From NCBI GenBank assembly GCA_944325835.1, contig CALVBO010000001.1, forward strand, positions 186,001 to 250,000: 64,000 bases of DNA, read 5' to 3'. Source of the DNA: Candidatus Gastranaerophilales bacterium (lineage in GTDB: Bacteria; Cyanobacteriota; Vampirovibrionia; Gastranaerophilales; Gastranaerophilaceae). The position numbers and the translations under genes are program-made. Below, in pieces: positions 1 to 64,000 of this stretch; position 1 is the stretch's first letter, and each line of letters opens with the position of its first letter. The notes below the pieces were generated by a model. The model was not told where the DNA came from and made no database searches. It worked only from the letters and a program-made list of their open reading frames with translations.

Positions 1-52
1 CGGAAATTGCTAGTAAAACTTTAATTCTTAACAATTCTTATCTTAATAATTC
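1..52. other. AT-rich 3' flank of flippase gene
   Basis: This short stretch follows the stop codon of the minus-strand flippase gene. It contains three imperfect copies of the word AATTCTTA within about 35 bases. I see no gene or hairpin terminator in it. Confidence 0.4.
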
Positions 53-1507
53 TTAACTTTTCTGAGTCAAACGCGTGATACTCCAATATGAAGCGTGAAA
101 AATGATTAAAAGAAGAATCATTTTTAATGCCGGCAGTAAAACTAATTTATCCAGCACAAAAAATACACACAATCCGTATGGAATCAAAGAAAGAAGTATC
201 GGATTTAAAATTTCTTTCGGATACTTGATTTGTAACCCCGGAATAATGATTATCAAACTCAAAACAAGATAAAATAAATTTGCAGAAAAAGTGGCAATTC
301 CGACACCAATGAGTGAATATTTCGGGATTAATACAATATTCAAAATAATACCCAAAATCCCTGATAACAGCTTCAACACAAAATCTATCTGGGTTTTATT
401 CGCAAGGTGATATTGCAATGTTGTATAATCCGTCAGAGCAAGGAAAAATGTCCCGAATGCAAAATACGGAATTATCTTATACGCAATGTAAAAATTCGGA
501 TTTGAAGAAAAAATATGTACGTAATCCAAAGAATAAATTGACATTGTCAAAACTAACGGAAGCGCAATCAAAATGTAATACCCGACAAATTTTGAAACAA
601 TCGGCGAAACATCATAATTTTCTTCGTAAAGATTTATAATACGCGGAACCGCCGCCACAGTAATCGTTGAAAAAATAGTCATTAATAGCGGCAAAGTTAA
701 ACCGTAAGCTACCCCGACAATACCAACATCGCTAAATCCGCTGATACTGTTCATAATAAATTTATTACTTTGATTGATTATCCAGGCACTCAATGACGTT
801 GCCGCAATAGGAATACCGTATTTTACAATAGGAAATACCGAATTCCATTCAATTTTTTGCAGTTTAAAATGTTTAAGTATATCACTTTGAAAAATCAGTA
901 ATATATCCGTTAAAGTTATTGAAATCGCCATACCAAGAAGCAACGCAAGCGCTCCAAGATGATACAATTTAACAAATAGAACAGAAAGTCCAATTGTCAA
1001 AATCTGGTTTAAAATGGTCGAGAAGGTAAATGCTATGGATTTCAACTGTGCACGCAAGAGTTGAAATAGCAATGCACGTATCGCTACAGGTATAATCAAC
1101 AGTAAAATTGAAATAAAATATTTCGCTTGAATATTAAAAAAGCTGTAAAATTGCTCCCTGAACAAAAATGCAATACAAAACATTATGAACAGGTTGCTGG
1201 CAAGCATTATAACCAGTGTTGTCAAATATTTCGGGATATTATGGGTCAATTGATTCTGTCTGAAAAATCTCAAGCCCGAAAGTCCGACCCAGTCTGAAAA
1301 CAAAATACATAAAAATGAAAGCAAAGCAATTGACAACGAATATAACCCGTATTCTTCCGGAGAGAGTATACTGGTATAAACAGGCACGATAAGGGCATTC
1401 CCCAGCATACCGCAGATTTTAGACGGTGCATACTTGAATACATCCTTAAAAATCTCTTTTATCTGATATTGTTCTACATCAGCTCTTATAGCTTTTACTT
1501 CTTCCAT
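53..1507 (-). CDS. Polysaccharide (Wzx-like) flippase, MOP/MATE superfamily membrane protein
   Basis: This is a 484-residue integral membrane protein with about 12-14 hydrophobic segments along its whole length. Its N-terminal half carries an Asp-Trp-Val-Gly-Leu-Ser turn near residue 75, typical of the polysaccharide transport family. Members of this family flip lipid-linked sugars across the cytoplasmic membrane during capsule, O-antigen or wall polymer assembly. The ATG overlaps the rimO stop codon (TAATG), so the two genes are probably co-translated. No glycosyltransferase cluster surrounds it here, so the substrate cannot be named. A MATE-type drug exporter is a less likely alternative. 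Confidence 0.75.
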   Translation of the reverse strand: MEEVKAIRADVEQYQIKEIFKDVFKYAPSKICGMLGNALIVPVYTSILSPEEYGLYSLSIALLSFLCILFSDWVGLSGLRFFRQNQLTHNIPKYLTTLVIMLASNLFIMFCIAFLFREQFYSFFNIQAKYFISILLLIIPVAIRALLFQLLRAQLKSIAFTFSTILNQILTIGLSVLFVKLYHLGALALLLGMAISITLTDILLIFQSDILKHFKLQKIEWNSVFPIVKYGIPIAATSLSAWIINQSNKFIMNSISGFSDVGIVGVAYGLTLPLLMTIFSTITVAAVPRIINLYEENYDVSPIVSKFVGYYILIALPLVLTMSIYSLDYVHIFSSNPNFYIAYKIIPYFAFGTFFLALTDYTTLQYHLANKTQIDFVLKLLSGILGIILNIVLIPKYSLIGVGIATFSANLFYLVLSLIIIIPGLQIKYPKEILNPILLSLIPYGLCVFFVLDKLVLLPALKMILLLIIFHASYWSITRLTQKS

Positions 1508-2820
1508 TAATTTTCACTTTCTACTATTTCACCAAACAAGTCATATTCATCAGCTTTTGTAATTTTAACCGTTACAATATCGCCCGGACAACATTCAGAT
1601 GAAGTATTTGCGTACACCAGCCCGTCAATTTCCGGAGCATCGTATTGCGAACGCATAATTATTACACCCTCATCCGTAATTGCTTCTACTAAGCATGGAA
1701 TTAAGTCACCAATGCGTGACATATTCTTTTCTAAAGAGATAACTTTCTGCGTTTCCATGATAGATTTAAAACGCTGATGCTTAACCTTTTTAGCAATTTG
1801 AGGCTTTAATGAATAAGAGTATGTACCCTTTTCACGACAATATTCAAAAACCCCGAGTCTTTCAAATTTTGTACGCTTGATAAATTCATGCAATGAATTA
1901 AACTGTTCTTCAGTTTCACCAGGATAGCCGACAATAAAAGTCGTTCTAAGCGCAATCCCCGGAACAAGTGCACGAATTTTCACAATCAATTCATCATAAT
2001 CCATTGCCGGTCGCTTCATTGAAATCAAAAGCTTTTTATCAAAATGCTGCAACGGTAAATCCAAATATTTAACGACTTTATCACAATCACGGATTGCCAT
2101 AAGCAATTCATCAGACACAAAAGAAGGATAAGCATACATTATACGCAGCCACCCTAGCCCCTCAAGCTCGTTAAGTTCACGGAGTAAGTGAGCAAGTTTA
2201 TATTCACCGTATAAATCAATTCCGTAAGAAGTCGTATCCTGCGCTATAAGAATTATCTCTGAAACGCCCTTTGCTATTAACGATTTAGCCTCTTCTACAA
2301 TATCTTCCACAGGCCTTGAGACCTGTTTACCGCGTAATTTTGGAATTATACAGTAACCGCAGGAACAATTACAACCTTCCGCAATCTTCAAATACGCACT
2401 TGCACCTATTGTAATTTGCTGTCGCTCAACACCTTTCGGGAAAGAGTATTTAGGTGCCGGCAAAACACATTGAACGTACTCTCCGGCAACAACCCGCTCC
2501 AAGACCTCAGAAATTTTATCAAGTTCAGATATACCAATCATACCGGCAATTTCAGGAATTGCATTCTTCAATTCGTCTTTATGTTTTTGCGATAAACACC
2601 CCGCAACAATAACTTTTTTCCCCGCTTCCACCAGCTGCAAAATAGATTGAACCGACTCCTGCTCCGCATCATGGATAAATGAACAGGTATTAACAATTAC
2701 AAAGTCAGCCTCATTTTCATCAAGCGTGACTTCATATCCGTTTTTTATTAAAATACCCAGCATCCACTCCGAATCCACAAGATTCTTCGGACAGCCATGG
2801 TTTACCAGCGCTATTTTCAT
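1507..2820 (-). CDS. rimO: Ribosomal protein S12 methylthiotransferase RimO
   Basis: RimO is a radical-SAM iron-sulfur enzyme that adds a methylthio group to an aspartate of ribosomal protein S12. The 437-residue length is normal. The UPF0004 N-terminal domain carries three cluster cysteines (C10 in GCPKN, C46 in NTCSF, C75 in AGCLS). The radical-SAM CxxxCxxC motif is at C150, C154 and C157, and a TRAM domain makes up the last ~65 residues. The MKIALVNHGCPKN start is characteristic of RimO rather than MiaB. The gene ends in a one-base overlap with the downstream flippase. Confidence 0.95.
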   Translation of the reverse strand: MKIALVNHGCPKNLVDSEWMLGILIKNGYEVTLDENEADFVIVNTCSFIHDAEQESVQSILQLVEAGKKVIVAGCLSQKHKDELKNAIPEIAGMIGISELDKISEVLERVVAGEYVQCVLPAPKYSFPKGVERQQITIGASAYLKIAEGCNCSCGYCIIPKLRGKQVSRPVEDIVEEAKSLIAKGVSEIILIAQDTTSYGIDLYGEYKLAHLLRELNELEGLGWLRIMYAYPSFVSDELLMAIRDCDKVVKYLDLPLQHFDKKLLISMKRPAMDYDELIVKIRALVPGIALRTTFIVGYPGETEEQFNSLHEFIKRTKFERLGVFEYCREKGTYSYSLKPQIAKKVKHQRFKSIMETQKVISLEKNMSRIGDLIPCLVEAITDEGVIIMRSQYDAPEIDGLVYANTSSECCPGDIVTVKITKADEYDLFGEIVESEN

Positions 2821-2933
2821 AATAATCCCATGATAAAATTAATACTTAATTTATAATACTATAAAGAAAACAGGTTTCAAAATTATTTACAAATCGTAAT
2901 AGGTAAAATTATTCACTATATAATGACATTTTG

Positions 2934-2962
2934 TTGACAAATTAAACCAGATATGATAAATT
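2934..2962 (+). promoter_or_regulatory. Promoter of the small HTH gene, apparently leaderless
   Basis: A perfect TTGACA -35 box (2934-2939) is followed after 17 bases by TAAATT (2957-2962). The ATG at 2969 lies only six bases past the -10 box and has no ribosome binding site. Transcription would therefore begin at or very near the start codon. Confidence 0.5.
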
Positions 2963-2968
2963 ATATAT

Positions 2969-3205
2969 ATGGAAGATGAAATTTTATTAGATACAAAACA
3001 CCTGTTAACACAGATAAAACAAATAGCAAAAAGCGAAGGCATAAATATGACTTTGCTAAAAATAACAATTAATGCTATTTTCAACAAAGCCGACGGAATA
3101 AGAAACCTCTATAACAAAATCAACAGAAAAACGCTAAGGGTCAGCGAACTGGAAGAGATTGCCGAGGTTTTAAACTATGAAATTATATTAAGAAAGAAAA
3201 ACTAA
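2969..3205 (+). CDS. Small HTH (Cro/C1-like) DNA-binding protein
   Basis: This 78-residue protein has the shape of a compact XRE/Cro-type helix-turn-helix protein. Residues ~25-55 form a turn followed by NLYNKINRKTL, and the end reads SELEEIAEVLNYEIILRK, the usual C-terminal helix and strand of short phage-repressor-like regulators. The start has no Shine-Dalgarno sequence but sits six bases after a -10 box. It is convergent with trxB, whose end overlaps its last codons. Its target is unknown. The family call rests on pattern similarity only. Confidence 0.6.
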   Translation: MEDEILLDTKHLLTQIKQIAKSEGINMTLLKITINAIFNKADGIRNLYNKINRKTLRVSELEEIAEVLNYEIILRKKN

Positions 3206-4137
3206 ACCGGCACCTGTGCAAGAGTTTCGAGGTATTTTGCAGCATAGACGGCTCCCACTGCACCGTCTGCTGCGGCTGTAATTACCTGTCTTAAAGGAGT
3301 ATGACGCACGTCACCCACAGCGAATACACCAGGAAGCGATGTTTGCATAGTTTCATCTGTTAAAATAAACCCGCTTGCATCCTGATTAAGCTGGCCTGAA
3401 ATAAATTCAACATTCGGAGTAATGCCAATGTACGGGAAAATTCCTTCTACCGGCAGCACACCGCTTGCCCCCGTCTTAAGATTTTTCAGCACAATACCGT
3501 TTACAAGTTCCTCACCCATAATTTTTTCGACAACTGTGTCACTAATGAATTCAATTTTAGGGTTTTGCAAAACTCTTTCCTGAACAATTTTATCAGCCCT
3601 AAATGAGTCACGGCGGTGAATTAAATACACTTTAGCGGCAAATTTGGTTAGATAATGCGCTTCCTCCAGAGCCGAATTGCCCCCGCCAACGACCGCAATA
3701 ACTTTATCCTTATAAAACCCTCCGTCACAAACAGCGCAGTAACTGACACCGCGCCCTAAAAATTCTTTTTCGCCCGGAACGCCTAATTTACTTGGCTTTG
3801 CGCCTGTTGCAATAATAACAGTTTTGGCCTCAATTGTATGTTCTTTGGTCTTAATAATCTTTGGATTAGATTTAAGGTCAATAAATTCAATCTCCTGCAT
3901 AACCAGTTTTTGAACCCCGAACATATCAACATGCTCTTCAAACTTCTCCATAAGTTCAAAACCTCCAATACGCGAAAAACCCGGATAATTTTCAAGTTCA
4001 AGATAATTAGAGGGCTGACCGCCCAGAATACAGGTATCAATAATTGCTGTACTGCAAGCACTGCGACTGGAATATATCGCCGCAGACAACCCTGCCGGCC
4101 CGCCGCCTAAAATAACTGTATCAAACATTTTATTCAT
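3202..4137 (-). CDS. trxB: Thioredoxin reductase (NADPH, FAD)
   Basis: TrxB passes electrons from NADPH through FAD to thioredoxin in the cytoplasm. The 311-residue protein shows the N-terminal FAD motif GGGPAG (residues 11-16), the redox-active CAVC disulfide (C134, C137), the NADPH-binding GGGNSA segment near residue 150, and the C-terminal AVGDVR motif that contacts FAD. The ATG is preceded at a good distance by GAGGAG. It lies six bases after the secreted-protein gene upstream and probably shares its transcript. It overlaps the end of the convergent HTH gene by four bases. Confidence 0.95.
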   Translation of the reverse strand: MNKMFDTVILGGGPAGLSAAIYSSRSACSTAIIDTCILGGQPSNYLELENYPGFSRIGGFELMEKFEEHVDMFGVQKLVMQEIEFIDLKSNPKIIKTKEHTIEAKTVIIATGAKPSKLGVPGEKEFLGRGVSYCAVCDGGFYKDKVIAVVGGGNSALEEAHYLTKFAAKVYLIHRRDSFRADKIVQERVLQNPKIEFISDTVVEKIMGEELVNGIVLKNLKTGASGVLPVEGIFPYIGITPNVEFISGQLNQDASGFILTDETMQTSLPGVFAVGDVRHTPLRQVITAAADGAVGAVYAAKYLETLAQVPV

Positions 4138-4143
4138 ATCTTT

Positions 4144-4653
4144 TTACTCCTCAATCAAAGCATTATATCCTGATATTTTGTCACCATAAAGTGAATACTT
4201 GGCAGTTTGTGAATCCATTATTCTGCCATCAATCTCAGAAACAGTATTTAACCTTAAATAATTATAGCCATTGAAAGAATCCCCATCAAGATATAATTCA
4301 ACTCTATCACTCAACAATTTGTTATCATAACGCCCTTCTTTTTCAAAAACGATTTTATTTCCATTTACCTCTTTAATAGATATAGAAGCTCTCGCCCCTG
4401 AAAAAGGGTTGTCTAAAGTTATGACGGAATTGTCTTTAGAAATGTTCCACAAATCTACATTATCATTTTTGAAAACACCGTTTGCGTTCGTTTCAAGCAA
4501 TTTTGATTTAATCCTCCATGTTCCGAAAAATTTATCCGGCACCATTTCATTTAACGACACGCCGGTTTTCAGAACAATTCCCTCATCAGCGAGAACCGCC
4601 GGCTGACAAGAAAGGATTACAGATAACAATATAAATAATAAAAACAACCTCAT
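4144..4653 (-). CDS. Secreted hypothetical protein
   Basis: A 169-residue protein with an N-terminal hydrophobic signal of about 22 residues ending in a VLADE-type cleavage region. An ILSC sequence inside the signal is only a weak lipobox. The mature part is predicted to be mostly beta strand, with alternating polar and hydrophobic residues and a FFGTWRIKSK segment like small lipocalin-type folds, but no family is recognised. It lies just upstream of trxB and just downstream (minus strand) of the structured intergenic repeat at 4694-4819. Confidence 0.6.
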   Translation of the reverse strand: MRLFLLFILLSVILSCQPAVLADEGIVLKTGVSLNEMVPDKFFGTWRIKSKLLETNANGVFKNDNVDLWNISKDNSVITLDNPFSGARASISIKEVNGNKIVFEKEGRYDNKLLSDRVELYLDGDSFNGYNYLRLNTVSEIDGRIMDSQTAKYSLYGDKISGYNALIEE

Positions 4654-4693
4654 AAGGATATTTTAATGAATAAGTACGGAAATATCAAGCATG

Positions 4694-4819
4694 AATAAAG
4701 CAGTTCTTCGCCACTTCCGCCCCGCTGAACCGCGGGGCGCGCGTGGCTGCGCTGTCTAATACGTCACGAGAAAGTTTCGCTCACGTTCCTTATCGCGAAA
4801 CTTTCTATGACATAAAAAG
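4694..4819. repeat. Structured intergenic repeat, copy A
   Basis: This 126-base element matches 31530-31689 over most of its length. It contains a 7-bp hairpin (4719-4725 with 4732-4738, loop TGAACC) and a perfect 12-bp stem (4769-4780 with 4795-4806) closing a 14-base loop. Read on the minus strand it lies between pgi and the secreted-protein gene, ending about 40 bases before that gene's start. Several stem positions differ from copy B by paired changes, so the structure rather than the sequence seems to be kept. Confidence 0.7.
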
Positions 4820-4841
4820 GCGGATATTTCTATCCGCCAAT
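4816..4841 (-). terminator. Terminator of pgi
   Basis: On the minus strand an 8-bp GC-rich stem built on GGCGGATA/TATCCGCC closes a four-base loop and is followed by five T residues. It starts about 20 bases after the pgi stop codon and abuts the structured repeat, copy A. Confidence 0.75.
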
Positions 4842-4862
4842 TTTGTTATATTGTAATCGGAA

Positions 4863-6251
4863 TTATACAGTTGCCATTTTGTCTTGAAGCGCTTTTGCAG
4901 AATCTTCATAGCCTGCACGGCCCATTAGAGCGTATGTATAATTTTTAGCCTGTTCAACACCCGGTTGGTTAAAGGTGTTGATGTTATAAAGTTCACCTGC
5001 GATAGCTGTTTGAACTTCCAGCATATAGAGCAACTGTGCAACGTTATAAGCATCAACCTTATCAAGAGTAATTGTGATTGTTGGTCTTGAATAATCAGAA
5101 AGCGCAACCCTTGTTGAATCAGCTTCAGCGTTAATCAATTGATTAATAGTTTTTCCGCCAAGATAGCCGATACCGGTGTATTCAAAAATTCTAGGGATTT
5201 CAAGAGTTGTATCAAATTCTTTAACACGGATAAAGTTAATAACTTTATCGTTAGGCCCTTCGTTGTAAAGTTGAATTTGAGAGTGCTGGTCAGTAGCACC
5301 GAGAGCCTTAATCGGAGTAGGTCCAATATTAACATCGTTTCCGTTATTATCTTTATTTTTACCTAAAGATTCAGCCCAGAGTTGAACGTACCAGTCAGAA
5401 ACATATTTCAATCTGCTTGAATAAGGCATCATAACAGAAAGATTTTTACCTTTTTGAGTATCCATCAGGTAGTGAATTAACGCGTTTTGAGCTGCAATAT
5501 TTTCATTAATATTTGTATTTTTTAATGCAAGATCCATATCTTTGATACCGCTCAGCATAGCGTCGATATCCAGGCCGAGCATTGCAAAAGGCAGCAAGCC
5601 TACAGCTGAAAATACTGAAAAACGGCCGCCGACATCATCAGGAACTACGAAAGTTTTATAACCTTCCTGTTCTGCGATTTGTCTTAAAATGCCGGTTTTC
5701 TTATCAGTTGTTGCAACTACGTTATTTCTGTATTCAGCGCCCAATTCCTGTTCAAGAATGTTTTTAACAATCATAAACTGGGACATAGTTTCAGCGGTAG
5801 AACCGGATTTAGTAATAACATTTACTAAAGTTTTTTTCAAATCCAATATTTGTAACAAGCCGTTGATAGTATCAGGATCAATATTATCAAGGAAGAAAAT
5901 TCTAGGGTAATTATCTCTTTGTTCCGGAGTTAAAAGGTTCCAGAAAGGTTTCAATAAAGCTTCGGTAACAGCAATGCCGCCTAGAGCAGAACCGCCGATA
6001 CCCAAAACAAGAATGTTTTCAAATTTGCCTCTGATTTGAGATGCGAATTCTTTAACATACCAGAGAGTTTCTTCGTTGTAGCCGAGGTTCATCCATTGAA
6101 GCCATTGACCCGGTTTATCTTTTCTCTGGTTAAGGCTTGTAATAATGTTTGCAATAGTATCTCTGTAGTTTGAAAATTCCTGTTCAATATTCAAACCGTT
6201 CTGCGAACCGATTACCATTGCATCTGCATTTTTGTAGTTTAATGTAATCAT
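4863..6251 (-). CDS. pgi: Glucose-6-phosphate isomerase
   Basis: Pgi interconverts glucose 6-phosphate and fructose 6-phosphate in glycolysis. The 462-residue protein matches the shorter bacterial form. The sugar-isomerase domain contains GIGGSALGG near residue 84 and the phosphate-binding ITKSGSTAET segment near residue 147. A GRFSVFSAVGLLP segment near residue 210 matches the family signature, and the C-terminal part has the conserved ATDQHSQ region. A promoter (6297-6324) lies upstream and a terminator downstream, so it is probably a single-gene unit. Confidence 0.95.
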   Translation of the reverse strand: MITLNYKNADAMVIGSQNGLNIEQEFSNYRDTIANIITSLNQRKDKPGQWLQWMNLGYNEETLWYVKEFASQIRGKFENILVLGIGGSALGGIAVTEALLKPFWNLLTPEQRDNYPRIFFLDNIDPDTINGLLQILDLKKTLVNVITKSGSTAETMSQFMIVKNILEQELGAEYRNNVVATTDKKTGILRQIAEQEGYKTFVVPDDVGGRFSVFSAVGLLPFAMLGLDIDAMLSGIKDMDLALKNTNINENIAAQNALIHYLMDTQKGKNLSVMMPYSSRLKYVSDWYVQLWAESLGKNKDNNGNDVNIGPTPIKALGATDQHSQIQLYNEGPNDKVINFIRVKEFDTTLEIPRIFEYTGIGYLGGKTINQLINAEADSTRVALSDYSRPTITITLDKVDAYNVAQLLYMLEVQTAIAGELYNINTFNQPGVEQAKNYTYALMGRAGYEDSAKALQDKMATV

Positions 6252-6296
6252 ATTTCAGATACCCTTTCTCTTTCTTAATTAATACGTTACAAATAA

Positions 6297-6324
6297 ATTA
6301 TATATACTCAAATTTTAATTACAA
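6297..6324 (-). promoter_or_regulatory. Promoter of pgi
   Basis: On the minus strand TTGTAA (6319-6324) is followed after 16 bases by a perfect TATAAT (6297-6302). It lies about 45 bases upstream of the pgi ATG. Confidence 0.55.
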
Positions 6325-6373
6325 GAGAAAAGTGCCTAAAGTACAATAATTATTAATATAAATTAACCACTCT

Positions 6374-6628
6374 CTAATCGTGCAGGCTCATACGGGAGGA
6401 AACTTCGGCCACGATTCTTGCCACATCCGAGCCGCCAATAGAGACTTCAAGGATTAAAGAGGATACGATGAACAATGTTTCGCGGTATTCCATGGTGTCA
6501 ACGTCAATGACCGCAAGTGCAATAAAATCATCACCTACAGTAAGGAGTTTTCCGTATTCTGCACCTAATGCCCATTTGACAAAAATATACTGATTTTCAA
6601 ATTCCCTTAACTTTTCTAACAATCTCAT
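6374..6628 (-). CDS. Small hypothetical protein, possible Sm/SH3-like beta barrel
   Basis: An 84-residue soluble protein without signal or membrane segment. The central region (residues 22-65) alternates strands with turns (GKLLTVGDDFIALAVID), which resembles a small Sm- or SH3-like barrel, but no family is recognised. It lies about 50 bases downstream of another hypothetical gene on the same strand and may be co-transcribed with it. Confidence 0.55.
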   Translation of the reverse strand: MRLLEKLREFENQYIFVKWALGAEYGKLLTVGDDFIALAVIDVDTMEYRETLFIVSSLILEVSIGGSDVARIVAEVSSRMSLHD

Positions 6629-6679
6629 ATTAACAACCTTCTTATAAATATTTTAGTGATAATAGATCAAAAGTCAAAC

Positions 6680-7321
6680 TTACAGATTAAAACTTTTTCT
6701 AGCGCCTTCTTCGTGGTATAAGCCGCCGCCGCAAATAGTTTCAACAACTTTTAAAGCGAACTCACGCGGGGCATCCACCATATTTAAAAGGAAATCCCTG
6801 CTGGATAAATGTCTGATTTTCATAATAGCGTTTTGATTAACCTCCGCCGGAATGAATAATGATGCGATTTCATTATCCAATAATCTTGCCATTTCTTCAT
6901 CATGATTGGTTACACCGCTCATAATATCATTATAATTCCCTTTAATAGCCATAATACGACCGCAGAATATATGCGGACCGACTTCACGATAAAGAGCTTG
7001 CGGCTGGAAGTTACATCTTGTTGTAAAACTCATTTTATGCCATAGAATATTAACGATAATAACCGATTTTTGCGGATCTGTGTCCACATAAATATTTTGG
7101 GTTGTAACGCCGCGGGAAGAAAAGCCTTCTTTGAGTGTTTCAACAATCGCTATCAGGTTTTCATTCATATTGGCAAAAATCTTATTTGTATTAAGAGTTG
7201 CATGGCTGTAATCAAGAAACTGTTTATACATATGCGAGGACACCAGATTTACACGTTCCTGAATCAGAGCGGATTTTCTGGAGTTAGTTTCCATATTATC
7301 AAAGTTTTCGTAGTTATTCAT
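6680..7321 (-). CDS. Hypothetical cytoplasmic protein
   Basis: A 213-residue protein without signal peptide or membrane segment. The N-terminal ~65 residues are helical, the middle (residues 70-125) is strand-rich, and the C-terminus is helical again with a glycine-rich CGGGLYHEEG end. I recognise no family. It is divergent from the gene at 7497 and precedes the small gene at 6374-6628, which suggests a two-gene unit. Confidence 0.55.
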   Translation of the reverse strand: MNNYENFDNMETNSRKSALIQERVNLVSSHMYKQFLDYSHATLNTNKIFANMNENLIAIVETLKEGFSSRGVTTQNIYVDTDPQKSVIIVNILWHKMSFTTRCNFQPQALYREVGPHIFCGRIMAIKGNYNDIMSGVTNHDEEMARLLDNEIASLFIPAEVNQNAIMKIRHLSSRDFLLNMVDAPREFALKVVETICGGGLYHEEGARKSFNL

Positions 7322-7409
7322 TTATACTATGCCCTCAATAACATTTTAATACAAAACAGTTCATTATGTAAAGCAGTATTTACAAATTGTGACCATTAAA
7401 TTTTAATAC

Positions 7410-7482
7410 TGGACAAAATTTTAAAAATATGCTACAATAATCGTACCTGTTTTATTAATTTTGTCCTTATTGTTTAAACAAT
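7410..7482 (+). promoter_or_regulatory. Promoter and palindromic operator-like site for the 7497 gene
   Basis: TGGACA (7410-7415) and TACAAT (7433-7438) are spaced by 17 bases, with a TGC before the -10 box (extended -10). Downstream, within the 5' leader, lies a perfect 14-base palindrome ATTGTTTAAACAAT (7469-7482), immediately before the GAGG ribosome binding site. The palindrome could be a repressor site or a small RNA hairpin. Confidence 0.6.
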
Positions 7483-7496
7483 AGAGGATTATTTTT

Positions 7497-8114
7497 ATGG
7501 CAAAAGCTACACCGATAGTAGGTAACAGTGCTCCGGCAGCAATTCTGGCAGCCGGCGCTTCCGCATTAACTTCAATAGTTAATAAATACAAAACAAGACC
7601 ATACGATACCGGTATAAGTGTTAACGGCAACGAAATTATAAACCAGAAAGTTAACGGACATAAGATTACAACGAATTACAATCAATCAGAAGATGAACAA
7701 AATCTTATGGATTACACCAATAAAAATCTTTTGAGCGGTCTTGAAAATATTAACGTGTTCTCAGATGAACTTCAAAAAAATATCCAAAATCAGGTTAAAG
7801 CCTACACGCAACAGGGAATAAGAACTATTAATGAAACTTATAACCCGATGTTTAGAGAACTAAAAACGGATATTGCGTCAAGGTTCGGAAACATTGATAA
7901 TTCAGTCTTTCTTGATAATTTAAACGAAATTGAGAAAAACAGAACCAATGCAATCGAAACCTTAACCGAGAATATTCTGGCTAAACAATCAGAACTTTAC
8001 GAAACCGAAATGAATAACAGGTATAATTATTTAAATCAGTTATCGTCTATTAACCAGAATTTATATTCCAATATGTTTAAATTCCTACAACTTGCAGGCT
8101 ACGGCAGCAATTAA
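7497..8114 (+). CDS. Hypothetical helical protein
   Basis: A 205-residue protein. The first ~25 residues are Ala/Gly-rich and mildly hydrophobic without a clear cleavage site. Residues ~60-200 are strongly helical, rich in Asn, Gln, Glu and Leu, and likely coiled coil. The family is not recognised. A strong promoter and a GAGG ribosome binding site support it as a real, single gene. It ends at a bidirectional terminator shared with the convergent glycosidase-like gene. Confidence 0.6.
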   Translation: MAKATPIVGNSAPAAILAAGASALTSIVNKYKTRPYDTGISVNGNEIINQKVNGHKITTNYNQSEDEQNLMDYTNKNLLSGLENINVFSDELQKNIQNQVKAYTQQGIRTINETYNPMFRELKTDIASRFGNIDNSVFLDNLNEIEKNRTNAIETLTENILAKQSELYETEMNNRYNYLNQLSSINQNLYSNMFKFLQLAGYGSN

Positions 8115-8122
8115 TAGGGGAG

Positions 8123-8147
8123 AAAGGCGCGCCTGCGGCGCGCCTTT
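8123..8147. terminator. Bidirectional terminator
   Basis: A perfect 11-bp stem (8123-8133 with 8137-8147) built on GGCGCGCC with a TGC loop, with T residues on the plus side and T residues on the minus side as well. It separates two convergent genes. Confidence 0.8.
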
Positions 8148-10003
8148 TAGTCAAAACTAAAAAACCAGTTAAGTTTTTTCTTTTTCTCTTTTTTCTTGTC
8201 ATTTTTTTGTTTATCATCAGACGCCGGAGCCTGAGCAATAATCTCCTTAGCTCTGAAAAACATTGATAACGCATCTGTATAGCGATTAGTAACATGAGCA
8301 TAATCGAACAAAATTACGCCCTTTGTATCCAATTTTCTGGATTCATGAATTTGCCTTATCAAATCATCCGGACTGCCGCCGATAAAGGTTACAAACAAAC
8401 CCGCATAGAGATCTGTTTTTGGCGTAATACTTTCCGCGACTTTAGTAATAGCACGGCCGGCAGTTCTTGCATCACAGGTCAAGAATAGCGGTGTAACACC
8501 GTCAAGGTAATTCAATTGTGACCATTCCCGCCAGTCCTGCAGCTTGTACAATAATGCAGCCAGCCTGTCAGGGAAAATTACAGCCGAGAGATAAACATTA
8601 TGTTTTTTACACAAAGCATGCGCCGATTTGACCATCTGTGTTACATAGCTTCTTCTAAAATTAGCCCATGCAACCATCATTTCATTAGAAGTAATATCTA
8701 TAGGGTCAACACCGTACTGTGCCTGAAACATTTCTCTTGCAAGCTGCGTATATCCCCAGGAATTAGCCTCCGACACAGCCTGCGGATAACGAATATAGTC
8801 TAAATTCACGCCGTAAGGTTGATATGTTACAATGATTTCTTCCAATAACTCCAGAAGAAATTTGCGTGCATCAGGATTTACCGGATCCAGAAAATACCCG
8901 TTATGTTCTGTAGCTACTTTTGAAGGATTAATAGCCGCATAATCTTTTTTCATTTTATTTCCCCACGCAGGATTCAAAAATAGAATTCCCTGCGGACTGC
9001 TGTTCGAGCCGTCACCGCCGACATAGAAGGTTTCAAACCATATATGCAGTTTAATTTTTTCCTTTTTACATTCTTCAGACCAAACTTCAAGGGGGTCAAA
9101 CCCTGCAAAAATTTCATTTTGCGGAACAAAGCCGTACTTTGCCATTACCTGACTCGGGTAAATCGTTTTGCCGTGATAGAAAGTTTCTAAAAATACGGTA
9201 TTAACACCCAATTTTTTTAACTTTTTAACTGTATTTCTTATTTCAAAAGGACTTTTTTCAACCGGTCTTAGCCAGACTCCCTTCATTTCATCGGGTTTAT
9301 GCGGAATAATATTTCTCAATGCATCGTTTGAAGCCTCAATTGAGAGAGAAACATTTTTTTTCACGGACTGAGGATTTTTTTTGGCCTTTTTTATATATTT
9401 TTTAGCATCTTCAATATACATATTTGAAAATCGCGGATTAAAATTCGGATTTCTTTGAGAGTAGAATTGAATCATCTGCTCTGTATCTTCAAGTTTTTTG
9501 TTTGCAAGGTAAAGATAGCTTTCGCTGGTCACATAAGTATAAATTTTCATATTTTCCAGATCAACATAAACCTTTGTACCAATTCTCACGGCATTAGTAA
9601 TCCAGGTTTTAGCTTTTCCGTGACCGCTTATAACAAAACCGTCTTTCGGAATAGGAGAATTCGCACCGGAAAGTTCCACAACGGTATTACCAACGACAAT
9701 AGCCTCATAGCCATACTCGTTCGTTTCTGTACTTTCACCGCAATGCGGGGTATAAATTACAAGCTGATTAGCACCTCTGGCTCCGGGGCTGTTAACACCT
9801 TCTATATTGGTCTTAACAGTTGGATCAAACTTACTGATTTTATAATTGGAACTTGAATATATAACCTCATCTTTTTTCGCGATATAAGGCTGATAACCTT
9901 CTATAACATTACCGTTAAAAGTAGGTTTTGGTACTGTATCATTAGCGAATGCCCCTGATATCCCTAATATAAAACATAAAATTACTAATAATAAACGTTT
10001 CAT
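8147..10003 (-). CDS. Secreted glycoside-hydrolase-like protein (GHL10/DUF187 family)
   Basis: A secreted protein of about 618 residues. The start at 10003 is preferred because it gives a clean signal peptide (MKRLLLVILCFILG, cleaved near GAFA) and has AGGAG at good spacing. Residues ~25-180 form a strand-rich N-domain. Residues ~245-590 match the GHL10 (YngK-like) TIM barrel: MKGVWLRPVE at its start, KLHIWFETFY in the middle, and the catalytic-region LDYIRYP. Family members are thought to act on cell-wall glycans, but activity here is inferred. The C-terminal tail is very Lys-rich. It starts one base after the TPR gene stop codon. Confidence 0.8.
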   Translation of the reverse strand: MKRLLLVILCFILGISGAFANDTVPKPTFNGNVIEGYQPYIAKKDEVIYSSSNYKISKFDPTVKTNIEGVNSPGARGANQLVIYTPHCGESTETNEYGYEAIVVGNTVVELSGANSPIPKDGFVISGHGKAKTWITNAVRIGTKVYVDLENMKIYTYVTSESYLYLANKKLEDTEQMIQFYSQRNPNFNPRFSNMYIEDAKKYIKKAKKNPQSVKKNVSLSIEASNDALRNIIPHKPDEMKGVWLRPVEKSPFEIRNTVKKLKKLGVNTVFLETFYHGKTIYPSQVMAKYGFVPQNEIFAGFDPLEVWSEECKKEKIKLHIWFETFYVGGDGSNSSPQGILFLNPAWGNKMKKDYAAINPSKVATEHNGYFLDPVNPDARKFLLELLEEIIVTYQPYGVNLDYIRYPQAVSEANSWGYTQLAREMFQAQYGVDPIDITSNEMMVAWANFRRSYVTQMVKSAHALCKKHNVYLSAVIFPDRLAALLYKLQDWREWSQLNYLDGVTPLFLTCDARTAGRAITKVAESITPKTDLYAGLFVTFIGGSPDDLIRQIHESRKLDTKGVILFDYAHVTNRYTDALSMFFRAKEIIAQAPASDDKQKNDKKKEKKKKLNWFFSFD

Positions 10004-10004
10004 C

Positions 10005-10640
10005 CTAACTCCTGATTGTGCCGTGATATTCCTCATTTTCTTCCGGAATATTTTGAATCTTGTCTAAGATTTCGGATTTTGATTCGTCAAATGAATAAGC
10101 TTCCTGATAAAAATGCTTTGCATTACATAAATCCCCGAGTTTTTCGTATACAACAGCCAGTTTATAATTAATATCAAATCCGCTGTACCCATTTTCATAC
10201 GCCGCAGAGAAGTACCTCAATGCCCTTTTGAAATCACGCCTTTTAAAAAAATAATCACCTACAAGATAATTTGTTTCCGGATTATCTTTTTCGATATTGA
10301 GCGATCTTGAAAAAAAGGATCTGGCTAAAAGATTTTTATCCTGAATATCATAAATCAATGCTCTTTTATTTAATACATCAACATCACCGGGGCTTATTTT
10401 CAACAGAATATAATAGTTTTTCATTGCCTGATGGAGCAAATCATTTTTCACATTTATATTTTGCTCGCCAATAGCCTGTGAAAGCCATAAATCCGCCTCT
10501 AATTTCAAGGGTTCTGGATCAAGGTGTGAATAGTCAAATAAATAATCATGATACTCAACACCACCGGACTTTACACAGAAAGCCGGTGATGAGATTAAAA
10601 ATGTTGATATTATCGATATAACTATATTTTTTAAACACAT
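10005..10640 (-). CDS. Secreted TPR protein
   Basis: A TPR protein with an N-terminal signal (MCLKNIVISIISTFLISSPAFC). The start at 10640 is chosen because its ATG follows the upstream stop codon by one base and gives a proper signal peptide; an ATG at 10652 and a TTG at 10667 are alternatives. Residues ~75-195 hold about four TPR-like repeats, including DYFFKRRDFKRALRYFSAAYENG. Such proteins usually act as scaffolds. It lies in a three-gene run, all coding for exported proteins, between a small secreted protein and the GHL10 protein. Confidence 0.7.
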   Translation of the reverse strand: MCLKNIVISIISTFLISSPAFCVKSGGVEYHDYLFDYSHLDPEPLKLEADLWLSQAIGEQNINVKNDLLHQAMKNYYILLKISPGDVDVLNKRALIYDIQDKNLLARSFFSRSLNIEKDNPETNYLVGDYFFKRRDFKRALRYFSAAYENGYSGFDINYKLAVVYEKLGDLCNAKHFYQEAYSFDESKSEILDKIQNIPEENEEYHGTIRS

Positions 10641-10641
10641 A

Positions 10642-10956
10642 TTACAGGTCATTAACACTTGGTTCAATATTAATATTGTGGTTCAGGAATGTATCGCCCT
10701 CAGCCGCCGGATCGGTATAGGTATAAGCGTTATAAAGGACCCGGAGGAATTTATTTTTAATCAATTTCTTACGGGTTGGCTCGTTAGGAATACCGGCCAT
10801 TTTATTTCTTTCGTGATTAACCATTTCAATAGAGGTGTCGGAATAACCGTTCATTTTTAGGAAGTCACTCGAATAAGTATCGCTTCTTGCAATATATGCA
10901 AATGACGGTACCGCTAATGATAAAGCTAATACAGTGAATAGAATTTTGTTTGTCAT
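10642..10956 (-). CDS. Small secreted hypothetical protein
   Basis: A protein of about 104 residues with a clear signal peptide (cleavage near SFAY). The start at 10956 (MTNKILF) is preferred over a TTG two codons earlier because GGAG lies at correct spacing. The mature part contains a NHERNKMAGIPNEPTRKKL stretch and no recognised domain. It heads a tightly packed gene run with the TPR and GHL10 genes. Confidence 0.6.
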   Translation of the reverse strand: MTNKILFTVLALSLAVPSFAYIARSDTYSSDFLKMNGYSDTSIEMVNHERNKMAGIPNEPTRKKLIKNKFLRVLYNAYTYTDPAAEGDTFLNHNINIEPSVNDL

Positions 10957-11051
10957 GTTCAAAGCTCCTAAATCGTTTCTAAAAAGAGTATATTCATAAT
11001 TTAAAAATAGTACAACTATATTATAAAAACTTAATATTAGTATGTCATGTA

Positions 11052-12110
11052 TTAAACAGATGATTTTTGGATAACTTCTTCAAGCTTATCGAGAAGCATG
11101 TTTTCAGGAACCTTAGCAATAATTTCACCCTTTTTAAATACAAGACCTTCTCCGACACCGCCCGCAATACCAAAATCAGCGCCCCTAGCCTCTCCGGGGC
11201 CGTTTACAGCACACCCCATGACAGCAATAGTGAGAGGTTTATCCAAATTTTTAAACCGCTCCTCAACCTTCTTGGCAAGTGCGATTAAATCAATTTGTGT
11301 TCTGCCGCAGGTCGGACAGGAAATAAAATTAACACCTTTTTGCCTTAATCCGAGAGATTTTAGTATTTCAAATCCCGCATAAACCTCTTCTACAGGATTT
11401 TCTGTAAGCGAAACCCTGATTGTATCACCGATACCGGCAGCAAGAAGCGCTCCGATTCCTACAGATGATTTTACAAGACCCGCCTTCAAAGTTCCCGCTT
11501 CAGTAACACCGAGATGCAAAGGATAAGGTATTTTATCCGCAATAAGTTTATACGCATCAATTGTTGTTAAGACATCCGAAGATTTAAGTGAAACCTTTAT
11601 AAGTCCAAAATCCAAATCTTCAAGAATTTTTATATGCCCCAGAGCACTTTCAACAAGTTTTTCAGCAAGAGAAAGCTCCTCATTTTGAACTAAAGCTTTT
11701 TCAAGTGAGCCGGCATTTACCCCTATTCTGATAGGAATTTTTTGCTGCTTAGCAAGTTTTACAACCGCTTCAACATTCTCACGCTTGCCGATATTACCCG
11801 GGTTAAGACGCAGGGCGCTGACACCGGAATTTATAGATTGAATTGCAAGCCTGTAATCAAAATGAATATCAGAAATCACCGGAATCGGAGATTTTTTTAC
11901 AATCTCACGAAGTGCCTCTGCAGCATCCATATCAAGGACTGCAAGCCTGATAAGCTCGCATCCGGCTTCTGTTAGTTCGTCAATCTGCCGTAACGTAGCT
12001 TTTACATCACGTGTATCAGTATTACACATTGATTGCACAGATACAGACGCACCGGCGCCAACCGCGACATTTCCGATATTAAATCCTATTGACTTTCTTC
12101 TCGTAATCAT
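11052..12110 (-). CDS. ispG: 4-hydroxy-3-methylbut-2-enyl diphosphate synthase IspG (GcpE)
   Basis: IspG is a [4Fe-4S] enzyme of the non-mevalonate (MEP) isoprenoid pathway that converts MEcPP to HMBPP. The 352-residue protein starts with the substrate-binding TIM barrel (SVQSMCNTDTRD, RLNPGNIG). The C-terminal iron-sulfur domain has CPTCGR near residue 265 and the conserved MGCAVNGPGEA segment near 298. Length and motifs match the short bacterial form without an insert. It is divergent from the phosphodiesterase gene at 12150. Confidence 0.95.
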   Translation of the reverse strand: MITRRKSIGFNIGNVAVGAGASVSVQSMCNTDTRDVKATLRQIDELTEAGCELIRLAVLDMDAAEALREIVKKSPIPVISDIHFDYRLAIQSINSGVSALRLNPGNIGKRENVEAVVKLAKQQKIPIRIGVNAGSLEKALVQNEELSLAEKLVESALGHIKILEDLDFGLIKVSLKSSDVLTTIDAYKLIADKIPYPLHLGVTEAGTLKAGLVKSSVGIGALLAAGIGDTIRVSLTENPVEEVYAGFEILKSLGLRQKGVNFISCPTCGRTQIDLIALAKKVEERFKNLDKPLTIAVMGCAVNGPGEARGADFGIAGGVGEGLVFKKGEIIAKVPENMLLDKLEEVIQKSSV

Positions 12111-12149
12111 AATATTATCGTAACATAGAAAAGGAGAAACTCAAGAATT

Positions 12150-12881
12150 ATGAAAATCGCTGTTATATCTGATATTCATGCAAACTTGCATGCTCTTACC
12201 GCAGTTATTAATGATTTTGAAAAACGCGGAGTTGATAGAGTTTTTGCGCTTGGAGATTACGTTATGGCGGGTCCCCAGCCGGCAGAAACCATGAAATTTG
12301 TAATAACCCAGCCCTGGGTTATGATTCAAGGGAATACTGATAAATTAATAACAGATTACAGCGAAAAGACTTATAACGACGTAAAAGCTTCATTTCCGGT
12401 AATGGGAGAAGCTCTAAAATACGATATCAGCGTTCTTCCGCAAAAATATAAGGATTTTTTAAAATCGCTGCCGCCGGAAAAAATAATTGAAATTGACGGG
12501 GTAAAAATACATCTGGTTCACGGTTCACCTCGAAGAAACAACGAAAACATTTATCCGGATTTGAGAGAAGAAACTGTTGAAGAGATGACGGCTTCAAGCG
12601 ATGCTGATTTAATCCTCTGCGGCCATACACATATTCCTTGCGGCTATCAGCTTAACAACAAAAAGACAGTTGTAAATGCTGGCAGTGTAGGGCGTTCAAT
12701 GACTCCGGATGCAATGCCTTGTTATGCAATACTTGAAATTGAAAACGGACAATTCACCGTAGAGCATCATTTTGTGAACTATGAACGTGAACTTGCGGCA
12801 GACATAATCCGTTCGCATAGATTTGACGGGGCAGACAAGCTCGCGGATATGTTATTTGATACAACAAACCGTCACATATAA
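12150..12881 (+). CDS. YfcE-type metallophosphoesterase
   Basis: A 243-residue calcineurin-like phosphoesterase. The metal-binding motifs appear in order: ISDIHAN (residues ~6-12), ALGDYVMAGP (~33-42), IQGNTD (~57-62, Asn-Thr-Asp where many families have Asn-His), VHGSPRR (~133-139) and CGHTHIP (~163-169). Members cleave phosphodiester substrates; the physiological substrate is unknown. An AAGGAG ribosome binding site supports the start. Its last codons form part of a hairpin at 12869-12892. Confidence 0.85.
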   Translation: MKIAVISDIHANLHALTAVINDFEKRGVDRVFALGDYVMAGPQPAETMKFVITQPWVMIQGNTDKLITDYSEKTYNDVKASFPVMGEALKYDISVLPQKYKDFLKSLPPEKIIEIDGVKIHLVHGSPRRNNENIYPDLREETVEEMTASSDADLILCGHTHIPCGYQLNNKKTVVNAGSVGRSMTPDAMPCYAILEIENGQFTVEHHFVNYERELAADIIRSHRFDGADKLADMLFDTTNRHI

Positions 12882-12892
12882 GTGACGGTTTG
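12869..12892 (+). terminator. Stop-codon hairpin after phosphoesterase gene
   Basis: AAACCGTCAC pairs with GTGACGGTTT around a short AT-rich loop that includes the TAA stop. No long T tract follows, so termination strength is uncertain. Confidence 0.45.
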
Positions 12893-12913
12893 ATAAAATT
12901 CGTCACCACATGG

Positions 12914-13849
12914 TTACTTTTTCTCTCGGGATGCTACATCTTCTTCAAACTGGATAAAAATATCGTGCCCGACAAATTGTTCCAGTGTCGCACGGTTAGT
13001 GTAAAACTCAGAGGTTGCTTTTGCAAGCGCATCAACAGCATTACGGTAATACGCATCCGAAATTAACAGTATCTCACGTGAGGAATTCTGTGATAATTCG
13101 TAGTTCTTTTTTCTGTCCTGTGCCATTTTTTCAAGCATTAACATTTTTTTACGCGAAGTCATATAGTCATAATAAAGATCAACGGTTTTTTGCTGCAATT
13201 CTTCCACTTTTCTTACAAGAATAATCATATCTGCATCATTAACCTTTGTATATTTATAGTTTAAAGCCTTTGTATCCTGAGAAAAAATACTCAACAAATT
13301 CCCGCCGAGAAGCGATCCGGCTGCAATCATAGGATTACCCATAGTCGCTCCGGCAACGGTAGACATGCTTGCGATATTGCCCAAAACACTTTTAATAGAT
13401 TTCTCATCGGGCTTATCTTCTTCAGGATTGGATAATTTGTAAAGCGCAAAATTTATCGTATCACTTTGCGTTGCCGCGCCGTGCCAGAGCAAAGATAAAT
13501 CACCCATCATCTCACGCTCATCACTTTCCAGCTCCTTTGCAATTTCTTTAGAAAGCCGCTTTATACTCAAATCTGCATAAGTCAGTTTACTTAAATCGCA
13601 GGTTTCAACATTTTCAGGAGAGATTTTATCAATAGAATAATCTATTTTTTTCTCCGAAACAGAGATATTAGCGTAAACTTTATTTTCTTCCTGTGAATAT
13701 TTAACCTCAGGATCATCTGTCAATCCCATACGGTACATCAGGGGCTTTGGAGTGCTAATTTCTACCAAATCCATAGAAAAGGCCGGCAACATACCCGCCA
13801 GTGTTAGAGCCGCACATAGAAAAAAAACTCTTCTATTTACCATTCTCAT
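12914..13849 (-). CDS. Exported TolC-like helical protein, paralogue 2
   Basis: A 311-residue protein with a signal peptide (cleavage near AFSMD). Residues ~130-185 contain a DLSLLWHGA...INFALYKL block shared with the neighbouring protein, followed by a Gly/Ala-rich hydrophobic stretch. Residues ~215-300 form a long helical hairpin (LVRKVEELQQKTVDLYYDY, then YYRNAVDALAKATSEFYTNR) of the type seen in outer-membrane efflux (TolC) proteins, of which only half is present. It overlaps the upstream paralogue by four bases (ATGA). The function is not established. Confidence 0.6.
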   Translation of the reverse strand: MRMVNRRVFFLCAALTLAGMLPAFSMDLVEISTPKPLMYRMGLTDDPEVKYSQEENKVYANISVSEKKIDYSIDKISPENVETCDLSKLTYADLSIKRLSKEIAKELESDEREMMGDLSLLWHGAATQSDTINFALYKLSNPEEDKPDEKSIKSVLGNIASMSTVAGATMGNPMIAAGSLLGGNLLSIFSQDTKALNYKYTKVNDADMIILVRKVEELQQKTVDLYYDYMTSRKKMLMLEKMAQDRKKNYELSQNSSREILLISDAYYRNAVDALAKATSEFYTNRATLEQFVGHDIFIQFEEDVASREKK

Positions 13850-14667
13850 TTTTTGCCTCCCGAAGATTTTTCAAGCAAAACATTATTATTAAATTGTACC
13901 AGATTCAAGTTATCAACGACCTTTTTCCCTGCCATTCTTTGAAGTGCCAGATGGTATTTTTTAGCATTTTCAAGGTGGTAAAATTCATCAATCTGCAAGC
14001 CTTCATACAAGGATGAAGAAATGGTTATCTCCAGCAAATCCTCTCTTTCCAGAGCATTAGAATAATTTTTACTGCACAGCAAAAGCTTTGTTCTTGTTTC
14101 TTTTAACTGCGAAAGCGAATTTTTATAGTTGTAATATGTACTGATAATCCTGTCCTGCAAATTTTCAATCAAACCGGCAAGCTCAATCATTTCCGTATCC
14201 GTAAGCGGAATTTCCTGCGGTACATTCTTTTTATTAATCAAATTTTGCGCCAGACGACCGGCTGCAAAAGATCCGGATTGAACCATATAGTTCTGACCGA
14301 GAAACATAGGGGCAAACGAAGCACCTGCAACCATTGCCGAAAGTGTCTTAGAAAGCAAAGAGGAATGAATCCGGCGCTGGCTTTCCGGCGTTGCAAGCTT
14401 TTTCAGGGCAAAAGAAATCACCTGATTATTGCTTACCGTTCCTTCCCAGAGATTTTCAATATCTTCTAAATCCTTTTCACGCTGCAAGCCGATAATTTCT
14501 TTCAAATAATCTTCATCAGACATGAGCAGCGATTCTTTTGAATTAACAGTAACCTTAGGGATTTCAATCCCCGGTCTTGATGCTGTTCCGGCCGGGAGCT
14601 CCAACTCCTCGCAAAAAGCTCCTTCTGCCAGCAAAATCATACTAAGTAACAAAGCTAATCTTCTCAT
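13846..14667 (-). CDS. Exported TolC-like helical protein, paralogue 1
   Basis: A 273-residue protein with a signal peptide (cleavage near AFCEE). It shares with the next gene a DIENLWEGT...ISFALKKL block, then a Gly/Ala/Met-rich hydrophobic segment, then a predicted long helical hairpin (MIELAGLIENLQDRIISTYYNY and following). The two genes overlap by ATGA and look like a tandem duplication that has diverged strongly. Resemblance to TolC-type coiled-coil hairpins is my inference from residue pattern. Confidence 0.6.
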   Translation of the reverse strand: MRRLALLLSMILLAEGAFCEELELPAGTASRPGIEIPKVTVNSKESLLMSDEDYLKEIIGLQREKDLEDIENLWEGTVSNNQVISFALKKLATPESQRRIHSSLLSKTLSAMVAGASFAPMFLGQNYMVQSGSFAAGRLAQNLINKKNVPQEIPLTDTEMIELAGLIENLQDRIISTYYNYKNSLSQLKETRTKLLLCSKNYSNALEREDLLEITISSSLYEGLQIDEFYHLENAKKYHLALQRMAGKKVVDNLNLVQFNNNVLLEKSSGGKK

Positions 14668-14781
14668 AATATAGTTATACCACAGACAGTTTTATAAATC
14701 CATTGATTGATATTTTATACTCCAAATGATTGTTCTGCAAATATTAAAAATCGCATAGAATAACAATGTAGAGAGGTTATT

Positions 14782-15492
14782 GTGAAAAAAGATTTATTAA
14801 CTGCTCCACAGTACGGAGTAACTGATTTTAGCTGTATTTATAAAAGTGCAATACAAAATTTATTAAACCAAATTCTAAAAGACAGAAGCAATGACAGATT
14901 ATATACCTTGCTCGGTTTTTGCTACAAAAAAATGAATAAGCTGAATAAAGCCATAACCTATTTTGAAAAAGCCATAGTGCTTAATCAGGAAGCTTTTAGC
15001 GCATATTATCAAATGGGGCTTTGCGGGCTTAAACTCAATAAAACCTGTGTTGCCGTAAATAGTTTTATAAAAGCAATTCAATCAAATCCGACAAACCCTT
15101 ATGCAGTACTATATCTAGGGGTTTCGCATGAATACTGTGAAGAACCGGATATGGCGTTTCTAATTTATGAACGATTAATCGAAACAACACCGGATTTTAT
15201 AGAAGCTTATGAAAAAAAAGCTGAACTTCTTATCAAATTGTCACACTATAGTGACGCAATTCCATATTTAAACAGAATGGTTAAAAGTAATCCAAACAAT
15301 GCCAAAGCATACGAAAATCTGGGCAATTGCTACAGAAAACTCGGGAAACAATCTTATGCTTATAGATGCTACAGAAAAATTCTGGCAACTAATCCCGAAC
15401 CGGAAATTTATGATAAAGCAATCTCTGCGCTCAAAGAAATCAACACACAACCTGAACGCAGGATGCAAAGAGAAAAAATTAAACTATGCTAA
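14782..15492 (+). CDS. TPR protein
   Basis: A 236-residue cytoplasmic protein made almost entirely of TPR units (about six from residue ~30 to ~225), each with the Gly/Tyr/Ala/Pro pattern, for example KLNKAITYFEKAIVLNQEAF and AYENLGNCYRKLGKQSYAYR. No enzyme domain is attached. TPRs mediate protein-protein contacts; the partner is unknown. It is divergent from the TolC-like pair and ends at a strong terminator. Confidence 0.75.
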   Translation: MKKDLLTAPQYGVTDFSCIYKSAIQNLLNQILKDRSNDRLYTLLGFCYKKMNKLNKAITYFEKAIVLNQEAFSAYYQMGLCGLKLNKTCVAVNSFIKAIQSNPTNPYAVLYLGVSHEYCEEPDMAFLIYERLIETTPDFIEAYEKKAELLIKLSHYSDAIPYLNRMVKSNPNNAKAYENLGNCYRKLGKQSYAYRCYRKILATNPEPEIYDKAISALKEINTQPERRMQREKIKLC

Positions 15493-15493
15493 A

Positions 15494-15523
15494 CAAGGCG
15501 CGTTAAAAACGCGCCTTGTTGTT
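15494..15523. terminator. Bidirectional terminator
   Basis: An 11-bp stem CAAGGCGCGTT/AACGCGCCTTG (15494-15504 with 15508-15518) followed by a T-rich run; it sits between convergent genes. Confidence 0.75.
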
Positions 15524-15544
15524 TTAACATTGCTATTCCGTTTA

Positions 15545-16060
15545 TTATTCCAATCCTAGAGCAAGTTTGTTGCTGGTAGCAGCTTGTTCCATTGCTCCGA
15601 AAATACCGGATTGAATAGATGTCAATTCATCATATTGTTCGTCAAGACTTGCTAATTCTTCATAATAGCTTGTAAGCATACTCAATACACCCGGATTATT
15701 TTGAGATTCGTCAATCATCTGTTCAAGTTTTTCACCGATATTATCAAGAACTTCACTCAAGTCATCCGAGTTAGAAACAGTTACACCGACTGCAGAAGCT
15801 AAAGTTTTTGCATCTGCCATAATTTCAGCCTCAGACTCACTTTGCTGATTTTCACCATTATTTGTATCTTTTCTAGCCTGTGCTTCGGCAATTTTTGCCT
15901 GTGCCTGAGCTTCAGTCATTCCTTCAGTAACTGCAATACCCATTGCCTCAAGTGTACGTTTTGTGGAATCACTAACTGTTGAAGTTTTAACATTAGTTGA
16001 AGCTGCATTAGCTGCCGCGCTAGCTTTTACATTTTCTGTTGGCGAAATTTCTGTCATCAT
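15545..16060 (-). CDS. Hypothetical low-complexity protein
   Basis: A 171-residue acidic protein without signal or membrane segments. Residues 1-30 are rich in Ala, Ser and Thr, and residues ~45-90 are rich in Ala, Gln and Glu. The C-terminal part (~95-165) looks like a helical coiled coil (LEQMIDESQNNPGVLSML). It starts with two Met codons after GAGAGG. No homologous family is recognised. Its composition resembles the coiled-coil hypothetical protein at 46750-48660. Confidence 0.5.
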   Translation of the reverse strand: MMTEISPTENVKASAAANAASTNVKTSTVSDSTKRTLEAMGIAVTEGMTEAQAQAKIAEAQARKDTNNGENQQSESEAEIMADAKTLASAVGVTVSNSDDLSEVLDNIGEKLEQMIDESQNNPGVLSMLTSYYEELASLDEQYDELTSIQSGIFGAMEQAATSNKLALGLE

Positions 16061-16167
16061 AGCCTCTCTTTCTGTTGCTCCTATAAAGTGTATTTTACAC
16101 CTTTACAAAAGAGATAACGGAACATTTCTGACAAAAGTTTAAAAATTTCTCCAGATATGAAGAAAAT

Positions 16168-17550
16168 TTAAGCCAGATATTTTTGTGCAGTTTCTTTATC
16201 AAAAATTTCAATACTATCTTCCGAATGAATAAAAACGAGGCAGGATATTAAAGATTTTAATGTTTCAAAATCAGAATAAGAGATTTTATTACGCAAATCC
16301 TCCATATTATTTGCAAGGAATTCCATAATAATAACTTTGTCGTTAAAAACGAGTTCGGAAAAATAATCAAAAGTTTCTTTGTTTTTCATTCCTTCCAGAT
16401 AAATAATATCCGGTGATTGAAATTCAATAAATCGTGAAGCCTTATCCATATTAAAGCCCACATTTTCATTCAACTCGCACTGATTGACATCAGGCAAATT
16501 GTATTTAGTAATACTTTCAAGGGTCATAATATTCTTATCCGGAGAAGAAATTTCATTCAACAGCGAATAAATAAGATGGGTTTTGCCGCTAAGCTGCGAA
16601 CCGCATACAAAGATTACCCCCGGATTTTTTACAGAATTAATCAACAGATTATAGTCATGAGGCGAATTAATCAATTTTCTGAGCGGCACCGGCGGTTTAT
16701 AAAGTTTAATATAAATCCGTTCCCCCATAATCGTCGGGAAAGTTGAAACGCTTGCGACAAGCGACAAATCACCCATTGAAAAATCAATTTTACCGAGCTG
16801 CGGGACTTCGCTCACCGTAGAATCAAGCTGTGCAAGATTTTTTAATTTTGCGATAAATGATTCCATAAGTACGGTCGGGATTGTACCTTTATTCAAAACG
16901 TCATTACGATTTTTAAATGTTACCTCAAACCCGTCATTTTCCAGCCTGAAAATAATTTCGTGAACATTTTCAATAACGGCCTGACGTAAAATTGAGCTTA
17001 TTATTTTATGGATATGAGCATCACTCAAATCATCATTATGAAGCTCTTCACGCCAGTCATAGTCGACATTTGAAAAAGTTGTCATTATTTTATCCGTACC
17101 GGAAGCGACATTATAATATTCATCAATTTTTTCCAGAACAACCTTTTCTGAAGCAATAACTGCTTCAATAGAACATTCAGCGGTTTCTACAATCTTGTCA
17201 ATGGCAAAAAGATCCATAGGATCCGCCATTGCAACCGTCAAAACATTTTCTATCTTAAAAAGCGGCAGAATTTTATACTTTTTCGCGTCATTATAGGAGA
17301 TATATTTTAAAGTATTTGTATCAATTGAATAATCATTAAGATTAACAAAAGGAATATGCAATTTTTCCTCTAAAAATTTTAAAATTGCATCCTCCGTAAT
17401 AACGCCGGAATTAATAAGCACCTGCCCGATATTGGTATTTTGCGACTGCGCAATCTGGGTCGCCTGATTAACAACATCAAACGGCACCAGTCCTTCTCTG
17501 ACAAGGTCATATTTCAATTTTTCAAGAGTTTTATTTGTTACAGCTTGCAT
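16168..17550 (-). CDS. Degenerate GspE/PilB-type ATPase
   Basis: About 460 residues. Residues ~10-150 match the GspE/PilB N-terminal domain (GQVLINSGVITEDAIL, then LPLFKIENVLTVAMADPMD). Residues ~180-455 follow the secretion ATPase fold. Walker A is present (GSQLSGKT near residue 320), but the Walker B region reads SPDIIYLEGMKNKET where active enzymes have DPDII..GE.RD.ET. The His box and the tetracysteine zinc site are missing. It is probably a weak or inactive ATPase with a regulatory role. The ATG at 17550 is preferred over a GTG at 17559. It overlaps the response regulator gene. Confidence 0.75.
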   Translation of the reverse strand: MQAVTNKTLEKLKYDLVREGLVPFDVVNQATQIAQSQNTNIGQVLINSGVITEDAILKFLEEKLHIPFVNLNDYSIDTNTLKYISYNDAKKYKILPLFKIENVLTVAMADPMDLFAIDKIVETAECSIEAVIASEKVVLEKIDEYYNVASGTDKIMTTFSNVDYDWREELHNDDLSDAHIHKIISSILRQAVIENVHEIIFRLENDGFEVTFKNRNDVLNKGTIPTVLMESFIAKLKNLAQLDSTVSEVPQLGKIDFSMGDLSLVASVSTFPTIMGERIYIKLYKPPVPLRKLINSPHDYNLLINSVKNPGVIFVCGSQLSGKTHLIYSLLNEISSPDKNIMTLESITKYNLPDVNQCELNENVGFNMDKASRFIEFQSPDIIYLEGMKNKETFDYFSELVFNDKVIIMEFLANNMEDLRNKISYSDFETLKSLISCLVFIHSEDSIEIFDKETAQKYLA

Positions 17551-17917
17551 TAGGTGCACCCAAATACTGTTCTACTTTACTCACCACATCATCCAGATCA
17601 AAAGGTTTGGTGATGTACTCATTAACACCGGTTTCTTCACCGATAAGCTTATCTTCCGCCTGAGAACGCGCCGTCAGCATCAGTATAGGAATATCCTTAT
17701 ACTTACTGTCAAATTTCAACAAACGGCTAATTTTAAACCCGTTAATTTTCGGCATCATAACATCAAGAATAATTAAATCAGGAGCAATCTCTTTTGCCAG
17801 ACGCAGCCCGTCTTCCCCGTTATAAGCGCAATAACAGGTATAATTAGCTATTTCCAGCACAAATTTTAAACTTTCAACAATATCCTGTTCATCATCTACT
17901 ATAAGAATTTTTTTCAT
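17531..17917 (-). CDS. Single-domain response regulator (CheY-like receiver)
   Basis: A receiver domain of about 128 residues with no output domain. The acidic pair is in ILIVDDEQD, the phospho-acceptor Asp in DLIILDVMMPKINGF, the Thr in MLTARSQ and the Lys in YITKPFD, so it should be phosphorylatable. The start at 17917 (MKKILIVDD) is preferred because AGG lies seven bases upstream; ATGs at 17923 and 17938 are alternatives. Its end overlaps the start of the degenerate GspE-like gene by 20 bases, which suggests that the two act together, perhaps in pilus or secretion control. Confidence 0.85.
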   Translation of the reverse strand: MKKILIVDDEQDIVESLKFVLEIANYTCYCAYNGEDGLRLAKEIAPDLIILDVMMPKINGFKISRLLKFDSKYKDIPILMLTARSQAEDKLIGEETGVNEYITKPFDLDDVVSKVEQYLGAPNASCNK

Positions 17918-18003
17918 TTCCATACCTGCCAAATACAAAAATACATACCAGAATAATACGTCATCAGGCAGTTATAGTCAAAAATATTAAGTGATTGTAA
18001 CCT

Positions 18004-18276
18004 TTATTTTAACCTTAAAAGAGCTTTAATAGCGTCAAAAACTTCGAGAATAAAATCCACTAATGAGAATTTAAAATCTTCAACTTCATACTTTTTAGAA
18101 GCAGGGCCGAAGGTATCAACTTCATTATCCATAGCAAAAATATTTTTTTCTTCTTCTTTCTTTTGGCGCCTGCCCTGATACATATAACCGAGGTTTCCGG
18201 CGCCGCCATCGTTTTGCATATTAGCTGCCGGTTTAATAACAGGTTGTGAAGATAAAACATTAACGTCGAAACTCAT
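18004..18276 (-). CDS. Small hypothetical protein
   Basis: A 90-residue protein with no signal peptide. The first half is flexible, with a RRQKKEEEKN charged run; the last 25 residues (FSLVDFILEVFDAIKALLRL) form an amphipathic helix that could bind a membrane or partner. No family is recognised. A GGGGG-rich ribosome binding site precedes the ATG at 18276. Confidence 0.5.
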   Translation of the reverse strand: MSFDVNVLSSQPVIKPAANMQNDGGAGNLGYMYQGRRQKKEEEKNIFAMDNEVDTFGPASKKYEVEDFKFSLVDFILEVFDAIKALLRLK

Positions 18277-18376
18277 TTTCCCGACCCCCTTTGTTTTAAT
18301 TCCCTTACATATATAAAGTTTTGTTAATGTAAAAAATTGTTACAAATTAGGGAAAATATTTACAAAAGTTTACAGA

Positions 18377-19948
18377 CTATCCCTTTAGAATATTAATACG
18401 ATCGCTCATAAAATCAGGGATTTTAGCGCCGGAGGTTAAATATTCTTCCATTGCTTTTGCTCTTGTTATATTAAAATCTTCATAATCATCAACTTTCAGG
18501 CAGCCGAGAAGGTTTGGACCGGAAGCTAGGAATGAATCGTAAACACAGGTGAAAGTATCTTCATCATCCATATCATCAAGATTAAATCTTACATTGCCCT
18601 CATCATCCAGAATTTTCACATCTGACACGGAGAAATCCGGATTAACCGTGTAAGTCATATGAGATACCTGCATCAAGCCCGGAGTTGCTTTTTTGTATGT
18701 CGCAGATTCCGCGGAAATACTCAGGGCATCATATATTTGTTTTTTAGTAAGTTCTGCTTTAACAATTGTTTCTTTAAACGGCAAGACCTGTTTTATTTGA
18801 TTTCGGGTAATTTCAACATTAGAAAACGAATCTCTGATTGTACCCGGGTTAACAAAAGCAAAGTCGGGTTTTTCATCTTCCGCAGAGTGTTTTGTTACAT
18901 ACCAGAAATCCGCATCCGCAACGAAATTAGCTACTTTATTTTCATTTCTGAGCGGATTTTTAACCGGAACAATCGGCATATTGATAACTTTCAAAACTTC
19001 TTTTGCTTCATCGTCAATAAATTGCGCCACGAAATTTGTTTTAGGATAATCGTGGGTATAATGAATATCATTTGTGCATTCTTCAGGGATTAAAACGCCG
19101 TCATCGTCAAATGTCAGGTTCATTGTGCCGAACATATTGAGATTTTCTGCGAAATAATGTTTCTTACTTGAGCCGGTAGAAACAATTCTGACAGGTTCGA
19201 ATTCTGAAGGATTATCTGCACGCCTTCTGGAGGAATTCTCCCATTTATCGACCATTAAATGATCGTGGCCGCCTACGATTAAATCAATCCCGCCGATTTT
19301 AGCGAATATTTTATAGTAATTTATACCGCTGTCGTCATTGGAATATTCACCGGTATGCGCAAGAAGGACAATTTTATCAACTCCGGCATCTTCAAGTTTT
19401 TCAACTTCCTGCCGGATAGATTTAACCGTATCTTTTAAGCCCTTAATTGAAACGAAATTATTTTCAGCGCCGCGTGCAACGGATTTATTAAAGTCAAACG
19501 GCGAAACACCTATAAATCCGACTCTTTCATCGCCGTCCTCAATGATTGTTGATTTCGCAATTTTTGAGGCATAGGAATTTTTAAATTGCGGGTCAATATC
19601 CACATTCGCACTGATAAATTTATGTGCAATATTAACCTTTTCCATTAAATGACAGAGGTCTTTAGCGTTTGCGATATCATGGTTCCCGATACCCACAATA
19701 TCAACATATTTTTCAATAAATTTTGCAATAACAGGGTTGTTGTCAGAACCCTTCATAAACATATCGCCGCCGCTTAGTGTCCAGTTTGTACCCTCGGTAT
19801 TTTCCCTGTAAAATTCGTCATGCGCAGTAATAAACGAATCAACAAAAGAAAGACTTCCATGCATGTCGTTCATATAAACAACATTCATTTTGGAATTTCC
19901 GAAATTCAAATTTCTGCTGAATAAATTGTTAAATACCGGGGTAATCAT
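18377..19948 (-). CDS. 5'-nucleotidase/UshA-type metallophosphoesterase
   Basis: About 523 residues. The N-terminal calcineurin-like domain has MNDMHGS near residue 30, SGGDMFMKGSDN, VGIGNHDIAN, LLAHTGEYS and VGGHDH in the expected order. The C-terminal 5'-nucleotidase domain (~350-510) contains DFAFVNPGTIRD and the substrate-stacking region near SHMTYTVNPDF. Relatives hydrolyse nucleotides or UDP-sugars outside the cytoplasm, but no signal peptide is visible here, so location is unclear. The ATG at 19948 is chosen because GAGAAGG lies upstream; a TTG at 19969 is possible. Confidence 0.8.
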   Translation of the reverse strand: MITPVFNNLFSRNLNFGNSKMNVVYMNDMHGSLSFVDSFITAHDEFYRENTEGTNWTLSGGDMFMKGSDNNPVIAKFIEKYVDIVGIGNHDIANAKDLCHLMEKVNIAHKFISANVDIDPQFKNSYASKIAKSTIIEDGDERVGFIGVSPFDFNKSVARGAENNFVSIKGLKDTVKSIRQEVEKLEDAGVDKIVLLAHTGEYSNDDSGINYYKIFAKIGGIDLIVGGHDHLMVDKWENSSRRRADNPSEFEPVRIVSTGSSKKHYFAENLNMFGTMNLTFDDDGVLIPEECTNDIHYTHDYPKTNFVAQFIDDEAKEVLKVINMPIVPVKNPLRNENKVANFVADADFWYVTKHSAEDEKPDFAFVNPGTIRDSFSNVEITRNQIKQVLPFKETIVKAELTKKQIYDALSISAESATYKKATPGLMQVSHMTYTVNPDFSVSDVKILDDEGNVRFNLDDMDDEDTFTCVYDSFLASGPNLLGCLKVDDYEDFNITRAKAMEEYLTSGAKIPDFMSDRINILKG

Positions 19949-20009
19949 ACAGAATTTAAACCTTCTCAAGGAAAATTTTGCCCTTAAACCGCCTAAACAT
20001 TACAAAAAT

Positions 20010-20792
20010 TTACAAAAGATTGTACCTTTCTGCAAGTCGTTTAAGCTTTCCGGTCGACAACAGATAGTTGATGTACTCATTAACCTGTAATTGTAAAGAT
20101 TTGGACTCGGCACCCTGCCTGAAAGCAACGGCATAAGGCTCCCGCGAGTAGCGTTTTGACAGAAGTCTGACGGATTTATCATCCATTGCATAACCCAGAA
20201 GAACAGTATCATCAGCCACGATTGCATCAGCTTCGCCGCGTTTTAATGCCGCAAAGGCTTCAGGATAGGTTTTGTAGGCAAAGATTTTGGCACTCGGATA
20301 AATACCGCGCAGGGATTTTTCTCCCGTTGTTCCAAAGACAACAATCAGGCGCTTGTCAGCGAGCTCATTGAAGGTTGTGTGAGGAGATTTCGCCGGAACC
20401 ATAACGGCTTGTCCCGCAACAAAGTAGGATTCTGAGAAATCAACAACCCTCAGTCGCTGCTGGGTAATTGTCATTGTCGCAATAAGAATATCCACTTCTT
20501 TTGTGTTAAGTTTACTGATTCTATCATCGGCCTGAACAACAACAAAATCTGTTTTTGACGGATCCCCGAGCAGGTGAGCGGCAATCATTTTTGAAAGTTC
20601 AATATCAAACCCGATTAAATTACCGTCTTTATCACGGTAGCCAAAGGGTTTTGTATCATCACGAACACCGACTATAAGCTTTCCGCGGTCTTTAATCGTC
20701 TGCAAATCGTCCGTAACCGGCACTTCTTTTTTCCCGCAGCCGCTTAGTATAACAGTAAATATTGCAAGTATTACCAGTAATCTTTTTAACAT
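20010..20792 (-). CDS. Extracellular solute-binding lipoprotein, family 3 (amino-acid type)
   Basis: A 260-residue lipoprotein with a lipobox ILSGC at residues ~15-19. The mature protein matches the family 3 binding fold: GKLIVGVRDDTKPFGYRD, then GFDIELSKMIA, ATMTITQQR and VVFGTTGE. Such proteins bind polar amino acids, often glutamate or glutamine, for an ABC importer. No permease or ATPase gene is adjacent. It is the last gene of a run with a TPR lipoprotein and lgt; placement next to the enzyme that lipidates it may be coincidental. Confidence 0.85.
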   Translation of the reverse strand: MLKRLLVILAIFTVILSGCGKKEVPVTDDLQTIKDRGKLIVGVRDDTKPFGYRDKDGNLIGFDIELSKMIAAHLLGDPSKTDFVVVQADDRISKLNTKEVDILIATMTITQQRLRVVDFSESYFVAGQAVMVPAKSPHTTFNELADKRLIVVFGTTGEKSLRGIYPSAKIFAYKTYPEAFAALKRGEADAIVADDTVLLGYAMDDKSVRLLSKRYSREPYAVAFRQGAESKSLQLQVNEYINYLLSTGKLKRLAERYNLL

Positions 20793-20819
20793 AAGATTAT
20801 TTTAACGGAATATGAATTT

Positions 20820-21602
20820 TTAATCAAGGCGGGATTGAAAAATTCCCCACAGCGCCGCGATGAGAATTATTACAGAAACAATAACAGCAACCGGAATTCC
20901 ATAGAAATTTGCGATACTGTCAACTCTTATACTCTCAACTAAAATCCTTACAAGCGCATAAAGCGCGAAATAAAGCGAGGTTATAAAAAGCGAATTTTTC
21001 TTTTTCTTAACCGCCAGCAGCAATATAAGAAAAATTCCAAAATCCAGTATACTTTCATACAGGAACGCAGGGTGAAAATATTCAAATTGTCTGTATTGAA
21101 GAGGTCTTAAGGCTTCCGGTATAAAGAGTTTAATAAAGCCTGATTCAAGGGGTTTCCCGAAGGCTTCGGAATTAAAAAAGTTTCCCCAGCGTCCGATACT
21201 TTGCGCAAGAGCAAGCCCCAAAACCAGCGGCGCTGTCAAGTTAAAAAGTTTTATACCCTTCTTTTTCGCATACACAATCAAAAAAATTATACATGCCAGA
21301 AGGGTTCCGTGTATCGAAAGCCCGCCTTCTCTGACGTTCAAAATTGAAAGAGGGTGTGCAAGGTAATAGTGATAATTCAAAATACAGTAATAAATTCTAG
21401 CCCCTGCAAAGCCGACAATGATAAGCCACGGCATCAAATCAAGAAGTAAATCGTTATTTTCATTAACTAAAAAATACTTTCTGTAAGCCCAATCCGCAGC
21501 GTAAGCACCGATTAGGATTGCAAACGCCATAATTATTCCATACCGGTATACAGTAAGCCCGAAAATACTAAAAGCTTCTGCGCCGGGCGAGGTGAGAATC
21601 AT
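20820..21602 (-). CDS. lgt: Prolipoprotein diacylglyceryl transferase
   Basis: Lgt transfers diacylglycerol to the lipobox cysteine of prolipoproteins in the cytoplasmic membrane. The 260-residue protein has about seven hydrophobic segments. The conserved GARIYYCILNY, EGGLSIHGTL and GRWGNFFNSEAFGKP signatures are present, with the essential His in the second and the Lgt signature Arg/Asn in the third. It starts two bases after the TPR lipoprotein gene and precedes a lipoprotein substrate gene. Confidence 0.95.
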   Translation of the reverse strand: MILTSPGAEAFSIFGLTVYRYGIIMAFAILIGAYAADWAYRKYFLVNENNDLLLDLMPWLIIVGFAGARIYYCILNYHYYLAHPLSILNVREGGLSIHGTLLACIIFLIVYAKKKGIKLFNLTAPLVLGLALAQSIGRWGNFFNSEAFGKPLESGFIKLFIPEALRPLQYRQFEYFHPAFLYESILDFGIFLILLLAVKKKKNSLFITSLYFALYALVRILVESIRVDSIANFYGIPVAVIVSVIILIAALWGIFQSRLD

Positions 21603-21604
21603 AA

Positions 21605-22159
21605 CTACTGCACTTTCTTATTCAAATCATCAATTCTTTGCTGAACATCATCTTTATCAGAAGCGTCCGCGCTCAAAGAAAGATATTTTTCATAATTTTT
21701 AACAGCATCCGTCACAAGTTCTTTAATATAAGATTTATCCTGCTCCGTAAGCTCTCTCTTTTTATCGTCTTTATCTTCAGCTTTAGCGATTTTGCCTTCC
21801 TCATCGACAAATAAATGTCCTTCCTCTATATCAAGAATTAAATTTTCTTCACAAACCGCAAGCGAATAATAGGAATCAACAAAATCAGGTTTTAACTCAA
21901 TAACTTTTTTATAATTTTCGACCGCGTTGCTATAATCATCCAATTTTGTATATGCAACAGCCAGATTATAATACGACTCATACGCGGAAGAATCTAAATC
22001 AATACTGGATTTAAGACGCTCTACAGCACTAACATAATCACCGTTTTCAATAAATTCCTTTGCTCTTGTATTAAGCTCCTGTACTGCAAAATTGTTAATA
22101 CATGCTGTCGATACTACAGAGATAAACAACACTCCGGCAACAAGTAAAACTCTTTTCAT
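21605..22159 (-). CDS. TPR lipoprotein
   Basis: A 184-residue lipoprotein with a VSTAC lipobox near residue 20. Two to three TPR units follow (residues ~30-100), including SYYNLAVAYTKLDDYSNAVENYK-type repeats. An acidic, Lys-rich charged segment occupies residues ~115-140. A scaffold role at the outer face of a membrane is likely, with no specific function visible. It heads an operon with lgt. Confidence 0.75.
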   Translation of the reverse strand: MKRVLLVAGVLFISVVSTACINNFAVQELNTRAKEFIENGDYVSAVERLKSSIDLDSSAYESYYNLAVAYTKLDDYSNAVENYKKVIELKPDFVDSYYSLAVCEENLILDIEEGHLFVDEEGKIAKAEDKDDKKRELTEQDKSYIKELVTDAVKNYEKYLSLSADASDKDDVQQRIDDLNKKVQ

Positions 22160-22222
22160 TAATATAAAATCCTCTTTTTAACATGATTATAACAGGAAAG
22201 ATTATAAAATAACTTAACTAAT

Positions 22223-22251
22223 TTGGCAAATTTTAAAAATTAAGTTACAAT
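22223..22251 (+). promoter_or_regulatory. Promoter of the Clp-domain/ruvX/tilS operon
   Basis: TTGGCA (22223-22228) and TACAAT (22246-22251) are spaced by exactly 17 bases. The predicted start near 22258 precedes a GAAGGA ribosome binding site and the ATG at 22274. Confidence 0.65.
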
Positions 22252-22273
22252 ACGAAAAAAGAAGGAAAAAAGC

Positions 22274-22561
22274 ATGTCAGAAGAAAAAGTTGTAAGCATA
22301 GGAGAGAAACGACACTCCAGAAAAGAAAATAAAGAACCAAAACATGAAACTCACGAAGAAGTTCAGAGCGGCAAGGTGGAATATTGCAGTTTTTGCGGAC
22401 GTCCGAATCATCAGGTTCTCAGAATGGTTCTCGGCCCCGGGGTTAATATCTGCTCCGAATGCACGCTCATTGCGGTACAGTATCTCATTATGAGTGAACA
22501 GGCGCCATCTGCGGAAGTTCAAAAAGTCATTGACACACTCTGGGGAATTACCAGAAAATGA
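22274..22561 (+). CDS. Stand-alone ClpX-type C4 zinc finger protein
   Basis: A 95-residue protein whose second half is a ClpX N-terminal zinc-binding domain: YCSFCGRPNHQVLRMVLGP with C38 and C41, then ICSECT with C60 and C63, followed by a short helix. In ClpX this domain dimerises and receives substrates and adaptors. Here it is not attached to any AAA+ ATPase; a charged 35-residue tail precedes it. It is the first gene of an operon and overlaps the next gene by four bases. A later gene in the run is another ATPase-less Clp N-domain protein. Confidence 0.85.
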   Translation: MSEEKVVSIGEKRHSRKENKEPKHETHEEVQSGKVEYCSFCGRPNHQVLRMVLGPGVNICSECTLIAVQYLIMSEQAPSAEVQKVIDTLWGITRK

Positions 22562-24135
22562 CAAATACTAAACAACTAAATGCTTTTGAAATTAAACGTG
22601 AAATAGCAAGGCTTGTTAAAGCGCTTGAAAAGTCCACTATTCTGATTGATACATCAGAATTTAACACGCTTGACCAACAGGATGACAAAGCCGGTGTCGT
22701 AAAAATTCTTATGAAAGAATTTCATCTCTGTAACGAAGACGCAATGCCGGTTATAAAACTCCTGCTTTTAAGGTACGCAGATGTGGAAGAACTCCTGACA
22801 GAGCTTGAAAGCATAATTAAAGACCCTAAGAATGCCAACAATATCAAGCTTCACGCAATAGAGCTTATAAGTTCTTTTAAGCCTGACTGGCATGAAGAAA
22901 ATTATGATTCCTATCTTGAATACGATGAAGAATTAATCCAGCAGGAAACAAAAGAATTGTTGGAACATTCCAAGGATAATCCGGAAATTCAACTGGATTT
23001 TCTTGATTTTTTCAGCGCAATACCTAAAAAAGATCAATTAGTTCTTCTTGATTCGCTCAAGGAAGATCAACAGGGTTTGGACTTTGCAAACATTCTTGTG
23101 CCGATATTTTTGAGTTTTCCAAAAGATGAAATCGGTCTGCACGCCTTGAAACTCCTGAGCAATACAAAATCATCGTTCGCCTATGAAGCATTAAGTCAGG
23201 TTTATGACTATCTGGATGAAACGACACAACAATACGTGCGCAAGAGTCTGAGCGAATTAAAACTCTCCGGAGCCGCAAGCAGGCATGAAAATTCCAACAG
23301 TCACGAAGGAGCATTGTTCTTTATGATTCCGCCGGATGGCGAAGGGAATTTGAGTCTGCTTTATCAAAAACCAAATAAAGATACAGTGCAGCTTATAGGT
23401 ATTGTAATTGACGACTATACAGGTATCAGAGAATGCCTAGGTTTCAGCTCAATTTCAGAATTTGAAGCATCTTTTCTTATGGAAAAACTCTCAGGTACTG
23501 ACTTCAAAACAACAATCAAACCGGAAATCTTTAAACAAATTCTGAATGACGCAGAAAAACTTAATTACCGCAAATCTGCGCCGCCTTATGAATACAATTG
23601 CTGGAAAAAGGTTTTCCTTGATATACAACCGGAACAAGAAAAAATCGAAGATATTCTAAAAGAGCATTATAAAAATACCGTCGTAACGCCTGATGATATA
23701 AAAGAAGTTCTCAATTCTGATTTTACGGTTCCGTGGTTTTACAATAGAACCTTTGGCGATGAAACTGAAACTTTCTTTGATGAACTGGATTCACTAATCA
23801 AAAACAATCCTGTTGGGAAAGTGGATTTTGCAGGATTTATAAAGCAACATATTGATAATGTATTCTACCCGCAGGAAAAAGAAAACTGGTGCAGCAGGCT
23901 TTTACTAACCGCATACGGTAAATACAGTGCAAACGAAGATAAAGCTGCCGGTGTCCTTTATAAAATTGCAAGAGATAAACAAGCCACAGAAGAACTTTTT
24001 ACATTCATTCTCAAACAGAGCATATTCCAATACTTCCTTAACATGCTGCAAGATAAAGTCTTTTTGAAATATAAACAGAAAGAATTGGAAGAAATTCTCT
24101 CATATCTGGAAGAATTATGGGGGTTCTATGTATAA
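22558..24135 (+). CDS. Hypothetical protein, helical-repeat-like N-terminus
   Basis: A 525-residue soluble protein of unknown family. Residues ~35-240 show a repetitive helical pattern reminiscent of HEAT-like repeats (LLLLRYADVEELLTELESI, LKLLSNTKSSFAYEALSQVY). Residues ~245-320 look strand-rich, and the C-terminal part is again helical and acidic. It overlaps the zinc finger gene (ATGA) and the ruvX start by eight bases, so all three are probably translated from one mRNA. A role together with the zinc finger protein is an inference from this packing. Confidence 0.65.
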   Translation: MTNTKQLNAFEIKREIARLVKALEKSTILIDTSEFNTLDQQDDKAGVVKILMKEFHLCNEDAMPVIKLLLLRYADVEELLTELESIIKDPKNANNIKLHAIELISSFKPDWHEENYDSYLEYDEELIQQETKELLEHSKDNPEIQLDFLDFFSAIPKKDQLVLLDSLKEDQQGLDFANILVPIFLSFPKDEIGLHALKLLSNTKSSFAYEALSQVYDYLDETTQQYVRKSLSELKLSGAASRHENSNSHEGALFFMIPPDGEGNLSLLYQKPNKDTVQLIGIVIDDYTGIRECLGFSSISEFEASFLMEKLSGTDFKTTIKPEIFKQILNDAEKLNYRKSAPPYEYNCWKKVFLDIQPEQEKIEDILKEHYKNTVVTPDDIKEVLNSDFTVPWFYNRTFGDETETFFDELDSLIKNNPVGKVDFAGFIKQHIDNVFYPQEKENWCSRLLLTAYGKYSANEDKAAGVLYKIARDKQATEELFTFILKQSIFQYFLNMLQDKVFLKYKQKELEEILSYLEELWGFYV

Positions 24136-24526
24136 AATAATGGCTCTGGACATCGGGACAAAAAGAATTGGTATTGCGATAAGCGATTATCTCCATGTGA
24201 TAGCGAACCGGCATTCTTATATTCCGCGCGATGAAAATTCTGTAAAGACAATTGTAAATATTGCTAAAGAAAACAATGTAAAAAAAATTATTATTGGTGT
24301 ACCATATAACATGGATGGAACCAGAGGTTCACAAGCTCAGGATTGTATCGACTTCGCCGGTGAAATTCAGGGGTTTGAAATAATCTTTGAGGACGAAAGA
24401 TTAACCTCTGAAACCGCAGAAGAAAATCTTAAAGCAAGAAAAATTAATTTCAGAAAAGATAAAGGTCTGGTTGATGTCGAAAGCGCCGGAATAATTCTGG
24501 AACAATACCTGTCAAGATTAAACTAA
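24128..24526 (+). CDS. ruvX: RuvX/YqgF putative Holliday junction resolvase / pre-16S rRNA nuclease
   Basis: A 132-residue RNase H-fold protein. It starts MYKIMALDIGTKRIGIAISD with the catalytic Asp, has VKKIIIGVPYNMDGTRG in the middle, and ends with FEDERLTSETAEENL and the KGLVDVESAGIILEQYL tail. YqgF enzymes mature the 5' end of 16S rRNA; Holliday junction resolution is also proposed. The length is normal. GGGGG four bases before the ATG serves as ribosome binding site, inside the end of the previous gene. Confidence 0.9.
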   Translation: MYKIMALDIGTKRIGIAISDYLHVIANRHSYIPRDENSVKTIVNIAKENNVKKIIIGVPYNMDGTRGSQAQDCIDFAGEIQGFEIIFEDERLTSETAEENLKARKINFRKDKGLVDVESAGIILEQYLSRLN

Positions 24527-24541
24527 AAAGAAAGGTAAATT

Positions 24542-24793
24542 ATGGAAGAAAACAAAATTATTGAAACTATCGACGAAGAAGGCAATCCCGTCAAATTTGA
24601 GCTTTACAACATCATTGAATTTGAAGATAAAGACTACGCACTTCTGCGTCCTCTTGAAAGCGAAGATACCGAAGAACTTGTTCTCATGGAAATCGTTGCA
24701 GACGGTGAAGAATACTCTTTTGAAACAATAGAAGACGACGATGAATTTGAACGAGTTTCAGAATATATTGAAAGCTTAGAAGACGAGGAGTAA
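24542..24793 (+). CDS. DUF1292 family protein
   Basis: An 83-residue, very acidic protein. The pattern IIETIDEEGNPVKFELYNIIEFEDKDYALL, then ELVLMEIVADGEEYSFETIEDDDEFERV, matches DUF1292. That family, of unknown function, is often encoded next to ruvX in Firmicutes, and the same neighbourhood is seen here. It lies 15 bases after ruvX and four bases before the next gene, so it is part of the same operon. Confidence 0.85.
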   Translation: MEENKIIETIDEEGNPVKFELYNIIEFEDKDYALLRPLESEDTEELVLMEIVADGEEYSFETIEDDDEFERVSEYIESLEDEE

Positions 24794-24797
24794 TAAT

Positions 24798-26153
24798 TTG
24801 TTTGAACGTTTTACGGAAAAGGCAATTAATGTAGTCAGCAAATCTCAGGAAATTGCAAGAGAATGCGGGTTTAATGTAATCACGCGGGAGCATTTGCTTC
24901 TTGCACTGGTTTGTGAGGCAAAAGGGGTGCCGCTTAGAATTTTTAAAAACAAAAATATCACTTACGAGCGCCTGCTCTCAATTCTTTATCCGGATTTACA
25001 AGGCTCACAGGCCGATAACAGAACCCTGCATTTTAGCAGCGAGTACAAAGAATTGCTAAAAAAAGCACTCGATATTGCAAACGTTTCCGGAAACAGCACT
25101 ATTCTCTATGAACACCTTCTGCTTGCAGTTCTAAATGATAAAGATTTTGCAAAACTCAATACCCTCAACGACTTAGGACTGAATATTGAAGAAACAAAGA
25201 ATTTATTGCAAAAACTTGTTCAGAAAAAAATTAAAAGAATTCTTCATCCCGAAACCGATGAACATAAAGAGCCTGAAGAGAAATCTGATACTGATGACAT
25301 ATTTGACAGCCCGGAATCTGCAAAAATCTTTGAGCGTGCCGTTGCAAAACTTTCAACTTCTAACTACGAAATTCTCGGAACTGAACAAATTTTATCCTCA
25401 ATACTGGAAGATAAAAACACTAATTTATATAGCATTTTAGAAAATTTCGGTATAACAAGCGAAGAATTTGACACAAAACTGAAAAACGTCCAATCCAGAA
25501 AATCCGAATATGAAGGCAGACAAATTATATTTACTCCAAATGCCTTCAAGACCATGAATCTGGCACTTCAAACCGCGAAAGAACTGGGGTCATCCGTTGT
25601 TCTCCCAGAACATATTATCCTTGGTATATTAAAGGCAAAAAGAGGCGTTGCATACGATATTATTAAAGAATTTCATATTTCTGATGATGATCTTGCGCAC
25701 GCAATCATTAAACCGATAGAAAAACAGATGCCGGAAACACTCACAATCCTGCGTCTTGCAAAAGAAGAAGCCCGCCGTATCGGAAGAAATACTGTCGGAA
25801 CAGAAATGTTTCTGCTCGGCATCATTGGCGAGCCTACCGGAATAGGCTCAAAAGTTCTTAAGGAACTTGAAATCAACATAAAAGAAGCCCGTGATGTTGT
25901 GGAAAATCTTGTCGGATTCGGCAACGAATACTACTCAAAAGAAATAACTTTTACAGAACGAGCAAAACGAGTACTTGAAACAGCATGGCACATTGCAAAA
26001 AAAGAAAATAAAACTAAAATTGAATCTTCGCACATGCTCCTTGCTATCACAACAGAACCTACAAGTCTTGCAATGAAAGCTCTTGAACAGCTTGGCGTGG
26101 ATTCCGTGGAAATAAGAGAAGGTGTAAAAAAATTCTCCAATGCTGAAAAGTAA
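24798..26153 (+). CDS. Protein of tandem Clp_N repeats without ATPase domain
   Basis: A 451-residue protein starting at a TTG codon. It contains about six consecutive Clp N-terminal repeats, at residues ~2-60, ~75-130, ~170-230, ~235-295, ~305-360 and ~370-445, each with the ITREHLLLALV-type core (also LYEHLLLAVL, LPEHIILGIL, GTEMFLLGII, SSHMLLAITT). In ClpC/ClpA two such repeats precede two AAA+ modules and dock adaptors or substrates; here there are three N-domains' worth and no Walker motif. An acidic linker sits at ~145-165. Its end overlaps tilS by 14 bases. Confidence 0.85.
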   Translation: MFERFTEKAINVVSKSQEIARECGFNVITREHLLLALVCEAKGVPLRIFKNKNITYERLLSILYPDLQGSQADNRTLHFSSEYKELLKKALDIANVSGNSTILYEHLLLAVLNDKDFAKLNTLNDLGLNIEETKNLLQKLVQKKIKRILHPETDEHKEPEEKSDTDDIFDSPESAKIFERAVAKLSTSNYEILGTEQILSSILEDKNTNLYSILENFGITSEEFDTKLKNVQSRKSEYEGRQIIFTPNAFKTMNLALQTAKELGSSVVLPEHIILGILKAKRGVAYDIIKEFHISDDDLAHAIIKPIEKQMPETLTILRLAKEEARRIGRNTVGTEMFLLGIIGEPTGIGSKVLKELEINIKEARDVVENLVGFGNEYYSKEITFTERAKRVLETAWHIAKKENKTKIESSHMLLAITTEPTSLAMKALEQLGVDSVEIREGVKKFSNAEK

Positions 26154-27414
26154 CATAGAAGCATTTTTGAAAAAATATTCAATCCGCGAAACGACTGTTT
26201 TAATAGCCTTTTCCGGCGGATTTGACTCTATATGCCTGCTGGATGTTATCGTTAAACTAAAAGAAGATTTTGAGCTTCACCCTGTTGCAATCCACCTTAA
26301 CCACAACTGGCGCGGAGATGAAAGCAGAAAAGAAGAAGAAAATTGCCGCAAGTTCTGTATTGAAAAGGGAGTTGAGTTCTATTCAGAAACACTATCTCCT
26401 GAAGTTAAACCAACGGAAACAGATGCGCGCGAAGCGCGCTATGAATTTTTTGAACGCTGCGCAGAAAAATTCAGCAGCAAGGTCGTTTTCACCGCGCATA
26501 ACGCGGATGATAACGCAGAAACGCTCATCTACCGCATTGCAAAAGGAACAGGTCTTGAAGGCTTAAAAGGGATTGCTCCTGTGCGCGGAATTTTTTATAG
26601 GCCGCTTTTGCAAACCTTTCGCAGCGAAATTGAAGAATATTGCCGCAAAAACAATCTGTCACCTAACGTTGATTCATCAAACGAAAACATAAAATATAAA
26701 CGCAATCTGATTAGAAAAAATATCCTGCCGCAGCTTGAAAAGATTAACGAAGGGGCGAAAGCTGCAATAAATACGTTAAGCGAAAATGCCGCTGCTGATA
26801 CTGAAATTATTAATGAATATCTGGCAAGTCTGAAAGATAAATTCAAAACACAAAATTTTATAAAATTTTCGCAACCGGTTCAAAATAGAATAATTTATAC
26901 CTTTTTAGCCGACAACGGATTTGAATACGACAAAAAAACAGTTGAAAAACTCGTCAAATTTATAAACGAAAATTCCACTTCAAAAAACGGCCGAACGATG
27001 TCGCTTTCTGACAGCCAATGGCTCTTTGCAAGCCGCGATGAAATCAGACTTATTCAAGATGCGCCTGTTGAAAAGTACAAGCTGGTAGTTGAAGAATGCA
27101 CAGAGCGGCCTCACAAATTCCCTCCGGACAGCGGCTATAAGGCTTATGTTGACCTCACAACGACCGGTACAAATTTCACCCTGCGCCACAGGCAGGACGG
27201 CGACATAATACATCCCCTGGGCGCCGCGGGAACTCAAAAACTAAAAAAATATCTTAACGGCAAAGGAGTTCCGAAAGATTTGCGTGACAGCAGACCATTT
27301 CTATGTCAGGGGAATGAAGTCCTCTGGGCGCCGGGGCTTGGAATAAGTGAAAAAATTAAAGTAACAAAAAATCCGACACACATTTTAAAATTGGAGAAAA
27401 TAAATGAACACTAA
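26140..27414 (+). CDS. tilS: tRNA(Ile)-lysidine synthase
   Basis: TilS converts the wobble cytidine of tRNA-Ile(CAU) to lysidine using ATP and lysine, so that the tRNA reads AUA. The 424-residue protein has the PP-loop motif AFSGGFDS near residue 24, the family HLNHNWRGDES and AREARYEFF segments, the HNADDNAET motif near residue 125, and a C-terminal substrate-binding domain with RHRQDGDIIHPLG and KYLNGKGVPKDLRD. It overlaps the genes on both sides, which indicates tight translational coupling. Confidence 0.95.
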   Translation: MLKSNIEAFLKKYSIRETTVLIAFSGGFDSICLLDVIVKLKEDFELHPVAIHLNHNWRGDESRKEEENCRKFCIEKGVEFYSETLSPEVKPTETDAREARYEFFERCAEKFSSKVVFTAHNADDNAETLIYRIAKGTGLEGLKGIAPVRGIFYRPLLQTFRSEIEEYCRKNNLSPNVDSSNENIKYKRNLIRKNILPQLEKINEGAKAAINTLSENAAADTEIINEYLASLKDKFKTQNFIKFSQPVQNRIIYTFLADNGFEYDKKTVEKLVKFINENSTSKNGRTMSLSDSQWLFASRDEIRLIQDAPVEKYKLVVEECTERPHKFPPDSGYKAYVDLTTTGTNFTLRHRQDGDIIHPLGAAGTQKLKKYLNGKGVPKDLRDSRPFLCQGNEVLWAPGLGISEKIKVTKNPTHILKLEKINEH

Positions 27415-27937
27415 AGATTTAAAAGTTTTAATACCGGAAGAAAAAATTCAGGAGAAAATAACAGAACTTGCGCAAAAACTCAACTCTATCTACAAAGATG
27501 AAGAAGTTTACGCAATCTGCGTTTTAAAAGGTGCCGTAATGTTTGCGGTGGATCTGGTAAAAAAACTCACAATGCCTGTAAAAATGGAATTTATCCGCCT
27601 TTCCAGCTACGGAAGTGCAACAACAACCAGCGGTAAAGTAAATGCCGTAGACATCGCGCTGCCTGATTTAAACGGGAAAAACGTGATTATAATCGAGGAC
27701 ATTGTTGACAGCGGTTTAACCGCAAAATTTCTGCTGGATTTTATAAACCTGAATTTCCACACAAAAAGTACGATTTTCTGTTCACTGCTGGATAAAAAGG
27801 TTACAAGAAAAACTGAAGTTGCGCCGGATTACTACTGTTTTGACATTGACGACAAATTTGTAGTCGGTTACGGGCTTGACTACGACGGACACTACAGAAA
27901 CCTTCCTTATATTGCTTATGCTGACCACATTATCTAA
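27404..27937 (+). CDS. hpt: Hypoxanthine phosphoribosyltransferase
   Basis: Hpt salvages hypoxanthine and guanine using PRPP. The 177-residue protein has CVLKGAVMFAVDLVKKL, the FIRLSSYGS loop and the PRPP-binding motif VIIIEDIVDSGLT near residue 95, followed by the purine-binding end DKFVVGYGLDYDGHYRNLPYI (split here as the DKFVVGYGLDYDG and YRNLPYI parts). The tilS-hpt order is common in bacteria. It overlaps tilS by 11 bases and the histidine kinase gene by 20. Confidence 0.95.
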   Translation: MNTKDLKVLIPEEKIQEKITELAQKLNSIYKDEEVYAICVLKGAVMFAVDLVKKLTMPVKMEFIRLSSYGSATTTSGKVNAVDIALPDLNGKNVIIIEDIVDSGLTAKFLLDFINLNFHTKSTIFCSLLDKKVTRKTEVAPDYYCFDIDDKFVVGYGLDYDGHYRNLPYIAYADHII

Positions 27938-28901
27938 AATTGTAAACACCAATGAGTTGAATGAAATTTTCGCAATTTTAAAAGAGGATTGCGGAGTTGA
28001 AGCTGCGATTTACGAAACCTTACCGGAACAGCCGGAAGGTATCATTTTTGATTTAAAAATTCAAGGTGTGACGTTTGGTTATCTGGTATTAAAAAACGCA
28101 GAGAGTAACGAATTTTACTCACTTGTCAGTGATATTATCGCGGACAAGATTAAAAACCGCGAATTTAAAGCCATTATGCAGCAGCAAATCAATACACTGC
28201 AAGACGGAATTTTAAAGCAAGATAACGAAAAAAGAATTAAAAACAATTTTTTTGCAAGCGTCACTCACGAACTCCGGACACCGCTAAATGCAATAATAGG
28301 CTATTCAGAACTTATGGCACAGGGAATCGGCGGAAGCATTACCGAAAAACAAAAAGAATACCTGCTTGATATTCAAACCTCGGGGCTAAACCTTTTAAAT
28401 ATGATTAATGATATTCTGGACTTTTCAAAGATTAATTCCGGTATTAATACGCTGAGTATCTCAGAATTTGATGTGGAAGGCTTATTTTTTGAGGTATCAA
28501 ATACAATTGCGCCGCTTTTGAAGAAAAAAGATTTAACCCTTGTCAAATCAATAGAAAATTTTAAAATAAAAGGTGATTATCGAAAAGCATCGCAAATTCT
28601 AATAAATTTGTTGTCAAATGCAATCAAATTTTCACTTATTGGTGACAAAATAGAACTTTATTCACTTATTAGTGACAAAAAGAGAATAATAGAAGTGAAG
28701 GATTATGGAATTGGCATTCCTAAAAAAAGCCAAAAACGCATATTTAAAGAATTCACACAGGCTGCAAATAATAAGACAAAAGAGAACTCAACAGGATTGG
28801 GGCTTGCGATAGTTAAGAAGTTCTGCGACCTGCACGGCTGGAAAATAGAACTTGAAAGCGAAGAGAATAAAGGGAGTATATTCAGAATAGTTATTTCTTA
28901 G
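27918..28901 (+). CDS. Soluble sensor histidine kinase
   Basis: About 327 residues. No transmembrane segment is visible; the first ~85 residues could be a small GAF-like sensor. The HisKA domain holds the phospho-His in [13 protein letters not shown]. The ATPase domain has the N box ([13 protein letters not shown]), G1 (VKDYGIGIP) and G2 ([11 protein letters not shown]). The start at 27918 lies inside hpt; a start at 27876 would give a hydrophobic extension without sense. The gene holds a near-perfect direct repeat (28631-28680). It ends convergent with uvrB, overlapping by 11 bases. The partner regulator is not adjacent. Confidence 0.85.
28631..28680. repeat. 20-base direct repeat inside the histidine kinase gene
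   Basis: Two 20-base copies (28631-28650 and 28661-28680) differ at one base and are 30 bases apart, start to start. Each is an imperfect palindrome of the form TCAC-TTATT-RGTGA. They encode SLIGDK and SLISDK in the ATPase domain. A third, looser copy (TCACTTGTCAGTGA) lies at 28119-28132. A similar pair with the same 30-base spacing is in another gene at 50290-50336. Confidence 0.7.
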
Positions 28902-30885
28902 TTTTAACCATTTCACGCAGCTTTTTCAACTGGTCGCGGATTTCTGCCGCGCGCTCAAAATCAAGAACTTTTGCAGCTTTATGCATATCTTTTTCAAGTT
29001 TATCAATGAGTTTTGGTAAGTCTTTTGTGTCAATACCAAGTTCAACCATTTCTTCCGCAACAACATCTTCAAGGTCACGATAGCTTGCCACAAGTGATAA
29101 AAGGTTATTTTCAATAGGTTTTTTGATAGTTTGCGGAACAATTCCGTATTTTTTGTTATGCGCAAGCTGGATTTCGCGGCGGCGTTCCGTTTCATCAATC
29201 GCTTTTTGCATAGAGTCGGTTATTTTATCGGCGTACATAATAACTTCACCGCACGCGTTTCTGGCAGCACGCCCTATTGTCTGAATTAAACTGGTTTCAG
29301 AACGCAAGAAGCCTTCTTTATCCGCATCCATAATTGCAACAAGCGAAACTTCAGGAATATCAAGACCTTCTCTTAGAAGGTTTACACCGATTAAAACGTC
29401 AAACTCGCCCAATCTCAGATCACGCAGGATTTCAACGCGTTCAAGGGATTGAATTTCACTGTGCAGGTATCTGACCCGAATTCCTTCCTGAATAAAGAAA
29501 TCGGTTAAATCTTCCGCCATTCGCTTAGTCAATGTCGTAATCAGGACGCGTTCATCTTTTTCCGCACGCTTAATAATTTCAGCCTTAAGATCATTAATCT
29601 GCGTCGCGATAGGACGGATAGAAATTTTAGGATCGACCAGCCCTGTCGGTCTTATAATTTGTTCTACACACTGCGCGGAAGTTGATTTCTCAAAATCCCC
29701 GGGTGTTGCGGAAATATAAATTTTCTGGCCGACTTTTGCAAAAAATTCATCATTAGTAAGCGGTCTGTTGTCTTTCGCACAGGGGAGCCGGAATCCGTAG
29801 TTTACAAGCACCTCTTTTCTTGCGGCATCACCGTGCGACATGCCTTTTAGCTGCGGAAGAGTAACGTGGCTTTCATCAACTACGGTTAAGAAATCGCCCT
29901 GAAAATAATCAAGCAAAGTTGCAGGAGCAGAACCCGGCGGACGGCGTTCTATTATACGGGAATAGTTTTCAATTCCTGAACAATACCCCATTTCCTTAAT
30001 CATTTCCATATCGTATTTCACACGCTGCTCAAGTCGTTGGGCTTCAACGAGTTTATTTTCACTTTCCAACTCTGCAAGTCTGTTTTTAAGTTCCATTCTG
30101 ATAAGTTTAATTGTTTCATCAACATTTTCATCATAAGAAAGATAGTGGACGGCAGGGTAAATAACCACACTGTCACAAATTTCAAGAATTTCACCCGTAA
30201 CATTATCAATTCTGACAATTTTTTCGATTTCATCGCCGAAAAATTGGATCCTTGTAACAACTTTCTCATAAGCCGGCATGATTTCAACAACATCACCACG
30301 CGCGCGGAAGGTTGAGCGCTCCAGCACCAAATCGTTTCTTGAATATTGAATAGATACAAGATGCTTAATTAAATCATCACGATCAATGCAGTCGCCGACT
30401 TTTATTTCCACCGAGCCTTTAAAATAGTTTTCAGGCAGTCCCAGACCGTAAATACAGCTTACGGAAGCAACAATTATAACATCATCCCGCTCATACAGGC
30501 TGCGAGTCGCATTATGCCGGAGCCGGTCAATTTCTTCATTAATTGACGCCGATTTTTCAATATATGTATCAGTTCGCGGGATATAAGCCTCCGGCTGATA
30601 ATAATCATAATAACTGATAAAATATTCAACCGCATTCTCCGGAAAAAGTTCCTTAAATTCGTTATAAAGCTGAGCAGCAAGCGTTTTATTATGCGCAATA
30701 ATGAGCGTAGGTTTTTGAATTTTTTCTATAACATTTGCGATAGTAAAAGTTTTACCTGACCCTGTAATCCCGATCAGTGTCTGTGAATCCATGCCGGCAT
30801 TCAACCCGTCAACAAGCTCTTTTATCGCTTTTGGCTGGTCGCCGGCCGGAGAATATTTAGAATTTATTTTAAAAAGTTTTTTCAT
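28891..30885 (-). CDS. uvrB: UvrABC excision nuclease subunit B
   Basis: UvrB verifies DNA damage handed over by UvrA and recruits UvrC in nucleotide excision repair. The 664-residue protein has Walker A TGSGKT (residues 41-46), the damage-sensing beta hairpin near [10 protein letters not shown], the DESHVT box, helicase motifs including INLLREGLD and QTIGRAARN, and a C-terminal UVR motif ([25 protein letters not shown] region, starting near residue 618). Length is typical. It starts two bases after the CpaF-like remnant gene. Confidence 0.97.
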
Positions 30886-30887
30886 GG

Positions 30888-31517
30888 CTAAATATCCGAT
30901 AACAACAGGGCAAGGTTACTTTTTTCAATTTCATCTGTCAAAAATTCATCCGTAATTTTTGAGATAGAAAGCTTTATTCTTGAGTGCGGTACAGCCCGCA
31001 GCTGTACCCAGAAATCAGCAATTCTAAAATCAAAAATGCCGTTTCTGTCAGAAGATTGTGACATATTGATTATATTTTGTACGGCAAGTTTGACTTTTGA
31101 ATAAGGTAAAATAATAGTATCTACAACGTTTCTGTCATTTTCAGTATAAAGAAGCGGTTCACCTTCTTCATAAAAAATTGAAGTTACTCCCTTTTTTAAA
31201 AGGTACTCATCAAAAACGCCAAATCCAAGAATAGAATGCTGGAGAACTTTTGCAAAAACTTCCGGAGTTTTAATATTTTTTGAGTGTAGAAATTTAATTA
31301 TCAGGTCGTATTGGGTTTTAGAATCGTATTCAAACCAGCACGGAACAGTAACGATTTTTTCAAAAAGCATGTCTTTCAACAGGTTAAATCTGTTTACTTC
31401 CGGCACCGGTTCAGGCTCAAGAAAAAACGGATTAACAGGCTGAGTTTGAACCTTCTTCTCAATCAATGTAAAGCTATTCTCACTAAATCTGTCCGCAAAA
31501 CCCAAGTTAAACCTCAC
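30888..31517 (-). CDS. Hypothetical protein resembling a CpaF/TadA N-terminal domain
   Basis: A 209-residue protein with a GTG start and AGGG nine bases upstream. Residues ~105-190 follow the order of the region just before the ATPase core of CpaF/TadA secretion ATPases: a [14 protein letters not shown] strand pair, then [19 protein letters not shown] and a KLSISK end. There is no Walker A or B, so it would be a stand-alone N-domain or a decayed ATPase. This assignment is weak and based on pattern only. The gene begins 12 bases from the structured repeat, copy B, and is followed by uvrB. Confidence 0.5.
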
Positions 31518-31529
31518 ACAAATGCCCTA

Positions 31530-31689
31530 AATAAAGCAGTTCTCCGCCGCTCCGCCTCGCTGAACCGCGAGCCGTGGCGGCTGCGCTGTCTAATACGCCA
31601 CTCAAAAGACTCGCTTGCGTGAGCGGGAGTTGCTACGCAACTCATTCACGACATGTTCCTTATTGCGAGTCTTTCTCGGACATAAAAAG
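31530..31689. repeat. Structured intergenic repeat, copy B
   Basis: This copy matches 4694-4819. The first hairpin is CTCGC/GCGAG (31556-31560 with 31667-like arm at 31567-31571) with the same TGAACC loop. The long stem is 31605-31614 paired with 31665-31674. Its loop is about 36 bases longer than in copy A because it contains an extra hairpin (31627-31633 with 31637-31643). It lies directly upstream, on the minus strand, of the GTG-started gene at 31517. Confidence 0.7.
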
Positions 31690-32051
31690 CCCGATGCGGA
31701 CGCGATTTTGTTACCTGCTAGGCTCGCAGGTGGGTGAACGCCTCGGAAAATCCGTTTCCCACTGGCGATTTTTCAATCGGTGGGTATACTTCAAGTCCCG
31801 TCAGAGTCAATTCTCCCGTTTATAAATAATGTAGGAACAAAATTAACATCCGCACTGAGCACTAATATTTTAACATATAACATACAGATATTCAAGAGAA
31901 TCCGCAGGAACAAAAAAGCAGTTTCCGAGGATAGGCAAAAAAAAAAGCCGATAAAAACCGGGTACGACAAAATCATACCTCAAAATTCATCGGCTCCCAA
32001 AATATTAACTCTTATAGTATATACTCTATCACAAAAATAGAGCATGAAAAA
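31690..32051. other. Gene-poor region beside the structured repeat
   Basis: About 360 bases with no convincing gene. Positions 31715-31830 contain several small inverted repeats (for example CGGA-AAA-TCCG near 31744 and CGATT/AATCG near 31766) and a TTCAAGTCCC stretch near 31791 that mimics part of a tRNA T arm. Open frames here are short and broken. The right part holds the terminator-like hairpin at 31937-31995. Confidence 0.5.
31937..31995 (-). terminator. Extended terminator-like hairpin with internal stem
   Basis: On the minus strand AGCCGAT (31995-31989) pairs with ATCGGCT (31952-31946), with a nested GGTA/TACC stem inside, and is followed at once by nine or ten T residues (31937-31945). 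It lies about 56 bases after the stop of the gene at 32052-32330. It is a good intrinsic terminator, and the large, branched loop is unusual. Confidence 0.7.
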
Positions 32052-32330
32052 CTATTTTTTCAACAAAAATTTAACCAGCTTATAAAGCCCGAAGCTTCCA
32101 CCTATTCCAAGGAAATACCATAAAGATTTCGGAGTTTTTTTGTTATCAAGATAAGAATATTTGCTCCGGCTCTGGTATATATCAAGATCCATTTTTTGGA
32201 AATCCCTCTCAGCCTGAGAAGGTGAATATAAAACAACATTCGGATGAGAATTCGGCACGTTTAAGATGCCGACATTCAACGCCGGATTTTTCATATGGCT
32301 ATTTACAGGATTATTACACACTACCGTCAT
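32052..32330 (-). CDS. Small hypothetical protein with C-terminal membrane segment
   Basis: A 92-residue protein. The first ~70 residues are polar (NPVNSHMKNPALNVGIL and a DLDIYQSRSKYSYLD segment). The end, LWYFLGIGGSFGLYKLVKFLLKK, is one hydrophobic helix with positive residues, suggesting a tail-anchored protein. No family is recognised and no strong ribosome binding site is seen. Confidence 0.45.
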   Translation of the reverse strand: MTVVCNNPVNSHMKNPALNVGILNVPNSHPNVVLYSPSQAERDFQKMDLDIYQSRSKYSYLDNKKTPKSLWYFLGIGGSFGLYKLVKFLLKK

Positions 32331-32441
32331 ATATTATTTAAAACAACAAAGAGGAAAAAATTGCCTTCCTTAATTAATTGTACCTACCTATGTAAAAAAG
32401 CATGAAAGTTTTTATAATTTTTAGCACAAGGAGGATAAAAA

Positions 32442-32981
32442 ATGGAATTTCACGGATCAAAAACAGAAAAGAATCTGCTTTCAGCCTTCACCGGCGAATC
32501 GCACGCAAGAAATAAATACACATTCTATGCAAAAGAAGCCAAAAAAGCAGGTTTCGTTGAACTTTCAAAGATTTACGAAGAAACAGCCGATAACGAAAAA
32601 GAACACGGCAAAATCTGGTTTAAATACCTGCACGACGGCGATATATCAGACACGATTACCAATCTTAAAGACTGCATTGAAAACGAAACTTACGAACATT
32701 TAACGATGTATCCGACATTTGCCAAAGAAGCCGAGGAAGAGGGATTCCGCGACATTGCAATGCACTTTAAGCATGTCGCAGAAATCGAGGGCATGCACCA
32801 AAAACGATTTCAGTCACTACTTAACGATATAGAAAATAAAGAAATGTTTGAAAGAAATGAAGAAATCACGTGGGAATGTTCTAAATGCGGTTTTCTTTCA
32901 CACACCAAACAGGCACCTAAGAAATGTCCCGTTTGCGATCATCCGCAGGGATATTTTATGGAGCATTGCGAAAATTACTAA
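32442..32981 (+). CDS. rbr: Rubrerythrin
   Basis: Rubrerythrin reduces hydrogen peroxide in anaerobes using a di-iron site and a rubredoxin iron. The 179-residue protein has the ferritin-like diiron domain with its Glu ligands (TGESHARN, ETADNEKEH, KEAEEEGF, AEIEGMHQKRF) and a C-terminal rubredoxin-like domain with CSKCGF and CPVCDHP near residues 145-165. It has an excellent ribosome binding site (AAGGAGG), a TATAAT at 32413-32418 and its own terminator, so it is probably monocistronic. Confidence 0.95.
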   Translation: MEFHGSKTEKNLLSAFTGESHARNKYTFYAKEAKKAGFVELSKIYEETADNEKEHGKIWFKYLHDGDISDTITNLKDCIENETYEHLTMYPTFAKEAEEEGFRDIAMHFKHVAEIEGMHQKRFQSLLNDIENKEMFERNEEITWECSKCGFLSHTKQAPKKCPVCDHPQGYFMEHCENY

Positions 32982-33007
32982 TTCTATCCTTTCTATGTGC
33001 TATAATT

Positions 33008-33035
33008 AAACGGGAATAATGATATTCCCGTTTTT
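33008..33035 (+). terminator. Terminator of rubrerythrin gene
   Basis: ACGGGAATA pairs with TATTCCCGT around an ATGA loop, followed by five T residues. A TGC-TATAAT extended -10 box (32998-33006) just before it may start the SDR gene's transcript, which would then begin inside this hairpin. Confidence 0.65.
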
Positions 33036-33061
33036 CTTATATCTTACAGGCAAGGAGCAAT

Positions 33062-33874
33062 ATGGAAAAAACTTATGTAATAACCGGAGCCACCTCCGGA
33101 ATAGGCAAAGCGCTAACAGAATACTTTATATCAAAAGGGAATAAAGTTTTCGCCGGCTACAGGGATGAAAATAAATTGAAACTGCTTCCAGAGGGCGTAA
33201 TACCTTTTTATATAGACTCAATGAAATCTGACTCAATTGAAGCAGCGGCAAAATTTATCCAATCGACAACGGACAGCATAGATACGCTGATTAATGTTTC
33301 TGGCTGCGTTGTTGCAGGTGCAATGGAGCATCTGCCGGTGAGTGAGCTGCGCAGGCAATTTGAAGTTAATGTATTTGCACATATTGACTTATCACAAAGG
33401 CTTTTGCCTCTTCTTGAAGGCGGGCGGATTATCAATATAAGTTCTATGTCGAGCTTCGGAATTTTTCCTTTCATCGCGCCGTATTCGGCTTCAAAACGAG
33501 CACTGGATATTATGTTCAACGCAATGGGACTTGAGATGAAGAAAAATATTAAAATTATTTCAATTAAACCCGGCGTAATTGCAACACCTCTATGGGAAAA
33601 ATCAATTAAAGAAAATGAAAACGGGTTTTCAACCTGTCAGGATTATCAAAACGAAATAAACTTTATGGTAAAAAATGCCAGAACAAACGGGATAAAAGGG
33701 CTTCCGGCAGAAAAAGTTGTACAAATTGTTGTCAAAGCAGACAGTGCCAGAAACCCACGTCCAAGCTACACCGTAGGATTGGATGCAAAAGCGGCAGAGC
33801 TTATTTCGCATCTGCCGCAAGGGGTTTTGAATAAATTAATAAAATACAAGTTACATCAGCGAACTAACGCTTAA
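33062..33874 (+). CDS. Short-chain dehydrogenase/reductase
   Basis: A 270-residue Rossmann-fold oxidoreductase. It has the cofactor motif TGATSGIGK (residues 8-16), the structural NVSGC (near residue 78, usually NAG), the catalytic Ser in INISSMSS and the YSASKRA motif with Tyr and Lys near residue 142. The KPGVIATPLW segment closes the active site. Substrate cannot be predicted; relatives include keto-steroid and keto-lipid reductases. It is convergent with the prepilin gene, overlapping by 11 bases. Confidence 0.85.
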   Translation: MEKTYVITGATSGIGKALTEYFISKGNKVFAGYRDENKLKLLPEGVIPFYIDSMKSDSIEAAAKFIQSTTDSIDTLINVSGCVVAGAMEHLPVSELRRQFEVNVFAHIDLSQRLLPLLEGGRIINISSMSSFGIFPFIAPYSASKRALDIMFNAMGLEMKKNIKIISIKPGVIATPLWEKSIKENENGFSTCQDYQNEINFMVKNARTNGIKGLPAEKVVQIVVKADSARNPRPSYTVGLDAKAAELISHLPQGVLNKLIKYKLHQRTNA

Positions 33875-35045
33875 CGCATCTGATAGAAACATCTACGTCC
33901 CCCCATTCCATGTGGTAGCAGCCAATAGTCGGAACATGCAGATACCACATATTAGATGCATTTGAAGTAAAGGAGCTTGAAACATATCTTGGAGCAGTAA
34001 GGTTTCCGACAATATTTTTGTTTATAACAAGTGCTGCTAAATCCTCTTTTGTCGGTAAACGGTATTCAGCATCCAGATTTTTACAAACTCCGGACACAGA
34101 AATTGAAGCCGAACTTCCAGATGCAGCATCCTGAGGTGAAGGTTGGGGTGATACTACAAGACTGTCAGTCGGATAAAAGACCGTTATTACACCAACATCC
34201 TTACCAAAAGTATTGGGCCCCTTGGTTCCGTTCAGGTCATAGACAAAATTGGCACACATTTTATTCTGCATCAAAATCATATTTGATTCATCCATGGATG
34301 AAGTACAAACCGGATTGTAAAATACAGCAACACTTTCACCGTTCGCTGTTTCAAAAGCCGCAGCTTTGGTATCCAGTTTATCAAACTGTATAGTGGAATA
34401 GCTACTTCCTGCGGCTGCAAGGTGAGTAAATGATATATTATTTTCGTTTAACTCCGACATTTTCGCCGGAAATGATATTGCAGTACCCGATAGCGGTATT
34501 ACTTTTTCTGGAATACCACAATCAGCCAGATGCTCATTGTCACAAATATTATTTATCTTTAAAACTTTAGAAAGTCCCGCCGTCACAAATGTTTCTGCGA
34601 CATTATCCTCTGTGATTGATTGAGAGCCGCTGCTGCCAATAGTGCCTTCCAGTGTACCAAAACCATTTAAAGAAGGCATAAGAGCAACGGCCTGTGAAAA
34701 TCTTGCATAAAGAGCTTTTCTTTGCGTATTCCATGTGCGCTCGTTAATGTTTCCCGTCAAGCTTGGCAGCGTTATCGCCGCGACTACGCCGATTATCGTG
34801 AGGGATAATAAGATTTCGGCCATGGTAAAACCTCTTTTGTCATCCTGAACTTGATTCAGGGTCTGGCCAATGTTGGATACTTGCTCGTAACGTGGGACAG
34901 ATTCCGAAACAAGTTCGGAATGACAATATGGGTTTTTCGTGGTCCAGTCGCTCGGAACCAAAACTTCTTTCGTTAATTTCTCGCACGGCTTCAATCGTGG
35001 ATGCCACTCAGTGGCCGGCTCAGCGCTCCCCCCCCCCCCCTGCAT
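33864..35045 (-). CDS. Type IV prepilin-like protein with Lcl/DUF1566-like C-terminus, G-tract leader (copy 1)
   Basis: The pilin proper starts near 34823. It has the prepilin motif RG-FTMAEILLSLTIIG with Gly before Phe and Glu at +5, then an N-terminal hydrophobic helix and a long globular region. The C-terminal ~55 residues (AEYRLPTKEDLAAL ... RCVKR) resemble the Lcl/DUF1566 domain. The open frame extends upstream through a palindromic repeat and a 13-G tract. The natural start, an ATG at 35070 after GGATGG, is one base out of frame with the pilin; a 12-G tract would join them. The ATG at 35045 is in frame but lacks a ribosome binding site. Confidence 0.75.
   Translation of the reverse strand: MQGGGGSAEPATEWHPRLKPCEKLTKEVLVPSDWTTKNPYCHSELVSESVPRYEQVSNIGQTLNQVQDDKRGFTMAEILLSLTIIGVVAAITLPSLTGNINERTWNTQRKALYARFSQAVALMPSLNGFGTLEGTIGSSGSQSITEDNVAETFVTAGLSKVLKINNICDNEHLADCGIPEKVIPLSGTAISFPAKMSELNENNISFTHLAAAGSSYSTIQFDKLDTKAAAFETANGESVAVFYNPVCTSSMDESNMILMQNKMCANFVYDLNGTKGPNTFGKDVGVITVFYPTDSLVVSPQPSPQDAASGSSASISVSGVCKNLDAEYRLPTKEDLAALVINKNIVGNLTAPRYVSSSFTSNASNMWYLHVPTIGCYHMEWGDVDVSIRCVKR
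34839..34925. repeat. Composite palindromic repeat inserted in the prepilin 1 leader
   Basis: Two arms, TCATCCTGAACTTGATTCAG (from 34840) and the inverted TCATTCCGAACTTGTTTCGG (ending at 34922), form a large inverted repeat, and each arm is itself palindromic around GAACTTG. The same word family (TCATTCCGAACTTG) occurs as dispersed repeats in many unrelated bacterial genomes. It is read in frame here, coding HSELVSES and LNQVQDDK between the G tract and the pilin cleavage site. Prepilin 2 lacks it. Confidence 0.75.
35003..35022. repeat. Small GCCAC/GTGGC hairpin shared with prepilin 2 leader region
   Basis: GGATGCCACTCAGTGGC forms a 5-bp hairpin. A related GGATGCCGCACAGCGGC lies upstream of prepilin 2 (40090-40106), where one A-T pair is replaced by a G-C pair. 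Confidence 0.45.
35028..35040. repeat. 13-base G tract (minus strand) in prepilin 1 leader
   Basis: Thirteen consecutive C on the plus strand, read as G on the coding strand. It lies ten codons after the ATG at 35070. With 13 G the reading frame from that ATG ends at a TGA two codons beyond the tract; with 12 G it continues into the prepilin. Tracts of this length are prone to slippage. Confidence 0.85.
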
Positions 35046-35103
35046 ACGTAATTACACTTCGGTTTTTCATAATTTTTCCATCCTTTCTTTATAATACTTT
35101 TTC

Positions 35104-35132
35104 ATTATGTAGCATGTTTTTAGTTTAGTCAA
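35104..35132 (-). promoter_or_regulatory. Promoter of prepilin 1
   Basis: On the minus strand TTGACT (35127-35132) and CATAAT (35104-35109) are 17 bases apart, followed by GAAA. The arrangement is the same as in the prepilin 2 promoter. The predicted leader contains AAGAAAGGATGGAAAAA before the ATG at 35070, as in prepilin 2. Confidence 0.7.
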
Positions 35133-35133
35133 G

Positions 35134-35156
35134 AGGGAAGGCGGGTTGCCCCGTCC
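35134..35156 (-). terminator. GNRA-loop hairpin after the REC-GGDEF-REC gene
   Basis: On the minus strand AAGGACGGG-GCAA-CCCGCCTT forms a hairpin with a GCAA tetraloop and a single mismatch, right after the stop codon at 35160. The T tract is poor, so it may act as an RNA-stabilising or weak terminator structure. Confidence 0.5.
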
Positions 35157-35159
35157 TTA

Positions 35160-36455
35160 TTAAGACTCTTTCAAAAGCGTATCAACCCATTTGATAAGTG
35201 TCGACAGTTCATAAGGTTTGGGCAGGTATAAATCAGCCCCGCAATTCAAAATAAGTTCTTTATCATGAAGCACCGACGTCAAAATAATTTTTGAACCGGC
35301 GAATTTCGTATCCGATTTAAGACTTTTGCAGTGTGCAATTCCCTCAAGAGTTTCAACCTCTCCTGCGTCAAGAATTATAAGTGCAGGCGGTTCTTCAAGC
35401 TCCGAGATTTTAGCACAATCCTGCATAACAACAACTTCATAGCCCTGTAAATCCAAAATGGTTTTTAGAAGAATTGTCAGCGCTTCATCTTTTTCACTGA
35501 TTAAAATTCTATTATTTGCTTTAATATCATCTGTGGTTTCACCGGCAATCTTAGGGCGTTCAATCAGATAATTTGATTTTGAAGGCATTTTAGCAAGTTT
35601 ATGTGTTTGCACAAGGGCATTGAACAGCTGCGAGGCATCTTTATGTTTAATAAATTCATTTGTAACAACGCCGATTGTTGTATGAACGAAATTAGAGCGT
35701 CGTCCTGCCTGATTATCACCCTTCATCATCATATAGCCGCGCTTGTTATCTTCAATAGAGTAGAATTTAGATGAAACGGTTTCAAACGCATAAATCAGAT
35801 AATTTGCAACGGCTTCCGCCTTATCTCTGTCAGTGATAACAAGGAATTCATTTTCTCTGATTTCCCCGAAGAAATCCTCATCCTCAATCGTTGATTTTAT
35901 TATTGCCCAATAGGTCTGTATAAGTTTATCAGAAGCCAGTTCCGTATAGTTTTCCTTGTAGTTAAAGAAATTATCTATACTAATTAAAAGAGCAGCCCGC
36001 TGAGCTTTTGCCGAAATCATGCGTTTAAGCGCGCGCATTGAATAGTTGCGGTTTGGCAAGAATCTTTTCAGGTTCAAATTTGATTCGTATTCACGGCGCA
36101 GATGCGCTTTAACACGCATAACAAACTCGTCCGGGTTAACCGGTTCACTTATAAAATCGTCAGCCCCGCTTCTTAATACATCCAGTTTGTCAACGATATC
36201 ATCAGACTTTGAAACTGCAACAATAATAGGACGCGTGTCATAAGTTAAGGCACGAATTTTTTTGCAATAATCCGAAAGATCACTGTCAATACTGTCTGAA
36301 ATCAATATCAAATCCGGTTCGTAATCCTGAATAGTTTTCATTGCAGAAATAAGATTTTTGGTAACAAAACAGTCATTATGCCTGTTTTTCAAAAGTCTTT
36401 TGTATTTTGTTGAAAGTTCTTTTCTTTTATCAATAATCAACGTTACTGTATGCAT
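35160..36455 (-). CDS. REC-degenerate GGDEF-REC regulator
   Basis: A 431-residue three-domain signalling protein. The first receiver (residues 1-115) has a LILISDS acceptor region but ISEPVNP where the switch Lys should be. The middle (~130-305) follows the GGDEF fold, with a RENEF end in place of GGDEF, so cyclase activity is unlikely. The last receiver (~315-431) has LIILDAGEV and the intact LPKPY Lys, but a lone acidic residue where DD is expected. It overlaps the histidine kinase gene by 13 bases, so the kinase is its likely partner. Confidence 0.75.
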   Translation of the reverse strand: MHTVTLIIDKRKELSTKYKRLLKNRHNDCFVTKNLISAMKTIQDYEPDLILISDSIDSDLSDYCKKIRALTYDTRPIIVAVSKSDDIVDKLDVLRSGADDFISEPVNPDEFVMRVKAHLRREYESNLNLKRFLPNRNYSMRALKRMISAKAQRAALLISIDNFFNYKENYTELASDKLIQTYWAIIKSTIEDEDFFGEIRENEFLVITDRDKAEAVANYLIYAFETVSSKFYSIEDNKRGYMMMKGDNQAGRRSNFVHTTIGVVTNEFIKHKDASQLFNALVQTHKLAKMPSKSNYLIERPKIAGETTDDIKANNRILISEKDEALTILLKTILDLQGYEVVVMQDCAKISELEEPPALIILDAGEVETLEGIAHCKSLKSDTKFAGSKIILTSVLHDKELILNCGADLYLPKPYELSTLIKWVDTLLKES

Positions 36456-37162
36456 TTAGAACCCGCCTGCCTTTCAATACTATATACCGGAAAAAGAACT
36501 TCAAAGGTAGTCAAATTGTCTTTTGAAGTTACAAAAATTTTCCCGTTCATTTTATCAACGAGATTTTTCGTAATATAAAGTCCCAGCCCGTTGCCCTGCA
36601 CATGACGTGTAAGCGGGTTGTCGAGCCGTGAGAACTTTTCAAAAATTTTTTTATAATCTTTCTCGTCAATGCCGTAGCCGTTATCTGAAACTTTTATAGA
36701 AACAAAATCACCTTTTATCGTTAAATCAATGTTAATCGTAGTATCTTCAAATGAATATTTTGCAGAATTTTCGATTAAATTTGTCATTACCTGCTGGAAT
36801 TTATCCTCGTCGACAAGTATTGAAGGCAAATTTTTAGACTGTCTTACAAAGAATTGTCTGCTTTTATACTGATTGTTTACGATTGCGACAACAGTATCAA
36901 TAATCGGCCGCGGCCGGACTTCTTTTAAAAGAAATTTTTCATGGCAGGCCTGCAGTTTAGTAACGGCAAGCATGTTTTCAACAAGGTGAATTAAGCGGTT
37001 AGATTGTTCCTCAATGATTTTCAGAAATTTTTTCTTGCTGTCATCGTCAAGCTTATCCCATGAATTAAGCATGGTTTGAGAAAACCCCCTGATAGAAGTC
37101 AGAGGGGTTCTAAGCTCATGGCTTACTGTTGAAATAAAATCTTCTTGAAAATTCTCACTCAT
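36443..37162 (-). CDS. Small soluble histidine kinase
   Basis: A 239-residue kinase with almost nothing before the HisKA domain; the phospho-His is residue 15 in STVSHELRTPLTSI. The ATPase domain has the N box (MTNLIENSAKYSF), G1 (VSDNGYGIDEKDY), the F box (FEKFSRLDN) and G2 (GNGLGLYITKNL). There is no sensor domain or membrane segment, so it must receive its signal from another protein. Its stop overlaps the REC-GGDEF-REC gene. Confidence 0.85.
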   Translation of the reverse strand: MSENFQEDFISTVSHELRTPLTSIRGFSQTMLNSWDKLDDDSKKKFLKIIEEQSNRLIHLVENMLAVTKLQACHEKFLLKEVRPRPIIDTVVAIVNNQYKSRQFFVRQSKNLPSILVDEDKFQQVMTNLIENSAKYSFEDTTINIDLTIKGDFVSIKVSDNGYGIDEKDYKKIFEKFSRLDNPLTRHVQGNGLGLYITKNLVDKMNGKIFVTSKDNLTTFEVLFPVYSIERQAGSKCIQ

Positions 37163-37229
37163 AAGCCAATTATAACAAATTTAACACTAAAAGTAAACGC
37201 ACATTATATGTCAAAAATTTTATTCATGC

Positions 37230-37235
37230 TATATT
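37230..37235 (+). promoter_or_regulatory. Extended -10 box upstream of proS
   Basis: TGC followed directly by TATATT, 37 bases upstream of the proS ATG. No good -35 box is seen, as is usual for extended -10 promoters. Confidence 0.45.
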
Positions 37236-37271
37236 AAATTTATAAAAACAGAAAACTGAGGAACAAACATT

Positions 37272-39008
37272 ATGAAAATGTCAAAATTATTCGTACAAAC
37301 ATTAAGAGAATTTCCATCAGATGCGGAAGTTATTTCACATAAAATGCTTGCACGCGCAGGCTATATCAGAAAACTTACAAGCGGCGTATACAACTTTTTA
37401 CCGCTTATGTGGAGGGTGTTAAAAAAGGTTGAAACAATTGTGCGCGAAGAAATGGACAATGCAGGTGCACAGGAACTTTTAATGCCGTTTGTTCAGCCGC
37501 AGGAACTCTGGCAGGAATCCGGCAGGTGGGATGCTTACGGCAAAGAACTTATGCGTCTAAAAGACCGCCACGACCGTGTTATGTGCCTCGGGCCTACACA
37601 CGAAGAAGTCATAACTTCTATCGCACGCGATATCATAAAATCTTACAAGCAAATGCCGGTTAACTTATATCAAATCCAGTCAAAATTCCGCGATGAGGTT
37701 CGCCCGAGATACGGACTTTTGAGAGGCAGAGAATTTATTATGAAAGACGCCTACAGCTTTGATACAACAGAAGAAGGACTGGATAAAGAATATCAAAATA
37801 TGGCACGCGCTTACACAAGAATTTTCAAACGCTGCGGACTTGATACAAAAATGGTTCAGTCAGATTCAGGCGCAATCGGCGGAAGCGTTTCGCACGAATT
37901 TATGGTAATCACTGACGGTGACGCCGGCGAAAATGATGTTTTCTATTGCAATTCTTGCGATTATTCAGCTAACTCAAACCATGCAGTTTCAAATCTGCCA
38001 AAGGCAAATACCACCGGCAAGTGGGAAAAGGCTGAAATTATCGACACGCCAAATACGCATTCAATAGAGGAATTGTGCGAATTTTTAAATATTGAGCCGA
38101 CCGTAATATTAAAAACTCTTGTCTATATTGCGGACAAAAAGCCTGTTTTAGCGCTAATCCGCGCAGATAGAACCGTTGAAGAAACAAAATTAATGAACGC
38201 CGTCGGCGCTAATGATATCAGAATTGCCGTTGCAGGTGAAATTGAAGAATTAATGCAGCAAAACGGATTTGATGCAGAAAAAGGCTTTATCGGCCCGAAC
38301 GGAATGAAAAACGTAACAATCGTTGCGGATGAAACCGTTCGCGGGATGAAAAATTTTGTTGTCGGAGTAAACCGGAAAGACAAACACATGGCCGGCGCGA
38401 ATTTCGGAGTTGATATTGAAATGCCGGAAATCGTTACAGACATAAGACTTGTTGAAAAGGGAGATTTCTGCCCACAATGCGGTAAGCCTTTATTCGTAAC
38501 AAAAGGGATAGAAGTGGGTAACATCTTCAAACTGGGAACGAAGTATTCTAAACCGATGAATGCGGTTTACGCAGATGTTGACGGTAAAACAAAACCTTAC
38601 ATAATGGGCTGCTACGGTATCGGCATCTCAAGAACCGCTGCTGCTGCAGTTGAGGCGCATAACGATGAACACGGTATCAAATGGCCTATTGCCATTGCAC
38701 CATACCATGCAATAGTAATTCCGGTAAGCGTTAAAGATGAAACTCAGATGAAAGTCGCAGAAGAAATCTACAACAATCTTCTAAAAGCCGGAATTGAAGC
38801 AGTCATTGACGACCGTGATGAAAGACCGGGGGTTAAATTCAAAGATGCAGATTTAATCGGCTTCCCATTTAGAATTACAGTCGGGAAAACGATAGCGGAC
38901 GGTCTTGTAGAATTCAAAACCCGTTCAACCGGCGAAATGGAAAATTTAAAGCCGGAGGCTGCAATCGAAAAAGTTGTAACAGAAGTTCAAAAAGCACTGG
39001 CAAAATAA
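37272..39008 (+). CDS. proS: Prolyl-tRNA synthetase
   Basis: ProS charges tRNA-Pro. The 578-residue protein is the bacterial type with an editing (INS) domain between class II motifs 2 and 3. Motif 1 lies in the LTSGVYNFLPLMWRV region, motif 2 in QIQSKFRDEVRPRYGLLRGREFIMKD (starting near residue 137), and motif 3 in MGCYGIGISRTAAA near 440. The editing domain (~230-390) has the typical KTLVYIADKKPVLALIRADRTV run, including the Lys. The anticodon-binding domain closes the protein. GAGG lies upstream of the ATG and a strong terminator follows. Confidence 0.96.
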   Translation: MKMSKLFVQTLREFPSDAEVISHKMLARAGYIRKLTSGVYNFLPLMWRVLKKVETIVREEMDNAGAQELLMPFVQPQELWQESGRWDAYGKELMRLKDRHDRVMCLGPTHEEVITSIARDIIKSYKQMPVNLYQIQSKFRDEVRPRYGLLRGREFIMKDAYSFDTTEEGLDKEYQNMARAYTRIFKRCGLDTKMVQSDSGAIGGSVSHEFMVITDGDAGENDVFYCNSCDYSANSNHAVSNLPKANTTGKWEKAEIIDTPNTHSIEELCEFLNIEPTVILKTLVYIADKKPVLALIRADRTVEETKLMNAVGANDIRIAVAGEIEELMQQNGFDAEKGFIGPNGMKNVTIVADETVRGMKNFVVGVNRKDKHMAGANFGVDIEMPEIVTDIRLVEKGDFCPQCGKPLFVTKGIEVGNIFKLGTKYSKPMNAVYADVDGKTKPYIMGCYGIGISRTAAAAVEAHNDEHGIKWPIAIAPYHAIVIPVSVKDETQMKVAEEIYNNLLKAGIEAVIDDRDERPGVKFKDADLIGFPFRITVGKTIADGLVEFKTRSTGEMENLKPEAAIEKVVTEVQKALAK

Positions 39009-39010
39009 AC

Positions 39011-39038
39011 AAAAGCCCCGATTCCTTCGGGGCTTTTT
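39011..39038. terminator. Bidirectional terminator
   Basis: AAAAGCCCCGA pairs with TCGGGGCTTTT around a six-base loop, with A and T runs at the two ends. It serves proS and the convergent prepilin 2. Confidence 0.85.
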
Positions 39039-39040
39039 TA

Positions 39041-39982
39041 TTACCGTTTTACGCAGCGTACAGGATTATTAGGCCAATGGGGATCATGTCGCATTAAACC
39101 TGTTGTAAAACTTGTATACCATGCTTCATCAATTGACGACGACAGCGAAGATGACCAGTATCTTACAGCATTCATATTGCCAATAATATTCTTATTAAAG
39201 AATAACGAAGCCAATTCTTCTTTTGTAGGCATCCGGTATTCAGCATCCTGATTTTTACAAACCCCGCTTATTGCATCAGGTGTTACAGCGTCAGAAGCAT
39301 CCTGCGTATGCGGAATAGGTGCAACCACAAGACTGTCAGTCGGATAAAGCACCGAAATCACACCAATATCCTTACCAAATGTATTCGGGCCTTTTCGTCC
39401 ATTAAGGTCATATACAAAATTTGCACACATTTTTTGCTGAGCATAAACATCATTTGCTTCTGCAAGCAGTGTTGTACATCTTGGATTATAATAAACCGCA
39501 ATGCTTTCCCCGTTTGCGGTTTCGAAACCGGCAGCTTTTGAGTTAATTTGGGAATAAGACCATGTGGTAACCCCGCCGGACGGAACATCCGTTAAATAGA
39601 CACTGGTATTTTGCGGATTCAGTTCTGCCAAATCCTGCGGGAAATCAATTTGTGTTCCGGCAAAAGGTGTAATTTTGTCCGGAAGTCCGCAATCCGGCAG
39701 GTGCTCGCTGTCACAAATATTATTAATTTTAAGGACTTTAGCAAGACCGTTTGTTACAAATGTTTCTGCGGCCGTATCTTCAATTACGGTTCCTGACGAA
39801 TCCTCTGTAAGAGTTCCATAGCCGTTCAACGCCGGCATCAGGGCGATTGCCTGACTCATTCTGGCATAGAGGGCTTTTCGCTGCGTGTTCCATGTTCGCT
39901 CGTTTATGTTACCCGTTAAACTTGGTAACGTTATCGCGGCGACTACACCAATAATTGTTAGAGAAAGCAGAATTTCGGCCAT
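39041..39982 (-). CDS. Type IV prepilin-like protein with Lcl/DUF1566-like C-terminus, G-tract leader (copy 2)
   Basis: A paralogue of the prepilin at 33864. The conserved part starts at the TTGFTMAEILLSLTIIG-type motif (Gly before Phe, Glu at +5) and is near-identical over the first ~45 residues. The C-terminus (AEYRMPTKEELASL ... WYTSF ... VRCVKR) again resembles Lcl/DUF1566. The natural start is the ATG at 40049, which has the same GGATGG ribosome binding site as copy 1, then a 13-G tract. That ATG is one base out of frame; with 12 G it would give the leader MNNSRKVLSFTGGGGSFLTG joined to FTMAE. With 13 G, only the internal ATG at 39982 is in frame, and it removes the leader. Confidence 0.8.
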   Translation of the reverse strand: MAEILLSLTIIGVVAAITLPSLTGNINERTWNTQRKALYARMSQAIALMPALNGYGTLTEDSSGTVIEDTAAETFVTNGLAKVLKINNICDSEHLPDCGLPDKITPFAGTQIDFPQDLAELNPQNTSVYLTDVPSGGVTTWSYSQINSKAAGFETANGESIAVYYNPRCTTLLAEANDVYAQQKMCANFVYDLNGRKGPNTFGKDIGVISVLYPTDSLVVAPIPHTQDASDAVTPDAISGVCKNQDAEYRMPTKEELASLFFNKNIIGNMNAVRYWSSSLSSSIDEAWYTSFTTGLMRHDPHWPNNPVRCVKR

Positions 39983-40003
39983 AGTAAAGCCGGTTAAGAA
40001 ACT

Positions 40004-40016
40004 CCCCCCCCCCCCC
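40004..40016. repeat. 13-base G tract (minus strand) in prepilin 2 leader
   Basis: Thirteen consecutive C on the plus strand, 11 codons after the ATG at 40049. The length equals the tract of prepilin 1, and the frame defect is the same (+1). Confidence 0.85.
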
Positions 40017-40089
40017 TGTAAAAGATAATACTTTTCTTGAATTGTTCATTTTTCCATCCTTTCTTAGCGTTTTGCCATTGTCTAATTAT

Positions 40090-40106
40090 GGATGCCGCAC
40101 AGCGGC
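40090..40106. repeat. GCCGC/GCGGC hairpin at the 5' end of the prepilin 2 transcript
   Basis: GGATGCCGCACAGCGGC forms a 5-bp hairpin, placed by the predicted promoter at the extreme 5' end of the mRNA. Its relative near prepilin 1 (35003-35022) lies inside the leader instead. Confidence 0.45.
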
Positions 40107-40114
40107 ACTCTTTC

Positions 40115-40143
40115 ATTATTTACGAAATTTTTAGACATGTCAA
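40115..40143 (-). promoter_or_regulatory. Promoter of prepilin 2
   Basis: On the minus strand a perfect TTGACA (40138-40143) is followed after 17 bases by AATAAT (40115-40120) and GAAA. It matches the layout of the prepilin 1 promoter. Confidence 0.75.
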
Positions 40144-40145
40144 GA

Positions 40146-40171
40146 GAATAGGCGGAATTATCCGCCTATTC
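40146..40171 (-). terminator. Hairpin over the dapL stop codon
   Basis: A perfect 11-bp stem, GAATAGGCGGA with TCCGCCTATTC, around a four-base loop, overlapping the dapL stop codon. It has only a short T-rich tail and lies right before the prepilin 2 promoter. Confidence 0.6.
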
Positions 40172-41335
40172 ATATCTTATTCCCGCATCCTTCATCCGTT
40201 GAATACATTTTTTAATTGTATCAACATCTTTTGTGAGGGCTACGCGGAAGTACCCTTCCCCGTATTTACCATAACCATTTCCCGGCGGAACGACAATATT
40301 AGCTTTTTCAAGCATCAATGTGACAAATTCTTCGCTTGTCATCCCTTTCGGAACCGGAAGCCATAAATAGAATGTTGCCTTAGAAGGTTTAATATCCCAA
40401 CCGAGTTCGCGCAGTCCTTCTTCCGCGACATCACGTCTTTCCTGATACATTTTATTCAATTTATCAATATAAGACTTGTCAACATTAAACGCAGCAATTG
40501 CGGCTTCTTGAATAGCTTTAAACGTACCGCTGTCGATGTTATTTTTGATTGTGCCCAGAGCCTTTACAGCATCTTTATTACCGCAAACCCAGCCGACACG
40601 CCAGCCTGTCATATTGTAAGATTTTGAATGCGAATAAAATTCCAGCGCAACATCTTTACCGCCTTCGACTTGCAGGACAGACGGTGCAACATATCCGTCA
40701 TAAGTCATTTCGCAATAAGCCTGATCTGAACACAGCAGAATGTCATATTTTTTACAAAAATCAACGGCTTTTTTAAGAAATTCCAAATCACAAACAGCAC
40801 CGGTCGGGTTGTTCGGATAATTTAAGAACATAAGTTTTGATTTTTTCGCAACATCTTCAGGAATTTTATCAAAGTCAGGCAGGTAACCGTTTTCTTCCAG
40901 AAGCGGCATAGAAAAAGGAGTTCCGCCAGCAAAAATTGTTGCGTTTTTATAAACCGGATACCCCGGGTCAGGAATCAGTGTATAATCACCTTTATCAACA
41001 AATGCAAAGAATACGTGTGCAATTGCCTCTTTTGAGCCGATATTTGCAAGCATTTCGGTATCAGCATCCAGTTCAACGTTAAAACGTCTTTTCATCCAAT
41101 CGCACGCAGCCTTCCTAAAAGCCGGTGTTCCGTTATAAGGCGGATAATCATGGTTTGCAGGATTATCAATAGCTTTGTGCATAGCTTCCACAACAGGCGG
41201 AAGCGTCGGGGTGTCAGGATCACCTATCCCAAGACTTATAACATCTGCGCCCTTAGCTTTTGCCTCTGCAATCTTTCTGTCAATCTCGGCGAAAAGGTAC
41301 GGCGGAATTTTTTCTAATCTTTCAGATACTTTCAT
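40166..41335 (-). CDS. dapL: LL-diaminopimelate aminotransferase
   Basis: DapL makes LL-diaminopimelate from tetrahydrodipicolinate in one step for lysine and peptidoglycan. The 389-residue PLP enzyme has ISLGIGDPDTPT near residue 36, the cofactor region MFLNYPNNPTGA near 175, and the Schiff-base Lys in SHSKSYNMTGWRVGW near residue 236. DapL is typical of cyanobacteria, plants and chlamydiae. Other class I/II aminotransferases are close relatives, so the exact substrate is inferred from overall similarity and taxonomy. Confidence 0.85.
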   Translation of the reverse strand: MKVSERLEKIPPYLFAEIDRKIAEAKAKGADVISLGIGDPDTPTLPPVVEAMHKAIDNPANHDYPPYNGTPAFRKAACDWMKRRFNVELDADTEMLANIGSKEAIAHVFFAFVDKGDYTLIPDPGYPVYKNATIFAGGTPFSMPLLEENGYLPDFDKIPEDVAKKSKLMFLNYPNNPTGAVCDLEFLKKAVDFCKKYDILLCSDQAYCEMTYDGYVAPSVLQVEGGKDVALEFYSHSKSYNMTGWRVGWVCGNKDAVKALGTIKNNIDSGTFKAIQEAAIAAFNVDKSYIDKLNKMYQERRDVAEEGLRELGWDIKPSKATFYLWLPVPKGMTSEEFVTLMLEKANIVVPPGNGYGKYGEGYFRVALTKDVDTIKKCIQRMKDAGIRYE

Positions 41336-41405
41336 TTATTTACTCCTCTTAATAAAAATGCCCAATAATTAACGTTTATGGTATCATAAAATAAGAGGTT
41401 TTTCA

Positions 41406-42494
41406 ATGAGTATAATTTCCGATGACGAATGCTTCTGCAATTCGCAACCGTTAAAAAGCATAGAACAGGCGAAAAAAGAAACTCCGGTCACAGCCGAAGA
41501 TACGGACTTTGACAGGAATTTTGAAAATTCTATCCGCCCGAAAACTTTTGACAGTTATATAGGTCAAACTGCGCTCAAGGGGAACCTTAAAATTGCAACC
41601 GCTGCGGCAAAAAAACGTAACATGCCGCTTGATCACCTGCTTTTTTACGGCCCGCCGGGACTTGGTAAAACAACTATTGCCGGAGTCATTGCGGAAGAAA
41701 TGGGAGTTGATATTAAAATCACCTCTGCACCGGCACTTGAGCGGCCGCGCGATATTATCGGAATTTTGATGTCATTGAAAGGCGGAGAAATACTTTTTAT
41801 CGATGAAATTCACCGTTTAAACAGGGTTACGGAAGAAATTCTCTATCCTGCAATGGAGGATTTCTATCTTGATATGACAACCGGTAAAAGCCAAACCGTC
41901 AAAACTCTCCGCGTTCCGCTGCCTAAATTCACTTTAATTGGTGCAACAACAAAAGCCGGAGAGCTTTCCAGCCCGCTGCGCGACAGATTTGGAATAATAA
42001 ACCGCCTTGAATTTTACACGATTGACGAACTCACCCAGGTCGTAAAACGCACCGCTGGAATTTTAGATATAAAAATTACGGACGGAGGCGCAAAAGCTAT
42101 TGCTAAATGTTCACGCGGCACACCGCGTATTGCAAACAGGCTTGTAAAACGTGCGGGAGATTTTGCGCTCGTAAAATACAACGAAGAAATAACCGAAGAA
42201 GTTGCGAAAGAAGCTCTCGAAGTTTTAAAAATTGACAAATACGGACTTGATAACACGGACAGGTGTCTTTTAAAGCTTATCATTGAAAAATACAACGGCG
42301 GGCCTGTCGGTATAGAAACAATTGCAGCGGCAATAGGTGAGGATGTCCGCACGATTGAAGATGTCTGCGAGCCGTATTTGCTGCAAGCGGGATTATTACA
42401 ACGAACCCCGAGAGGACGTAAAGTTTCACCTGAAGCTTACCGCCATCTGGGGTACGAAGTAAATAATTTTAATTATCAGCAATCATTGTTCTGA
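41406..42494 (+). CDS. ruvB: Holliday junction DNA helicase RuvB
   Basis: RuvB drives branch migration of Holliday junctions with RuvA. The 362-residue AAA+ protein has Walker A GPPGLGKT (82-89), Walker [10 protein letters not shown], sensor 1 LIGATTKAG, the arginine finger region SSPLRDRFG, and the winged-helix domain ending in [21 protein letters not shown] (starting near residue 331). About 40 residues precede the usual [11 protein letters not shown] start. No ruvA is present nearby. It is divergent from dapL. Confidence 0.97.
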
Positions 42495-42579
42495 TAAAAT
42501 TTATAAAAAATGTAACAATGACACTCATTTTATTGTATTGAACCATGTTTATAATATAATAATTTTGAGGTACACGAGT

Positions 42580-43854
42580 TTGAAACATAGCAAATTAACT
42601 CTATTAATTTTTATAGCTTTAATTCTTGGAATAATCTTTGGCTGTGTAGCGCCCGCCTGGGCAGTAAAAATGCAGCCGTTTGCGACGATTTTTCTCAGAA
42701 TGGTAAAAATGATTATCGCCCCGCTGCTCTTTGCAACACTTGTCGTCGGAATTGCGGGCCACGGGGACGTCAAACAGCTTAGCAAAATTGGGATTAAAAC
42801 GCTTGTTTACTTTGAAATCGTAACAACTCTGGCTCTATTTATAGGGTTAATTGCAGGTAACATTTTCAAACCCGGCGTCGGTTTTAATCTGGGAGCCACA
42901 GCAGGAAATCTCAAAGTCGCGGGGCTTATGGCTGCAACAGATACCCATACGTCAATACACGAAATGATTATAAACATATTTCCGACCAGCATAGTTGACG
43001 CTATGGCGACCGGAAATCTCTTGCAGATTGTAGTATTTTCAATAGTTTTTGCGCTTGCAATATGTACTGTCGGCAAAGCTGCGGAGCCGGTTCTTGACCT
43101 TCTGAAATCTCTCAGTAAAATTATGTTTAAATTTACCGAATACGTTATGTATTTTGCACCAATCGGTATCTTCGGCGCGATTTCATACACAATCGGCACG
43201 AACGGAATAAAAGTTCTGGGAAGCTATTTTAAAGTAATATTCAGTCTTTACGCGGCACTGGCAATCTTTGTCGTACTAGTTCTGATAATTGCATGTAAAA
43301 TAGCAAAAATATCCTTCCGCGCACTAATCAGAACGCTGGAAGAACCGGCGTTACTGGCCTTTTCAACTGCAAGTTCCGAAGCTGCGTTCCCTAAAGCTAT
43401 CGAAATCATGGAAGATTTCGGGGTTCCGAAAAATATTGTAGGCTTTGTAATGCCTACCGGATACACCTTTAACCTAGACGGAAGTACGCTTTACCTTGCT
43501 ATAGGCGTTATGTTTTCCGCGCAAATCGCAGGGATTCATCTGGGCTTTGAACAGCAAATAATCATTATGCTGGCCCTGATGCTTACAAGCAAAGGGATAG
43601 CCGGAGTTCCGAGGGTTTCATTGATTGTACTTGCCGGAACACTCGCAAGCTTTGATATTCCAATTATCGGCGTGGCAATTTTACTCGGAATAGACCAGAT
43701 TCTTGATATGGGAAGAACTACGGTTAACCTTATCGGAAACTGTATCGCAACCGTCGTTATCGCACGCTGGGAAAATCAGTTTGATTATGATAAAATGAAA
43801 AATTATATAGAACAACAAAAAAGAGAAGATGTAGACCTATTAAAAATCGAATAG
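42580..43854 (+). CDS. Dicarboxylate/amino acid:cation symporter (DAACS)
   Basis: A membrane protein of about 424 residues with eight or so hydrophobic segments. The start at 42580 (TTG) is preferred because TTTGAGG lies upstream at good spacing; an upstream TTG at 42538 has none. The re-entrant loop Ser-rich motif FSTASSEAAFP (near residue 265) and PTGYTFNLDGSTLY (near 300) with the Asn/Asp substrate and Na+ site are diagnostic of the GltP/GltT/DctA family. It should import glutamate, aspartate or C4-dicarboxylates with Na+ or H+. It precedes ileS by 11 bases. Confidence 0.92.
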   Translation: MKHSKLTLLIFIALILGIIFGCVAPAWAVKMQPFATIFLRMVKMIIAPLLFATLVVGIAGHGDVKQLSKIGIKTLVYFEIVTTLALFIGLIAGNIFKPGVGFNLGATAGNLKVAGLMAATDTHTSIHEMIINIFPTSIVDAMATGNLLQIVVFSIVFALAICTVGKAAEPVLDLLKSLSKIMFKFTEYVMYFAPIGIFGAISYTIGTNGIKVLGSYFKVIFSLYAALAIFVVLVLIIACKIAKISFRALIRTLEEPALLAFSTASSEAAFPKAIEIMEDFGVPKNIVGFVMPTGYTFNLDGSTLYLAIGVMFSAQIAGIHLGFEQQIIIMLALMLTSKGIAGVPRVSLIVLAGTLASFDIPIIGVAILLGIDQILDMGRTTVNLIGNCIATVVIARWENQFDYDKMKNYIEQQKREDVDLLKIE

Positions 43855-43865
43855 AGGGAATAAAT

Positions 43866-46709
43866 ATGAGCAATGAAGCAACAAAAACAGATTACAAAGA
43901 CACCTTGAACCTTCCGCAGACTACCCTTGCAATGCGTGCAAACGCTACCGCAAGAGAGCCGGAAATCCAAAAATTCTGGGAAGAAAACAAAATCTATGAA
44001 AAAAATATTGCGAGCAAAGATAAGGCTAACAAATTTATTCTTCACGACGGCCCGCCTTACCTGAGTTCCGAAAAAATTCACGTTGGTACTGCTCTTAACA
44101 AAATTCTAAAAGATATTTTAACAAAATATAAAGCGCAAAAAGGTTTTTATGCGCCGTACGTTCCCGGCTACGACGGACACGGGCTTCCGATTGAAAACGC
44201 CGTTGTAAAAAATATCAAAGGCGGCAGAAGCGCGCTCACTCCGGCAGAACTCAGAGAAAAATGCCGCGAATTCGCGCACAAAAACCTCAAAGGTCAGGAA
44301 AGCGAATTCAAACGTTTAGGCGTTTGGGGCGACTGGGATCACCCTTATTTGACAATTGACCCTGCGTATGAAGCCGAACAGGTTAGAGTTTTCGGTGAAA
44401 TGTATAAAAAAGGCTACATCGAAAAAGGTATGAAACCGGTTTACTGGTGCGCATCCTGCGAAACAGCTCTTGCCGAAGCCGAAGTTGAATACGCCGATCA
44501 CACTTCAACCTCTATTTATGTAAGATTTAAATTTGATGACGAATCTACAGAAAAAATCAAACGTGAAATTCTTACCAATAATTCAAATATAGCTCCGACT
44601 CAGTCGGTATACTCAGTAATCTGGACAACAACCCCGTGGACGATTCCTTCCAATATGGCAATTTCCATGCATCCGAAATTTGAATACACCTTCTTTGAAT
44701 ACAAAGGCGATGTTTACGTAATTGCACAAGGCTTACTTGGAGCATTCCTCGCTGATGTTGCATGGGAAGAAGCTGATATTAATGTAATCGGTTCCTGCAC
44801 GGGTGCGGAATTAGAGCTTCTATCAACAAAACACCCTCTTGTAGATAGAAAATCCCCGATTATCTTAGGCGAACACGTTACGCTTGATGCCGGTACCGGT
44901 GCGGTTCACACAGCCCCGGGTCACGGTCTTGAAGACTACGAAGTCGGATGCAAGTATGGCATTGAAGTATTTTCACCTTTAGACAGCCGCGGAGTTTGGA
45001 CAGATGCAGTTCAAGATAAAGATTTGGAAGGAATTCCATACTACAAAGGCAACGCAATAGTAATAGAAAAACTTAAAAACTGCGGTGCACTTCTTGCGCA
45101 GCAGGATATTCAACACAGCTACCCGCACTGCTGGAGATGTAAAAACCCTGTTATCTACCGTGCGACACCGCAATGGTTTGTTAAAGTTGACAAGTTCAGA
45201 GAAGAAACCCTGAATGCAATAAAAGGCGTAAAATGGATTCCTGCAAGCGGTGAAGCACGTATTTCAAACATGGTTCAAAACCGCACTGACTGGTGCATTT
45301 CAAGACAACGTGCATGGGGCGTTCCAATCCCTGTTTTCTACTGCGAGGACTGCGGCGAAGTTATCGTAACGGACGAAACAATCAACCACGTTGCGGAAAT
45401 CTTTGAAAAAGAAAGTTCTGACGCATGGGTTAAACGCTCAACCGCCGAACTTCTTCCAAAAGGTTTCAAATGTCCTAAATGCGGAAGTGTACACCTAACA
45501 AAAGAAAATGACATTATGGACGTATGGTTTGATTCAGGCATAAGCTGGAGAGCTGTAGTTGAAAAACGCAGCGAAGAACTCGGCCATACTCCTGTTGAAA
45601 TGTATCTGGAAGGTTCCGACCAACACCGCGGCTGGTTCCAGTCCTCACTTTTAACCTCTGTTGCGACAGAAGGGAAAGCGCCTTATAAAACAGTTCTTAC
45701 CCACGGTTTTGTATTCGGCGAGGACGGAAGAAAAATGTCAAAATCACTTGGCAACTATATCAGACCTGACGATATTATTAAAAACTACGGCGCAGATGTT
45801 TTAAGACTCTGGGCGGCATCCGTTGACTACAGAAACGATACAAAAATCGGCGACAATATAATCAAACAGCTTGTGGAAATTTTCAAAAAGACCCGTAACA
45901 CCGTAAGATTTTTACTGGGTAACTTATTCGACTTTGACCCTGCTGTAGATTATGTTGAATATAAAGATTTGAAAAATATCGACAAGTTCGCGCTCCATAA
46001 ACTTAATCAGGTCGTTGAACAGGTGAGCGAAAGTTTTGAAAACTACGAATTTTATAAGTATTTCCAAACACTTCAAAACTTTGCGGCGGTGGATTTAAGC
46101 GCATTCTATCTTGATATTGTAAAAGACAGACTCTACACCGCAGGTAAGAAATCACTTTCACGCAGAGCATGCCAGACAGTTATGTATGAAATTTCTCAAA
46201 GCTTAATCAGAATGCTCACGCCTGTAATGCCTCACCAGGCAGAAGATATGTGGATGAGCGTCCCGGAAACGCAGCGCGGCGGCTTAGAAAGTATTCTTCT
46301 CTCAGATTGGGTGAAAGTGAACCCGCAATGGTCAAACGCGCAGCTTGAAGAAGATTTTACAAAAATCTTAAAAGCCCGCGAGGTTGTAACCCGTGCGATT
46401 GAACCGTTAAGAGCCGATAAAAAGGTCGGGAGTTCACTTGAAGTAGCGGTTTGGATTAAGGCAGAAGACAATTCCGTCCTGAAAGCAAACGAAAGCGAAC
46501 TGTGTAACATCTTTATCACCTCACAGGCTTACGTTGCCGATAGCGCACCGGCTGGAGTTTTAAACGAACACAAGGAAGAAGGCTACACCGTCTGGGTAAC
46601 GAAAGCGGAAGGTGAAAAATGCGAACGCTGCTGGAAGTACCGAAAACTAGGCGAACACGCCGGTGCCGAAACGATTTGTTCTGAATGCTACGAAGCAATT
46701 AATGGATAA
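43866..46709 (+). CDS. ileS: Isoleucyl-tRNA synthetase
   Basis: IleS charges tRNA-Ile. The 947-residue class I enzyme has the nucleotide-binding motif in DGPPYLSSEKIHVGTALNK (H72-V73-G74-T75), where the usual HIGH/HMGH ends in Thr instead of His. The editing domain includes WTTTPWTIPSNMAI near residue 252 and a GTGAVHTAPGHG segment. The KMSKS motif is exact (RKMSKSLGNY near residue 625). The C-terminal zinc finger (CERCWKYR ... CSECYEAI) is complete. A terminator follows. Confidence 0.96.
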   Translation: MSNEATKTDYKDTLNLPQTTLAMRANATAREPEIQKFWEENKIYEKNIASKDKANKFILHDGPPYLSSEKIHVGTALNKILKDILTKYKAQKGFYAPYVPGYDGHGLPIENAVVKNIKGGRSALTPAELREKCREFAHKNLKGQESEFKRLGVWGDWDHPYLTIDPAYEAEQVRVFGEMYKKGYIEKGMKPVYWCASCETALAEAEVEYADHTSTSIYVRFKFDDESTEKIKREILTNNSNIAPTQSVYSVIWTTTPWTIPSNMAISMHPKFEYTFFEYKGDVYVIAQGLLGAFLADVAWEEADINVIGSCTGAELELLSTKHPLVDRKSPIILGEHVTLDAGTGAVHTAPGHGLEDYEVGCKYGIEVFSPLDSRGVWTDAVQDKDLEGIPYYKGNAIVIEKLKNCGALLAQQDIQHSYPHCWRCKNPVIYRATPQWFVKVDKFREETLNAIKGVKWIPASGEARISNMVQNRTDWCISRQRAWGVPIPVFYCEDCGEVIVTDETINHVAEIFEKESSDAWVKRSTAELLPKGFKCPKCGSVHLTKENDIMDVWFDSGISWRAVVEKRSEELGHTPVEMYLEGSDQHRGWFQSSLLTSVATEGKAPYKTVLTHGFVFGEDGRKMSKSLGNYIRPDDIIKNYGADVLRLWAASVDYRNDTKIGDNIIKQLVEIFKKTRNTVRFLLGNLFDFDPAVDYVEYKDLKNIDKFALHKLNQVVEQVSESFENYEFYKYFQTLQNFAAVDLSAFYLDIVKDRLYTAGKKSLSRRACQTVMYEISQSLIRMLTPVMPHQAEDMWMSVPETQRGGLESILLSDWVKVNPQWSNAQLEEDFTKILKAREVVTRAIEPLRADKKVGSSLEVAVWIKAEDNSVLKANESELCNIFITSQAYVADSAPAGVLNEHKEEGYTVWVTKAEGEKCERCWKYRKLGEHAGAETICSECYEAING

Positions 46710-46711
46710 CT

Positions 46712-46748
46712 AAAAAACTCGGTACCTTTGAATGGGTACCGAGTTTTT
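46712..46748. terminator. Bidirectional terminator
   Basis: AAAAACTCGGTACC pairs with GGTACCGAGTTTTT around an eight-base loop, with A and T runs at the ends, between ileS and a convergent gene. Confidence 0.85.
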
Positions 46749-46749
46749 A

Positions 46750-48660
46750 CTATACAAAAGGCATTTTTGGTTTAGTAAAAGCCTGCATGTTAACTAACAT
46801 TTCGGCGCTGGCCTTGTCCATACCCTGCGTACCACCGTCAACAAAATATTGGTTATTCTTATATTCAACTGTATGACCGTTTATAGTTCGTTTATTTGTA
46901 CCGCCCATTAAACCTATACCTGAAGAAATGTCTGCCATTTTATCAAGAGCATTACTAATTTGTGTCTTTTTATCTCTAGCAATATCATCCGTTGCATCAC
47001 CTGCATTTAATTCTACGAGTTTATCCGTCAGTTTATCTTCTTTCTTTTCAGCTTTCTTTCTGCCTTTTGCGCTGACGCCTTCTGTATCATTGGATTCCGC
47101 ATCACGCTCATTTAACTTCTTAGTCAATTCATCACGTTCGATGCCTTCTTTCTTCATCATATTTTCTAATTTAGTTTCATACTGACTCAAATCGCTTAAT
47201 TTTTCAGAAGCCTCCGTCATTTCGTTATAATCACTAATTTGTGTTTTGATTCGATCACGTTCATCATTAAGCTCATCCAGTTTAGCCTGTGCACCAGCTT
47301 GCTGTTCCTTAGCCTTAGTTAAATTTTCATTTTGAGTTTCTAAATTAGTTTCTGCCTTACCAACTGATTCTTGACGATTAGTCAATAAATCATACTGTTC
47401 CTGCGTAATTTCTTTACTGTTTTTGAGTTGCTCAGCCGCCGCTTTCAATTCATCTCTTGCAGTAGCTAATTGAGATTTAGCATTATTAAAGGCCTGTACT
47501 GCACCTTTGCTGTCATCACCAAGTGCATCTTTGGCTTTAGCTTCATTTGCTTCCGCCTGATTTTTAGCTTCTTCAGCAGATTTTTCAGCTTGAACTGCCG
47601 CATCATATTGAGCCTGAGCGTCAGCTATTTGAGCTTGCAATGCAACACCATCCGTACCCAATCCCTGTTGAGCCTTCAGTGCATTGAGGTTAGCCAAAGC
47701 TTGGGAAGTATTCAATTTTGCAGTTTCCCATGCCTGTGTACATTCTTTAGTAGCGGCTTGAGCAGTGCTATAATTTTTTCTTGCTGTATCTAATGCTTTA
47801 CCAGCTTTGTCATATTCACCAGTTTTTTCGTCAACAGCTTTTGATGCATCATTATAAGCTTTATTGTCAGTTTTTACACTTTGTCGGGCTGCATCATAAC
47901 TGTCACGTGCGCTATCTACCTGTCTTTGGCCTTGTTTTACATTACTTTCGGCATCTCTGACACCTTTATCAGCGCTGCTTACATTCTTTTCAGCCACATC
48001 TATTGAGCCTTCCGCTTCACCTTTTAAAGTTGCTAATTGTGAATTCAGGTCATTAATATTAATACTTGACATACGAGAATCAACCTGTGCCTTATATGCT
48101 TTTGCTCCTTGCAGAGCTTGGTATAAATCCTGAGAATTATCAGCCTTCTTCATTTGACTCATGAAGTCATTAGCCGCTTCTTTATAATTAACATCAGTAA
48201 ATTCAATATCGGCAAAGCCCAAAGAGTCTAGCGTGGAGGCTAATCCGTTATCGACTTTAGGGGTAGAATCCGGAGTAACTGTTTGTCTAGGTGTTGTACC
48301 GTCAGACTTATCCGCCTTAAACGCGCCGACAATATCAGCAATACCCTGTCCCAGCTCTACTCCTGCCTTTGCCAAAGACATAAATGCTGCAATCTTATCA
48401 GCGGTACTCATCTTAGCCTGACCGCAGCAGGATTGACCGCCGACATAAATAACTTCTTTACGTCCATTTATTTGATTGCTTAAAGATGTATACAATCCGG
48501 CCTTCTTACCATTACCTGACCGGTTTGCAAGAGTAACACGGGTTTGTAGGAGCGCGTTCATCTGTACGCCGCCTCCTCGTTTTGTATTAGAGGAGGAGCC
48601 GGACTTTTTACTATATACTCGCTGATTTAACAACGAACCTGTAGTTACGCCGCCGCCCAT
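46750..48660 (-). CDS. Large coiled-coil hypothetical protein
   Basis: A 636-residue protein without signal peptide. The N-terminus has a Gly-rich start and LLNQRVYSKK (residues 10-19), a motif shared with the next gene upstream, then a GGQSCCGQAK segment near residue 75 and a helical AAFMSLAKAGVELGQGIADIVG. Residues ~170-560 are a long coiled coil rich in Ala, Lys, Glu and Gln with alanine-rich repeats. The last ~35 residues read KRTINGHTVEYKNNQYFVDG, a small strand pair. Long helical rods of this sort can be structural or secreted, but no family is recognised. Confidence 0.55.
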   Translation of the reverse strand: MGGGVTTGSLLNQRVYSKKSGSSSNTKRGGGVQMNALLQTRVTLANRSGNGKKAGLYTSLSNQINGRKEVIYVGGQSCCGQAKMSTADKIAAFMSLAKAGVELGQGIADIVGAFKADKSDGTTPRQTVTPDSTPKVDNGLASTLDSLGFADIEFTDVNYKEAANDFMSQMKKADNSQDLYQALQGAKAYKAQVDSRMSSININDLNSQLATLKGEAEGSIDVAEKNVSSADKGVRDAESNVKQGQRQVDSARDSYDAARQSVKTDNKAYNDASKAVDEKTGEYDKAGKALDTARKNYSTAQAATKECTQAWETAKLNTSQALANLNALKAQQGLGTDGVALQAQIADAQAQYDAAVQAEKSAEEAKNQAEANEAKAKDALGDDSKGAVQAFNNAKSQLATARDELKAAAEQLKNSKEITQEQYDLLTNRQESVGKAETNLETQNENLTKAKEQQAGAQAKLDELNDERDRIKTQISDYNEMTEASEKLSDLSQYETKLENMMKKEGIERDELTKKLNERDAESNDTEGVSAKGRKKAEKKEDKLTDKLVELNAGDATDDIARDKKTQISNALDKMADISSGIGLMGGTNKRTINGHTVEYKNNQYFVDGGTQGMDKASAEMLVNMQAFTKPKMPFV

Positions 48661-48818
48661 AATATTACTCTCTCTTTTTTATTGCTATACAAATAAATAA
48701 AGTATTTAAATTTCTTGTAAATTCAATAATAAAGAGATTTGTTACATAACTTTACAAAGGGTAAATTCTTTTCCATAATACAATTATGCCACATTTAAGG
48801 CTGCGGTTAACAATTAAG

Positions 48819-49478
48819 CTAACCCATACCCAGATTATGGCTCTCTTCGCCGTCAGATAATTCGGCAAGCAAGCCCTCCAGACCGTTCATAGCAGTATTA
48901 ATTTCTTCTTTTGTTGTTTTCGATTTTTTGTTAGTTGTTTCTTCTGATTGAAGCTCATTGAGCACTTGTAAATCATTGGTTTCTTCCTTCGGTGCTTCTG
49001 TGAATTCAACATCCTTTGGAACCTCAAAAATTTCTTCACGATTTTGAGTTTTTTGTGCAGCCGCGCCCTGGAATTCAGCAAGTCTGTTAAGAATTTCCAT
49101 ATCACTCATTTGCGGAGCTTTTGGCGCAGTATCGGCTTTAAACTCTTCCGGTATTGTATATTCTTTTTCTTTAACCCGTTGTTTTTCTTCTTTTGGCTTT
49201 TTAGCTGTTTCGGACTTAGCTTCCGCGCTAACCGTCGGAAGTTTGACAACATTTTTAGCAAGTTCCGTCGGATCTATAACAAAACTAACCTCAACAGCCC
49301 TGAATTTAGCGCTGCTAAACTCATTGGTCAATATTGAATACGGATTGGCAAACGCGGCGATATCACTCGTAATTTTCACAGTTGCCTGCGTTAAAATTTC
49401 GGTTTGCACGCCGGAAGTTTCCTGAGCCTCTGCCGTTATTATCCGCTGATTTAAGTATGAATTTGGTTTTTCTCTCAT
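48819..49478 (-). CDS. Hypothetical protein with LNQR N-terminal motif
   Basis: A 219-residue protein with MREKPNSYLNQRIITAE at its start, related to LLNQRVYSKK of the downstream protein. Residues ~20-80 look folded (ATVKITSDIAAFANPYSIL, then FRAVEVSFVIDPTELA). The rest is highly charged, rich in Lys, Glu and Thr, and probably disordered. No family is recognised. It lies between two hypothetical genes on the same strand. Confidence 0.5.
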   Translation of the reverse strand: MREKPNSYLNQRIITAEAQETSGVQTEILTQATVKITSDIAAFANPYSILTNEFSSAKFRAVEVSFVIDPTELAKNVVKLPTVSAEAKSETAKKPKEEKQRVKEKEYTIPEEFKADTAPKAPQMSDMEILNRLAEFQGAAAQKTQNREEIFEVPKDVEFTEAPKEETNDLQVLNELQSEETTNKKSKTTKEEINTAMNGLEGLLAELSDGEESHNLGMG

Positions 49479-49562
49479 AAATACTCTCTTAAAATAGCAT
49501 ATAAATTAAAAAAGTATTTTCTGTAAAAAAAAGTGCTATTTTGTAACAGATTATTACAAAAT

Positions 49563-50852
49563 CTAATCAATAATACCCGGTTCAAGTTCAGAACCTGTTA
49601 TTAATTTTCTGAATGCGAACTGTGCTTTCGGAAGCCCGTAGGCAAGCAGGAAGCTGCTTATGCCAACGTTTGCAAGGATATTAACCCCTTTCATAATTTT
49701 TGCCTTTTTCATAAATTTTTCCACATTTCCTGATTTAAGAGCATTTTGGGAAATCTCTGCAATATTATCGCGGAAACTTTTCAGGGCATCTAAATTAACA
49801 TAACAACGCGGGTCACGCACACCGTTTTCCAGCATCGTAACTTTTTTATACTTATCGGCATATTTTACGAAAAGATTGTCCGGATTTTTGTCAACAAAGT
49901 CAAGAAGTTCTCTGCCGGTCTTAGCATCAGGAATCGCAAGCTTTTTATTCTTAATAGCTTCAATAAATTCCTTGTCATCAAGCATTTTAATATCCAGATT
50001 GAGATTGGACTTAATCGCGCGTCCGGTGGTCTTATCAAGAAATTTCGCAAGATATTTCGGGAACACAAAGTTCAAAAACATCATACCGGCCATTTTAAAC
50101 CCGATATCATAGGCTTCATTTTTCTTACGCGCAGTCGCAATACGCCCGACAGCATAACCGCCGTCAGTCAGAGCCATTTTCTGAACTGTAGACAAGTTAG
50201 CCATACTGGAAAGAATTCCGTTACCAAAAGTCAAACCCTGTGCATTGTTAGCAAATTCAGACATATTTTTTGTTTTTGGTACAAATATATCACTATTTAA
50301 TGACATTTTATCATTGTTTTCACTATTACGTGACATTTCTTTCTTTTTAGCAAGTTCTTTTTTGGTATTAGCAGTCCACGCAAAAATAAGTTTAGGAATA
50401 ATAAATCCCATTAAAGCAATCGGAATAGCCGTTTCAGCCAGAATTTTAGAGCCGATAAGTTTTTTGTACTTAGCCTGATTAGCTTTTAAGAATTCAAGAT
50501 CTTTAACCGCCTCAGGTGCCAGATTTTTGAATTTCTTAATGTTAAATTCAAGGCCTTGCTCAGCCTCTTCTTTCATCAATTTTGTGCTGATAGACGGGTT
50601 AAAGCCTCTGTTTTTAAGGATTTTAGCATTAATCTTTTCAAGAAGCGGGATGCCGCCAAGCCACACCGCTGAAACCGTGTATTCATCAACTAGCCTCTCA
50701 CGCGTTGCAAGCCACGCAACATCTTCATCATCCTTATTCTGATTATAAGTAAGAACAACCTTGGTCGGAACCTCTATACCGCAATCGCGGACAAGTAAAG
50801 GGTAAACGCTGTTATTATTTCCTATTGCTGAGATTATATTTACTATAGACAT
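49563..50852 (-). CDS. Hypothetical protein with internal membrane-like segments
   Basis: A 429-residue protein. Residues ~1-60 include NNNSVYPLLVRDCGIEVPTK and VSAVWLGGIPLLEKI. A hydrophobic segment (ETAIPIALMGFIIPKLIFAW) lies near residue 140-160 and another near 395-415 (GISSFLLAYGLPKAQFAF). A low-complexity charged stretch at ~165-195 contains MSRNSENNDKMSLNSD, encoded by a 30-base repeat pair. No family is recognised. A membrane association is likely. Confidence 0.5.
   Translation of the reverse strand: MSIVNIISAIGNNNSVYPLLVRDCGIEVPTKVVLTYNQNKDDEDVAWLATRERLVDEYTVSAVWLGGIPLLEKINAKILKNRGFNPSISTKLMKEEAEQGLEFNIKKFKNLAPEAVKDLEFLKANQAKYKKLIGSKILAETAIPIALMGFIIPKLIFAWTANTKKELAKKKEMSRNSENNDKMSLNSDIFVPKTKNMSEFANNAQGLTFGNGILSSMANLSTVQKMALTDGGYAVGRIATARKKNEAYDIGFKMAGMMFLNFVFPKYLAKFLDKTTGRAIKSNLNLDIKMLDDKEFIEAIKNKKLAIPDAKTGRELLDFVDKNPDNLFVKYADKYKKVTMLENGVRDPRCYVNLDALKSFRDNIAEISQNALKSGNVEKFMKKAKIMKGVNILANVGISSFLLAYGLPKAQFAFRKLITGSELEPGIID
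50290..50336. repeat. Repeat pair inside the 429-aa hypothetical gene
   Basis: TCACTATTTAATGACAT (50290-50306) and TCACTATTACGTGACAT (50320-50336) are 30 bases apart, start to start, the same spacing as the repeat pair at 28631-28680, and share its palindromic TCAC..GTGACA form. They encode MSRNSE and MSLNSD on the minus strand. Confidence 0.6.
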
Positions 50853-50969
50853 TTTTGCTTTTCTCCAATTTCACTATCAAACCACTAAAAAATTAACCGT
50901 TTACGGCAGCGGGTAATGTGAAATTGTGGGTGCATAACATTTTTGCGCAAAACACATTACAACCACGCC
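50853..50969. other. Region between His-rich micro-ORF and hypothetical gene
   Basis: This non-coding stretch holds a perfect TTTTGCGCAAAA palindrome (near 50942-50953) and the GGAGAAAAGC ribosome binding site of the 49563-50852 gene. Nothing else is recognised. Confidence 0.4.
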
Positions 50970-51023
50970 CTAATGGCAATGATGATGATTGTGATGATGT
51001 CGTTTTACGCTTGGAGTAAACAT
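50970..51023 (-). CDS. His-rich 17-residue micro-ORF
   Basis: A 17-codon frame with a possible AAAAGGAAA ribosome binding site 11 bases upstream. The peptide is MFTPSVKRHHHNHHHCH: seven His and one Cys in its last nine residues. Two readings are possible: a metal-binding peptide, or a histidine-type leader peptide controlling the downstream gene by attenuation. Downstream is not a histidine biosynthesis gene, so the second reading is weak. It could also be chance, because CAT/ATG triplets run in a row. Confidence 0.3.
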   Translation of the reverse strand: MFTPSVKRHHHNHHHCH

Positions 51024-51135
51024 TTAAAAATTTTTCCTTTTTCTACTACACTTCTAATATAAAACGCTGAAAAAAATTTTGCAACCGTAAAGCCGGGTCT
51101 ATACATATTTCGTAATATTGTTTGCAGCCACAATA

Positions 51136-51163
51136 TTGAAGTTATAGCCCTTTGTGATATAAT
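51136..51163 (+). promoter_or_regulatory. Promoter of thrS
   Basis: TTGAAG (51136-51141) and TATAAT (51158-51163) are 16 bases apart, with TGA before the -10 box (extended -10). The ATG at 51221 is preceded by GAGGAGGAAGG. Confidence 0.65.
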
Positions 51164-51220
51164 TTCTAACGTAGATATTACCTCTTGCAAATGTTGTTGC
51201 TTGAGGAGGAAGGAAAAATT

Positions 51221-53014
51221 ATGGAAAAAGACAATTCAACATTACACGTGTTGAGACACTCAACATCACACATTCTGGCGCAAGCCGTTCAAAAGCTGTT
51301 TCCGAATGCAAAGTTAGCAATCGGGCCGGCTACTGATACAGGCTTCTATTATGATTTCGATTTAACTGACGGGCACGCATTCACAGAAGATGACCTCGCA
51401 AAAATCGAAGAAGAAATGAAAAACATCGTAAAACAAAATTTAACTTTTGAAAAATACGAAATACCTGATGTTGACAAACAGATTGCCGAATTTAAATCAG
51501 AAGGCGAAATTTACAAAGCAGAATTATTGGAAGAACACAGAAATGACAATCCGACACTTTACCTGACAAAGGATAAAGACGGGAATGTCCTCTTTAACGA
51601 CCTTTGCGCAGGGCCACATATTCCAAACACAACATACATTAAACCAAATGCATTCAAATTATTGAAAGTTGCAGGTGCGTACTGGAGAGGCAACGAAAAA
51701 AATAAAATGCTTCAAAGAATTTATGCTACAGCATTCTGGAACAAGGAAGATCTTCAAGCATACCTCAATTTCCTTGAGGAAGCAGAAAAACGCGACCACA
51801 GAAAACTGGGCACCCAGCTTGATCTGTTCTCTGTAAGAGAAGAAATCGGCGGCGGGCTTGTATTGTGGCATCCGAACCTTGCAACTGTGCGCGAAGAAAT
51901 TGAAAACTACTGGAGATCTGAACACAGAAAGCGCGGATACGTTATTGTTCATTCGCCGCAAATCGCAAAATCAAGACTCTGGGAGCTTTCCGGACACATT
52001 GATCACTACAAAGAAAATATGTTCTTTATTCAAAAAGACGAAGATTCTGACGATCAATATATCGTAAAACCGATGAACTGTCCGTTCCACATTTTGATTT
52101 ATCAGGCAACAAGACATTCATATCGTTCATTGCCTCTCCGTATGGCTGAACTCGGTACTGTTTACAGAAAAGAAAAATCCGGTGCGCTCTCAGGTTTAAC
52201 CCGTGTACAAGGTTTCACGCAGGATGATGCGCACATATTCTGTACACCTGAACAACTCGTCGGCGAAATCAACGAAATTATTGATTTTGTAGCTGATACT
52301 ATGGCGTTATTCAATATGAGTTTTGAAGTTGAGCTTTCAACAAGACCGGAAAGTTATGTCGGTGAAATTGAAAACTGGAACAGAGCCGAAGCCGGTTTGA
52401 AAGAAGCAATGGACAAACGCGGTATGAAATATGATATTAACGAAGGTGACGGCGCGTTCTACGGCCCGAAAATCGACTTCAAGGTAAAAGATGCAATCGG
52501 CAGGACATGGCAATGCGCAACGATTCAGCTTGACTTTAACCTTCCTGAAAGATTTGGTATCAAATATCAGGACAAAGACGGTTCTATGAAAACGCCTGTA
52601 ATGCTTCACCGCGTAATATTCGGTTCAATGGAACGTTTCCACGGAATTTTAATAGAACACTTTGCCGGTGCGTTCCCGACATGGCTTGCACCTACTCAGG
52701 TCGCAATCGTGCCGATTTCAAACGACAAGCATACAGATTTCGCGGAAGAAGTCTACAAAAAAATGCGTGCTGCCAGTATTCGTGCAAAACTTGATGACCG
52801 TTCCGAAAGCATGAACTACAAAATCCGCGAAAGCCTGCAAGATAAGAAAATTCCTTACGTTGTCGTAGTCGGCGACAAGGAAATTGAAACCAATTCTGTT
52901 GCAGTCCGCGCCCGCGGAATAGGTCAAATCGGAACCTTCAAGGTTGATGACTTCATCGACAAAATCGAAGAAGAAATAAAAACCAGAAAGATTGACTCAT
53001 TTGCAAAAGCATAA
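51221..53014 (+). CDS. thrS: Threonyl-tRNA synthetase without TGS domain
   Basis: ThrS charges tRNA-Thr. The protein is about 597 residues and starts directly with the editing domain (LRHSTSHILAQAVQKLF), so the N-terminal TGS domain of most bacterial enzymes is missing, as in cyanobacteria. The editing domain keeps its metal-binding His/Cys region (CAGPHIP). Class II motifs are present: motif 2 in GTVYRKEKSGALSGLTRVQGFTQDDAHIF (starting near residue 310) and motif 3 in LHRVIFGSMERF. The start at 51221 is chosen for its ribosome binding site; two in-frame ATGs lie upstream. Confidence 0.96.
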   Translation: MEKDNSTLHVLRHSTSHILAQAVQKLFPNAKLAIGPATDTGFYYDFDLTDGHAFTEDDLAKIEEEMKNIVKQNLTFEKYEIPDVDKQIAEFKSEGEIYKAELLEEHRNDNPTLYLTKDKDGNVLFNDLCAGPHIPNTTYIKPNAFKLLKVAGAYWRGNEKNKMLQRIYATAFWNKEDLQAYLNFLEEAEKRDHRKLGTQLDLFSVREEIGGGLVLWHPNLATVREEIENYWRSEHRKRGYVIVHSPQIAKSRLWELSGHIDHYKENMFFIQKDEDSDDQYIVKPMNCPFHILIYQATRHSYRSLPLRMAELGTVYRKEKSGALSGLTRVQGFTQDDAHIFCTPEQLVGEINEIIDFVADTMALFNMSFEVELSTRPESYVGEIENWNRAEAGLKEAMDKRGMKYDINEGDGAFYGPKIDFKVKDAIGRTWQCATIQLDFNLPERFGIKYQDKDGSMKTPVMLHRVIFGSMERFHGILIEHFAGAFPTWLAPTQVAIVPISNDKHTDFAEEVYKKMRAASIRAKLDDRSESMNYKIRESLQDKKIPYVVVVGDKEIETNSVAVRARGIGQIGTFKVDDFIDKIEEEIKTRKIDSFAKA

Positions 53015-53017
53015 AAC

Positions 53018-53046
53018 AAAAATCCCGCCCAAAAGGCGGGATTTTT
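53018..53046. terminator. Bidirectional terminator
   Basis: AAAAATCCCGCC pairs with GGCGGGATTTTT around a five-base loop, between thrS and the convergent nagZ. Confidence 0.85.
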
Positions 53047-54002
53047 TATAATTGTTTTTTTAAAGCAATAATCCGTTCAAAAGATTTATCAATTTTTTCG
53101 CGCAGATCTGCATCGTGTTCAGCCAATTTTGCGATTTTTTCGATTGTATCAATAATTTCAGGGGTAGAATTGCGGTAGATAAACATATTTAATCCTGCCC
53201 GAATACCTTTAACACAGGCTTCAAATGGTGTATAAAACTCTGAAACACCTTTCATAATCATATCATCAGAAATCGCAACGCCGTTAAAGCCAAGATTATT
53301 GTGCAGATAGTTTAAAGCGTTTTCGCTAAGCGAAGTCGGAACAATCTCTTTATCAAAACAGCTGCAATGAAGGTGGGCAACCATAACCATGCCAATTCCG
53401 CCTTCAATCGCAGATTTAAACGGTGCTATATGGAGTCGTTCCATTTCCTCAAGCGGCAGTGTGATTTCCGGCAACCCGAGGTGGCTGTCAACACAGGCAT
53501 CGCCATGACCCGGAAAATGTTTAACACACGGGATAATTCCATTTTTTTCGTATGTCCGTGAAACAATTTTCTCAGCCTCCATAACCTCTTCCGGCTTATC
53601 AGAAAACGCGCGTTCGCCGATTATGGGATTCAGGGGATTTGTATTTACATCAATGCAGGGCGCAAAATTCAAATTAAGCCCGTATTCTTTCAATTCCTGT
53701 GCAATTGCAGTAGTCTGTTCTTTCAAAATACCTTTCTCAAAAGCGTAACGGGCAGAAAGATATTTTTTCCCGCCGTGAATATTCTCTGTGCGCTCGACCC
53801 TGCCGCCCTCCTGATCAATTGATAAAAACGGCGGTATCAGGGCACGTTTTCGACACTCAGCCACAAGTGACTTAAATTGTTCGCAAGTTTGAATATCGCG
53901 GGTAAAGAATATCATCCCGCCCAGAGCGAGCTTTAGCGCATCCTTCCAGCCGCCGCCTTCTGTACCAAGTATAAACATTTGATAAACTTTTTCACGCAGC
54001 AT
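53046..54002 (-). CDS. nagZ: Beta-N-acetylhexosaminidase (NagZ-like, GH3)
   Basis: NagZ removes N-acetylglucosamine from peptidoglycan fragments. The 318-residue GH3 enzyme has QEGGRVER near residue 65 and the signature KHFPGHGDACVDSHLGLP (starting near residue 162) with the catalytic His of the His/Asp dyad. The nucleophile Asp lies in VAISDDMIMKG near residue 245. Length matches cytoplasmic NagZ. No signal peptide is visible. Its ATG overlaps the stop of the upstream gene by one base. Confidence 0.93.
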   Translation of the reverse strand: MLREKVYQMFILGTEGGGWKDALKLALGGMIFFTRDIQTCEQFKSLVAECRKRALIPPFLSIDQEGGRVERTENIHGGKKYLSARYAFEKGILKEQTTAIAQELKEYGLNLNFAPCIDVNTNPLNPIIGERAFSDKPEEVMEAEKIVSRTYEKNGIIPCVKHFPGHGDACVDSHLGLPEITLPLEEMERLHIAPFKSAIEGGIGMVMVAHLHCSCFDKEIVPTSLSENALNYLHNNLGFNGVAISDDMIMKGVSEFYTPFEACVKGIRAGLNMFIYRNSTPEIIDTIEKIAKLAEHDADLREKIDKSFERIIALKKQL

Positions 54003-54580
54003 TATTTCACCATAGAATATGCTTCAAGCATAGGTTTAAAATTGCCGGTTTCAACAACTTTTTCTATCAACGGTAGAATTTCTTTATCGTCTTTCAACTG
54101 TTTAACACCCGCAGGCAGCTTCAAATCAGCAGCTTTACTAACCTTTATAAAGCCTTCATTAACCTTTAAAAATTCCTCATAATCATTCAGGATAGTGTTA
54201 TAAAGTTCCGGCACCTGCCAGTTTTGCCCTGTATAATATTTCAAATCTTTAGCGTATTGTTGCAGATAATTTCTTACGAATTGAACTTCCGCGACATTCT
54301 CTTCTTCACTGTATTCGCCGCCAAAACAAATATTATTCAAAATTAATTTATCCGGATAAATCTTTGCAATATCAGCCCACAGAATACAAGCGGCATAGAA
54401 GCCGATATTCCTTTCAACCAGACGCAGAAGTTTTGCGTTATAAGCCTTAAATTGCTGTTTTTTCTGCGCAAAAGCATAACCTGAAAGATTATAATAAAAG
54501 CTTTCAATATCGCGCGAAATCAAAGATAAATGTATTGTAAACCCCGGGTCAAACTCTATTCCTTCTTCAAAATTAATCAT
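54002..54580 (-). CDS. Hypothetical protein
   Basis: About 192 residues, no signal peptide or membrane helix. The start at 54580 (MINFEEG) is preferred because AAGGAG lies seven bases upstream; an ATG at 54598 is possible. The sequence is mainly helical (FAQKKQQFKAYNAKLLRLVERN, QFVRNYLQQYAKDLKYYTGQ) with aromatic residues. No family is recognised. It is translationally coupled to nagZ by a TAATG overlap and follows the Memo-AMMECR1 gene. Confidence 0.55.
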   Translation of the reverse strand: MINFEEGIEFDPGFTIHLSLISRDIESFYYNLSGYAFAQKKQQFKAYNAKLLRLVERNIGFYAACILWADIAKIYPDKLILNNICFGGEYSEEENVAEVQFVRNYLQQYAKDLKYYTGQNWQVPELYNTILNDYEEFLKVNEGFIKVSKAADLKLPAGVKQLKDDKEILPLIEKVVETGNFKPMLEAYSMVK

Positions 54581-54632
54581 GCTCAAATCTCCTTCCATTC
54601 CCTTTATAAGGGAAATTGTAGCACGAAATTAA

Positions 54633-55556
54633 TCAGGACTCAATCAATACGGAATTCATCAAATTATTTTCAAGCAGCACAACATTAATCTTTAACCGGT
54701 CAATTTCATCCGGCTGTACCGGTGCAAAACGATTGTCTGAAAACGCAACGCCAAAAGAACGTTTGACAAGAGCTTTAAAAAGTTTTTCCCGCGTTTTAAA
54801 AGAACCGCTGACGCCGCGGACAAACCCGTCTTTTTCAAGAGAAATTATTATTTTAAACTCCTGATTGAAAACTTCCGGAAAGTTAAAACATTCCGAGCAG
54901 GCAATATGCATATTGTTTTTCAAATTAAACTTAACAAAATCAATAACAGTATCAGAATAATATTTTTTAACATAACCGGCACTTGAACCTTCGTACAGCA
55001 TCCACGCACCGTAGCCTAACGTTGAGGCAAAATTAGTATTAAAATCCGCAGAATTGGCAAGTTCAAGCCTGATAAACGAATACCCTTTATCAGACGCGTA
55101 ACCCAGCAGCAACGGTAAGACCTCAAATGCTGAAAACTCTTCAAATGTTATATCCTTATTAATCTTATTTTCTTCAATATTTCCGGCAGTAAAAGAATCT
55201 ATATCACGGGCATCGTTATAGTTAAACCCGCGGCTTAAAGTAGTCAAAATTACAAGTGCAGTGTCATTTTCAATAATATTCGGGTTAATATCTTCACTGC
55301 AGGTTTTAACAATAACTTCTCTATCGTTCAAAAGGTCAAGATGCTCAGATATATCATCGTTTGTAGGTGAATATATAACAACTTTTTTCAAATCCTTATC
55401 AAGAGTCTTATATGCACACTCGCAAATGTTAGTTAATTGCTTATTTCCATAGGGCAAAATGAGCATTTTTGTAACGCCGTGGATGCCGCTATCAAATGAG
55501 ATACCGCTCTGGCAATTGAAACGATAAAAAGAATCTGATACTGAAAAGGTAAACAT
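54633..55556 (-). CDS. Memo-like/AMMECR1 fusion protein (degenerate Memo)
   Basis: About 307 residues. The C-terminal ~100 residues match AMMECR1: GFVRGVSGSFKTREKLF, then RSFGVAFSDNRFAPVQPDEIDRL. The N-terminal ~190 residues follow the Memo fold (ILPYGNKQLTNICECAYKTL, then VVIYSPTND), but the conserved His/Tyr/Cys catalytic-site residues are replaced. The two domains are often linked with a radical-SAM enzyme in the AmmeMemoRadiSam set; none is seen here. The ATG at 55556 follows a TATAAT by six bases and has no ribosome binding site; a TTG at 55580 is an alternative. Confidence 0.75.
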   Translation of the reverse strand: MFTFSVSDSFYRFNCQSGISFDSGIHGVTKMLILPYGNKQLTNICECAYKTLDKDLKKVVIYSPTNDDISEHLDLLNDREVIVKTCSEDINPNIIENDTALVILTTLSRGFNYNDARDIDSFTAGNIEENKINKDITFEEFSAFEVLPLLLGYASDKGYSFIRLELANSADFNTNFASTLGYGAWMLYEGSSAGYVKKYYSDTVIDFVKFNLKNNMHIACSECFNFPEVFNQEFKIIISLEKDGFVRGVSGSFKTREKLFKALVKRSFGVAFSDNRFAPVQPDEIDRLKINVVLLENNLMNSVLIES

Positions 55557-55606
55557 ATTCAGATTATAAATTTGCAACAAGGCAAATAAATCAGAAAGAA
55601 GTCTAA

Positions 55607-56638
55607 TTATTTTTTATGCAGGATTAATAGAATATCAGGCAGGAATTTCACGACATCTGTTATAACGAATTCTTCCGATTCATTAATATCAAAAACTTTT
55701 CTATAGTCAAACGAGGATTTTGCGCTGTTATCACCGACGATTTTTGGCGCTATAAAATTATAAATTTTATCCGCATAAGGGAGGAATGCTCCGCTCAGCT
55801 TGCCGCCGCTCTCAACTATCACCGACATTATGCCCAGCTCGTAAAGTTTATTAAGGATAAATTCAACATCCAGAGCGCCGTCCACAACAGGTGCCGGTAT
55901 ATATGTTACATTATCTGCACTTTTAGGCGTTTTCTTTTCATCATAAAAAACAAAGATTTCACCCTGCTCGTAAATAGTTGAAGCAAGATCCGTAGTTAAA
56001 TTTCTATCAAGAATAACCTTTTTAGCATGGTGCATTATCGGGTTATCGGAATTGACAGTAACACTGGAAGTCAAAATCGCGTCGTATTTTTCGCGGATAT
56101 TCCGGACTTCCATACGCGACCTTTCAGAGGTAATCCATTTTGAAGAACCGTTTGACGTTGCAATTTTACCGTCAAGCGTCGTAGCCGTTTTTATCGCCAC
56201 AAAAGTTCTTTTTTCTTCCTGATTAACAATAAAAATTTCATTTAACTGTTTACACTCTTTTTCCATAACGCCCTCAATTACTTCAATACCTGCCTCTTTT
56301 AGTTTTGATATTCCGTCAACTTTCGGATTTGGATCCCGCATACCTATAACAACTTTTTTTATCCCGTGTTCTATAATTAAATCCGTACAGGGCGGGGTTT
56401 TGCCGTAATGAGAACACGGTTCAAGGTTAACATATAAAGTTCCGCCTTCTGCTGCGCCAACAGGCAATTTTGTAAGCGCATCCCTCTCGGCATGGTTTTC
56501 ACCGTATTTTGCATGGTATCCGGTAGAAATAATTTCACCGTTCCTATCCAGAACAACGCACCCCACAAGCGGATTTGGCGAAGTTTTACCGGTCCCCTTG
56601 CTTGCTAATTCTAAACAAATGTTCATATATCTTTGCAT
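55607..56638 (-). CDS. ribD: Riboflavin biosynthesis deaminase/reductase RibD
   Basis: RibD is a two-domain enzyme of riboflavin synthesis. The deaminase domain has the zinc site: HAERDAL (near residue 49) and EPCSHYGKTPPCTDLI (near residues 73-90). The reductase domain starts near residue 150 with FVAIKTATTLDGKIA, has SRMEVRNIR, VILDRNL and VIVESGGKLSGAF. The 343-residue length is slightly short for RibD. No other rib gene is in the window. It is divergent from the MBL-fold hydrolase gene. Confidence 0.93.
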   Translation of the reverse strand: MQRYMNICLELASKGTGKTSPNPLVGCVVLDRNGEIISTGYHAKYGENHAERDALTKLPVGAAEGGTLYVNLEPCSHYGKTPPCTDLIIEHGIKKVVIGMRDPNPKVDGISKLKEAGIEVIEGVMEKECKQLNEIFIVNQEEKRTFVAIKTATTLDGKIATSNGSSKWITSERSRMEVRNIREKYDAILTSSVTVNSDNPIMHHAKKVILDRNLTTDLASTIYEQGEIFVFYDEKKTPKSADNVTYIPAPVVDGALDVEFILNKLYELGIMSVIVESGGKLSGAFLPYADKIYNFIAPKIVGDNSAKSSFDYRKVFDINESEEFVITDVVKFLPDILLILHKK

Positions 56639-56640
56639 AA

Positions 56641-56669
56641 TTGAATTCTACTACAAAAAATGCTATTAT
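56641..56669 (+). promoter_or_regulatory. Promoter of the MBL-fold hydrolase gene
   Basis: TTGAAT (56641-56646) and TATTAT (56664-56669) are 17 bases apart and the -10 box is preceded by TGC. The ATG at 56697 has AAGGAG upstream. Confidence 0.65.
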
Positions 56670-56696
56670 TGCAAAAGTTTAACAAGGAGAAAAAAT

Positions 56697-57353
56697 ATGG
56701 ACATCAGATACCTAGGCCACAGCGCATTTGAATTTACGAATAAAGACACACAAATTTTAGTTGACCCGTACCTTACAATAGAAAACTACAACTGGCATGA
56801 ACGCAATATCACTGATATATTGTTAACCCACGCACACTATGACCACCTCGGTCAAGCAATTGAAATTGCCAAAGAAAAAGGCGCAACCATAACTGCAGTC
56901 GCGGAGCTTGCCGGATACTGCCAGGAACAGGGATGTAAAATTATAGCAGTAAATTTAGGCGGACGCGTAACTTATGACTGGGGAAGCGCAATATTTTTAC
57001 CGGCGTTTCATTCCAGCTCCCTGCCTGACGGGCGTTACGCAGGACATGCAGCGGCAATTCTTTTTGATATCGACAATGTAAGAATTTACCACGCCGGCGA
57101 TACCTGCCTGCATCAGGAAATGAAATCGGTCAAAGAGCTTTACCGTCCGCAGATTGCAATGCTTCCGATAGGCGGGAAATTTACTATGGATATTGAACAC
57201 GCTGCAATTGCCGCACAATGGATTGGCGCGCAAAGAATTGTTCCTATGCATTACAATACTTTCCCTGAGATTAAGGCTGATCTGGAACGTTTTGCAATGC
57301 TCTTGCAAAATAACAATTCAATGCTTTTCGCCCTCGACCCGAATAAACAATAA
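56697..57353 (+). CDS. UPF0173-type metal-dependent hydrolase (MBL fold)
   Basis: A 218-residue metallo-beta-lactamase fold protein. It starts MDIRYLGHSAFEF, has LVDPYLT, the metal motif THAHYDHLGQA near residue 43 (HxHxDH), YHAGDT near residue 135, and a C-terminal MHYNTFPEI. These match the UPF0173 family of unknown substrate. The ATG at 56697 is chosen from the promoter and AAGGAG; upstream in-frame codons overlap ribD and are not part of the gene. Confidence 0.9.
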   Translation: MDIRYLGHSAFEFTNKDTQILVDPYLTIENYNWHERNITDILLTHAHYDHLGQAIEIAKEKGATITAVAELAGYCQEQGCKIIAVNLGGRVTYDWGSAIFLPAFHSSSLPDGRYAGHAAAILFDIDNVRIYHAGDTCLHQEMKSVKELYRPQIAMLPIGGKFTMDIEHAAIAAQWIGAQRIVPMHYNTFPEIKADLERFAMLLQNNNSMLFALDPNKQ

Positions 57354-57405
57354 GGCTATTGAACCGTAAAAACTTTTAATCTTTCATGTTGAAAAAGAGG
57401 GGAAA

Positions 57406-58362
57406 ATGAAAGTTTTATTTATAATTGACAGAATTGAATTGAAATATTTTGAATTCAATGATTTAGTGACGAATTTCTGGTTTATTAAAGGGCTGATTGA
57501 AAAAGGCGCAGAAGTCGACATTGCAACGATTGACAATCTCGGCCTGAAAGACGGCATCGCCTACGCAAATGCAAGAAAAAGCTACCTGAAAGACGAAAAT
57601 ATATTCTATGAAAAAGAGTTTTCACATAAAGAAATCGAAAGCTATAATCTTGTAATGTTTAGACCGGATCCGCCGGTGGACTTAGATTATATTAACGCGA
57701 CTTATGTTTTCGACTTCGTTAATGAAAACAAAACGCACGTTATAAATTCGCCAAAAGCAATCCGCAACTTTAACGAAAAGCTTCATACACTTAAATTCAG
57801 ACATCTCATGCCCAAGAACATCGTTACAAGTTCAAAAGAGGATATTCTGGGATTTTTAAAAGAGGAAAAACACCTTGTTTTAAAGCCGCTGAATGCCTGC
57901 TTCGGTCAGGGTGTAATGCTTCTAAACGAAAATGACCCTAATATAACCGCAATTATCAATTCAATGACTGCAAACGGAACACGTATGATAATGGTTCAAA
58001 AATATATCGAAAAAGCTAAATTGGGCGATAAGAGGGTACTTTTTTTAGGCGGAGAGGTTCTGGACTACTGCGTACAAAAGCTTCCGGGTAAGAATGATTT
58101 TAAATTCAACGAGCACTGCGACAAAAACATTATCCGCGCAGAACTGAGTGAAAAGGAAAAAGCTGATTTCACGCCGGTTGCAAAAGAGCTAAATGAAATG
58201 GGACTTTCTATGGTCGGGCTGGATGTTATTGACGGTAAGATTATTGAAATCAACGTGACAAGTCCGTGTTACTTTATAAGAGAAATCAACCAACATTTCG
58301 GAATTAATCTCAACGAAAGGCTGGTTGATTATCTGATGTCTTTTGCGCCTGCTGCGGTTTAA
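57406..58362 (+). CDS. gshB: Glutathione synthetase-like ATP-grasp enzyme
   Basis: A 318-residue protein matching bacterial GshB (ligates gamma-glutamylcysteine and glycine using ATP). It starts MKVLFIIDRIELKYFEFND; FRPDPPVDLDYINATYV lies near residue 88, the ATP-grasp part has VLKPLNACFGQGV near 165, DKRVLFLGGEVLDY near 207 and INVTSPCYFIREIN near 288. No gshA is in the window, and other ATP-grasp ligases with similar motifs exist, so the exact substrate is inferred. It lies in a plus-strand run after the MBL gene. Confidence 0.85.
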   Translation: MKVLFIIDRIELKYFEFNDLVTNFWFIKGLIEKGAEVDIATIDNLGLKDGIAYANARKSYLKDENIFYEKEFSHKEIESYNLVMFRPDPPVDLDYINATYVFDFVNENKTHVINSPKAIRNFNEKLHTLKFRHLMPKNIVTSSKEDILGFLKEEKHLVLKPLNACFGQGVMLLNENDPNITAIINSMTANGTRMIMVQKYIEKAKLGDKRVLFLGGEVLDYCVQKLPGKNDFKFNEHCDKNIIRAELSEKEKADFTPVAKELNEMGLSMVGLDVIDGKIIEINVTSPCYFIREINQHFGINLNERLVDYLMSFAPAAV

Positions 58363-59171
58363 CCGAGTTCTGAGGCTTTTTTCGCAGTATCTGCAATAAC
58401 TTTTTCAAACATTTTGTCAGAATTTTCTTCTTTCATTGTCGAGATTCCGACAAATGTGCAGCCGCCTTTGGTTGCGACATTATCAATAAGGTTTTGAACT
58501 GTCAATTCACCGCGATTTTCAACCATTTTGGCAGAACCCAGTGCGGTTTGAGTTGCAAGAAGCAGCGATTTTTCATAATCAAGTCCCAGCTTTTCACCAG
58601 CACGAGCTATATCTTCAATAACCTGATAGAAAAACGCAGGGCCTGAACCGGAAATTGCAGTAATTATGTCTATCTGTTTTTCGTCCACCAGAATGGCTTT
58701 TCCAACAGTTGACATCAAATTCACAACGAATTCAGCATCAGCATCTGTTGCAAGCGCCCCTTTTACGACACCTGCCATTCCAAGCCCGAGAAGCGCCGGA
58801 GTGTTAGGCATTACTCTCACAACACGCTGCTGCGGCAGTACAGAATTAATTTTAGAGGTAGAAACACCGGCCGCAATCGAGATTAAAAGTTTGTCAGAAG
58901 CAAAAACCGGCTTGATTTCCTCAAGAACATTCAATACATACGCCGGTTTTGTCGCAATCAACAAAACATCCGCACGTTTTGCCAGTTCCATATTATCAGA
59001 AATAACCTCTATTCCGAGTCTGTCAGATGCAAGCTGTGCGATTTCAGAATTAACCTCCGAGCCTATAAGCTCAAAATTTTTAGCACTGCAAGAGCCTGAA
59101 ATCCCCTTTATAATAGCACCGGCCATTTTACCACACCCGATAAAACCTAACTTTAAAACACCTATGTTCAT
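58359..59171 (-). CDS. proC: Pyrroline-5-carboxylate reductase
   Basis: ProC makes proline from pyrroline-5-carboxylate with NAD(P)H. The protein of about 270 residues has the Rossmann motif GFIGCGKMAGAIIKG near its start, RVMPNTPALLGLGM near residue 115, and the signature ISGSGPAFFYQVIEDIARAG (near residue 160). The start at 59171 is preferred because GAGG lies nine bases upstream; an ATG at 59186 is possible. Its stop overlaps the end of the gshB-like gene by four bases. Confidence 0.94.
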   Translation of the reverse strand: MNIGVLKLGFIGCGKMAGAIIKGISGSCSAKNFELIGSEVNSEIAQLASDRLGIEVISDNMELAKRADVLLIATKPAYVLNVLEEIKPVFASDKLLISIAAGVSTSKINSVLPQQRVVRVMPNTPALLGLGMAGVVKGALATDADAEFVVNLMSTVGKAILVDEKQIDIITAISGSGPAFFYQVIEDIARAGEKLGLDYEKSLLLATQTALGSAKMVENRGELTVQNLIDNVATKGGCTFVGISTMKEENSDKMFEKVIADTAKKASELG

Positions 59172-59198
59172 AAAATTTAACCTCATATTCCCATTTTG

Positions 59199-59227
59199 TT
59201 GACTAATGATTTTTTTTGTTATAGCAT
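59199..59227 (+). promoter_or_regulatory. Promoter of rpmH-rnpA
   Basis: TTGACT (59199-59204) is followed 17 bases later by TAGCAT (59222-59227), overlapping a TTATAG. It lies 40 bases before the rpmH ATG. No DnaA boxes are visible nearby, so this is not evidence for an origin. Confidence 0.5.
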
Positions 59228-59266
59228 AAAAATAAATCTGAATAAACTAGCAAAGGAAATAATAAA

Positions 59267-59419
59267 ATGAAACGTACACTAGAAGGAACTAAAAGAAAAA
59301 GACAAATGGTAAGCGGTTTTAGAGCAAGAATGGCTACTCCTGGCGGCCGCGAAGTTTTGAACAGACGCCGTGCAAAAGGTCGTCACCAATTAGCTATCAC
59401 AGCTAAAGAACGTGCATAG
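59267..59419 (+). CDS. rpmH: Ribosomal protein L34
   Basis: A 50-residue basic protein. [20 protein letters not shown], then [21 protein letters not shown], is the L34 pattern (the usual TQTPGGRKVLARRR region). GGAAAT precedes the ATG. rpmH followed by rnpA is the classic arrangement. It is too short to have stood out by length alone. Confidence 0.97.
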
Positions 59420-59437
59420 GCGGGGTCAACCGCCCCT
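59418..59437 (+). promoter_or_regulatory. rpmH-rnpA intercistronic hairpin
   Basis: GGCGG-GGTCAA-CCGCC forms a stable small hairpin at the rpmH stop codon without a T tract. It may shield the short rpmH mRNA or reduce read-through into rnpA. Confidence 0.45.
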
Positions 59438-59479
59438 CTTACTTGGGTTAACGGCAAGATTTTACAGAGAGGCGCACAA

Positions 59480-59833
59480 ATGCTCAAAAAGCAATATCGT
59501 TTAAAAAATAAAAAAGCATTTAATGCAATTTACAAACTGAGAAACTCCACCCATAAGGGCGGAGTATCTTTGTTTGCAGGGATAAAGAAAAAAGACACGG
59601 AACAACCTACCAGAGTAGGGTTTGTTGTTAGCAAAAAAACTCATAAACGCGCCGTAAAACGGAACCGGCTTCGCAGACTTATGAGAGAAAGCTACAGGCT
59701 TTTGCAAAAAGAGAATGCTCTTGGCTGCTCGCAAGAATATATGTCACTGATTTTTGTCGGGACCGAACACGCGCTTGGGAAATCGTTCCTGGAAATTCAA
59801 AACATCATAGACGAACTTTTAAAGAGGTTGTAA
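59480..59833 (+). CDS. rnpA: Ribonuclease P protein component
   Basis: RnpA assists the RNase P RNA in tRNA 5' maturation. The 117-residue basic protein has RLKNKKAFNAIYK at its start, GFVVSKKTHKRAVKRNRLRRLMRESYR (starting near residue 48), the RNR signature, and a C-terminal helix. It lies 60 bases after rpmH and overlaps the following gene by one base. Confidence 0.95.
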   Translation: MLKKQYRLKNKKAFNAIYKLRNSTHKGGVSLFAGIKKKDTEQPTRVGFVVSKKTHKRAVKRNRLRRLMRESYRLLQKENALGCSQEYMSLIFVGTEHALGKSFLEIQNIIDELLKRL

Positions 59834-60357
59834 TGCTGGAAGGACAATTTGTTGATCATGCATTCAAATTTGACAACCTGCGTTACTATGCGGTTACGCC
59901 CTCCAGCGATTTCGCGACCTCGCTTGGCGGTGATTCGATATACAAATACTCACTTAAAGAATCCGATTACCCGACACTTATTCTCACTGACCCCCTAAAA
60001 GATGCGGATGGAAACGTTCTCATTCCGGGGCATTATGAACTTGCGATTTCGGATTTAAGAGATTATTTTATCCTTATGCAATCAAAAAAGCCGCTGGCTA
60101 TTTTTCCGGTATTTAAAGTCGAAGAAGATATGTCCGAGCAGGATAGAGCAAACGACAAAGAATATCAAAAAATCAAGAAAAAACAGGAAAAAGAAAGAAA
60201 AAAAGTCAATAAAAAGCGCCGTGCTGCCGGCATGAGCGAGGATGAAGAAAAAATTTATATGGAAGCAAGTATTGAATATATTCCGGACGGCGATTATTTT
60301 TTAATCAAATATGAGCGCGGAACAATTCGCGCCTGGGGAGCGATTAAAAGTTATTAA
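59833..60357 (+). CDS. Hypothetical protein downstream of rnpA
   Basis: A 174-residue protein with no signal peptide. Residues ~1-95 are strand-rich (LRYYAVTPSSDFATSLGG, then GHYELAISDLRDYFILMQ). Residues ~105-140 form a strongly basic helical stretch (KKKQEKERKKVNKKRRAAG), and the end (SIEYIPDGDYFLIKYERGTIRAWG) is a strand hairpin. It occupies the slot where yidD or yidC usually follows rnpA. No family is recognised; coupling to rnpA (TAATG) suggests a linked role. Confidence 0.6.
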   Translation: MLEGQFVDHAFKFDNLRYYAVTPSSDFATSLGGDSIYKYSLKESDYPTLILTDPLKDADGNVLIPGHYELAISDLRDYFILMQSKKPLAIFPVFKVEEDMSEQDRANDKEYQKIKKKQEKERKKVNKKRRAAGMSEDEEKIYMEASIEYIPDGDYFLIKYERGTIRAWGAIKSY

Positions 60358-60380
60358 CTTCTGGTAAAAATTTTTCGCTA

Positions 60381-60389
60381 TGCTATAAT
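60381..60389 (+). promoter_or_regulatory. Extended -10 promoter of sdaAB-sdaAA
   Basis: TGC followed directly by a perfect TATAAT (60384-60389), 23 bases before the sdaAB ATG. No good -35 box is present. Confidence 0.55.
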
Positions 60390-60412
60390 TCAAATTAAAG
60401 AAGAGGGAAAAC

Positions 60413-61081
60413 ATGCGCCAATCATCACTTTTAGATATAATTTCGCCAATAATGGTCGGGCCTTCCAGCTCGCATACAGCGGGAGCAGTTCGTTTAGGGC
60501 TTCTTGCGCGGAATGTATATGACAACCCGATTGAAAAAATTACATTCAAATTATACAATTCATACGCCCAAACAGGCAAAGGCCACGGCACAGATAAAGG
60601 CCTGCTCGCAGGAGTTCTCGGGCTTAGCGTGGATGATGTGAGAATTCGTGATATATTCCATTCCGACATAGCGAAAAATATAGATTATAAATTTGAGTAC
60701 TACAACGATTTTAACCGCCATCCAAACGCCGTTGATTTCCTTTTTGACGGCAAGAATAAAATGCAAATCTCAGGCGATTCAATCGGTGCCGGCGAAATCG
60801 CCATCAGAAAGATTAACGAATTTTCCGTAAAATTTACAGGGAAATATAACACGCTGCTTCTTGTATATCAGGATGTTACAGGCATGATTTCAAAGGTAAG
60901 TACGATTATTCAGGAAGAAAATGTAAACATAGCCTCACTTCACTGTGACAGAAGCGGGAAAGGCGAAACCGCTTCAATGTGTATCTGCATTGACGGCGAG
61001 CTTGAACAATCCGCAATTGATAAAATCAAAAAAATTGAACACCTCGATATGGTAAGATATGTAAGGAAATTGGGAAATTGA
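60413..61081 (+). CDS. sdaAB: L-serine dehydratase, beta subunit
   Basis: SdaAB and SdaAA together form an iron-sulfur L-serine dehydratase that turns serine into pyruvate and ammonia. The 222-residue subunit starts with the DIISPIMVGPSSSHTAGAVRLG signature (starting near residue 6), has GKGHGTDKGLLAGVLG near residue 55, and ends in an ACT domain (~150-220, LLVYQDVTGMISKVSTII). A GAGGG ribosome binding site precedes the ATG. It overlaps sdaAA by four bases. Confidence 0.95.
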   Translation: MRQSSLLDIISPIMVGPSSSHTAGAVRLGLLARNVYDNPIEKITFKLYNSYAQTGKGHGTDKGLLAGVLGLSVDDVRIRDIFHSDIAKNIDYKFEYYNDFNRHPNAVDFLFDGKNKMQISGDSIGAGEIAIRKINEFSVKFTGKYNTLLLVYQDVTGMISKVSTIIQEENVNIASLHCDRSGKGETASMCICIDGELEQSAIDKIKKIEHLDMVRYVRKLGN

Positions 61082-61953
61082 ACATAAACACTTTTGACGA
61101 ACTTAAAACTTATTGCGAAAAAGAAAACAAAAAAATTTATGAAGCCGCACAGGAAATAGAAGCGCAAAAAGACGAAATTTCCGTTGAAGATCTGCGCAAA
61201 ATTGTAAAAAAGAATCTAGACGCGATGAAAGATGCAATCCGTAACGGTCTAAAATCCGCTGAAAAGTCCTTCAGCGGTTTGAGCGGCGGAGATTGCCGGA
61301 AATTGCAGGCAAAATTTTCTCAAAAAGCCTCACTTTTAGGCGTAATCTTTGAAAAGATTACGACCTACGCGCTTGCAACTTCTGAGGAGAACGCGCGAAT
61401 GGGTAAAATTGTAGCCTGCCCTACTGCCGGCTCCTGCGGAATTGTCCCCTCAGTTCTCGTTGCGGTTTCAGAAGAAATCGGCGCAACGGAAGAAGAAGAG
61501 ATAAACGCCCTTATTACAGCCGGCGAAATCGGCAGGATTATATCAAATAAAGTCCAGCTTGCCGGCGCGGTTGCGGGATGTCAGGCGGAATGCGGCGTGG
61601 CATCAGCGATGGCCGCAGGAGCACTTGCCCAATTACGCGGTGAGAATACAGAGAATATTCTATCCTCAGTCGCTCTTGCAATGAAAAACCTGCTCGGTTT
61701 AACCTGCGATCCTGTTTGCGGACTGGTTGAAGTTCCATGTATCAAGCGAAATCCGTTTCTTGCAGTCCATGCCGTTACGGCCTATGAGCTTGCCTCTGCA
61801 GGAATCCAATCAAAAATACCTCTCGATGAAATAATCGATACTCTTGAGCAAACCGGACAGCTCATGTCACCGGCACTTAAAGAAAGTTCACAGGCCGGAC
61901 TCGCTAAAACAAAAACCGGTTTGAAACTTGAAGAAGAATTTTACGCTAAATAA
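61078..61953 (+). CDS. sdaAA: L-serine dehydratase, alpha subunit
   Basis: The 291-residue iron-sulfur subunit. The cluster-binding cysteines lie in VACPTAGSCGIVPSVL (near residue 115), AGCQAECGVASAMAAGAL (near 165) and LTCDPVCGLVEVPCIKRN (near 205). It starts at a TTG codon overlapping the sdaAB stop (TTGA), a coupling start. The enzyme is oxygen-sensitive, which fits an anaerobe and the nearby rubrerythrin gene. Confidence 0.95.
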   Translation: MNINTFDELKTYCEKENKKIYEAAQEIEAQKDEISVEDLRKIVKKNLDAMKDAIRNGLKSAEKSFSGLSGGDCRKLQAKFSQKASLLGVIFEKITTYALATSEENARMGKIVACPTAGSCGIVPSVLVAVSEEIGATEEEEINALITAGEIGRIISNKVQLAGAVAGCQAECGVASAMAAGALAQLRGENTENILSSVALAMKNLLGLTCDPVCGLVEVPCIKRNPFLAVHAVTAYELASAGIQSKIPLDEIIDTLEQTGQLMSPALKESSQAGLAKTKTGLKLEEEFYAK

Positions 61954-62078
61954 CAGACCTACACAATAGCACAAGTGTACAGATTACAATTTAGGCTGAA
62001 TGGCTAATTGGCAAAAGGATTTGATTTTGGTTATATATAATTAAATCTTTTTCATACTTCCAGCTATTCTTAATTCCA

Positions 62079-62106
62079 AGAGTCTGTACACAGACTCTTT
62101 TTTTTA
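62079..62106 (+). terminator. Terminator after sdaAA
   Basis: AGAGTCTG pairs with CAGACTCT around a TACA loop (perfect palindromic stem) and is followed by eight or more T residues. Confidence 0.85.
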
Positions 62107-62115
62107 TTCAGAGTA

Positions 62116-62142
62116 TTGCTTTTTTGAAAAAATGTGTATAAT
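62116..62142 (+). promoter_or_regulatory. Promoter of the TPR/GT9-like gene, apparently leaderless
   Basis: A TTGCTT (62116-62121) is followed after 15 bases by a perfect TATAAT (62137-62142). The ATG lies six bases further on, with no ribosome binding site, so the transcript may have no leader. Confidence 0.55.
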
Positions 62143-62148
62143 AAGCGT

Positions 62149-63621
62149 ATGACGACATCAAAAAAAGAAAAACAGGCGTTTAATCTGCACAACTGCGCTA
62201 AACTTGAGGAAGCTGAAAAGCTTTATATTGAAATACTTGAAGAAAATCCTGAAAACGCCCGCATTTTAAATCTTATTGGTCTATTAAAGCTTGCACAGAA
62301 AGATTTGACTGCAGCAGAGCACTATCTAAAGCATGCTCTTGAAATAGAAAAAGATGCATATTACTATGAATCGCTTGCACGGGCATATATAGCAGAAAAG
62401 CAATATCAAAAAGCATGCTCACTCCTTGAAGAAGCGATTAACACCGTCAAATGCGGATTTGAAATCTACTTTTATCTCGGGCTTGCCTACAAAAATTCTA
62501 TTGAGTACGAAAAGGCAGAAAAAGCTTATTTAAAAGCGCTGGAACTTCAACCGCAATCAGAACCAGCCTGTTATAACCTTGCGAGTTTATATCTGTTTCT
62601 GAATAACCCCCAAAAAGCTATAGAATACTTCAAAAAATGTCTGGAAATTACTCCGGGGAAAGTCGAAACATTATATTTTCTCGGGATTGCATATTTCAGA
62701 ATAAAAGATTACGACACCGGACTAAAATATTTTGAAAATCGTCTGTGCAGGCAAACAGCCATTACAACCCAGCAGGTTACATACCCTAAAATTATGGAAA
62801 AAGCACCGCTGTGGAAAGGTGAAGATATTAAAGATAAAGTTCTTTATACCTATTATGAAGCAGGGTTCGGCGATATGATAATGTTTGCAAGATACATTCC
62901 GGAACTTCTAAAACGCTGCAAAAAGCTCTTGATAAAACCTCAAAAGGAACTTTCACAACTTTTACGCGATAGTTTCCCCGAAGCCGAAGTCATGGATTTA
63001 TTCTATGATGAGGCCCAAACCCATTTTGACGTTCACATTCCGTTTTTAAGCGTACCTTATGTACTAGGTTTAGAAACAAAAGACATGTTTATGAGGCATG
63101 AAGGTTATCTCAGGGCAACACCGGATAAAATTCAATATTACAAAGAAAACTTTTTCAATAATGATAAGTTCAAAATAGCTATAAAATGGCAGGGTAATAC
63201 TTATTATGAAACAGACAGGGTTATAAATGTTGATGCCTTTGCACCATTATTCGGGCTTCCAAATGTAAAGATTTATTCTGCGCAAACCTTTCAGGGTTCC
63301 GAAGAATACCAAAAACTCGCCGCGAAATACGACATAACCGATTTAAGCCGGAGTTTCAAGGATTTTTCATACACAGCCGGCGCGATAGCGAACTTGGATC
63401 TGGTAATCTGTAATGACACATCACTTGCACACCTTGCCGGCGCAATGAATAAACCCTGCATAGTATTGCTGCCTTATCAATATAACTGGAGATGGCACAT
63501 GGATTTAACGCATTGCGACTGGTACGACAGTGTAAAAATTTTCCGGCTCGGCAAGCGGGAAAGCTGGAATGAACTTTTAGAACGGGTTACACAGTACTTA
63601 AATGAAGAATTACTTAACTAA
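62149..63621 (+). CDS. TPR protein with GT9-like C-terminal domain
   Basis: About 490 residues. Residues ~10-215 hold about six TPR units (ARILNLIGLLKLAQKDLTAAE, then FYLGLAYKNSIEYEKAEKAY). Residues ~240-490 resemble the GT9/GT-B part of TPR glycosyltransferase-like proteins: VLYTYYEAGFGDMIMFARYI, IAIKWQGNTYYETDR-like phosphate loop and VICNDTSLAHLAGAMNKPCIVLLP near 425. The start at 62149 is chosen from a -10 box; an in-frame ATG at 62134 is not. A modification role for surface or cytoplasmic proteins is inferred. Confidence 0.75.
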   Translation: MTTSKKEKQAFNLHNCAKLEEAEKLYIEILEENPENARILNLIGLLKLAQKDLTAAEHYLKHALEIEKDAYYYESLARAYIAEKQYQKACSLLEEAINTVKCGFEIYFYLGLAYKNSIEYEKAEKAYLKALELQPQSEPACYNLASLYLFLNNPQKAIEYFKKCLEITPGKVETLYFLGIAYFRIKDYDTGLKYFENRLCRQTAITTQQVTYPKIMEKAPLWKGEDIKDKVLYTYYEAGFGDMIMFARYIPELLKRCKKLLIKPQKELSQLLRDSFPEAEVMDLFYDEAQTHFDVHIPFLSVPYVLGLETKDMFMRHEGYLRATPDKIQYYKENFFNNDKFKIAIKWQGNTYYETDRVINVDAFAPLFGLPNVKIYSAQTFQGSEEYQKLAAKYDITDLSRSFKDFSYTAGAIANLDLVICNDTSLAHLAGAMNKPCIVLLPYQYNWRWHMDLTHCDWYDSVKIFRLGKRESWNELLERVTQYLNEELLN

Positions 63622-64000
63622 ATTCATTAACCGGAGTTTCAAAACTCTTTCATCAAAGATTTCTTTGAAGTCCTCTGCCAGACAAAGCTCTTTAATATGC
63701 TCAGGCGTTAAATTCTTTATCAAATTTTTAACCGAACCTATACGCTTATTTGTAAAGTTCGTTTCGTCTTTAATGAACATATGCGATAAAACCGGCGGGG
63801 ACTGCGGTTCTTTCGGGTTTAGCAAATAATTCATCGACACAGCCAGATCCGTTCTGTGCAGCCCAAGCAGGCAGCCCATATAAACCCTGCCTTCATTCAT
63901 AAGGTTAAAGAAATACCCGAGCTGTTTTACAAAAGAATTCATCATGTCGCTAAATTCATCAGTATGTAACTTTGTTGTCAAAGGCGGATTAAAAGCTGCC
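63610..64000 (-). CDS. Partial CX5R phosphatase-like protein
   Basis: The gene runs past the right edge of the window; its 3' end (about 129 residues) is seen. The frame continues open to position 64000, so no start is visible. Residues near the middle read GRVYMGCLLGLHRTDLAVSMNYLL, which contains the CX5R-T pattern (Cys, five residues, Arg, Thr) of protein tyrosine and dual-specificity phosphatases. The rest is helical. A DUSP-like phosphatase is proposed, but the call rests on one motif. It overlaps the TPR/GT9-like gene's end by 12 bases. Confidence 0.5.
   Translation of the reverse strand, partial: AAFNPPLTTKLHTDEFSDMMNSFVKQLGYFFNLMNEGRVYMGCLLGLHRTDLAVSMNYLLNPKEPQSPPVLSHMFIKDETNFTNKRIGSVKNLIKNLTPEHIKELCLAEDFKEIFDERVLKLRLMNLVK

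Follow-up and report, generated by a model that had tools for sequence, protein, structure and literature searches.

Poly-G runs ahead of a large prepilin family in a Gastranaerophilales genome: probable slipped-strand phase variation

The 64,000-nucleotide stretch of DNA analyzed here (the window) contains two paralogous prepilin genes, each with a run of 13 G shortly after its start codon, and the genome as a whole holds ∼80 loci of the same plan. We consider it very probable that these runs subject a very large pilin repertoire to slipped-strand phase variation, with most of the repertoire OFF in the assembly; the switching itself we infer from assembled sequence, all genomes compared being metagenome assemblies. 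Slipped-strand mispairing at replication would add a G to the run or remove one, only lengths divisible by three (12 G in the case of the first gene, pilin 1) would let a ribosome starting at ATG 35070 reach G|FTMAE, and prepilin peptidase would then take off the whole leader, so that the mature pilin would be the same for any leader. The runs would be highly mutable, expression reversible, and the pilins, relieved of their leaders, displayed at the surface. With ∼80 similar but separate switches, each placed ahead of a pilin that would join an invariant assembly helix to a variable, lectin-like end, each cell would show a changing subset.

Frame logic of the two prepilin loci in the window

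Read along the minus strand, pilin 1 consists of a Shine-Dalgarno sequence (AAAGGATGG, 35078-35086), a start codon (35068-35070), a leader start ending in TATGCA, the 13-G run that is the proposed switch (35028-35040), and AGCGCTGAGCC. The leader cassette that stretches from the run to the cleavage site (34830-35027, minus strand) is repeat-derived and open in the pilin frame, and it is followed by the mature pilin, from FTMAEILLSL to RCVKR plus stop (33864-34829, minus strand), which scores above cut-off against N_methyl PF07963 and TIGR02532. The initial annotation held that 13 G put the natural start out of frame and that one G fewer would open the frame into GFTMAEILLSL, and both statements are borne out by translating the locus with 11-14 G. 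With 13 G, ATG 35070 yields MKNRSVITYAGGGGER and is closed by the TGA at 35020-35022 (minus strand); with 12 G it yields MKNRSVITYAGGGG...DDKRG|FTMAEILLSL and stays open; with 11 or 14 G it again meets a stop (i.e., the gene is ON at 12 G and OFF at 13 G). The ribosome binding site ascribed to ATG 35070 is indeed present, as the AAAGGATGG named above, and AAGGAT followed by ATG recurs ahead of the runs throughout the pilin family. The promoter described upstream exists as a consensus match (TTGACT-17-CATAAT, 35104-35132, minus strand, 10/12 in a consensus scan, which is no proof of function), and the distance of 27 bases given for it fits a transcription start, the -10 hexamer itself ending 33 nt before the ATG.

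A second ATG (35043-35045, minus strand) could be the true start, in which case pilin 1 would be ON now with a shorter leader. At 13 G it shares the frame of the pilin and opens a 393-aa ORF, but it has no Shine-Dalgarno sequence, and across the genome an in-frame ATG near the run is found in only 9 of the 38 loci whose run is one G beyond an ON length (ON+1), so that alternative starts cannot account for the family. We therefore regard ATG 35045 as very unlikely to be the start and ATG 35070, switched by the run, as the better reading.

The second 13-G run (40004-40016, minus strand) leads a paralogue, pilin 2, in the same manner, with a start codon at 40047-40049 (minus strand) that is likewise ON at 12 G and OFF at 13 G, and a mature pilin plus stop at 39041-39988 (minus strand) that, by profile and structure model, ends in an Lcl_C-like (C-type-lectin-like) domain. 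A chance origin of the two runs is ruled out: the window holds 10 G9 matches against 0.04 expected, all of them within these two runs, and the longest other runs, read on the G strand, are 5 G and 6 C.

Some features around pilin 1 are recorded here as observations. Its leader (34830-35027) contains a partly palindromic repeat, TGTCATTCC...CAGGATGACA, read as CHSELVSES...TLNQVQDDK, and variants of this repeat recur in many leaders of the pilin family, with the frame unchanged every time. Immediately upstream of pilin 1, and sharing its strand, are a response-regulator-like and a histidine-kinase-like gene (35160-37162, read by eye). An Rfam search of 33000-41000 gave no match.

A genome-wide family of run-led prepilins

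The assembly to which the window belongs (1.95 Mb in 44 contigs; Gastranaerophilales, genus of Ca. Gastranaerophilus) carries 95 runs of nine or more G, and the DNA surrounding every one of them was read. Some 80 of the 95, including a number cut by contig ends, share one plan: a Shine-Dalgarno sequence, an ATG, 9-16 codons, a run of mostly 11-15 G, an open leader, and then FTMAEILLSLTIIGVVAAITLPSL. The leaders fall into three types, which are ON at n = 0, 1, or 2 mod 3, respectively; they are 20-249 aa long (median 83) and have the appearance of repeat patchworks, but with the frame maintained. The leader frame is under selection: in the segment separating the run from the cleavage site, 2 stops occur in 4123 codons of the pilin frame, whereas the other two frames have 216 and 225. 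Because the pilin frame is almost free of stops, the leaders must, at least sometimes, be read by ribosomes that start ahead of the run.

Pilins that lack a run provide a control. We read 20 pilins of the assembly with no recorded run, and once 3 at contig edges are left out, 15 of the remaining 17 have an upstream ATG in the pilin's frame, and in several of them the leader is 4-10 aa long (frame calls by reading); of the 53 resolved run-led loci, 10 are in frame (Fisher, 4e-7). The annotation's reading of the pilin 1 run as a slippage switch in a prepilin leader thus remains the best one and is strengthened by the ∼80 loci, the stop-codon test, the run-less controls, and the differences in length between orthologs described below.

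That the majority of copies are out of frame, with a few truncated or bearing stops, might also mean that these genes are dead or serve as silent donors, the run being a relic. One locus (L337, G000:C2:207721-209100) even has its G run broken up (GGGGGCGGGCGGGGGC) in the wrong frame and is possibly a locked-OFF copy. However, the leader frames are stop-free, most pilin ORFs are complete despite being out of frame, and the mature pilins retain their invariant N terminus, all of which makes a family of relics highly improbable.

Run lengths and frame states among relatives

In the close relative G002 (contigs the same as BRZ_KI bin23; ProS 99%), four orthologs could be paired with loci of the window's genome by their flanks, which are 94-100% identical, and in this small sample the runs measure 14 versus 13, 14 versus 13, 13 versus 13, and 12 versus 12 G. 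The ortholog of pilin 1 in L100 has 8 G instead of 13; its flanks are 85-91% identical, and the leader from run to cleavage site is unrelated. The ortholog of pilin 2 likewise carries a different leader. Two further signs of variation are weak, and repeats could also cause them: 21 runs lie <300 bp from contig ends where 1.3 would be expected, and assembly G004 has N gaps inside runs. The loci thus bear the marks of a slippage switch, namely a run far beyond chance, a frame set by its length, and a length that differs between relatives (small sample). Both mutS and mutL are present in the genome, so that loss of mismatch repair is unsupported as an aid to slippage.

Runs of ten or more G number 87-127 per genome, both in the window's own assembly and in five of the six congeners; congener G005 lacks G10 runs altogether and has 18 pilin matches, compared with 101 in the window's genome. 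Counts in other genera of the family range from none to 124, and outside the family such runs are seldom found in the order or the class. Two records, L101 and L165 (titled Fusobacterium sp., NALB_7963_5, CAG:439), have ProS 77-94% identical to that of the window and look like mislabelled Gastranaerophilales.

Over 159 resolved loci from five species, 42 are ON, 103 are at +1, and 14 are at -1 (i.e., most loci are OFF in the assembled consensus). When lengths were shuffled within species, +1 loci numbered ∼69 on average and 86 at most in 10,000 trials, figures that are not strict probabilities, the loci being related by descent. Run length is therefore tied to reading frame, a sign of selection on expression and an argument against an artifact. 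The shuffles also rule out a length equilibrium reached by mutation alone, since they never gave more than 86 ON+1 loci against the 103 observed.

It could be argued that the run lengths reflect mistakes in sequencing or assembly, given that metagenome assemblies are used throughout, that some contig ends by runs carry junk, and that Zag_221 has N gaps in runs. But errors would not track frame, the +1 count is unmatched in any of the shuffles, and the runs recur in independent assemblies; we hold this explanation to be extremely improbable.

The excess of ON+1 differs from what free three-state switching gives and counts against phase variation as the best explanation; two toy mutation-selection models did not reproduce it (103/159). 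Long homopolymers are slippery for polymerases, and the runs might instead be kept at ON+1 so that slipping by RNA polymerase or the ribosome yields a set fraction of full-length pilin from unchanged DNA. Polymerase slippage on A/T runs has been described (PMC1088944), and ON+1 is the commonest state in all three leader types, which need different lengths. Against such programmed slippage stand the 42 ON and 14 -1 loci among the 159, the one species that shows no ON+1 excess (G003), and the differing run lengths of orthologs. The other genera of the order add to this: among 26 run-led prepilins, mostly with 10 G or C and ON at 11, 2 are ON, 8 at +1, and 16 at -1, and the last would need a slip in the opposite direction. 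Programmed slippage is thus quite unlikely, and we keep to slipped-strand phase variation, with the frame-specific ON+1 bias as a testable puzzle. Prepilin leaders in other genera can also have a run of 10-11 C on the coding strand (L105:3336, L114:10584, L135:9041, L145:9034, and L152:5065), with four of these five out of frame.

The pilins and their relation to known systems

Pilin 1 bears the type IV pilin signature of Gly/Ala, a hydrophobic helix, and Glu at position 5 (G|FTMAEILLSL), and over the 159 loci residue -1 is Ala in 117 and Gly in 41. Modeled in its mature form, pilin 2 (mean pLDDT 82) has the long N-terminal helix of a type IV pilin at residues 3-50, with low pLDDT (51-67) in residues 1-30. 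The genome encodes one copy of prepilin peptidase (PF01478, above cut-off). Type IV pilin leaders comprise 6-26 residues (PMC4471445), and here the family departs from the rule: tract-led leaders exceed 26 aa in 51 of 53 cases, with a median of 83 aa and a longest leader of 249 aa. When 58 distinct mature pilins are compared, residues 1-40 are almost the same in all of them, and parts of the C-terminal domain show 18-35% pairwise identity. The best fold match of the C-terminal domain of pilin 2 is the C-terminal domain of the Legionella adhesin Lcl (8q4e, E = 1.4e-4), with C-type lectins next at weak scores, and its Pfam score against PF07603, also the best sequence match, is 31.2, just under the curated cut-off of 34.9; unlike this pilin, Lcl is a collagen-like adhesin and no pilin. 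The variable end may bind or escape something, be it host glycans, antibodies, or phages.

The type of mechanism is already known. In gonococci, the run in pilC is located near the 5' end of the gene. Frameshift phase variation of Neisseria gonorrhoeae pilC (Jonsson et al. 1991, as cited in PMC4471445) resembles the present case in being a frameshift switch on type IV pili, but pilC is a single assembly/adhesin gene, whereas here many pilin subunit genes are each switched singly. The contingency genes of Campylobacter jejuni are similar in having a G run in the 5' coding region, ON/OFF states set by length modulo 3, many loci, and an AT-rich genome; each genome of that species has 12-29 G/C runs (≥7), placed mainly in genes for glycans and flagella (PMC8437040), unlike the 95 G9+ runs found here, ∼80 of them ahead of prepilins. 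In the phase variation of Streptococcus gallolyticus Pil1 (PMC3894217), pilus expression is also altered in a leader region, reportedly by an attenuation-like process, whereas in the present genes leader and pilin form a single fusion. In the openly accessible journal papers searched, we found no description of switching on this scale, of pilin subunits as its target, or of leaders this long, and no report of phase variation in Gastranaerophilales.

What is known of Gastranaerophilales, bacteria of the gut, comes largely from metagenomes. If our reading is true, a gut commensal gives over an appreciable part of its genome, with 101 pilin matches in 1.95 Mb, to a chance-driven lottery of surface states, and pilin states could be compared across hosts and time in metagenome reads that already exist. 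A wider scheme, in which ∼80 separately switched prepilins with a shared assembly helix and hypervariable lectin-like heads, mostly one slip from ON, would together with exchange of leader cassettes and a retroelement acting on at least one pilin produce combinatorial surface variation, is one that we put forward tentatively, as a possibility falling a little short of evenly balanced.

A diversity-generating retroelement lies outside the window on contig C9 (L345:425-2463), with Avd (NF033474, E = 2.3e-12), a template repeat (L345:1066-1203), and a reverse transcriptase. The 3' end of a G15-led pilin (L059:1632-1769) corresponds to this template, with 10 of the 11 mismatches at template adenines. 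Retroelement targets of the DUF1566 type have earlier been mentioned as linked to putative pilins (PMC6642488).

About 12 other runs in the window's genome are found inside other genes or close to them, including one AlgX-like frame above the Pfam cut-off and one weaker. Runs of 11-14 G occur mid-frame in other ORFs at L043:702, L044:702 and 2487, and, on the minus strand, L027:693, L049:693, L055:693, and L066:693; two of these runs are in AlgX-like ORFs, the L027 ORF is one that we take to resemble a DUF115/Maf-type protein, and some of the runs are in frame and some out.
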